A stretch of 27,482 nucleotides of DNA from a virus, in IMG/VR virus record IMGVR_UViG_3300032313_001843, positions 1-27,482 of that record, one strand, 5' to 3'. Of this stretch, positions 1-27,482 are shown in pieces. The notes under the pieces are model-generated. The model was not told the origin of the DNA. It saw nothing but the letters and a program-made list of their open reading frames with translations, and did not search any database. Made by a program: the position numbers and the translations under genes. Each line of letters begins with the position of its first letter. Within the stretch, counting starts at the first letter, position 1.

Positions 1-96
1 CGGCTCAAGTATATCAACAATCTGTCTCTCCACCAACAAGTTCTCCGCCCGCGCAGTCATCACCGGCTCAAGTATATCAACAATTTGTCTCTCAAC
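1..96 (+). repeat. 63-bp tandem repeat (first part of unit conserved)
   Basis: CGGCTCAAGTATATCAACAA starts at base 1 and again at base 64. The next bases (TCTGTCTCT versus TTTGTCTCT) differ at one site, and then the copies diverge. The period of 63 bp keeps the frame and yields the 21-residue protein repeat of the truncated gene. The left edge is cut, so the copy number is unknown. Confidence 0.8.
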
Positions 97-188
97 AAAC
101 ACCGACTTACTCATCGGATGCCTCGATAGTAGCGAGCTCATTAGCAGAAGGTCGAAGAATTATGGCTCTTTATGGTCCAAAAGGATAA
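1..188 (+). CDS. C-terminal end of a Gln/Ser/Pro-rich protein, 5' truncated by the window edge
   Basis: An open frame runs from the window edge (first full codon at base 3) to TAA at 186-188. It encodes a low-complexity Q/S/P/V-rich tail holding two copies of PAQVYQQ-x-VS spaced 21 residues apart, then a short ordered-looking end, LAEGRRIMALYGPKG. The enriched Q, S and P and the repeat suggest a flexible linker or tail; the folded part of the protein lies outside the window. It is followed 34 bp later by a gene on the same strand, so it probably belongs to the same transcript. Family unknown. Confidence 0.7.
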   Translation, partial: AQVYQQSVSPPTSSPPAQSSPAQVYQQFVSQQTPTYSSDASIVASSLAEGRRIMALYGPKG

Positions 189-222
189 AAAAGAACTATA
201 CATTTGTATCTAACTACCTCTT

Positions 223-804
223 ATGAGCATAGAAAGAAAGTATAGAGTTAAAATATCTCAGGAAGATAAGTTAATAGATCTTGATATCGAGGCTAACAAC
301 AGTAATCACGCTGTAGCGCAAGCTGAAGATATCTGTCGTGCTTTAGACGCAACTTCTTTTACGTTGCACTATGGCTCTTACAAACAAACATTACTTTCTA
401 CCCTATTTAAAAAACTAGCTTTAAACTTATTTGATTACAAAGTTTGTACTCCTTGGGAAGGTCCTTTCAGTAATAATGTACCTTGTTTATATGCGTTTAA
501 ACAACGTTACTACGTAAGAAATTTAATTCTAAAATATTTAGATATACCACGAGAGGGAGCTCTTGCTCGTCCGAGCTGCAATTGCAAATCCTGCATAAAC
601 CCTTATCACTTCTCTTACAGAACCGGAAAAAACTCGAAATTAACTGGCGGAGATACCAATATGCTACTAGCATTCATAAGCCAAGGTTCTGGCGTAAGCC
701 AAGCAGCCAAGGCACTAAAGGTGCATCGCTCAACCATTTATCGGAAACTAAAGCATGAACATTTTTCTGTTGGGTCTGAAGATAACGGACACCGCGCAGG
801 ATAA
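223..804 (+). CDS. HNH-like zinc motif plus C-terminal helix-turn-helix protein, probable DNA-binding regulator
   Basis: 193 aa from an ATG. Residues 119-129 (CNCKSCINPYH) match the C-x-CxNPxH core of His-Me/HNH proteins of the HNH_3 type, in which a catalytic His normally precedes the first Cys; here that position is Pro-Ser, so nuclease activity is unlikely. Residues 153-176 (GVSQAAKALKVHRSTIYRKL) form a clear Fis/resolvase-like helix-turn-helix. The N-terminal 90 residues are not recognised. The C-terminal architecture matches the protein at 21971-22663. The 3' end overlaps the next gene by 50 bp, which suggests cotranscription. I infer a sequence-specific regulator made from an HNH scaffold; an active nuclease of unusual type is the alternative. 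Confidence 0.75.
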   Translation: MSIERKYRVKISQEDKLIDLDIEANNSNHAVAQAEDICRALDATSFTLHYGSYKQTLLSTLFKKLALNLFDYKVCTPWEGPFSNNVPCLYAFKQRYYVRNLILKYLDIPREGALARPSCNCKSCINPYHFSYRTGKNSKLTGGDTNMLLAFISQGSGVSQAAKALKVHRSTIYRKLKHEHFSVGSEDNGHRAG

Positions 805-1399
805 CGAAGGCGTTATTAACGTCTTGGCTGATGCTCTCCCGTCAAACGACAAAAGAGTATTAACAAAAGTCCAACTAATTCAAGACAAAAACCATTATGT
901 AGGAAAACTACTTCAACAACTAGTTAAGCATGATTCCGTCTTAGCTATTGGTCCCACGCGGGCCACAGTTGACGGTGTACTTCAAATGCAACCCATGCTG
1001 GTTATCTCAAAAGATAACTTTGATGATTTGTTGGCAATCAACTTGTTTATTGCTGCAGGCGGTCTAGGTCCAAAAGCTGACGAAGTAGAGCTTTCAGACA
1101 CCACCGTCACGAATCGCTCCCTTGCTTGGCAAGCGGATAACGCCGAGACATGTTGGTTTAAACTGACAGCGTGGGCTGAGTTATCTAAACAACTATCAGA
1201 TTTAGCGCCAGGCACACCAACAATTGCAGTTGGTAAAGTCTCTACTAGCGAAAAAGATGATAAAAATTACTTAAATTACACCTTGGACAAGATTCTTTAT
1301 CTACCCAAGTCATCGAAGTCCGCCCCCAAAAAAGCAGTGGATCCTGAAAAAGGTAAAATTGCTGCGGCGGCTATTGGTTCAATTGATTTCTCCCTTTAA
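755..1399 (+). CDS. Single-stranded DNA-binding protein-like (tandem OB-fold candidate)
   Basis: 214 aa. Residues 94-185 read like a bacterial SSB OB fold: INLFIAAGGLG at the start, VTNRSLAWQ as the next strands, the signature-like CWFKLTAWAELSKQL, then GTPTIAVGKVS and the closing strand LDKILYLP. The first ~90 residues (MNIFLLG..., LTKVQLI, SVLAIGP, MLVIS) look like a second, diverged OB fold. A Lys/Ala/Pro linker leads to the end GSIDFSL, which lacks the DDDIPF tip of cellular SSB but keeps an Asp-Phe. The role would be to coat ssDNA at the phage fork, beside the primase-helicase downstream. The start at 755 overlaps the previous gene by 50 bp, and no later start keeps the first fold. Confidence 0.7.
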   Translation: MNIFLLGLKITDTAQDNEGVINVLADALPSNDKRVLTKVQLIQDKNHYVGKLLQQLVKHDSVLAIGPTRATVDGVLQMQPMLVISKDNFDDLLAINLFIAAGGLGPKADEVELSDTTVTNRSLAWQADNAETCWFKLTAWAELSKQLSDLAPGTPTIAVGKVSTSEKDDKNYLNYTLDKILYLPKSSKSAPKKAVDPEKGKIAAAAIGSIDFSL

Positions 1400-1414
1400 T
1401 TCAGGTATCTAATC

Positions 1415-2227
1415 ATGGTTTTTATTGCCGGTAAATTTTCCGAAGACGAAATTCTCGCCAACGTTCCTCCTCACACACTACGAATTGACCTTCAAGCTCG
1501 CCGTTGGAAATCCGATGTAGACTCTGACTCTGCAATTATCGACGCAAACGACAATGGGATTCCAATTGAATTTATCCTTTTAGGGTTTACACCTTACTTT
1601 GGAAATCTTGGAATGCGGAACCAAGAAGAATTCATGCGTATTGCTTTTATCGGTGTAACTCCGAAGCACCGACTTTTACCGCCACGCTGTGTAACAACCG
1701 CGATGATCTCAGGTAAGTCCAGTCAAAAGAATTTTATTGCTTACTTCCAAACTCTGTATAACAACAGGATTAATTGCGCTTCAGTGATTACATCTAGTAA
1801 GTTTGTAACCCGTTCTTTTAACGAACGGGATCCTGTAACGGGAGCAGACGGTGCCAAGATCAATTTTAATGCCCTGGAGTTTAAAGACCGTCCGGTTCAA
1901 AATGAGCTGGAAGAAAAATTGGTCGAGGACGTTATTGCGTGGCTCGATTCGACGGGAACTGAATCTGTAGTGCATTGTCTGAAATCGCACATCCCTGGTT
2001 CGGATTTGGTAGAGCTGCCTCTTGGCTCAGATCACTCTGAGATTAAAGCTCAGTTTGCTGCTGCAAGGCCACAAGGGTTGGAGGGTTCGACTCGTATGTT
2101 TCCTCCTGCAAAAGCTGCAACAGTAGAAGAGGCAATCGTAGTCACACCTGAACCTCCGCAACCTAAAAGAAAAAAGGCTGTTGAGCTTACGGAAGAACAG
2201 GCCAAAGCTCTAGGAGTTGACTTTTAG
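1415..2227 (+). CDS. Unknown 270-aa protein of the replication/recombination operon
   Basis: ATG start 16 bp after the SSB-like gene, with CAGG about 10 bases upstream. The N-terminal 170 residues are mixed alpha/beta (GIPIEFILLGFTPYFGN, EFMRIAFIGV, CVTTAMISGK), residues 185-205 are helical (ELEEKLVEDVIAWLDST), and a Pro/Lys-rich linker leads to a C-terminus LTEEQAKALGVDF. That acidic/hydrophobic tip recalls the partner-binding tails of SSB-like proteins. Position between an SSB-like gene and a terminator suggests a partner in replication or recombination, such as a ssDNA-binding or annealing protein, but I do not recognise the family. Confidence 0.7.
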   Translation: MVFIAGKFSEDEILANVPPHTLRIDLQARRWKSDVDSDSAIIDANDNGIPIEFILLGFTPYFGNLGMRNQEEFMRIAFIGVTPKHRLLPPRCVTTAMISGKSSQKNFIAYFQTLYNNRINCASVITSSKFVTRSFNERDPVTGADGAKINFNALEFKDRPVQNELEEKLVEDVIAWLDSTGTESVVHCLKSHIPGSDLVELPLGSDHSEIKAQFAAARPQGLEGSTRMFPPAKAATVEEAIVVTPEPPQPKRKKAVELTEEQAKALGVDF

Positions 2228-2255
2228 AGTACAGTAAACAAGTGAAGCCAAGTGA

Positions 2256-2284
2256 GCGTCGGTATCCCCGGCGCTTTTTATTTT
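2256..2284 (+). terminator. Rho-independent terminator
   Basis: GCGTCGG (2256-2262) pairs with CCGGCGC (2268-2274), seven pairs with one G-U, around the loop TATCC; TTTTTATTTT follows at once. It lies 29 bp after the stop of the 270-aa gene and before the zinc/HTH gene, so it probably ends the first operon on the + strand. Confidence 0.85.
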
Positions 2285-2295
2285 AAATTTTTACA

Positions 2296-2649
2296 ATGTT
2301 TTGCCCGAACCCAGACTGCACCAGTGTTGTTACTAACGTCTTAACTGTCCGTCAGAAAAAAAACGGAAAAACAAGGCGTCGCGTCTGCCCCACGTGTGGC
2401 TTGAAATTTACGACAGAAGAGATTCTGTTAATAAAAGATGGTCACAAATTAATAAACCCTTATAAAAAGGAAAGCAGAACTAGACAAGGATCTTGTAACC
2501 CAGGGGCAATCTTAACCGATACAAATGTCAGAGATCTGAGAAGACTATATAGAGAAGGTAAGACTCAAAAAGAATTAAGCATCAAATATGGTATGAGCAA
2601 AACTCAAATATATAGAATTATTCATCGTTTGAGCTGGAAGAACATTTAG
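2296..2649 (+). CDS. NrdR-like zinc ribbon fused to a helix-turn-helix domain; putative regulator
   Basis: 117 aa from ATG. Cys3/Cys8 and Cys31/Cys34 form a zinc ribbon; the segment RRRVCPTCGLKFTTEE (27-42) matches the zinc-ribbon signature of the ribonucleotide-reductase repressor NrdR. The ATP-cone that follows in NrdR is absent; instead residues 88-112 (GKTQKELSIKYGMSKTQIYR) form a helix-turn-helix. The protein is therefore probably a DNA-binding regulator, not NrdR itself. It follows a terminator, so it likely has its own promoter, and its 3' end overlaps the convergent nblA-like gene by 32 bp. Confidence 0.75.
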   Translation: MFCPNPDCTSVVTNVLTVRQKKNGKTRRRVCPTCGLKFTTEEILLIKDGHKLINPYKKESRTRQGSCNPGAILTDTNVRDLRRLYREGKTQKELSIKYGMSKTQIYRIIHRLSWKNI

Positions 2650-2896
2650 TAGAGTTTCGTTTTAACGGATGGTCAACTTCACGTGGAGTTAAAAGTTCCG
2701 TTAACGGAGGAAGCATTACGCCAGAGCGAACACACCAAGAAGACAAAGCCGAGAATAAACGTTTATGTAACAAATGCTGTCTATGTACCATTTCAAAAAC
2801 CTCTATAAGTTGTTCTTTGTCTAGCTTCCTAGCGTCCCTGAGAACTCGCTGGTGTAAAAAATTCTGTTCTGTATCAAGCCACTCAAGATTTAACAT
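2618..2896 (-). CDS. nblA: NblA-like phycobilisome degradation protein (C-terminally extended)
   Basis: 92 aa from ATG with AGG 8 bases upstream. Residues 7-50 match the NblA pattern without gaps: L-x-x-EQ-x-F near the N-terminus, then KLDKEQLIEVFEMVHRQ and H-x-x-LF. In NblA the first helix and the E-x-L-x-x-x-F-x-x-V-x-RQ helix make the dimer that links phycobiliproteins to the Clp protease. The usual length is about 60 aa; this one carries some 30 extra polar residues ending in a Ser/Asn/Asp/Glu tail. It is antisense to all its neighbours and has its own promoter. In phage infection NblA would dismantle the host light-harvesting antenna. A non-NblA helical protein is the alternative. Confidence 0.62.
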   Translation of the reverse strand: MLNLEWLDTEQNFLHQRVLRDARKLDKEQLIEVFEMVHRQHLLHKRLFSALSSWCVRSGVMLPPLTELLTPREVDHPLKRNSTKCSSSSNDE

Positions 2897-2918
2897 TTAA
2901 TAAACCTGGAATATGACG

Positions 2919-2947
2919 ACTATAACCATTCTTCAGTAGACAGGCAA
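2919..2947 (-). promoter_or_regulatory. Sigma-70-type promoter of the nblA-like gene
   Basis: Reading the - strand, TTGCCT (2947-2942) is followed after exactly 17 bases by TATAGT (2924-2919). The -10 is five of six to consensus and the -35 four of six. The ATG at 2896 lies 22 bases further on. Confidence 0.5.
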
Positions 2948-2957
2948 CCGTCCTGTC
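2939..2957. promoter_or_regulatory. Operator-like inverted repeat over the nblA -35
   Basis: GACAGG (2939-2944), seven bases, CCTGTC (2952-2957): a perfect 6-bp inverted repeat. It overlaps the -35 of the nblA-like promoter and sits 30 bp before the divergent gene at 2987. No T-run follows on either strand, which argues against a terminator. A related palindrome lies at 3858-3874. Confidence 0.45.
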
Positions 2958-2986
2958 AGTACACTGTGACTCTCCACATGATCATC

Positions 2987-3529
2987 ATGACCGACTTTTA
3001 TGTAGTTCCAGATGGTGTGACCCACACTTTGATCAAACACACCTTCATCTCAGGGAACATCTTAGTTCCTTACGATCCGCAACACGTTTTAAGCACACAA
3101 CTTCAAAAACATAAATATACAGTCACAACAAATGAAGACCCGAACAACTTATTAGACCCTATCTGGTGGGTGTCCATGCGAGAGAAAAAATACGATTGGG
3201 TCGTATGCTCAACCATGGGTTTAAAAGACTACAGTGAATACATAATGGAATATGGAATGTCAATAGCGACTAATGGCATTGCTCTTTTAGATAGGTTATC
3301 TTTCTTAGAACCAGTGTTTAAACGAAGAACATTCCTTTTAAAGAATAAATTGTCGAACATGGTTGTTTTGTCGCCACGGCCAAAATTTCGAGCTGTAGGT
3401 TCGACTAAAGACTCTGTAACAGCTTGTTGGTTTGTCTTTCAAAAACCGGACAAGTGGATGGATGGCACGATGATCAGTTACGCAGTAAATTGGGAAAACA
3501 TCGGAGCCCTTCCGGAACTTCCAACATGA
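2987..3529 (+). CDS. Methyltransferase-fold protein lacking catalytic motifs
   Basis: 180 aa from the third possible start (GTG at 2966 and ATG at 2978 are alternatives). The order of segments follows phage-type N6-adenine methyltransferases: DFYVVP at the N-terminus (usually xxTP), VPYDPQH where motif I (EPCAGxG-like) belongs, YDWVVCSTMG at 69-78 where motif IV (DPPY/NPPY) belongs, then the typical tail RLSFLE (103-108), LSPRPKF (128-134) and CWFVFQK (147-153). The downstream half is well kept while SAM-binding and catalytic motifs are gone. I infer a catalytically dead DNA- or protein-binding derivative. It overlaps the next gene by an ATGA. Confidence 0.6.
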   Translation: MTDFYVVPDGVTHTLIKHTFISGNILVPYDPQHVLSTQLQKHKYTVTTNEDPNNLLDPIWWVSMREKKYDWVVCSTMGLKDYSEYIMEYGMSIATNGIALLDRLSFLEPVFKRRTFLLKNKLSNMVVLSPRPKFRAVGSTKDSVTACWFVFQKPDKWMDGTMISYAVNWENIGALPELPT

Positions 3530-3885
3530 CATCACGTAGCAGAAAATTCGAGCTTTTTCAGAAAGCTGTCGTAGATAGCCTGACAAAGCTAAACGAAAAA
3601 CTAGATAAGCTTTGTGCGCTAACCGTTTCGAATCAACTTCTCCAAGAGTGCGTTGGTCCAGACGGTAGCGTCAGATCAGCAGAAGAATGTGGTGACATTG
3701 TCGTAGAAAGTTTTATGGCGGGTATCTGTTTAAACGAAGATTTAAATATTCGGTCTAAAGAATTTGATTATCAAAAATCAGAATTCTTTATTAACGGTGT
3801 AGACGAAGAAGATGAAGAGGACGAAGATGAGGGTGATGATCCACAAGATTTTAATACTAACAGGTGTCCTGTTAATGCGTTTTAA
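3526..3885 (+). CDS. Unknown protein with a highly acidic C-terminal tract
   Basis: 119 aa. The start ATG shares ATGA with the stop of the methyltransferase-like gene, a translational-coupling arrangement, so I prefer it to longer upstream frames. Residues 8-40 are helical (FQKAVVDSLTKLNEKLDKL) and may form a coiled coil. Residues about 92-108 are nearly all Asp/Glu, followed by a short polar end. Acidic tracts like this are found in DNA mimics and in proteins that bind basic partners, but no family is recognised. The gene probably works with the methyltransferase-like protein it is coupled to. Confidence 0.7.
   Translation: MTSRSRKFELFQKAVVDSLTKLNEKLDKLCALTVSNQLLQECVGPDGSVRSAEECGDIVVESFMAGICLNEDLNIRSKEFDYQKSEFFINGVDEEDEEDEDEGDDPQDFNTNRCPVNAF
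3858..3874. promoter_or_regulatory. Palindrome TAACAGG-TGT-CCTGTTA
   Basis: A perfect 7-bp inverted repeat with a 3-bp spacer inside the last codons of the acidic-protein gene, 50 bp ahead of the nuclease start. The half-site ACAGG/CCTGT is the same as in the palindrome at 2939-2957, with a different spacer (3 against 7). Either a regulator site or an mRNA hairpin. Confidence 0.35.
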
Positions 3886-3913
3886 TCAGGATACGCTAGA
3901 GTTTAGTTAATTC

Positions 3914-3929
3914 GACACAAACTTGTGTC
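3914..3929 (+). promoter_or_regulatory. Hairpin enclosing the GTG start of the nuclease gene
   Basis: GACACAA (3914-3920), AC, TTGTGTC (3923-3929): a perfect 7-bp inverted repeat with a 2-bp spacer. The GTG start codon at 3925 lies in the right arm. As RNA the tight loop is unfavourable unless the inner pair opens, so it could equally be a DNA operator. No Shine-Dalgarno is visible upstream. Confidence 0.5.
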
Positions 3930-4695
3930 CCAAACTCGTTTAACAATTGATGGTTTACGTCATTACGTTTGTGATGGAGTACATAGACCACTACCTTCAG
4001 TAACTAGTGTCTTATCCGCTACACAAACGGAAGACACTCAACGAAAATTAGCTCACTGGAATGTATTAAATCCAGGCGTAGCCGATGCAGCAGCGGCGAG
4101 GGGTTCATGGGTACATGGTGCAGTTGAAAACTACATCCGAGGTCTAATTGTCAAACCGCCTCAAGACTTACTTCCTTTTTGGCAGGATCTTCCAGAAAAA
4201 CTAGATGAGCTTTTAGAAAATAGTAAAGTACTGTGGTCTGAAAAACCATACAACCAGCCACAGTGGTCAAAATACGTAGGGGACGATGGTATTGGCAGAA
4301 TTCATTATTACGACAATACTACAGGTCATGGTTATGCTGGTTGTCCCGACATAATTTATAAAGATCAAAACGGGGAATGTGTGCTTGCAGACTTTAAAAC
4401 TTCCGCAGGTCCTTATAGTTATAGGTTTCCAAAACCCAATATGGACTTGGACGAGAAAACTCGTAAAGCTTTAGTTAGTGGTGTTTTTAAATTAAAAAAA
4501 ACAAAGTTACAGCTAGCTGCATACTCTATAGCTGCAGAACATTGTCTAGGAGTTAAAATCGACAAAACTCGAATAATTGTGTCTACTCCTGTTCCCGAGT
4601 ATTCAGTTCAAATTTTTACTTTTGGTGCTAACGAATTAGATATAGACAAGAAACAGTGGATGGAAGTTTTAAAGAAATTTTACTCGAAAGTTTAA
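3925..4695 (+). CDS. PD-(D/E)XK nuclease, RecB/Cas4-like exonuclease
   Basis: 256 aa from GTG. The motifs of this superfamily appear in order: RGSWVHGAVENYI (His64, the early His motif), GCPD (Asp142, motif II), ADFKTS (Asp156-x-Lys158, motif III) and the following helix QLAAYS (Gln196, Tyr200). Phage members process DNA ends during recombination or degrade host DNA, using a divalent metal. All visible active-site positions are intact. The gene lies just before the primase-helicase, which fits a replication/recombination role. No iron-sulfur cysteine cluster is evident (few Cys), so it is closer to lambda-exonuclease/RecB-like phage enzymes than to classic Cas4. Confidence 0.78.
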   Translation: MSQTRLTIDGLRHYVCDGVHRPLPSVTSVLSATQTEDTQRKLAHWNVLNPGVADAAAARGSWVHGAVENYIRGLIVKPPQDLLPFWQDLPEKLDELLENSKVLWSEKPYNQPQWSKYVGDDGIGRIHYYDNTTGHGYAGCPDIIYKDQNGECVLADFKTSAGPYSYRFPKPNMDLDEKTRKALVSGVFKLKKTKLQLAAYSIAAEHCLGVKIDKTRIIVSTPVPEYSVQIFTFGANELDIDKKQWMEVLKKFYSKV

Positions 4696-4710
4696 CCCGA
4701 GCTTTCGAGT
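4682..4710 (+). promoter_or_regulatory. 9-bp hairpin around the stop codon of the nuclease gene
   Basis: ACTCGAAAG (4682-4690) and CTTTCGAGT (4702-4710) are perfect inverted repeats, with the TAA stop in the 11-base loop. No T-run follows, so it is not a standard terminator. It may protect the 3' end of the upstream mRNA or reduce read-through into the primase-helicase gene. Confidence 0.55.
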
Positions 4711-4765
4711 CTGACCGTGGTCTAATACGGGACATCGTGCCAAAATAGTAAGACGGAGCTAGCCC

Positions 4766-7516
4766 ATGCAATTTGTCTGTTCGTTAAATTCTGAAGTTAA
4801 AAAATATGTAAACCCTAAAACAGGGAAAATAAGTGCAGGGGGTAACTTTAAATCATTCAATGAGAATTGGATTCCTGTTACCGAAAGCATTACTTTTATA
4901 TCAGAACAAGTAAAAGAAGGTGAAGGTCTTTGTGCGTGGCATTTAGTAGATGGCAAACGCATTAAGGATAAAACTGGATGTATTCAAGCAGGCTTGATTA
5001 TTATTGACATCGATAATCAATTAGACGGAAAAACAGAAGATGGTGAAAAAATACAAAAGCAAGAATTAACTCCTACTCAAGCACTCGAATTAGATCTTTG
5101 TAAAAACTATCTGTCCTCTGCTTATTACTCTCCTAGTTCCACGGCGGAATGGCCTCGATTTAGATTGGTCTTTGGGTTAGAAAAACCGATACTAGACCCA
5201 GATTTTTTTCAATGGTTTACAAGGCAAATCTCCCAACAAATTCCGGGCTCAGATCGTAGAGCGACATTAACGGTAAACCTTTTTTATGGCTCAAAACAGG
5301 GAGAAGATCTTATATGCGTTACAGATAAATTTATACCAGCGGTAAAAATTGACGAAGCTTATATTGCTTACACACGAATTCCTAAAGAAGAATCTACAGA
5401 ATCAGATCCGTTAGAAGCATTAAAAATCAAATACGCCGACGAGGGAGCGGAGATCAGCAAACTGGTCAGTAACGCGGTTAAGGAAATACTCGAAGGCAAT
5501 CAAGTCGAAGACAGGTCGTTTGCCATGGCTATGGTTCTCAAAGAAATCATAGGCTGGTGCAACTGGTTACGCGAATCACAAGTCCCAACACGAGAAAAAC
5601 CACTTGACATAGCACACCGTGCGTTCTATGCTCTGTATGACTACGCACCTGAGCTTGATGGCAAATTTAACCGAATCTTAAACAGCATCACTGATGCTTC
5701 TTCTTTGAAGCCAGCTATTTCGCTTGCTGTAGAGAATGGAGAATTATCTCCATGGAAAAAGTTAAAGTCTCACTATAAAGATCTCTTTGAGACCTTATGC
5801 CCAGATCAAATCAAATCAGACATCAAGAGTAGAAAAGCAAAACCAGTAAATTCAATACTGGCCTTTGACATTTTTTCGGAAGATTCTTTCCAAACAACAT
5901 CAACATCAACACCTTTACCTTCACCTGATTCAATGGTTACCACACCAGCAACACCAGCTCAGCTAATAAACTTGCAGCAAAACAACAGGCAGTTTTCGGA
6001 GAACGACATTGCCGATGTTATTGTTAACAACTATGGCGATCGCTTTTTATTCGACTCGACCTTAGACGAGTTCTTTACTTACGACGACGACCAAGGTATT
6101 TGGTATCTCCAAGACGATCAGCATATTAAGCGTAGGATTGTAAAAACCCTAGACACTTTTGTTGTAGCTGGTGTTCTACCGAAGTACAACTCAGCTACCG
6201 TGGCTTCCGTTTATCAAATACTAAAAGCTAAAATGTTACGTTCGATCGATGGCGGACGTACCTCTATATGGAACAAAGGGCGCCGTTTTATACCATTTAA
6301 GAATGGTATCTTAGATCCGGACACACAACAATTTAACGCTGGTAACCATAAGGATTTGTTTTTACGAACAAAGCTAGGTTACGACTACGACAAAAAAGCT
6401 ACGTGCCCTAAGTTTATTACTTGGCTAGAACATGCTGTCGGAACAGAGAAGGTAGTTATTATCCAAGCATTTCTACGTGCGTTGGTAACAGGTTATGTCA
6501 CAGGAGAAAAGTTTCTTCACTTAATTGGTCCGGGCGGTACAGGTAAGTCCACGCTGCAACAAATTCTGATCGCCCTTGCTGGGTTTGGCGGGACACATAC
6601 AAGCGATTTGGAAACAATTGAAACCAATCGTTTCGAGACTCACAACCTTATCGGCAAACGGTTATTGCTTCTGACAGACGAGGCTTCTTTCTCAAAACGT
6701 TTAGACACGTTAAAAAAACTTACTTCCTCCTCTGATACCTTAAGGGCGGAGCGAAAGTATGGGACACAGACGATTAACTTTAAGCCGGAGTTGATGGTTT
6801 GTATTGCTTCTAACGAACACATATCGTCTTCCGATATTAGTAGCGGATTGGAGCGTCGTCGTTTAACGATTGTCATGGACAAAGTTGTCCCTCCTTCTCA
6901 ACGTAAAAATCTTATAAATGTGTATGAAGATCGTATAGAAGGTGAGCTAGCTCCAGAACTATCAGGAATTGTGAGCTGGGCTTTATCAATGACGCGAGAT
7001 CAAATGCGCGATGTTTTGAGCAATCCTGTCAAGCATTGCCCCACGCTGAACGCTACTGATATCGAAGCTCTGGTATTTAATAATCCAATTTGCGCGTGGC
7101 TTTCGGACTGTTGTTTGTATGCGCCTAATTCGACTACAAGTATTGGAGGAGGTGCTTTCCGACCTTCTACGGATGAAAGCGAACGTGGTTTGTATGTTAA
7201 AAATGCATACGTTGAGCTGTACGCAAGCTACGTTAACTTCTGTAAATCAAATGGATACAAACATGCGGCTAAACAAAGATTTGTAGATCGCTTAAAAGAA
7301 ACAGCACAGAATGTCCTAAAGATTGAGAAGGTAGACCCTCGATTAATTGGAGGCAAAGCAGTCGTTACTGGTTTACAATTGAAGCCGTATGATGTCACTA
7401 CAGATCGTGCGTCATACGGAGACACTCGTCTCCCGTCGCCGATCGAATGGGCATCAAACCCAACATATGACCTTTGGAAAATTGCTTTTGAAACTCATGA
7501 CACTAAAACAACCTAG
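4766..7516 (+). CDS. Primase-helicase: AEP-type primase domain plus P4/D5-family SF3 helicase
   Basis: 916 aa from ATG, with GGAG 7 bases upstream. The N-terminal region has an archaeo-eukaryotic primase look: LIIIDIDN (Asp81, Asp83, catalytic DxD) and WPRFRLVFGLEKP (129-141). A Ser/Thr/Pro-rich linker at about 385-415 separates it from a D5_N-like region. The helicase has Walker A GPGGTGKS (588-595), Walker B LLLLTDE (Asp638, Glu639) and the SF3/P4-type GLERRR (694-699) as arginine finger region. It would unwind and prime phage DNA replication. No DNA polymerase is seen in the window. The C-terminus (750-916) is probably a winged-helix-like D5 tail. The end overlaps the next start by 20 bp. 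Confidence 0.88.
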   Translation: MQFVCSLNSEVKKYVNPKTGKISAGGNFKSFNENWIPVTESITFISEQVKEGEGLCAWHLVDGKRIKDKTGCIQAGLIIIDIDNQLDGKTEDGEKIQKQELTPTQALELDLCKNYLSSAYYSPSSTAEWPRFRLVFGLEKPILDPDFFQWFTRQISQQIPGSDRRATLTVNLFYGSKQGEDLICVTDKFIPAVKIDEAYIAYTRIPKEESTESDPLEALKIKYADEGAEISKLVSNAVKEILEGNQVEDRSFAMAMVLKEIIGWCNWLRESQVPTREKPLDIAHRAFYALYDYAPELDGKFNRILNSITDASSLKPAISLAVENGELSPWKKLKSHYKDLFETLCPDQIKSDIKSRKAKPVNSILAFDIFSEDSFQTTSTSTPLPSPDSMVTTPATPAQLINLQQNNRQFSENDIADVIVNNYGDRFLFDSTLDEFFTYDDDQGIWYLQDDQHIKRRIVKTLDTFVVAGVLPKYNSATVASVYQILKAKMLRSIDGGRTSIWNKGRRFIPFKNGILDPDTQQFNAGNHKDLFLRTKLGYDYDKKATCPKFITWLEHAVGTEKVVIIQAFLRALVTGYVTGEKFLHLIGPGGTGKSTLQQILIALAGFGGTHTSDLETIETNRFETHNLIGKRLLLLTDEASFSKRLDTLKKLTSSSDTLRAERKYGTQTINFKPELMVCIASNEHISSSDISSGLERRRLTIVMDKVVPPSQRKNLINVYEDRIEGELAPELSGIVSWALSMTRDQMRDVLSNPVKHCPTLNATDIEALVFNNPICAWLSDCCLYAPNSTTSIGGGAFRPSTDESERGLYVKNAYVELYASYVNFCKSNGYKHAAKQRFVDRLKETAQNVLKIEKVDPRLIGGKAVVTGLQLKPYDVTTDRASYGDTRLPSPIEWASNPTYDLWKIAFETHDTKTT
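6036..6043. repeat. HIP1 palindrome GCGATCGC
   Basis: One perfect copy of the highly iterated palindrome of many cyanobacterial genomes, inside the primase-helicase gene. A single copy is weak support for a cyanobacterial host. Confidence 0.6.
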
Positions 7517-8099
7517 TTCTTTTTTTGGCGTTCTTACCGGCATAGGTGCAGCAGCAAGTATTGGAGCAGCTTGGTTCCAACCCACGGTGTTTGCACCTAT
7601 ATTGGCTGCCTCAGGCGGTGTTCTGTTTGGGGCGTCCGTTCTATCGGAAAAGAAAAGACAAGAGGAGATTGAAATTACAGAGGCCACGAACGTAGCGTCA
7701 AACTTTAGTCGTTTATACGACACCAACAAAGGAATCGTATCGGCAGAACAACTTGCAATTAATTCGAACGTAGATATAAATCGGATTAATGAGTTCCTCG
7801 GTAGGTTACTTGAGGAACAAAAAGGGCAACTAATTAAAACAGAACAAGGAATAGTTTATTCTTTTCCTCACCCTACTCACGTACTTACTGAGTTAACAAA
7901 TAACGCTAAAAATTGGGCATTTGCGCAACAAGAGCAATTACTTCAACAAATTAATGCACTACAGCAACAAACTGCCATGATTGCTGCTCAACAAGCCGCA
8001 ATGCGAGTTCCGTTACAGCCCTTAGGACCAGATCAACAATCCTTAAAAAATAATGAAGTTGCTAAGCCCGGTGGTGACTTGTGGAATAGTTTACTATAA
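7497..8099 (+). CDS. Membrane protein with a winged-helix domain and Gln-rich tail
   Basis: 200 aa from the ATG that overlaps the end of the primase-helicase gene; longer frames upstream only read through that gene. Two hydrophobic segments (about 9-27 and 30-49, rich in Gly/Ala) form a hairpin membrane anchor. Residues 58-125 read as a winged helix: SRLYDTNKGIVSAEQLAINS, NVDINRINEFLGRLLEEQKG, then the wing IKTEQGIVYSF. Residues 143-170 are Gln-rich coiled coil. The arrangement suggests a membrane-tethered DNA- or protein-binding factor, perhaps anchoring the replisome next to which it is encoded. No named family recognised. Confidence 0.7.
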   Translation: MTLKQPSSFFGVLTGIGAAASIGAAWFQPTVFAPILAASGGVLFGASVLSEKKRQEEIEITEATNVASNFSRLYDTNKGIVSAEQLAINSNVDINRINEFLGRLLEEQKGQLIKTEQGIVYSFPHPTHVLTELTNNAKNWAFAQQEQLLQQINALQQQTAMIAAQQAAMRVPLQPLGPDQQSLKNNEVAKPGGDLWNSLL

Positions 8100-8129
8100 T
8101 TAAAGAATGCGAACGCAGAGCGACTTAAT

Positions 8130-8160
8130 GGCGGGCCTAATCAAGCCCGCCTTCGCTTTA
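8130..8160 (+). terminator. Terminator hairpin between convergent genes
   Basis: GGCGGGC (8130-8136) pairs perfectly with GCCCGCC (8145-8151) around an 8-base loop, followed by TTCGCTTTAT. The U-run is poor, but the GC-rich stem lies between the ends of the + strand replication operon and the - strand thyX gene, so it may stop transcription from both sides. Confidence 0.65.
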
Positions 8161-8853
8161 TCTATAGTTAATATTTAACCACCCACGCAGGCTGTGATCA
8201 TCACTAGCGGCTGATATTACTGCTTCTGTTGTAATAGGAAGTATTGTAGACAAACTAATCCCAATACCCGAGGCAATTTTTCGGTGTTCTTTTTGAGTTT
8301 CAACAGACGCTCGAAGCCCAACATAATGTATAAAAGATCTAATAGTCCCAGTAATGTATATTTTTGTAGGAGAACACATCATTAATACGTTTCTGGCACA
8401 TTCTTTAGCTACTCCCTCATTAATCATATCTTTATATAATTTTTTACTTTCATAAAAATGATCGAATATACGTTGTTTAAACTTTGCAACCGTCTCAATA
8501 TCCATATTTTCAGTAGAGTTTTGTCTATTTGTTGGATCTTGTTTCCGTAAATCAAAATCCCAACAAGTCAACTCTGATTCTTCTAAAAGATCCAACGGAT
8601 CACAATACCTTTGACTTAGCTCTTGAAAATTAAAAGATTTGTGCCTGATAATCTGAGCTGATATAGCTCTTGAAGTTATAATTTCAAAACTTGCCGATGC
8701 TTGCTCAAAAATACTCCAATGGCTATGCCGAATACAATACTTTAAAAGTTTTGTAAATTCAGTTTTGTCAGGATTTTTTGCGCTAACTCTGGCATGACGA
8801 GCTATAACTCGTTCAGCATCAGGTGTTACCCAGTCAAGTTGGACTTTATGCAC
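8158..8853 (-). CDS. thyX: Flavin-dependent thymidylate synthase
   Basis: 231 aa, GTG start. ThyX makes dTMP from dUMP with FAD, NADPH and methylene-tetrahydrofolate, feeding phage DNA synthesis. The signature RHRx7S is present as RHKSFNFQELS (70-80), with Lys72 in place of the last Arg, followed by QRY. Further family segments are HSHWSIFEQASASFEI (43-58), ECARNVLMMCSPTK (151-164) and LRASVETQKEHRKIA (180-194). Length is normal. It ends at the terminator shared with the convergent operon. ThyX is common in cyanophages. I see no Shine-Dalgarno before the GTG. Confidence 0.93.
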   Translation of the reverse strand: MHKVQLDWVTPDAERVIARHARVSAKNPDKTEFTKLLKYCIRHSHWSIFEQASASFEIITSRAISAQIIRHKSFNFQELSQRYCDPLDLLEESELTCWDFDLRKQDPTNRQNSTENMDIETVAKFKQRIFDHFYESKKLYKDMINEGVAKECARNVLMMCSPTKIYITGTIRSFIHYVGLRASVETQKEHRKIASGIGISLSTILPITTEAVISAASDDHSLRGWLNINYR

Positions 8854-8899
8854 AAGAGGCTAAACAACTTTATCTACATTAAAGCCACGTGGGGTTTTT

Positions 8900-9028
8900 T
8901 CAAGTACGAGGGAATGCTTCTTGGTACCTAAGCCGCTTTGTAAGTTCGGACGGCGTGATACCTGCGACCCTCATGGGATCAAGACCCAACCTTGAACCCG
9001 CCATACGGACTGGAAAATCGTTATCCAT
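8900..9028 (-). CDS. Small 42-aa protein, TAATG-coupled
   Basis: The ATG at 9028 overlaps the TAA of the upstream gene in a TAATG junction, the same junction that joins the two genes before it. The product is MDNDFPVRMAGSRLGLDPMR followed by VAGITPSELTKRLRYQEAF and PRT. The Pro-Ser-Glu-Leu-Thr-Lys-Arg helix start and ordered composition look like a real protein and not noise. No family recognised. It is last in its chain; 47 bp separate it from the GTG of thyX. Confidence 0.6.
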   Translation of the reverse strand: MDNDFPVRMAGSRLGLDPMRVAGITPSELTKRLRYQEAFPRT

Positions 9029-9540
9029 TACTTACCCATTTGCTTCATTGCTTTAACTTTAGCCAAAATCATTAAGTTTGTCGGTGTGTTGTGACTGGTT
9101 ACAGTTTTATTATCAGTAATTTCTTGCGTATTTAAAAAATACTGATTCGGGTTTAACATTTCTTGCTGAAGTAATGCTCGTTGCTCCGGAGTATTTTGAG
9201 CAATAGAAGCCATGTATTGCATCTGACTCATATCATCGGCACTATCCCGAAACGGAATCTCTTTCTGGTTGTACCCGGCAACACCAGTTAACTCGGTGCT
9301 TTTCTTAATGTTTCCTTCGCTGTACTCAACAGGACCAACGGGTGGTCTTGTGTAGACGCCACGGTTGTGTTGAATTTGGGCTGCTATCCGACTAGAGTCG
9401 TCCATCTGAACACCACGACGGATCCCAATCTCCAAAGGAGTGTTGGCCGTCATCAAACCGGGAGGCAGAGCCGCCAACCCACCTAGCGGCTTTAGCTCCG
9501 CAGGCATTTTATTTTCGCCGGGACGAGGAAGAATAGCCAT
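9028..9540 (-). CDS. Unknown phage protein, 170 aa
   Basis: ATG start in a TAATG overlap with the HNH gene upstream. The N-terminus is Pro/Leu/Gly-rich and unordered (LKPLGGLAALPPGLM), residues 40-95 are polar with several Pro, and residues 100-130 are helical (DDMSQMQYMASIAQ, PEQRALLQQEMLNPNQYF). The end is basic (ILAKVKAMKQMGK). No catalytic motif or membrane segment. The composition resembles small virion-associated or scaffold-like proteins of cyanophages, but I do not recognise it and cannot assign a role. Confidence 0.7.
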   Translation of the reverse strand: MAILPRPGENKMPAELKPLGGLAALPPGLMTANTPLEIGIRRGVQMDDSSRIAAQIQHNRGVYTRPPVGPVEYSEGNIKKSTELTGVAGYNQKEIPFRDSADDMSQMQYMASIAQNTPEQRALLQQEMLNPNQYFLNTQEITDNKTVTSHNTPTNLMILAKVKAMKQMGK

Positions 9541-9770
9541 TAGTGTTTAGATCTGTTGGCGCTACGGGACATTACTCTAATGTTAGCAGGGCTATTATCT
9601 AGAGGGTTGCCGTTTTTATGATCTACGTCTTTTCCGTCGTGTTTACGTACGCGCCCTTCCTTCTCTAAATGACGCCTGGCTTTGTTGCGGGCTGCTCGAC
9701 GTTTTCTTTGATCTTCGGTCCCGTGATATTGTTTGTATTCTTTGTCGTAATCTCTTTCTCGATCAGCCAT
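9540..9770 (-). CDS. Small HNH endonuclease
   Basis: 76 aa from ATG at 9770; a TTG nine bases earlier is less likely. The N-terminal half is a basic helix rich in Arg/Lys (QRKRRAARNKARRHLEKEG). The HNH core is VDHKNGNPLDNSPANIRVM, with Asp50-His51 and Asn63, then NRSKH at the end. This short form (DH-x-NG-x-x-DN-x-x-N-x-R) is common in phages as a homing or packaging-associated nicking enzyme. Single-domain, normal length. It heads the TAATG chain of three genes. Confidence 0.8.
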   Translation of the reverse strand: MADRERDYDKEYKQYHGTEDQRKRRAARNKARRHLEKEGRVRKHDGKDVDHKNGNPLDNSPANIRVMSRSANRSKH

Positions 9771-9817
9771 GAAAATCAAGTTATTACTTTAAGTTTACAC
9801 AGAGAACAAGTTTGCAC

Positions 9818-10066
9818 TTAATAATTGGCAATCTTGGACACTAAGGAAGTCAACTCCCATCCTGGAAGCAAGTAACCATAATCACGTGGTTCTGTAACTG
9901 TTTTTGTTTCTAAGCACACGCCACAAACACCTTCGTGATAAGTCGAACACCTTTTTTGTTCGCGACTCAAGACTTCTTTTAGTTCTAACTGATAATAAAG
10001 TCCGTACTGTTCGCCACAAGACCAACAAACCCATTGGGGTTGGTTTTTTGCAATTTTTATCTTCAT
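9818..10066 (-). CDS. Small zinc-binding protein with two Cys pairs
   Basis: 82 aa from ATG. Cys14-x-x-Cys17 (VCWSCGEQYG) and Cys48-x-x-Cys51 (VCGVCLET), with Cys40 and His44 nearby, make a probable zinc site. The end VTEPRDYGYL recalls a short protein family I associate with cyanophages and other aquatic phages; I have not verified this. Function unknown. It lies between two other small genes on the same strand and starts 21 bp after the 64-aa gene ends. Confidence 0.75.
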   Translation of the reverse strand: MKIKIAKNQPQWVCWSCGEQYGLYYQLELKEVLSREQKRCSTYHEGVCGVCLETKTVTEPRDYGYLLPGWELTSLVSKIANY

Positions 10067-10087
10067 AAAACTTAAGAAACAAAAACT

Positions 10088-10282
10088 CTACAAAGATTCT
10101 TTTTCTAATTCAATTAAAATTTGTTCCCTTACCAAAAGAGCAGAATCTAATTTAAACTGTTCCCATAAACCAGTAAAGCAATGGTTTTTAGGTTTATATT
10201 CTTGATATAAAAACTCCATAAAAGTAGCTTTGTCCTGCTCTTCTAAATAATCTAATGTGCTGACTGTTTGAGCTAATTCCAT
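10088..10282 (-). CDS. Small acidic helical protein, 64 aa
   Basis: ATG start. The sequence is almost wholly helical and acidic (TLDYLEEQDKATFMEFLYQE, LLVREQILIELEKESL) with no Cys pair, membrane segment or known motif. It heads a small - strand group with the zinc-binding gene that follows. Function unknown; I would expect an early-expressed accessory protein on size and composition alone. Confidence 0.65.
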   Translation of the reverse strand: MELAQTVSTLDYLEEQDKATFMEFLYQEYKPKNHCFTGLWEQFKLDSALLVREQILIELEKESL

Positions 10283-10350
10283 GAAGAATGTCTAGGTAGC
10301 CTTGATCCTAGCCCGACACACCTCTGTAAAACAAAGTAAATTGTTAAAAA

Positions 10351-11589
10351 TTACTTAATGGCTTCTATATACCAGCCAGTCCCTGGACCTTCCACGAGCC
10401 AACGAGGTCCTAGATTTTTTTTAGAGTACAGCAAATGGGATCCGTTAGAGTTTTGATATCCGCCATTAAGGAGGTCCATTTCCCCATAGGGGTCATTGAC
10501 TACATATGCCGTGTTATCTTCGTTCCGTCCAATAATAGTAAGCCAATGTCCTCCGCCACTTGGTTTACTTACAGGGCCATGATGAAGAACCCCGATAGGA
10601 ATAGGAAATCCTTTTGCTAGTTGCGAATCAATATCGCTCCAGCCACCATCTTGTCTGAACTCTACGTTCAATCCATACTGCTCTAAAGCAGTCACTTGAG
10701 CGGAAGGTTCTGTAGTATCCCCATACTTATAAACAGTAACCATGTACTCATCGTCGCTCGTTATGCTACTTGGTTTCACGTATTTAAGAAGCATTGCACA
10801 TGCACTTGAAAAGCAAGAACGCAAAGGATCTTTTTTATTATCTCTTTGGGAATAATAAGGTACGTCTAAGACAAGTTTTTTAGGATGTTTAAATTGAGGT
10901 TCAATAGAAGTTACTTTAGGATCATTTATAATTTTCCAATGGGTTGGATAAAACCACCAGACTTGATTAGGTTGCGCTTCTAATGTAATTTTGTAGTCTA
11001 CCTCACCAGGAACAATTGAAATGTTGGTCCAAGCATGAGCACTTCCTTTAGGCACAAACAGCTTCTGCTCGGGCGTCAGATCAGAAGTTTGACCTGGTTT
11101 ACGCTTTAACCACGTGTCACGTTGGGCAAGGATTGTATGAGCCAAAACATCATTCTTCGCACCTTTTAAGAATAGCTCACTCTCAGCTTTTCGCCTGCTA
11201 ACCAACCCAGGTAGTGTTTGATTCCCCGCTTTAACCCACTTAGAAAACTCAGCGGCAACAACCTTTTTATCTGTTTTTTCGTTAATTAAGTTTAAAAGAG
11301 TAGATGATCTAAAAGCTGAAACTCCGACGTTATAAGTAAAACTTACAAGGGCATCAAATTGGTTCTGATTTACAGGTACTTTTAGAGATTCTGTGACAGC
11401 TTTTTCGAAAATAGCGAGGTCAAAACGTAAATACTCCTCCGCTTTAACTTGCGATATGGTCTGACCTTCTTTAACCCCGGTGGTGGTACCAAACCCAATA
11501 GTCCAGACGCCCACGGAATCCTGATACGCAGTAAGTCTGCAGCCTTCGAACTGTTTAAGAAGTTCAATACCAGCTGCAGAGATTTTCAT
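10351..11589 (-). CDS. Two-domain endolysin: GH24 lysozyme plus C39-like cysteine peptidase
   Basis: 412 aa. Residues 1-143 are a T4-lysozyme-type GH24 muramidase with the exact E-8x-D-5x-T triad, Glu15, Asp24 and Thr30 (KQFEG, YQDSVGVWTIGFG). Residues 236-412 read as a Peptidase_C39-like fold: Gln248 (oxyanion), Cys259 in RSCFSSACAML, His348 in GGGHWLTI and Asp366 in VVNDPYG. The middle (165-230) is beta-rich and may be a binding module. It would cut both glycan and peptide parts of peptidoglycan. There is no signal peptide, so a holin is needed; two membrane genes lie just upstream on the other strand. Start is in a TAATG overlap with the gene before it. Confidence 0.88.
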   Translation of the reverse strand: MKISAAGIELLKQFEGCRLTAYQDSVGVWTIGFGTTTGVKEGQTISQVKAEEYLRFDLAIFEKAVTESLKVPVNQNQFDALVSFTYNVGVSAFRSSTLLNLINEKTDKKVVAAEFSKWVKAGNQTLPGLVSRRKAESELFLKGAKNDVLAHTILAQRDTWLKRKPGQTSDLTPEQKLFVPKGSAHAWTNISIVPGEVDYKITLEAQPNQVWWFYPTHWKIINDPKVTSIEPQFKHPKKLVLDVPYYSQRDNKKDPLRSCFSSACAMLLKYVKPSSITSDDEYMVTVYKYGDTTEPSAQVTALEQYGLNVEFRQDGGWSDIDSQLAKGFPIPIGVLHHGPVSKPSGGGHWLTIIGRNEDNTAYVVNDPYGEMDLLNGGYQNSNGSHLLYSKKNLGPRWLVEGPGTGWYIEAIK

Positions 11590-12029
11590 TACTGGTTGTA
11601 AATATCAACACCTATACGATACTCACAACCACTGCGCCCGTTAAGCTCAATGTACATATAATGAGTCCCAGAAGCACTAATTCTTTTTTGAGTTACAGAG
11701 TTAGCACGGGCGCTTAATTTAGAAGGTTTTGCAGACATAATTTCGGTTCCTGAACCGTTCAAAATTACAACGTCGCGGACTCCGTTTTGATCCCTGATAT
11801 TAACTTGCAGAATACCAGTGCCGTTAATTGTTAAAGGGTAGTAGTCAGAAAGCGCAAAGTATCCCTCCGCTGTATATTTTTTAGAGTTTGTTGTGTTGAC
11901 TACCACGCCGCTGCCGTTTACTTGTCGGCGCTGGTCAAAGTGGCTAGATGTGGTCCGTTGGGCTCCACTTGTCGAAGTCCCACTAGCGAGAACAACGTTC
12001 AGTTCTAGGTTTTTAGACAGTTCAGACAT
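11589..12029 (-). CDS. Beta-rich protein coupled to the endolysin, 146 aa
   Basis: ATG start; the stop overlaps the endolysin ATG (TAATG). After a polar N-terminus, the protein is a run of short strands rich in Gly, Ser, Thr and Asn (GYFALSDYYPLTINGTGILQ, YMYIELNGRSGCEYRIGVDI), which looks like a single beta-sandwich of the type found in virion decoration or carbohydrate-binding proteins. No catalytic motif. Tight coupling suggests it is made together with the endolysin, either as a structural protein or as a cell-wall-binding partner. Family not recognised. Confidence 0.7.
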   Translation of the reverse strand: MSELSKNLELNVVLASGTSTSGAQRTTSSHFDQRRQVNGSGVVVNTTNSKKYTAEGYFALSDYYPLTINGTGILQVNIRDQNGVRDVVILNGSGTEIMSAKPSKLSARANSVTQKRISASGTHYMYIELNGRSGCEYRIGVDIYNQ

Positions 12030-12083
12030 TTGACAAGATACCTAATAACTATAGTTTAGCCTAAAAAAATTTAAAGGGCTGAG

Positions 12084-12091
12084 TTAGAATA
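12084..12091 (+). promoter_or_regulatory. -10-like element TTAGAATA upstream of the holin candidate
   Basis: TTAGAATA lies 23 bases before the ATG at 12115. The same 8-mer lies 20 bases before the integrase ATG (13109-13116). No convincing -35 is visible. It may be a phage or sigma-70 -10 element (TAGAAT). Confidence 0.35.
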
Positions 12092-12114
12092 TATTGGTTA
12101 GTTTGGAGACGATA

Positions 12115-12363
12115 ATGGAAGCACTTGTTGCCTCTCTTGCGGGATTACTGGCTTTTTTCACCTGGTTGCATGAACAGAGGCAGCGAGTTACGGATAAAAG
12201 ATTTGAAAATATAAAAAAAAGATTAGAGTCTGTGGAAGAAAAAATAGAAAAACTACCGATAGACTACGTTTTAAAGAAAGATTTAAATAACGATCTTCAC
12301 GAAATAAGAACATGGTTACGTTCAATTAACGACAAAATAGATACTTTAATCCTCTCTCGTTAA
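12115..12363 (+). CDS. Membrane-anchored coiled-coil protein, holin candidate
   Basis: 82 aa. GGAG at 12105-12108 sits 6 bases before ATG 12115, which decides this start over the upstream in-frame TTG (12094). One hydrophobic segment at about 3-20 (ALVASLAGLLAFFTWL) is followed by a charged helix with heptad-like spacing (FENIKKRLESVEEKIEKL, IRTWLRSINDKIDTL). The layout matches phage holin- or XhlA-like proteins with one membrane segment and a cytoplasmic coiled coil. The divergent endolysin cluster next to it supports a lysis role; a spanin-like or unrelated membrane role is possible. Confidence 0.7.
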   Translation: MEALVASLAGLLAFFTWLHEQRQRVTDKRFENIKKRLESVEEKIEKLPIDYVLKKDLNNDLHEIRTWLRSINDKIDTLILSR

Positions 12364-12399
12364 CTACATGCTATTATAAAGACAGAAATTAATAGAATC

Positions 12400-12579
12400 A
12401 TGCTTGTTTACCTCACAGCTAACTGGTCGCAGATTTTAACTGCAATTGCCGCTGTCCACGCTGCAGCCCTTGTAATTGTAAACTTGACAAAAACACCAAA
12501 AGACGACGAGGTATTGACTCGCGTTTACCGTATTATCGAAATACTAGCTGGTGTAGTTACAAAACTAGTTAAGAAGTAG
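12400..12579 (+). CDS. Small membrane protein, 59 aa, second holin candidate
   Basis: ATG at 12400 to TAG at 12577-12579, 36 bp after the previous gene and overlapping the convergent HNH gene by 11 bp. The product has a hydrophobic segment at 10-29 (SQILTAIAAVHAAALVIVNL), a charged turn (TKTPKDDEV) and an amphipathic second helix (YRIIEILAGVVTKLVKK). This Thr-Pro-Lys-Asp-Asp layout is one I associate with small cyanophage membrane proteins. Its place beside a holin candidate and the endolysin cluster suggests lysis or antiholin function, not proven. Confidence 0.65.
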   Translation: MLVYLTANWSQILTAIAAVHAAALVIVNLTKTPKDDEVLTRVYRIIEILAGVVTKLVKK

Positions 12580-13015
12580 AAGCTTTTTTACTCTTTGTTT
12601 TTTTAACGACTTCTTCCGTTTCTGTCGGAGGAAGGCAGAGAGGAAGTTTGCATATCTCCTCGTACTCACGAGCCGCAATACTTTGTTCGTGGTTATAACT
12701 AAGCCATTCCCAAATAATATCTTCTCTTTCTTGATTCCAAAAAGTTTGAGACCTATACCACAGCAGCCAGTCAATATCGGACTTTGCCAGGTTGCAAGTA
12801 GGGCAAGCGGCTAGCAGATTACCCCTTTTCGTAGAACCTCCTTTGGCTCTAGGAATAATATGATCTAAAGTATGTGCTCTTGTATCTCCGCAATAAGCAC
12901 ACTTATTGCCCCAGGCTTCAATTATGTCTTTTCTAAACTTTTTACGGGCGTTTCTCCGCTGAAGACAACTGAGATTAAAAACAAGCTCATTCTCTTCGGA
13001 GGCGCTCACGCACAA
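12569..13015 (-). CDS. HNH endonuclease with Cys4 zinc site
   Basis: Up to 148 aa; the start is a TTG at 13015, with a GTG at 13009 as alternative and no clear Shine-Dalgarno. The core is canonical: Cys39-x-x-Cys42 (CAYC), LDHIIPRAKGG (Asp51-His52), Asn66, and Cys71-x-x-Cys74 (CPTCNLAKS). Zinc holds the beta-beta-alpha metal fold that cuts DNA. A Lys/Ser-rich C-terminal tail follows. Standalone HNH genes of this type behave as homing endonucleases in T4-like cyanophages. It stands alone on the - strand between + strand genes, as expected of a selfish insertion. Confidence 0.85.
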   Translation of the reverse strand: MCVSASEENELVFNLSCLQRRNARKKFRKDIIEAWGNKCAYCGDTRAHTLDHIIPRAKGGSTKRGNLLAACPTCNLAKSDIDWLLWYRSQTFWNQEREDIIWEWLSYNHEQSIAAREYEEICKLPLCLPPTETEEVVKKTKSKKASTS

Positions 13016-13108
13016 GAAGCGTCTAAGTATATTTTACTCCAAACAGAAACACAAAATTTAAAAATGTAAATAAATAAAACACCAGGTAGCGGCTGCGCGT
13101 TCTGTGCG

Positions 13109-13116
13109 TTAGAATA
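13109..13116 (+). promoter_or_regulatory. -10-like element TTAGAATA upstream of the integrase
   Basis: Same 8-mer as at 12084-12091 and at nearly the same distance from the start codon (20 bases to ATG 13137). It lies in the 121-bp space between the divergent HNH and integrase genes. Confidence 0.35.
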
Positions 13117-13136
13117 AACTTGATTTATTAACATTA

Positions 13137-13991
13137 ATGTCTACAACACTTCAACTTGCTTGGGTTCAGTTCAAGGCCGAACGTGCTGTCACGCTTTGTC
13201 CTACGAGTTTAACTGCGGATTATAAACAGGTAGAAAAATGGATAAACCGATGTCCAATCACAAATTTGGAAGAGGGTCGTCAAGTTATGACTTGGGTACT
13301 AGGACAAAAACCGGTTAAGTCAAGCCGTAGAGTCGCTATGTATGTAAAAAGTCTTTATAAATGGGCCGCTAGTGAAGATATTTGTTTGTTGCTAAAAAAT
13401 CCAATAATGACATTTAAAATGCCAAAACCTCCTCAAGAGGATATTGATATCATTGTTATACCTCAGAAAGAAACTTCTATAGTTTTAAATTCTCTCTGTT
13501 CCCGTTTTACAAGAAACGGAGCTAACTGGTCTCATTACGCAGAATTTATGCTTCAAACAGCAATGCGTACAGGAGAAGTACGAGCTTTAAAATGGGACGA
13601 TATAAAAGATAATAAAATATTAGTACACTCCAACTATACTTTAACCCACGGGCACAAAGATTCGACAAAAACAAACCGTAAACGTTGGGTCCCTTTAAAT
13701 TCAAAAGCTCAAGAAATCTTACAACAAACTAAAAAAGTTGAGGATTATATATTTCCTTGGAATAGACTTGCTTTCCAAAGTTATTTTTATGATCGAATGT
13801 GTGAGCTCTATGCAACTAACAAAATAGAGAATAGATACAGACCATACGATTTACGTCATACAGCAATTAGCCGTTGGATTGAAGCACAAATTCCTGTTGC
13901 TCAAGTAGCAAACTGGGCAGGAAATAGCTCAGAAGTTATATGGCAGCACTATGTGAACGTCACCAAAGAGTATGAAATGCCTGTTCTATAA
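13137..13991 (+). CDS. int: Tyrosine recombinase / phage integrase
   Basis: 284 aa from ATG. An N-terminal SAM-like core-binding region (about 1-95) is followed by the catalytic domain: Arg144 (TAMRTGEVRALKWDD), a beta-hairpin Lys (KTNRKRWVPL, about 178), the box II RPYDLRHTAISRW with Arg240 and Tyr237 replacing the usual His of HxxR, Asn263 (AGNSS) replacing the His/Trp, and nucleophile Tyr272 (QHYVNV). Arg144, Lys, Arg240 and Tyr272 are all present, so strand exchange is plausible. It suggests the phage can integrate. No attachment core can be recognised beside the gene. The stop nearly abuts the convergent gene. Confidence 0.88.
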   Translation: MSTTLQLAWVQFKAERAVTLCPTSLTADYKQVEKWINRCPITNLEEGRQVMTWVLGQKPVKSSRRVAMYVKSLYKWAASEDICLLLKNPIMTFKMPKPPQEDIDIIVIPQKETSIVLNSLCSRFTRNGANWSHYAEFMLQTAMRTGEVRALKWDDIKDNKILVHSNYTLTHGHKDSTKTNRKRWVPLNSKAQEILQQTKKVEDYIFPWNRLAFQSYFYDRMCELYATNKIENRYRPYDLRHTAISRWIEAQIPVAQVANWAGNSSEVIWQHYVNVTKEYEMPVL

Positions 13992-13993
13992 AA

Positions 13994-14488
13994 CTAAACT
14001 GTTTCTGTCGGCCAAATAGGATAACCAGAACCATTAATATAACCTGCTAGCTGGTCCGTGGTAGAGGTTGTATCTATGTACGTAACTTTGTCGTGACATG
14101 CCGACCTAACACTTTGTCTCCAAGCTTGAACCCCGCTTGGAATTGGAGTTCCGTTATCAATTAGCCTGACCACGGTCCAATCAGAGGTGCTTAAGATACC
14201 GTTTGCTGTCAACCTTGTCTGATCAACCCAACCTGACACTAAAACACCGTGGTCTTTAGGAATTAAAGTTCCACTTGTTGTGTATCCGTAATAAAAACGA
14301 GGGTCGTAATAAGGAGGATCAGGAACCTCAGTAATACCAATGGCTTCTCTTTGCTCAGTAGTAGCTAAACCCAACCAGTTCGAAGGGTAAAGAGTATCCC
14401 CAGTCTCAAAAGGAACTCCTAACTGTAATGGCTGGCCGTTTAAAACAAACACAATAACGCATTTTCTACGTCCTTTAATTATACTCAA
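13994..14488 (-). CDS. Tail protein with tail-fibre-assembly-like C-terminus
   Basis: Up to 164 aa, starting at a TTG (14488) that overlaps the previous gene by 14 bp; a GTG at 14449 is possible. After LNGQPLQLGVPFETGDTLYP come NWLGLATTEQREAIGITEV and PDPPYYDPRFYYG, then DWTVVRLIDNGTPIPSGVQA and WRQSVRSAC. This order (water-fold N-terminus, DPRFY, DWxVxR, PxxVxxWRxxVR) is that of phage tail-fibre chaperone-like and XkdW/DUF4376-like proteins. It would help fold or attach fibres encoded further on the same strand. Convergent with the integrase gene. Confidence 0.65.
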   Translation of the reverse strand: MSIIKGRRKCVIVFVLNGQPLQLGVPFETGDTLYPSNWLGLATTEQREAIGITEVPDPPYYDPRFYYGYTTSGTLIPKDHGVLVSGWVDQTRLTANGILSTSDWTVVRLIDNGTPIPSGVQAWRQSVRSACHDKVTYIDTTSTTDQLAGYINGSGYPIWPTETV

Positions 14489-14879
14489 ATTTCGGACAGT
14501 CAGAAACCCAAGGAGCGCATATCCGAAGTTCGCCTCCTAGTAACTCTTGAGCTTTACTTCCATCAGGTACTTTTTCAGAAAAATAAAAAGGCTTTACTTT
14601 AACTTCTTGTTTTTCTGAGAGATCTTCATATTTTTTAATAGCGTCGTCCACGTCGCGAATTACCCTTCTATTTAAAAGAACGGGATCACTGATTATGTAG
14701 TCATTTAAAGGTTTATTTGGAAGTTTTCTCTGTACTTCATCAACGGTATCATAAATTTTTTCCTCTGGTATTCCTGTACATTGAGAAATTAATGTTACGA
14801 CCAAAGTAAACAAAACCCCTACAAAAGCATATCGATATATATTTTTTGTTTTTGTGCCGAACTCAAAATTAAATTTCAT
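14475..14879 (-). CDS. Membrane-anchored protein with periplasmic tail (spanin-like candidate)
   Basis: 134 aa from ATG. A basic N-terminus (KTKNIYRY) precedes one hydrophobic segment at about 17-33 (YAFVGVLFTLVVTLISQC), ending in Cys34. The Gln before the Cys is not typical of a lipobox, so I favour a plain signal anchor. The rest is polar and helical (DVQRKLPNKP, RDVDDAIKKYEDLSEKQEV) with a late CAPWVSDC pair. I recall similar proteins in cyanophage genomes with no assigned role. Topology would suit an envelope-spanning or lysis accessory protein. Confidence 0.65.
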   Translation of the reverse strand: MKFNFEFGTKTKNIYRYAFVGVLFTLVVTLISQCTGIPEEKIYDTVDEVQRKLPNKPLNDYIISDPVLLNRRVIRDVDDAIKKYEDLSEKQEVKVKPFYFSEKVPDGSKAQELLGGELRICAPWVSDCPKFEYN

Positions 14880-14914
14880 TTTAGAAAATCAAAATACCTG
14901 ATTAGTGAGTTCGA

Positions 14915-15097
14915 CTACTCTTTATATTCGTCTTCAAAACAAAAGATATTATCTAATTCGAGCCAAATAGCGTCCTCAATTGCCACGTGGATTGAGTCCT
15001 CGCATGGATTTTCGATGTGTTTATAAGCTCGACGATATCCCGCTCGAATGCCTCTCTCTATTGCATCTTCAAGCACTACACGAATTTTGACTTTCAT
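14915..15097 (-). CDS. Small conserved-looking protein, 60 aa
   Basis: ATG start. MKVKIRVVLEDAIERGIRAG is a strand followed by a helix, then YRRAYKHIENP and a second acidic helix with IWLELDNIFCFEDE. This short strand-helix-helix pattern with GYRRAYKH is one I associate with T4-like cyanophages, function unknown. It follows the 144-aa Cys-rich gene after 27 bp on the same strand and probably shares its transcript. Confidence 0.7.
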   Translation of the reverse strand: MKVKIRVVLEDAIERGIRAGYRRAYKHIENPCEDSIHVAIEDAIWLELDNIFCFEDEYKE

Positions 15098-15124
15098 TGG
15101 GATTTTATTGGCAAAAATTAAAAA

Positions 15125-15559
15125 CTATTGTACTTCTGCGTGATCGGAGATTGGTCCTCCATAAAGCCACGCATCGCAAGTACGCGCAGCAGCACACTTA
15201 AATTTAAATAACTGACAGTAGCCTAAGTTGGCTCTTTCTTGAACATCCCAAGGATCTGCCATTTGTTTTTCGTTAATACCTTCGACTATGCAATTCAAAA
15301 TTTTATCGGACTGATCAAAAGCGGCGCAATTACAGCAACGAGCTGTTTGAGCGGTTTCAACGTCCGTGTTCCACATATCTGCTTTTTTTTCCCAGAACCC
15401 ATGGTCAGGACTCGAAGGGTTCATAGGGCCATACCTAAATTTATCTATCGTCCAGTTCCTATTTTTTACATTTTCTTCCACATTTGCGGTGGCGCTAGGA
15501 CAAACGTTACTCACTTGCGAGACACGTTTATTTAAGAAAATTTCGGCTTTTTTGTTCAT
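15125..15559 (-). CDS. Cysteine-rich phage protein, putative metal-cluster binder
   Basis: 144 aa from ATG at 15559, which has GGA just upstream; a GTG at 15580 would add seven residues. Conserved-looking features are YGPMNPSSPD (43-52), WEKKADMWNT, then a Cys cluster Cys75-Cys76-x-Cys78 (RCCNCAAF), Cys90, Cys115 (LGYCQLFKFKC, with Cys122) and Cys128 (RTCDAW). Six or more Cys in the C-terminal half suggest a zinc or iron-sulfur site, as in HiPIP-like small proteins. I associate this pattern with marine cyanophages; its job is unknown. Divergent from the + strand pair at 15686. Confidence 0.72.
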   Translation of the reverse strand: MNKKAEIFLNKRVSQVSNVCPSATANVEENVKNRNWTIDKFRYGPMNPSSPDHGFWEKKADMWNTDVETAQTARCCNCAAFDQSDKILNCIVEGINEKQMADPWDVQERANLGYCQLFKFKCAAARTCDAWLYGGPISDHAEVQ

Positions 15560-15617
15560 TCCGTAATTATAAACAGACACACCGAAGGATTAAGCCCTCT
15601 TAGTTTTTAGATATTCT

Positions 15618-15647
15618 TTGTTTTGTTCTTTAGAAATGCAATAGAAT
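15618..15647 (+). promoter_or_regulatory. Possible sigma-70 promoter for the 15686-16299 gene pair
   Basis: TTGTTT (15618-15623), 18-bp spacer, TAGAAT (15642-15647). The ATG at 15686 follows 38 bases later. Both boxes are four or five of six to consensus in an AT-rich region, so this is tentative. Confidence 0.3.
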
Positions 15648-15685
15648 GACTGTAAGTTGTATAGTTAGAAGGGCGTTAAAAACAG

Positions 15686-15916
15686 ATGAACCCTGTTGAT
15701 TTTTTAGATCGCACAATTGATTTTTTAATGGAGCGTTTTGGCACACGCTCACCAAATTACGTTCCTCCTAGTCGTCCCGTGCCTCAACCTAGTATGAAGG
15801 ATATTCCTTTCGGTCCTTATCAACCTCTTATTAATGAAGCTGAACGAGTTAAAGATTTGTTAAATAAACAAACAGCAGAAAAAGAACGTATAATTCGTGA
15901 GCAGCTAGGAAGGTAG
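15686..15916 (+). CDS. Small protein with Pro-rich middle and helical ends, 76 aa
   Basis: ATG start. MNPVDFLDRTIDFLMERFG forms an amphipathic helix, the middle is Pro-rich (YVPPSRPVPQPSMKDIPFGP), and the end is a charged helix (EAERVKDLLNKQTAEKER). No motif or membrane segment. It is the first of a two-gene + strand unit set among - strand genes. Such helix-Pro-helix proteins can be connectors in virions, but I do not recognise the family. Confidence 0.7.
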   Translation: MNPVDFLDRTIDFLMERFGTRSPNYVPPSRPVPQPSMKDIPFGPYQPLINEAERVKDLLNKQTAEKERIIREQLGR

Positions 15917-15921
15917 TAATT

Positions 15922-16299
15922 ATGTACTTTGAAATAGACCCACGCGCCATAGCTTTACTCGATGAAAGTATTTCAGCTTTGTTGCCTGATGACTACGCTG
16001 TGGCAGCGGATACTCCTTATGGCGGCGCACCAGGGAGACCTTTAACTCCTGAAGAAATTGAGCGTCTTAAAGGACCAAAAGAACGAACACCTCCTCCACC
16101 TGGTTTTCGTGAGCAATATGTACCTAAAGCTGATAATACTTCTTTTTTGATTGATCAGTTTTTAGCAGAAAATCAAGGCCCCAGTACACCTGTTAAGTAT
16201 TATCCTGATGCAAATAAGGGGCAAGGAGGGTATCTACCAAACCGTGGTGCAGGGTACCCCGCTAATGTACGCCCTAAAGGACAACAGTTTTTTATATAA
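15922..16299 (+). CDS. Pro/Gly-rich unknown protein, 125 aa
   Basis: ATG start with GGAAGG 10 bases upstream, five bases after the previous stop, so the two genes form one unit. The first 40 residues are ordered (FEIDPRAIALLDESISALLP), followed by Pro-rich segments (LTPEEIERLKGPKERTPPPP) and a Gly/Pro/Tyr-rich unordered end (YYPDANKGQGGYLPNRGAGY). The composition suggests a virion or assembly factor, with no stronger clue. Confidence 0.68.
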   Translation: MYFEIDPRAIALLDESISALLPDDYAVAADTPYGGAPGRPLTPEEIERLKGPKERTPPPPGFREQYVPKADNTSFLIDQFLAENQGPSTPVKYYPDANKGQGGYLPNRGAGYPANVRPKGQQFFI

Positions 16300-16367
16300 A
16301 TTTTTCAAATAATCATTGAGTAATAGCAAGCAATATCGTTGAAGAGCTGCTTAGTGGTTTTAACTAC

Positions 16368-16694
16368 TTAGTGTTCTTGGTTACTGGGTTCTTCTTTAAA
16401 ATCCATGAGGTTTTTACCTGCAAGATAACTATGAATACGATCAGCAAAAAGTACATATGGAGCTTCCCCTGTTTCTAGTGCGGACGTAACAGCAACGCGC
16501 CACATTATTTCTTGCCTTTCAAGATCAGGTAACGGTTTTAATAAATTGTCCTTGTTCTCCACAGAATCAGGTGGTACTGTTTTCACAACGTACTGAGCAA
16601 TAACTCGGTAACAACCCAATGCTTCTTCCGTGTCCATTCCACCGTTGATCAGATCAACAGCAGCTAAGAGTACGTCGTTTTGTTGTGGTGTCAT
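16368..16694 (-). CDS. Unknown helical protein, 108 aa
   Basis: ATG start 6 bp after the zinc-ribbon gene upstream. Mostly helical (QQNDVLLAAVDLINGG, EEALGCYRVIAQYVV, ERQEIMWRVAVTSALE) with an acidic unordered end. No catalytic motif, Cys pair or membrane segment. Sits at the end of a run of small - strand genes and faces the + strand pair. Not recognised. Confidence 0.68.
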   Translation of the reverse strand: MTPQQNDVLLAAVDLINGGMDTEEALGCYRVIAQYVVKTVPPDSVENKDNLLKPLPDLERQEIMWRVAVTSALETGEAPYVLFADRIHSYLAGKNLMDFKEEPSNQEH

Positions 16695-16700
16695 GTGAGA

Positions 16701-17030
16701 TCAAGTGTGTTTATTTAATTCATGCTTTATTTTATCAAGCATGCGATCTATATTGCTTGTAGGTATCTCGTGCTCATCAGAAGATTCAACCATTCCTTTG
16801 TAATAACCAAGAATATTTACTAGTTCTTTGAGATCACGATGTTGTATTTTTACTTCTAATTTTTCACTGAGGAACTTTTCATCTTTCTTTTTTACTTTTG
16901 GTTTTTTATTTTTTTCATCACAATCTAAGCAACAAAAAGAGTAGCCTTGCCTAAACATTTTAATAATTTGAAAATGTTTTTTGTTTAGTGGTTTTTCTTT
17001 TTTGCAGTAGTTGCAAATTCTTTTAGTCAT
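16701..17030 (-). CDS. Zinc-ribbon protein with basic helical tail, 109 aa
   Basis: ATG start. The N-terminus ICNYCKKEKPLNKKHF and YSFCCLDCD give Cys6/Cys9 and a second Cys pair at about 34-37, a treble-clef or zinc-ribbon pattern common in small phage nucleic-acid-binding proteins. A Lys-rich linker (KNKKPKVKKKDEK) and a helical C-terminus (LVNILGYYKGMVESS, MLDKIKHELNK) follow. Binding of DNA or RNA is likely; the target is unknown. A structured intergenic stretch lies directly upstream. Confidence 0.7.
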   Translation of the reverse strand: MTKRICNYCKKEKPLNKKHFQIIKMFRQGYSFCCLDCDEKNKKPKVKKKDEKFLSEKLEVKIQHRDLKELVNILGYYKGMVESSDEHEIPTSNIDRMLDKIKHELNKHT

Positions 17031-17056
17031 TTTAAAAAAGTTTAATGTTCGTTTTC

Positions 17057-17133
17057 GGGAGTAAAATCGAGATTAATCCGATTATAGGTGTGAGAGTTAC
17101 CGTTCAGAAGCAGTGATCTCAAAGACTACTCCC
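17057..17133 (-). other. Nested inverted repeats forming a possible three-way junction
   Basis: The outer arms GGGAGTA (17057-17063) and TACTCCC (17127-17133) are perfect inverted repeats. Inside are AATCG/CGATT (17065-17069, 17079-17083) and TGAGA/TCTCA (17091-17095, 17117-17121). All stems can form together. On the - strand it covers the stop of the 83-aa gene and the leader of the zinc-ribbon gene, so it may be a structured intercistronic region. Stems are short and AT-containing. Confidence 0.35.
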
Positions 17134-17377
17134 TAAAAGAAATCAGTGTTTTCTGATCAAGAAGCTTTTTAGCTTCGTGAAAAACCAAATCTAGTTCATC
17201 AGCGTTTATTTGTACATAATGGTCTAGATCATCACCTAATTCACAAATCTTTACAAAACCTCCTGCGCCTTCGTCGTCTATAGAAATTTGTAAAACCCCA
17301 CGGCCATGAACAGGGTTCGTATTTGTTCGATGGATAGAAACTGCGAGAATAGTTGCTACTGGAGTAGGGTCAGTCAT
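17126..17377 (-). CDS. Unknown small beta-rich protein, 83 aa
   Basis: ATG start. Short strands (VATILAVSIHR, GVLQISIDDEG, GGFVKICELGDDLDHYVQI) are followed by a helix (ELDLVFHEAKKLLDQ). Acidic, no Cys pair, no membrane segment. The stop codon lies inside the right arm of the inverted-repeat structure downstream. Member of the - strand run of small genes; not recognised. Confidence 0.65.
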   Translation of the reverse strand: MTDPTPVATILAVSIHRTNTNPVHGRGVLQISIDDEGAGGFVKICELGDDLDHYVQINADELDLVFHEAKKLLDQKTLISFRE

Positions 17378-17411
17378 GGTTTGCTGTTCAAGGGAGCAAG
17401 GAAATTAAATG

Positions 17412-17633
17412 TTACCTCCTAAGCAGCGGACCAAAAACGTCTAAGAGCGTTTTAGTATCGTGGGTTCGAACATTATTATAGTCATCCCACATGTTTTGTA
17501 TATCGGGACGAGTTAATATGTGGAGTGGTTGTTCGTTCATTGTGTACACATTACGAACCATACGGGGGGTTAACTGAGAAAGGTAATCCTCCATAAAATC
17601 TCTAGGTTCTGAGTAAATATCTCGGGTTAGCAT
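17412..17633 (-). CDS. Unknown small protein, 73 aa, first gene after a strong promoter
   Basis: ATG start. Sequence DIYSEPRDFMEDYLSQLTPR and NVYTMNEQPLHILTRPDIQN is helical and polar, ending LDVFGPLLRR. No motif known to me. A perfect TATAAT lies 25 bases before the start and an operator-like palindrome overlaps the -35 region, so the gene (with those downstream) is likely regulated. It is preceded by 225 bp without a gene. Confidence 0.65.
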   Translation of the reverse strand: MLTRDIYSEPRDFMEDYLSQLTPRMVRNVYTMNEQPLHILTRPDIQNMWDDYNNVRTHDTKTLLDVFGPLLRR

Positions 17634-17658
17634 CTAACAAATTGAAAGCTCTAAAAAC

Positions 17659-17699
17659 ATTATACACTTTTGAGATAAACCTAATTTCAATTTTGAAAT
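17659..17699 (-). promoter_or_regulatory. Promoter with overlapping palindromic operator
   Basis: On the - strand TATAAT (17664-17659) is a perfect -10. The -35 position is covered by the palindrome ATTTCAA-TT-TTGAAAT (17684-17699), which also supplies a TTGAAA box, although its 20-base spacing is long. The ATG at 17633 follows 25 bases after the -10. A repressor site over the -35 is a natural reading. Confidence 0.5.
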
Positions 17700-17708
17700 A
17701 ACTTAGAA

Positions 17709-17820
17709 GTTGACCGGACTAGGGGTGTTGACTAGTGATTTTTGTGGATCACGGATTAACACCTAGCAAGTTTGTGGCTCACAAAGCACCAATCCGTTAA
17801 CACAAAATATAAACGTGTTA
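17709..17820. repeat. Cluster of direct and inverted repeats in a gene-free stretch
   Basis: The gap 17634-17858 holds no gene. Direct repeats: TTTGTGGATCAC (17741-17752) and TTTGTGGCTCAC (17771-17782), 11 of 12 identical and exactly 30 bp apart. Inverted repeats: GGTGTT/AACACC (17724-17729, 17758-17763) enclosing GTGAT/ATCAC (17735-17739, 17748-17752); TTTGTG/CACAAA (17771-17776, 17780-17785); ACGGATT/AATCCGT (17751-17757, 17791-17797); TAACAC/GTGTTA (17798-17803, 17815-17820). Confidence 0.6.
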
Positions 17821-17858
17821 GTAAAATCACAAAATCTTAACTTGTAGTGTGACTGAAA

Positions 17859-18074
17859 CTACTGCTGAGCTTCAAGTTCATCAGCGATAGCAAGGAGTTG
17901 GGACCGACAATCACTCCCTACAAACTCGCAACACGATCGGGCGTAGAGAGCATCATCCGCTACCACGTGATCGACAGCAGCGCGAAGGGCAGCGGCAAGC
18001 TTAACTTCTGCACATATTGGCGCCTCACAAAAAGCATCCCAAACTAATTGGGCGGCAAGGGAAAGGTTAGTCAT
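17859..18074 (-). CDS. Small Ala-rich protein, paralogue of its upstream neighbour
   Basis: 71 aa from ATG at 18074, which overlaps the stop of the preceding gene by 8 bases; a longer frame upstream only reads through that gene. Pattern SLAAQLVWDAF, LAAALRAAVDHVV, then QLLAIADELEAQ at the end. The neighbour shares SPAAQAVLDAA, IAAAALRALA and ILAIADELEA, so the two arose by duplication. Composition is GC- and Ala-rich, unlike most of the window. I recall the same pattern from Synechococcus genomes and phages, without a known function. Confidence 0.75.
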   Translation of the reverse strand: MTNLSLAAQLVWDAFCEAPICAEVKLAAALRAAVDHVVADDALYARSCCEFVGSDCRSQLLAIADELEAQQ

Positions 18075-18366
18075 TGGGCAATGCCTCCAGTTCGTCGGCG
18101 ATGGCGAGGATGTCATCTTGCTCAATGACTAAAGCATAGGAACTCCCACCACAAGTTACAATCTCGTCGCTATAGACGTTATGGGCAAGAGCGCGGAGGG
18201 CGGCGGCGGCAATCTGTCGAGCATCATTCAGGCAGTCATCTGGGCCATAAGAGCTAGCGCTATTAGCAGCATCCAGCACTGCCTGCGCAGCAGGGCTAAG
18301 TGGGGTAGTCATTGGTTGGGAATTCAGCACTAACTCAGGCGGTGGGGTGATTGAAAGGTCAGTCAT
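18067..18366 (-). CDS. Small Ala-rich protein, first of a tandem paralogue pair
   Basis: 99 aa from ATG at 18366; a second ATG at 18312 begins MTTPLSPAAQAVLDAA and may be the true start, although the lead MTDLSITPPPELV is itself a phrase I associate with short Synechococcus proteins. Helical, Ala-rich, with the shared SPAAQAVLDAA, AAAALRALA and ILAIADELEA. GC content around 18181-18240 is about 63%, far above the window average. Probably acquired from a GC-rich cyanobacterial host or another phage; function unknown. Confidence 0.75.
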   Translation of the reverse strand: MTDLSITPPPELVLNSQPMTTPLSPAAQAVLDAANSASSYGPDDCLNDARQIAAAALRALAHNVYSDEIVTCGGSSYALVIEQDDILAIADELEALPND

Positions 18367-18530
18367 GTGATTAGTGTGCGGGACTTCTCAACACATGAAC
18401 TGTACAGCATTCCCTGGCTATTCGCTATTTGCAAACAGCAAACCCGTCGATTTCCACGGGGTTAGAAGACGTGCTCACTAATAACCTAAAAAATTTTGCC
18501 AAAGCCAAAGTCGGAGAAAGGAAGAAAGGG
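18367..18530 (-). other. Gene-free stretch with a weak terminator-like hairpin
   Basis: 164 bp without a gene between the DUF1566 gene and the paralogue pair. On the - strand AACCCCGT and ACGGGTT (18461-18441) can pair with one bulged C around an 8-base loop, followed by a broken T-run (TTTGCTGTTTG), a weak terminator for the tail gene block. The stretch is bounded by ATTAGTG (18370-18376) and CACTAAT (18476-18482), an inverted repeat of unknown meaning. Confidence 0.4.
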
Positions 18531-19199
18531 TTAAAGAGCTAATTTGCGGAAGGCGCGAACGCGGTTGGTGCCGTCCTTGGTGCCGTTGGCCTGGAGGCCA
18601 TTAGCGAAGCTCAGTCTCCAAGCGAGAGTGGAAGAGTCCTCCGTGGACGACCAGTGGGTGCCAGCAACAAACGCTTCAGAATTACCAGTTTGAAACGCGG
18701 TCACAGTAGTTTGAGCTGGAGTGCCAGCCGTATAATTACTGCCACGCGCTGGTACTGAATATGCGTTGATGCCATATCCAGTATCGTTGCTTGTTGTTGT
18801 TGGTTTTAAGTTGTAATATGCAATTTCTAACTCATCACGTGCTGGCAAGTACCAGTCGGTATAACCACCAATACTTAAAGTTTCACAAAATTCAGCTGCT
18901 GGGTGATCGGCAATACCAGCCGTTACCATAGCTGCTGTATTTGCCGCACCATCGTATGTGCTGGTGGTGCCTGCTGTTGTCGTGTTGGTGGTTTTCCACT
19001 GTTTCATTGTCGTCAGCGTATAACCCGTACCTGTAGCACCCGTTGCTGCTGGTGCCACGATAAGTGCATGAGTTGCGACGCTGTTTGCAGTTTGGCTGAT
19101 GGTACCAGCAAAAAATCCGCCTTGAAATGATGCGCCTATTGCGGGAAGTACAATACCTCCTGCAGAACCCATCAATAATGCTCGTGAAGTAGGATCCAT
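18531..19199 (-). CDS. DUF1566 / C-type-lectin-fold tail protein, receptor-binding candidate
   Basis: 222 aa from ATG. After a hydrophobic Gly/Ala N-terminus, the C-terminal two thirds carry DUF1566 (Lcl C-terminal) hallmarks: YTDWYLPARDELEIAYYNL (113-131), HWSSTEDS (182-189), WRLSFANG and the end VRAFRKL. This fold (related to FGE/C-type lectins) is used in phage tail fibres and is the usual target of diversity-generating retroelements. The last ~120 bp are about 62% GC, against 33-47% upstream in the same gene, which suggests recombination of the tip. No reverse transcriptase or template repeat is seen in the window. It follows the 207-aa fibre gene by 5 bp. Confidence 0.8.
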   Translation of the reverse strand: MDPTSRALLMGSAGGIVLPAIGASFQGGFFAGTISQTANSVATHALIVAPAATGATGTGYTLTTMKQWKTTNTTTAGTTSTYDGAANTAAMVTAGIADHPAAEFCETLSIGGYTDWYLPARDELEIAYYNLKPTTTSNDTGYGINAYSVPARGSNYTAGTPAQTTVTAFQTGNSEAFVAGTHWSSTEDSSTLAWRLSFANGLQANGTKDGTNRVRAFRKLAL

Positions 19200-19204
19200 A
19201 CGTA

Positions 19205-19828
19205 TTAGGTGGTATAGTTAATCAGGCTTGAAGCTCGCCAGTTTGTACCGCTATCGTCCGTAGAAAAGATAAAGATATGAGTTTTATTTGTGGTCAAAGT
19301 TGGTGCGGTAGCAGAAGGCCAGCTAACAGCAGCAGGCCAAGTAATCGTACCAGTTTGGTGGTTAACTTCATAAACAAACGAATAAGCAACGTTTGAAGGA
19401 GCTCCTGATATAACTACAGTAGTTGCTCCGCTAAGAGTCGCAGTAAAATAGTTACCTAAACTAGTATTTATGCCGCTACCGTACAAAGAAAGTGGGACTA
19501 TATTTCCAGCATATTGACCAGAAACCACGCCGCCGGACAGTGGTAGTTTTAAAATAGCCGATGCAATTCCGGCGTTACCAGAAGATTGAGCTGTAGATCC
19601 GACAACTAACGCTGCGTTACCAGAAGATTGAGCTGTAGATCCGACAACTAACGCTGCGTTACCAGAAGCTTGAGCTGCGGTTCCAGCAGCAGATGAGTAA
19701 TAACGATTATCTAGTACATCAAAACCGACTCTTTTGTTTGTGGTACCTGAAGCTTGAACAAACGGAAAATAGTCTCCGCTTGCTAAAACGATAGACGCTG
19801 TTAATTGAGATATCTTTTGGCTTGCCAT
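19205..19828 (-). CDS. Tail-fibre protein with internal 14-residue repeats
   Basis: 207 aa from ATG. KISQLTASIVLASGDYFPFV is a common N-terminus of cyanophage fibre proteins (attachment to the virion). Residues about 50-92 hold GNAALVVGSTAQSS repeated, encoded by perfect 42-bp DNA repeats, likely a repeat shaft. The C-terminal half is beta-rich (TATLSGATTVVISGAP, YEVNHQTGTITWPAAVSWP, THIFIFSTDDSGTNW), the usual trimeric-fibre head of phage and prophage fibres. It lies between two other structural genes on the same strand. Confidence 0.8.
   Translation of the reverse strand: MASQKISQLTASIVLASGDYFPFVQASGTTNKRVGFDVLDNRYYSSAAGTAAQASGNAALVVGSTAQSSGNAALVVGSTAQSSGNAGIASAILKLPLSGGVVSGQYAGNIVPLSLYGSGINTSLGNYFTATLSGATTVVISGAPSNVAYSFVYEVNHQTGTITWPAAVSWPSATAPTLTTNKTHIFIFSTDDSGTNWRASSLINYTT
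19574..19680 (-). repeat. 42-bp tandem repeat, two perfect copies plus a partial third
   Basis: Copies start at 19574 and 19616 and are identical over 42 bp. A third begins at 19658 and breaks off after about 15 bp, with further partial similarity. The unit encodes 14 residues (GNAALVVGSTAQSS). Perfect identity points to recent slippage or recombination, able to change fibre length in frame. Confidence 0.9.
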
Positions 19829-19838
19829 TTAACTTAAG

Positions 19839-20324
19839 TTAAGTTGACTCTAGTTGAATTATAGAGTTATCTTCAAGTAATAGATACTCGTTAGACAAAA
19901 AAGGTGATGTTTCTAGAAGCATAAATGGAGTTGCAACAGAATCAATGTCTATAAAAACAGGTTTATCTGTTTCAATTTCTACACCAGAAGTAGTTACTAC
20001 ACGTCCTACAGTCGTAAGATAAGCTCCCGCAAGAGCAGTATTTTCGATTTCATTAACAAAACCAGAGTAAGAAGTCAGACTACCAGAAGTTAAAACAGAT
20101 AAATAACGAGTTTCACCTGGAATTAAATTTGAAAAATTGGAGTATAAGGAGTCGTTATTTACCCTAACTAAGTCCCCTGTTGAAACAGAATCAAGCGCGA
20201 CACCAACTAAAGACGCTTGATTTGAATAAACAGCACTGGCTTTAAAAACAACTCCAGAAGGATTAACGTAAACAACATTGCCCGCTGTTACGTTTTCACC
20301 TGCTATAAAAGAAATAAGTGCCAT
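19839..20324 (-). CDS. Beta-rich virion protein, 161 aa
   Basis: ATG start. The first half, GENVTAGNVVYVNPSGVVFK and SLVGVALDSVSTGDLVRV, has the look of DUF2190-type decoration or fibre-cap proteins: short strands with AG-x-VVY-V and a GVAL turn. The second half is unordered and strand-rich (YLSVLTSGSLTSYSG, YLLLEDNSIIQLEST). No catalytic motif. Its place inside the tail gene run suggests a small capsid- or fibre-associated protein. Confidence 0.7.
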   Translation of the reverse strand: MALISFIAGENVTAGNVVYVNPSGVVFKASAVYSNQASLVGVALDSVSTGDLVRVNNDSLYSNFSNLIPGETRYLSVLTSGSLTSYSGFVNEIENTALAGAYLTTVGRVVTTSGVEIETDKPVFIDIDSVATPFMLLETSPFLSNEYLLLEDNSIIQLEST

Positions 20325-20350
20325 ATTACAGTCTCGTGGATAATTTAAGT

Positions 20351-20479
20351 TTAACCTTTTCCTTGGCCACGGAGAAGTTTTTTATTATTTTTATTTGGTC
20401 GAGAATGTTTACCTTGTCCAATAGAAGTTACTTTAGGCTTTGAAACAATTGTAGAGGATGCTGTTTTTAGTTTTGACAT
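20351..20479 (-). CDS. Small basic protein, 42 aa
   Basis: ATG at 20479 to TAA at 20351, 14 bp after the fibre gene. The product MSKLKTASSTIVSKPKVTSI continues with GQGKHSRPNKNNKKLLRGQGKG. It is strongly basic (Lys/Arg/His) with no acidic residue, and the KPKVTSIGQGKHSRP segment is one I associate with very short genes of marine phages. Likely a nucleic-acid or structural accessory. It fills the gap between two structural genes on the same strand, which supports it being real. Confidence 0.65.
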   Translation of the reverse strand: MSKLKTASSTIVSKPKVTSIGQGKHSRPNKNNKKLLRGQGKG

Positions 20480-20492
20480 AGTAAGTTACAGA

Positions 20493-21401
20493 TTATACAG
20501 AAACCCATGTAGTTCCGTTCCAAACCAGTAATTGGTTTGTAGACGAATTAAACCAACCGGCTCCATCGGCACTGGCAGTAGGTGCGCTAGGAGTATATGC
20601 AAAACTTCGTGTAGGTCCGGTTTCATACCAACCAGAACTAGAAGCGTCATACACAAACAAGTTACCAACCAGCGTGTTGTACCATAACGAACCATCTTTA
20701 GGCGGTGCATTAAAACCAGTGCCGGATGGAGGTTCTTCACTCTTAATTGCAAGCGCCTCGGCGTTTGTCTGGTACCAATCTGGGTTGGAAATTCCATTTC
20801 CGCTGGCATAAACAAACAAACGACCTTCATTCGTATCAAACCACAAGGAACCAGCAGCGTAACTTGATCCTGGGCTACCTGAAACTGTAACAGAAATAGA
20901 ACTACTAGAACTACCGCTAACATTAACAACTGTACCGCTAACTATTACCGCATTGCCACTGTATAAAACAGTATTGTTTCCCGTGCCAAAAATGTGACCA
21001 GAGACTGAGTTCTGAAACACATTATCATAATTAATATTAAAATCTGTACCGTTTACCAGATAAAGACCAGAACCTGCGGTGTAAGTGATACCTGAAGCGG
21101 ACGTTACAGTGGAATTAATTACTGTTGCTGACCCGCTTGCTGTGAAATAAATTCCAGAACCAGCTTGTATCTGAGTTCCTCCTCCACCGCCGCCAGAAAC
21201 TCCGCTAATCGTCAGATTTAAATCTTCTAAAACTTGAACCACACCGTCAAAGTTCGCTGCGTAACCGCTGGGATCTATTGTAAAACTTACAGTTCCCACA
21301 CCGCTGACCGTGTAAATAATTTCTGTTACAGCCTCAATTATACCCCGGAAATTCGCTTCGTGAAGGGCCTTTCTAGAAGGGTAGTGGATACACGCCGCCA
21401 T
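20493..21401 (-). CDS. Tail-fibre / structural protein with three C-terminal repeats
   Basis: 302 aa from ATG. The N-terminal third (residues 15-68, ANFRGIIEAVTEIIY and ANFDGVVQVLEDLNLTISG) shows two related NF-x-G-x-x-x-A/V modules. A poly-Gly hinge (SGGGGGGTQ) leads to a Gly/Ser/Thr-rich fibre shaft. The C-terminus has three related blocks: GSLWFDTNEGRLFVYASG, GSLWYNTLVGNLFVYDASS and GAGWFNSSTNQLLVWNGTTW, each a beta-hairpin ending in an aromatic residue. Such blocks are seen in cyanophage structural proteins that bind neighbouring fibres or sugars. Confidence 0.8.
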   Translation of the reverse strand: MAACIHYPSRKALHEANFRGIIEAVTEIIYTVSGVGTVSFTIDPSGYAANFDGVVQVLEDLNLTISGVSGGGGGGTQIQAGSGIYFTASGSATVINSTVTSASGITYTAGSGLYLVNGTDFNINYDNVFQNSVSGHIFGTGNNTVLYSGNAVIVSGTVVNVSGSSSSSISVTVSGSPGSSYAAGSLWFDTNEGRLFVYASGNGISNPDWYQTNAEALAIKSEEPPSGTGFNAPPKDGSLWYNTLVGNLFVYDASSSGWYETGPTRSFAYTPSAPTASADGAGWFNSSTNQLLVWNGTTWVSV

Positions 21402-21457
21402 CGTATATTTACCCGAGAATACTCTAGTTTAGACACTACCTTCGTATTCTAAGGATT

Positions 21458-21622
21458 TTACCTCTTCTTGAGACTATATAAATCAACCGGATGTTTAAAA
21501 CCTTCTTCAGCGATCATCCAAGCTGGAATATTTAAAATTTCAGCTTGACGTTTGCACTCTTCCCAAAAAGATAAATCAGGAGCTGCTTGCTTTTCTAAAA
21601 CAGCAGAAGGCACTACGACCAT
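21458..21622 (-). CDS. Small protein, 54 aa, first gene of the - strand tail block
   Basis: ATG at 21622 to TAA at 21458. The product begins MVVVPSAVLEKQAAPDLSFW and continues with EECKRQAEILNIPAWMIAEE and GFKHPVDLYSLKKR. The middle is one amphipathic helix and the end PAWMIAEEGFK is ordered, so I take it as a real gene. A promoter with a perfect -35 lies just upstream. Function unknown. Confidence 0.6.
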   Translation of the reverse strand: MVVVPSAVLEKQAAPDLSFWEECKRQAEILNIPAWMIAEEGFKHPVDLYSLKKR

Positions 21623-21653
21623 GGTTTGCTCTAGAAATGAAGTGGATAACTAT

Positions 21654-21683
21654 ATACTAACAGGGAATGTAAAGATATGTCAA
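21654..21683 (-). promoter_or_regulatory. Sigma-70-type promoter of the tail block
   Basis: On the - strand TTGACA (21683-21678) is a perfect -35; TAGTAT (21659-21654), four of six, follows after 18 bases. The ATG of the 54-aa gene lies 31 bases further on. No other strong -10 is nearer. Confidence 0.5.
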
Positions 21684-21766
21684 ATATTTGGTAGGCCACG
21701 GTTGATTTTGAGTCATACTAAAATTAAAAAACCTTGCTGGAACTAGAAATTAGTCTTGAATTGCGC

Positions 21767-21914
21767 TTTAAATGAAATCTTTAAATATATTTAAAAATTA
21801 AATTAGTAAAACTACTTTTAAATGCGACTTTGGCCGCAAGTAAAAAGTCTTTAAATAAACGTATCACCTAGCAATTTCCGACTCGGAACGAAATAGTAAA
21901 AAAGAAGTTTAAAT
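21767..21914. repeat. Cluster of five TTTAAAT motifs in a gene-free stretch
   Basis: The gap 21623-21970 has no gene. TTTAAAT occurs at 21767, 21780, 21817, 21850 and 21908, five times in 148 bp; by AT content I would expect about 0.1. The copies lie between a - strand promoter and the + strand cassette, and may be regulator sites, promoter UP-like elements or an easily melted origin. Confidence 0.5.
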
Positions 21915-21945
21915 TCTATGTCGGACCCAGAAACACTATGCTATG

Positions 21946-21963
21946 GTGAGGCACACACCTCAC
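21946..21963. promoter_or_regulatory. Operator-like inverted repeat before the + strand cassette
   Basis: GTGAGG (21946-21951), CACACA, CCTCAC (21958-21963): a perfect 6-bp inverted repeat ending 7 bases before the ATG at 21971. It could be a repressor site or a hairpin that limits translation. Confidence 0.4.
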
Positions 21964-21970
21964 TGTGAGC

Positions 21971-22663
21971 ATGAGCTACCTGGATTCCTACGTTGCTGTC
22001 TTTGGGCTAATTGTCCGCACTCCGCCGGACCCGCCAGAAGGGCCTGTCTTAAAAGAATACGATTTAGACTCATTTAGAGTCGTTGAACAGGCCAAAACAG
22101 CCACGCTGCACTGCAAATGCAGACGTAGCGACCCCTTCACTCTCTCCCTTGCGGATCTGTCGCGGATCCACCCTGTAAGGGGCTTCTATGCTTGTCCAAC
22201 GTGCTTACAAGAGCTTCACTCGGCGCGTACGGTCGCTCAAAAAGTTGCTGTCTGGTTACGACAGAACAACCCGTCCATAACACCTTTAAAGCACCTATTT
22301 CTCCCCAATAACTTGACCCGCTTTATGGATCCAGAATCCAGATTGGCTACGAGACCGCGCCGGTTTATTTACAGCAGCTATTACGATGTCGATTTAAGTT
22401 CTAAAGAAAACATTATTTCTACTTGTGACGAGCCTCATTGTGTAAACCCTTTACATTGTCAGATTGCTAACAGCCCTGCTACTAAGATCACATCACAAAT
22501 GGTGGAGGACACCGCAAAGTGGATACAAAAAGGTATATCAAACAAAACCCTTCAGGAACTCATAGAGATAAAGTACAGAGTCTCTTTAAGTATGCGCAGC
22601 ATAAACAACATAAAGCGATCAGCGATCTTGTTAATCGAAACGCAGACTTGTTGTACGTGCTAG
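21971..22663 (+). CDS. Zinc-ribbon / HNH-like / HTH protein, first gene of the + strand cassette
   Basis: 230 aa from ATG 21971 (GTG at 21965 would add two residues). Three parts: a zinc ribbon with Cys48-x-Cys50 and Cys75-x-x-Cys78 (HCKC, ACPTC); an HNH_3-like core STCDEPHCVNPLH (151-162) that keeps Cys152, Cys157 and NPxH but has Ser where the catalytic His of HxC usually stands; and an HTH-like end (KTLQELIEIKYRVSLSMRSI). The core plus HTH match the protein at 223-804. I infer a DNA-binding regulator built on an inactive HNH fold. It opens a six-gene unit with overlapping or near-overlapping genes. Confidence 0.72.
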   Translation: MSYLDSYVAVFGLIVRTPPDPPEGPVLKEYDLDSFRVVEQAKTATLHCKCRRSDPFTLSLADLSRIHPVRGFYACPTCLQELHSARTVAQKVAVWLRQNNPSITPLKHLFLPNNLTRFMDPESRLATRPRRFIYSSYYDVDLSSKENIISTCDEPHCVNPLHCQIANSPATKITSQMVEDTAKWIQKGISNKTLQELIEIKYRVSLSMRSINNIKRSAILLIETQTCCTC

Positions 22664-22869
22664 TGTACCAGCGGGTAATGTCCGCTAATGAACTTATTCA
22701 ATTCTTAGGGTTCCCAAAAGCTAGAGTTTTTAGAGGTCTCAAAGAACTTAAAAATTGCAATCTTGTAATTCAGGTAAACTTTGAAATCCATACGCTCTAC
22801 GCCATAAACGGCCATTATTTTAACTTTATTAAAACCTTACTTCGATACGATGAGCTATCCGGAATCTAA
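22651..22869 (+). CDS. Winged-helix DNA-binding protein, small
   Basis: About 72 aa; start uncertain. TTG 22651 overlaps the previous stop and preserves helix 1, GTG 22657 or ATG 22678 (which would lose part of helix 1) are alternatives; longer frames run far into the previous gene. LYVLVYQRVMSANELIQFLG followed by FPKARVFRGLKELKNCNLV and a short wing (VNFEIHTLYAI) give a textbook MarR/ArsR-like winged helix. Likely a small repressor or activator. The end overlaps the next gene by 20 bp. Confidence 0.65.
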   Translation: MYVLVYQRVMSANELIQFLGFPKARVFRGLKELKNCNLVIQVNFEIHTLYAINGHYFNFIKTLLRYDELSGI

Positions 22870-23266
22870 GCCTTGCCTCTGGAACGAAAAATACGTCATT
22901 GAAAACTTGCCTTCTTGGTTGTACTCTGACAATCAAGAACCAAATTCGGCGATGGAGTGTAAAGCTAAAATATCAGCTTTGCAATACACCATTCAAGACA
23001 TTGACTTACAGATTGAGATTCGTGAACTTGAGTTAAAAAATGGTCTTAGTCGCCACGGATCGTCTTTTGAGTTTGAAAAGTGGAAAGCACAAGCACTTAG
23101 GGCCAAACAAACGCACACCTATTTGCTTAATGCGTATAGCTACTGGCTGCTACTAAACGAAAAAGATACTTCGATTCTTAATACTTCTGAAATACTCAGA
23201 AAACTAATAAAACTCTTAATAGAAGAACCCAAGGATTTTACCGCGCAACTAGAGGAACTGCTGTAA
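22850..23266 (+). CDS. Coiled-coil protein, 138 aa, unknown
   Basis: ATG start inside the end of the previous gene. After a Trp-rich N-terminus (CLWNEKYVIENLPSWLY), residues 34-60 form a coiled coil (AKISALQYTIQDIDLQIEIR), and residues 70-105 a long helical hairpin (FEKWKAQALRAKQTHTYLLN). The C-terminus is another Leu-rich helix. No motif of catalysis or DNA binding; probably a dimerising partner of the regulators around it. Confidence 0.7.
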   Translation: MSYPESKPCLWNEKYVIENLPSWLYSDNQEPNSAMECKAKISALQYTIQDIDLQIEIRELELKNGLSRHGSSFEFEKWKAQALRAKQTHTYLLNAYSYWLLLNEKDTSILNTSEILRKLIKLLIEEPKDFTAQLEELL

Positions 23267-23276
23267 ACTATGACTG

Positions 23277-23393
23277 CCGGTTATTGAAAGAAGGGTCTTT
23301 AACCGGTAACGTGGAGGTGCTAGGACTTTTCACCCTTTCGGCCTAGCAGTAATCGATCTCTTGTGCCTGGTACCAGGTGCCGGAGCGACCTCC
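23277..23393 (+). other. Structured leader with stacked inverted repeats
   Basis: Between 23267 and 23412 no gene is convincing. Three perfect elements follow each other: CCGGTTA/TAACCGG (23277-23283, 23300-23306), TGCTAGG/CCTAGCA (23318-23324, 23342-23348) and CCTGGTACCAGG (23366-23377). GGAGG (23313-23317) can also pair with CCTCC (23389-23393), enclosing the last two. It directly precedes the excisionase-like gene and could be a regulatory leader; it does not fit a tRNA. Confidence 0.45.
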
Positions 23394-23412
23394 CATTTAT
23401 TTTAAAAAAATC

Positions 23413-23757
23413 ATGTACGGAATTAAAGAAAAACTAACGTCTTCATTACCAATCAAAGAACTTCTTGAAGTTTTTCGGAGCATCGACACTTCCCTACAAG
23501 TGTTGTCAAACACAAAATCTGGAAATGTAACCACGGCATTTATCAACAAAAAAGCTATAGCTGAACGAATGGGTGTTAACCCTGTAACAATAGATAAACT
23601 AATTCACCAAGGTATTACTTCAAAAGGAAAATCTGGCTTAGTTGAAGGAAGGCACTACTGTAAAATAGATCCGACGGAAAACAATACCAGTAATTTCCTC
23701 TATGACTCTGCTAAAGTCCTAGCAGACGCTTGGAAGTCTTTCCAAAACTATGATTAA
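23413..23757 (+). CDS. Excisionase-like HTH protein, possible recombination directionality factor
   Basis: 114 aa from ATG 23413; a GTG at 23377 inside the structured leader would add twelve residues that look unnatural. KKAIAERMGVNPVTIDKLIH (about 46-65) followed by QGIT, GLVEGRHYCKID (75-86) and FLYDSAKVLADAW is the winged-HTH pattern of Xis/AlpA-like proteins: helix-turn-helix, then a GRHY turn before a short wing. Such proteins bend att DNA or regulate int. An integrase is present 9 kb away. A plain repressor is possible. Overlaps the next gene by 8 bases. Confidence 0.65.
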   Translation: MYGIKEKLTSSLPIKELLEVFRSIDTSLQVLSNTKSGNVTTAFINKKAIAERMGVNPVTIDKLIHQGITSKGKSGLVEGRHYCKIDPTENNTSNFLYDSAKVLADAWKSFQNYD

Positions 23758-24166
23758 TCTCGGAGAAAAAGCAAAAAAACTAGCTGCCTCTTTGTTCGGA
23801 GTCAACGAAGTTAAGAATCGTATTGCAAAAAATACGATGAAGCTCTTGGTAAACGACATTGCGACCCTTAACTCACAATTCGCTGACGCAAAGGGGGAAG
23901 GAGCTTTGTTTTTTAACCCAAGTAAGCCAAATCAAAGTCAGTACCTAACTCTTAAAGAGATTCAGAATGATATCTCGTTAGCTGAGGAAGTATACGATGT
24001 TTCCACAGCAGAATTCTTAAAGAAACTCATGAATATGGTGCAAAAAGAAGATGTGAAGAAAAGTCCAGTTGTAGTGATGGTCAATTACACAGGTTTGTCC
24101 GCTCATAGGTTAGATTTAGAAAGTCTTGATGAACGCATCGATACTTTGATAAATGCCGTTAGCTGA
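23750..24166 (+). CDS. Unknown protein of the cassette, 138 aa
   Basis: ATG start in an 8-base overlap (ATGATTAA) with the previous gene, and a 14-base overlap with the next, so translation is coupled on both sides. Helices (AKKLAASLFGVNEVKNRIAK, NTMKLLVNDIATLNSQFADA) are followed by an unordered stretch and helix-rich end (ESLDERIDTLINAV). No motif recognised. Because it is sandwiched between an HTH protein and a methyltransferase-like protein, a DNA-related role is likely. Confidence 0.7.
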   Translation: MINLGEKAKKLAASLFGVNEVKNRIAKNTMKLLVNDIATLNSQFADAKGEGALFFNPSKPNQSQYLTLKEIQNDISLAEEVYDVSTAEFLKKLMNMVQKEDVKKSPVVVMVNYTGLSAHRLDLESLDERIDTLINAVS

Positions 24167-24731
24167 CAGGGATTTTGTTTCACCTCCAGAAATAATTGGT
24201 GTAACTACCTCTTTTTTTGATGGTCAAATAGAGTTAGACCCTGCTTCTAGCGATACAGCTAACCAATTGGTGTGCGCAAACAAGTATTTTACGCACGACC
24301 ATAACGGACTAAAGCAAACCTGGAAAGCAAAAAACATATATCTTTATCCACCTAGAGATTTTTTATTTAGCAGCGAACAACCAACAGATACAAATGTATT
24401 CTTTAAAAAAAGAAGGTTTGTTAAGTCTGCTCAAAGAATCTGGTTAGAAGAATGTTTAAAAAAATACAGAAAAAACGAATTTGACGAAGCTATTGTTTTT
24501 TTAACTTCCACAGAGGTTGCGTTGCTTGTTACGCAACGTTTAGATATAGATATGCCTATATGTATCCTAAATAAAAGACCAGAACTTTATATAGATGCGC
24601 CTGGACTACCTAAATTATTAAACACAAAATGTTTTGGTTTTATATTTTATTTTCCACGATTGATAAACCCTAAAAACAGAATTACAGAGTTTATTGATTT
24701 GTATAGTGATCTTGGCCGTGTATATTGTTAA
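24153..24731 (+). CDS. Phage Dam-like adenine methyltransferase family protein with altered catalytic motif
   Basis: 192 aa from ATG. The N-terminal 70 residues follow the phage N6-adenine methyltransferase (Dam, PF05869) order: FVSPPEII, IELDPASSD (27-34, motif I-like), ANKYFTHDHNGLKQTWKAKN, and IYLYPPRDF, where family members have N-PP-Y/F. Asn/Asp of motif IV is Tyr65 and the aromatic is Arg68, so methylation is doubtful. The rest (VFLTSTEVALLV, CILNKRPELYI, FGFIFYF) keeps the fold. It ends the + strand cassette and overlaps the convergent virion gene by 41 bp. Confidence 0.65.
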   Translation: MPLADRDFVSPPEIIGVTTSFFDGQIELDPASSDTANQLVCANKYFTHDHNGLKQTWKAKNIYLYPPRDFLFSSEQPTDTNVFFKKRRFVKSAQRIWLEECLKKYRKNEFDEAIVFLTSTEVALLVTQRLDIDMPICILNKRPELYIDAPGLPKLLNTKCFGFIFYFPRLINPKNRITEFIDLYSDLGRVYC

Positions 24732-24996
24732 AGTTTTCTTTGGTATTAAAAGAATCGTCGGGGCCATAATGATCGCCTACGCCAAAACCTAACCCTACAG
24801 GGCCACTCAAAGAAGCATACCTTAGATTTTTACGCTTTAAATCTCTTTTTTCTTCTGTCTCAGAAGTTTGCCAGATTTTTCCCGCAATTCGTAAAGGTAG
24901 ATATTTATCTAACCTTTTTCCGTACTTCTGTAAAGGTTTTACACCAGCATATTCAACTCGGCTTTCATGTAAAGAAGGTCGAATGTGGTTAAACAT
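24691..24996 (-). CDS. Unknown virion-cluster protein, 101 aa
   Basis: ATG at 24996 overlaps the upstream stop by 8 bases (ATGTTTAA); a longer frame upstream runs into the previous gene. Basic N-terminal half (GVKPLQKYGKRLDKYLPLRI, EEKRDLKRKNLRYASL), Gly/His/Asn-rich end (GFGVGDHYGPDDSFNT). No known motif. Coupled to two virion genes, so probably a small structural or assembly protein. Confidence 0.65.
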   Translation of the reverse strand: MFNHIRPSLHESRVEYAGVKPLQKYGKRLDKYLPLRIAGKIWQTSETEEKRDLKRKNLRYASLSGPVGLGFGVGDHYGPDDSFNTKENFNNIHGQDHYTNQ

Positions 24997-25705
24997 TGTA
25001 TTTGTAGAGTCCTTGCATGGACCCCACATCTGAACGTTGAGTTGGAGGGGCAGCAGCCATCCTCATAAAATAAGGATTATATAAGTTTGAAAAAGCTTGA
25101 CTTCCTTGGACACTTTGAAATGCTTGGATTGGAGCAGATAGAGTTCCATATAAACGAGTAGCTCCACGCTCGCTGGTACCTCCGATTAAATTCGAACCTC
25201 CTTTTGTTGTATTTCGCAAATTTGTTACGTTTGCGCCTGCTAAGTTAGCTAAATTTTGAGTTGCTGTTTGACTTGTATCTACCGCAGCTTGCGCATATTT
25301 TTGCCCTTGAGTTCCTATACGTTGAGCACTAGCTTCTGCCGCAGTAGCAATAGAAGAATTAACATCACCCATACGTTTTATAACTGCGGTCCCATAATCT
25401 TGCATCTGACCGCCAATGGCGCCCATAGCATTTCTATAAGAAGAAGACGATAAAATCTTAGGCTCAAAATTCTTTATAGAAGCTTCGTGTTTTGCAACAG
25501 CAGCGTCTATTGTAGATTTAAAATAGTCTCTAAACTTTTTAGATAAGTCTGAAGTTTTAGTGCCGGTTAAAGTATCTATGCCACCGAGGACACCTGCTTG
25601 TCTAGCTGTGTAATCTTGCTCGCGACCTTCTGCTGACCCTTTGGTTGCAGCTTGCGCATTCATCGCAAGAATAGCACCTATATTCGTAGCAAGTCCGTCA
25701 GCCAT
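24989..25705 (-). CDS. Ala/Gln/Ser-rich helical virion protein, internal or ejection protein candidate
   Basis: 238 aa from ATG at 25705, which overlaps the stop of the lysozyme/M23 gene by 8 bases (ATGGCTGA); upstream in-frame starts lie inside that gene. Helices rich in Ala (GAILAMNAQAATKGSAEGRE, IGTQGQKYAQAAVDTSQTAT) fill most of the length, with no Cys. This composition and its coupling to a lysozyme-bearing virion protein resemble phage internal or ejection proteins that form a channel through the host envelope. No family name is certain. Confidence 0.7.
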   Translation of the reverse strand: MADGLATNIGAILAMNAQAATKGSAEGREQDYTARQAGVLGGIDTLTGTKTSDLSKKFRDYFKSTIDAAVAKHEASIKNFEPKILSSSSYRNAMGAIGGQMQDYGTAVIKRMGDVNSSIATAAEASAQRIGTQGQKYAQAAVDTSQTATQNLANLAGANVTNLRNTTKGGSNLIGGTSERGATRLYGTLSAPIQAFQSVQGSQAFSNLYNPYFMRMAAAPPTQRSDVGSMQGLYKYNV

Positions 25706-27080
25706 ACTCGAAAACAGGAAGACCTTTCCTAATTCTATCAAGAATAACAGCTTTAATCTTCATAACCTCCGCGTCTGCTGAAGTAGAACCCTTATTAAAG
25801 AAATCCATAGAGATGTGAGCCCCAGTAGTGGATCCAGTTCGCCCTTGAGTTCCTATATACGTGCCTGGAGTTATTACATCTCCTGGCTTAAGATTCTGGT
25901 TTAATTCATCAAAATGCGCAATTAATGTATCTGCTACTTTTCCTTGAGGTGTTTTAAACCTAAGCTCGACATAATTTCCGTAACCACGTGCGGTGGCTCC
26001 TTTCTCTAAATTAAACTCTCTGGGATCTTTAACTACTTTTAAAACTTCTGCTTGAAAAGGAGCTACAAATTTTGCTCCTCTTTTACCTCCCTCAATAACA
26101 AAATCCATACCTTTTCCCCCAGTATCGTTCGGATTTGTTATAGAAACTCCTGTATAAGCAACACCTTGTGATGGTTTTGCTGCAGTTTCAATATTTTTAC
26201 CTGCGTTTTGAGCAAGATTACCTTGTCGCATGTTATTAACAAGTTGTTCTAAGTCAGAAGCAGCTTGGTTGTATCCTTGCTCTTCTTTTGCAACATTTAA
26301 ATAACTGTTAACTAAATCAATAGGATCCTTCATAGGCGTTGTTTTGACCATAGCACTCATAGCTTGAGATCTATATATTTCTGCGGCGTCTTGATTACGA
26401 GGGTCTTCACTGTCTTCTAACTCGGAGGCTAGTTGCAGTAAAGAAGAAGCCTGTAAATACTCATTTGGAGCGTCTGTTTTTACAGCCGTAGAAGCAATTA
26501 AATTTTTAGAGATTGTTTCGTTTAATGCTTCATTGAAGTCAAAAGGTTTAACTTTAAAAGGAGTTGTTTCTGCACTTGCATTTGTTTGCTGAGTAGGTAC
26601 TTCGGCTTTAGCACCAAAACTAGGTAGATCTCCTAACACACGTCTAGCGTTCTCATAAAGATCGCCACCTTGCCGAAAACGTTTTGCTGCACTAGAAACA
26701 GAAGTACCAAAAGAATCTTCCTTACCTAACGAAACATTAGGATTACCTCCTAAAACTGTTGCGTAAGCACGTTCAATCCCCATACCTGGCTTATAACCTC
26801 TGTCCAAAAGAAATTGAACAGCACTCGGCATCTGCTCCGCACGAGTATATTTACCAATACGAGAGGGATTTAAGTATTTCGCTCTCTCCCCCGGTCCGAA
26901 TTGGATCATCCCATAGTGTTTTCCTCCTGCACCACCCCAAATATTGGGGTCCATATTGGTTCCTGACTCTAAGGAAAGAAACCCTCCTAATTCGTATGGA
27001 TTAAGTTTTAATTTTTGTGCAGCCTCAAATATCGCTGCACGATCAGCTGGAGGTAAAGATCCAATGCGAGGGTTTGGCAT
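25698..27080 (-). CDS. Virion lysozyme-like protein fused to a degenerate M23 domain
   Basis: 460 aa from ATG at 27080; an in-frame TTG 54 bases earlier seems less natural. Residues 10-140 are lysozyme/SLT-like: FLSLESG with Glu38 as likely acid, AGGKHYGMIQFG (51-62), and ERAYATVLGGNP. A helical middle (185-290) leads to an M23 fold at about 310-440: GGKGMDFV, GYGNYVEL, TLIAHFDEL, PGDVITPGTYIGTQG, TGSTTGAHISMDF. Asp326, His389 and His422 are kept, but the first zinc His of HxGxD is Gly and the HxH second His is Ser424, so peptidase activity is doubtful. Likely a tail or ejection protein cutting peptidoglycan at entry. Confidence 0.8.
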   Translation of the reverse strand: MPNPRIGSLPPADRAAIFEAAQKLKLNPYELGGFLSLESGTNMDPNIWGGAGGKHYGMIQFGPGERAKYLNPSRIGKYTRAEQMPSAVQFLLDRGYKPGMGIERAYATVLGGNPNVSLGKEDSFGTSVSSAAKRFRQGGDLYENARRVLGDLPSFGAKAEVPTQQTNASAETTPFKVKPFDFNEALNETISKNLIASTAVKTDAPNEYLQASSLLQLASELEDSEDPRNQDAAEIYRSQAMSAMVKTTPMKDPIDLVNSYLNVAKEEQGYNQAASDLEQLVNNMRQGNLAQNAGKNIETAAKPSQGVAYTGVSITNPNDTGGKGMDFVIEGGKRGAKFVAPFQAEVLKVVKDPREFNLEKGATARGYGNYVELRFKTPQGKVADTLIAHFDELNQNLKPGDVITPGTYIGTQGRTGSTTGAHISMDFFNKGSTSADAEVMKIKAVILDRIRKGLPVFEYG

Positions 27081-27093
27081 AATTATCAGAGTT

Positions 27094-27207
27094 TCATCTA
27101 ACCCAGTTTGATTCGGCCTTGAGACCCGGTGCAAATACGGCTTGGACAGACGTAATTAAGCTGAAAGTAACTGCAAGGTGGCGAACAAAGCTAGGACAAA
27201 GAGTCAT
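27094..27207 (-). CDS. Possible small secreted peptide gene, 37 aa
   Basis: ATG at 27207 to TGA at 27094, 13 bp ahead of the lysozyme/M23 gene on the same strand. The product MTLCPSFVRHLAVTFSLITS continues VQAVFAPGLKAESNWVR and looks like a signal peptide: basic residues, a hydrophobic core, then VFA-PG. It may be a leader or chance. The gap 27208-27346 holds nothing I can name. Confidence 0.3.
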   Translation of the reverse strand: MTLCPSFVRHLAVTFSLITSVQAVFAPGLKAESNWVR

Positions 27208-27346
27208 CAAATTAAAGCAACAACACTGGCTCCCACAAATCAAAAGATTTTTGTCCAGTTGGCTTGGGCTTACATGAGGAGCAATGCCAAGAATAAATTT
27301 AACTTCGATATTACTTTAGCTAAACAAACAATAACTATAAAAAGTA

Positions 27347-27482
27347 TTAATTTTCGACTGAAGTCACATCGTCATCAAACAAATCTATATTCGTATCCAC
27401 AGCGATTCCGGCGTCATCCATTACAGAAAGATAAGCCCGTTCACGGCAAATAAGTCGGTAAATAATATTCCAAAAAAACTGA
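27347..27482 (-). CDS. C-terminal end of a gene running past the window edge
   Basis: An open frame enters from the right edge on the - strand and ends at TAA 27347-27349. It encodes FFWNIIYRLICRERAYLSVM followed by an acidic end (DDAGIAVDTNIDLFDDDVTS). It reads as a helix and an acidic tail, a common C-terminus for phage structural proteins. Gene order with the lysozyme/M23 gene suggests the same virion operon. A + strand frame here (27178-27453) seems a shadow. Confidence 0.55.
   Translation of the reverse strand, partial: QFFWNIIYRLICRERAYLSVMDDAGIAVDTNIDLFDDDVTSVEN

Follow-up and report, generated by a model that had tools for sequence, protein, structure and literature searches.

Does a small reading frame that runs against the surrounding genes of a phage replication block encode a relative of NblA, and what would such a protein do in the infected cell? 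The frame lies in a viral DNA of 27,482 nt (IMG/VR record IMGVR_UViG_3300032313_001843), and this whole stretch is called the window in the following. A sequence-only reading had taken the 92-aa product for an NblA-like protein with a promoter and an operator of its own. The features on which the analysis is based, together with the grounds for each assignment, are:

755-1399, plus strand: SSB-like protein of the replication block (weak Pfam SSB match, conserved synteny)
1415-2227, plus strand: conserved upstream neighbour, function not assigned (in 82 of 82 loci)
2296-2649, plus strand: convergent neighbour, NrdR-like zinc ribbon with HTH (Pfam PF22811, HTH_23)
2618-2896, minus strand: nblA-like gene of family I, 92 aa (82 homologous loci, dN/dS, antisense slot)
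2621-2734, minus strand: C-terminal extension, residues 55-92 (alignment A2, pLDDT)
2735-2881, minus strand: predicted NblA-homologous helix-loop-helix core, residues 6-54 (Pfam and PDB matches, hhalign, AF2)
2919-2924, minus strand: -10-like hexamer TATAGT (TAnnnT retained in this column of the alignment)
2939-2957, no strand: palindrome GACAGG-N7-CCTGTC (exact in L002-L016 only)
2942-2947, minus strand: -35-like hexamer TTGCCT, spacer of 17 nt (conserved in several clades)
2987-3529, plus strand: divergent neighbour (partial PHROG match to a DNA methyltransferase family)
3925-4695, plus strand: PD-(D/E)XK exonuclease (36% identical to S-EIV1)
4766-7516, plus strand: D5-type primase/helicase (closest isolate match Synechococcus phage S-EIV1)

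The minus-strand frame is present at 2618-2896 as described, with an ATG start and 92 codons, and it is a genuine gene under purifying selection. Two scans of IMG/VR yielded 82 loci with full-length relatives, here called family I, at identities down to about 50%. Start and length are conserved across these relatives, and synonymous changes far exceed amino-acid changes: dN/dS is between 0.02 and 0.24 in most pairs, the outlier being a single pair at 0.39 for which dS is only 0.05. One might still suspect a spurious frame on the non-coding strand, as it runs against the direction of the block and its 3' end reaches into the convergent gene. However, a dN/dS well below 1, the conserved start and length, the 82 loci and a slot of its own of about 280 nt, with just 32 nt shared with the convergent gene, leave this explanation practically no chance. 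Such an artefact is ruled out by dN/dS, conservation at the codon level and synteny.

Also the antisense position within the replication/recombination block, to which the sequence-only reading had pointed, is a stable property: in 77 out of 77 loci containing both neighbours (1415-2227 and 2966-3529) the nblA-like gene stands between them on the opposite strand. The divergent neighbour was listed as an ORF from a GTG at 2966; its conserved start is the ATG at 2987. The slot on the convergent side holds the zinc-ribbon/HTH gene in 19 of 82 loci; elsewhere it is empty or, in several other clades, codes for an unrelated protein about 128 aa long. The zinc-ribbon/HTH gene at 2296-2649 overlaps the 3' end of the nblA-like gene by 32 nt, and an unrelated 'NKSKRASNDW' protein, filling this slot in other clades, by 58 nt; the overlap therefore recurs with different genes.

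Upstream of the gene the proposed minus-strand promoter TTGCCT-17-TATAGT was found, and we accept it as likely because its -10 column is conserved. Of 48 distinct, though related, upstream sequences, 40 have TAnnnT in one and the same alignment column, against a background of 1.4 per 130 nt. The -35 hexamer is retained as TTGCCT, TTGTCT or TTGTTT in the window, L018 and L026-L037 clades. A promoter scan of the region by consensus only gave 2 sites versus 2.4 expected, which is not above chance. Given the relatedness of the upstream sequences, the conserved column is support for a promoter, not proof. The suggested operator fared worse. GACAGG-N7-CCTGTC does exist at 2939-2957, but it is intact only in the near-identical relatives L002-L016; L017, L018 and all other clades have a disrupted left arm, and this free arm decays already in relatives of 70–95% identity while the arm within the -35 region stays. 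We therefore reject the palindrome as an operator for lack of conservation; it is probably incidental.

Is the product an NblA? In a Pfam search the sole match of the 92-aa protein was NblA (PF04485), without gaps from protein residues 10-49 to profile positions 5-44, at 14.6 bits and an E of 0.047. This score lies below the curated Pfam cut-off of 25 bits. No member of family I reaches this value (family maximum 23.5), and for the protein and its family there was no meaningful match in PHROGs and none in NCBIfam. A missed Pfam cut-off is not disqualifying, because the accepted phage NblA of KBS-P-1A misses it as well (24.2 bits) and S-TIM5 gives no match, even though it is counted, along with related podoviruses, among the phages that carry nblA (PMC9602691).

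Among PDB sequences the best match was 3cs5, the NblA of S. elongatus, gapless over 45 residues; it also came out on top with the family profile A1 (18 rows), at an E of 0.0076, better than with the single sequence. Aligning the family with cyanobacterial NblA by hhalign gave a score of 32.0 and a probability of 83% over 47 gapless columns, compared with maxima of 22.0 in 300 column shuffles and 22.8 in 300 hydropathy-preserving shuffles, and with 13.0 for the reversed profile. Upon addition of five accepted phage NblAs the probability was 91%, and across the runs 47–49 columns aligned without gaps.

When 18,302 ORFs from phage loci were searched with an HMM built from cyanobacterial NblAs only (E<=1), it retrieved family I, three other NblA-like ORFs and nothing else. 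After phage NblAs had been added, the HMM matched all 82 members of family I (E<=10) and, within the window, the frame at 2618-2896 with an E of 2.6e-5, the next-best ORF being at 0.32. In the reverse direction the family profile was run against 244 cyanobacterial genomes; its top match, G028:C1:4091363-4091506, is a true nblA that PF04485 finds independently (E 1.9e-17). In the loci of Ma-LMM01, S-TIP37, S-SRP01 and KBS-P-1A the NblA is likewise the ORF that the profile ranks highest, if at low scores; that of PaV-LD is not singled out. Family I itself was not found in the cyanobacterial genomes. Best matches are reciprocal along the whole core, and the sequence comparisons point to family I as a highly divergent phage nblA. 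The homology claimed at the outset holds; it is remote but specific in both search directions.

At the level of residues, the motifs L7-x-x-E10-Q11-x-F13 and E28-x-L30-x3-F34-x2-V37-x-R39-Q40-x3-H44-x3-F48 are present without a gap and had been quoted correctly to the letter. In the alignment used for residue conservation (A2), the invariant positions are E10, Q11, F13, Q40, L47 and F48; R39 and H44 vary within family I, so that some of the quoted match is specific to the clade of the window. The invariant E10, Q11 and F13 preserve the N-terminal ClpC-binding motif LSxEQxF at the sequence level. Among the C-terminal residues that bind phycobiliproteins, the aromatic F48 and L51 are kept and the rest differs; these residues vary among accepted NblAs too. 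An AF2 model predicts one helix from residue 9 to 23, a turn and a second helix from 27 to 58, with a pLDDT of 82–92 for the core and an overall pTM of only 0.46. The predicted monomer is hence a helix-loop-helix, which matches the architecture of NblA (PMC7966870). A Foldseek search of this small two-helix monomer against PDB and BFVD, run without a true NblA as positive control, recovered no NblA, and VIA-align gave no useful match for the model.

Behind the core, residues 55-69 of the extension are conserved in family I (C55, V60, L62, P63, L68, L69), and its end is disordered and variable, with a pLDDT below 50 for residues 82-92. Apart from F48 and L51, the region that binds phycobiliproteins in NblA, the C-terminal one, differs between family I and host NblA. 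The extension had been called unusual for an NblA. It is indeed conserved and unlike host NblA, but other phage NblA-like proteins of the same lineage carry tails as well.

With cyanobacterial NblA (PF04485; S. elongatus PCC 7942, 3cs5) family I shares a gapless match of 45–49 residues starting at L-x-x-EQ-x-F, the helix-loop-helix and, in helix 2, the Q and an aromatic residue. It differs by an identity of about 25%, by a score below the Pfam cut-off and by a length of 72–96 aa instead of about 60 aa, with a conserved C-terminal extension absent from host NblA. Among phages, the best profile matches of the family are the NblAs of S-TIP37, KBS-P-1A and S-SRP01 (12.9–13.6 bits for S-SRP01 and KBS-P-1A), which are T7-like cyanophages of marine, estuarine and freshwater origin. 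Their nblA adjoins the exonuclease in the replication module, and family I likewise stands in a replication block; however, the T7-like genes are co-oriented with the module and reach 24–28 Pfam bits, whereas family I is antisense, solitary, lower scoring and likely equipped with a promoter of its own. The NblAs of Microcystis phage Ma-LMM01 (52 bits) and Planktothrix phage PaV-LD (45 bits) have the same core domain and, unlike family I, are clear Pfam members with host-like sequences. We noted that the nblA ORF of S-TIP37 (L145; MH540083.1 12521-12661) is without annotation in its record and that the homologs in KBS-P-1A (AGH57737.1) and S-SRP01 (QPD06442.1) are annotated as hypothetical.

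The cyanophage context is borne out by the remaining genes. Synechococcus phage S-EIV1, whose host is a freshwater Synechococcus, has matches to at least eight proteins of the window, with identities of 36% for the exonuclease, 29% for the primase, 41% for ThyX and 34–41% for the lysin, among others. In the long relatives G245 and G246 the terminase is 53% and a virion-block protein 67–69% identical to S-EIV1. These shared genes for replication, lysis and the virion place the phage in the S-EIV1 lineage of cyanophages. An NblA-like protein is also found in S-EIV1 (AHV82245.1; L134:33902-34222; KJ410740.1 73902-74222); it is annotated as hypothetical and scores 16.3 bits against Pfam and 23.1 bits against the cyanobacterial NblA HMM. 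It has an NblA core and a C-terminal tail in common with family I, from the same phage lineage, but it is a different gene, located outside the antisense slot, with 106 aa and a long acidic tail. Five S-EIV1-like contigs (G245, G246, G396, G251 and G249; loci L156, L157, L178, L179 and L180) carry two NblA-like genes, one of family I and a second of about 83 aa whose core contains LTLEDEFVLTRIR. In the window, itself just a fragment of 27 kb, no such second gene turned up.

NblA is an adaptor of ClpC with about 60 residues, the C-terminal part of which binds phycobiliproteins (PMC7966870; PMC4103541), while its conserved N-terminal motif binds ClpC (PMC4103541). During infection phage nblA genes are expressed, and producing them in host cells leads to the loss of phycobilisomes (PMC9602691); the accepted ones act in antenna breakdown (PMC9602691; PMC5780444). 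By analogy, the most likely function of the family I product would be that of a Clp-protease adaptor triggering phycobilisome breakdown. The reading as a divergent phage nblA of an S-EIV1-related lineage, coding for a ClpC adaptor that degrades the antenna and transcribed singly in antisense from its own promoter, explains the locus best; we give it a probability of about 0.72. We infer the following course, including its timing and the use of the promoter. The product would fold as the helix-loop-helix of NblA and, like NblA, dimerise; through its conserved N-terminal EQ-x-F it would attach to ClpC, the Clp chaperone of the host, and hand phycobilisome proteins over to the protease. Degradation of the antenna during infection would then free amino acids and lower light capture. 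The gene would be transcribed alone, from its conserved sigma-70-type promoter and against the replication genes.

An unrelated small helical hairpin, for instance a phage modulator of transcription or DNA metabolism, could resemble NblA by convergence. All scores lie under curated cut-offs, the gene has replication genes around it, and hairpins of two helices are widespread. Yet the specificity is reciprocal in both search directions, the alignment covers the NblA domain from end to end without a gap and shuffled controls score far lower, and the isolate of this cyanophage lineage likewise encodes an NblA-like protein, which makes convergence quite improbable. It is also conceivable, if doubtful, that an NblA-derived adaptor kept its ClpC-binding N-terminal half and uses its C-terminal half to supply the protease with host proteins that are not phycobiliproteins. 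The invariant E10, Q11 and F13 next to a C-terminal part unlike host NblA, in which C55, V60, L62, P63 and L68 are conserved, would fit such a change, and the second NblA-like gene of some related phages would allow a division of labour. But the C-terminal sequences of the accepted NblAs of S-TIP37, S-SRP01 and KBS-P-1A also diverge from host NblA; divergence alone is therefore no proof of a new target. Given the conserved C-terminal segment and the second gene, altered targets or a heterodimer are nevertheless conceivable. More speculatively, the abundant S-EIV1-like lineage might possess a paired NblA system, with two adaptors per genome acting as a heterodimer or on split targets and with the C-terminal segment of the antisense one redirecting the Clp protease beyond the phycobilisome; we consider this rather unlikely.

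Phage NblA as such is already known, and the divergent nblA described here extends it to the S-EIV1 lineage, as a line of NblA that appears to have been unrecognised so far. The literature covered attributes no nblA to S-EIV1 or its group, which does not establish priority; Table 2 of PMC5332604 gives hli and ptoX only, and no nblA, for group G238, and the papers covered that mention both S-EIV1 and nblA do not link them. This lineage accounts for about 3% of marine cyanophage read abundance (PMC5332604). According to a study that we know through its citation in PMC12892361 (Nadel et al. 2025), phage NblA reportedly cuts light capture by oceanic cyanobacteria. As family I lies below the detection limit of standard annotation, surveys based on Pfam would miss it. 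Since both the isolate S-EIV1 and its Synechococcus host exist, the function of NblA-like proteins in this lineage is directly testable.

A comparison of the window DNA with 386 cyanobacterial genomes gave, apart from a thyX-like similarity, nothing but weak short matches, and neither a prophage nor a convincing spacer. The thyX gene (8158-8853, minus strand) has 67–70% DNA similarity to several small cyanobacterial genomes (1.7–1.9 Mb), which hints that genes were exchanged with picocyanobacteria. On nine related contigs searched for psbA none was found. The window further contains a tyrosine integrase (13137-13991, plus strand), which hints at a temperate option for this S-EIV1-like phage; no tRNA or attachment site was found in the window. 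Finally, the lysin (10351-11589, minus strand) joins a phage lysozyme domain and a C39-like peptidase domain in one protein, and the S-EIV1 matches to its two halves stand in separate places.
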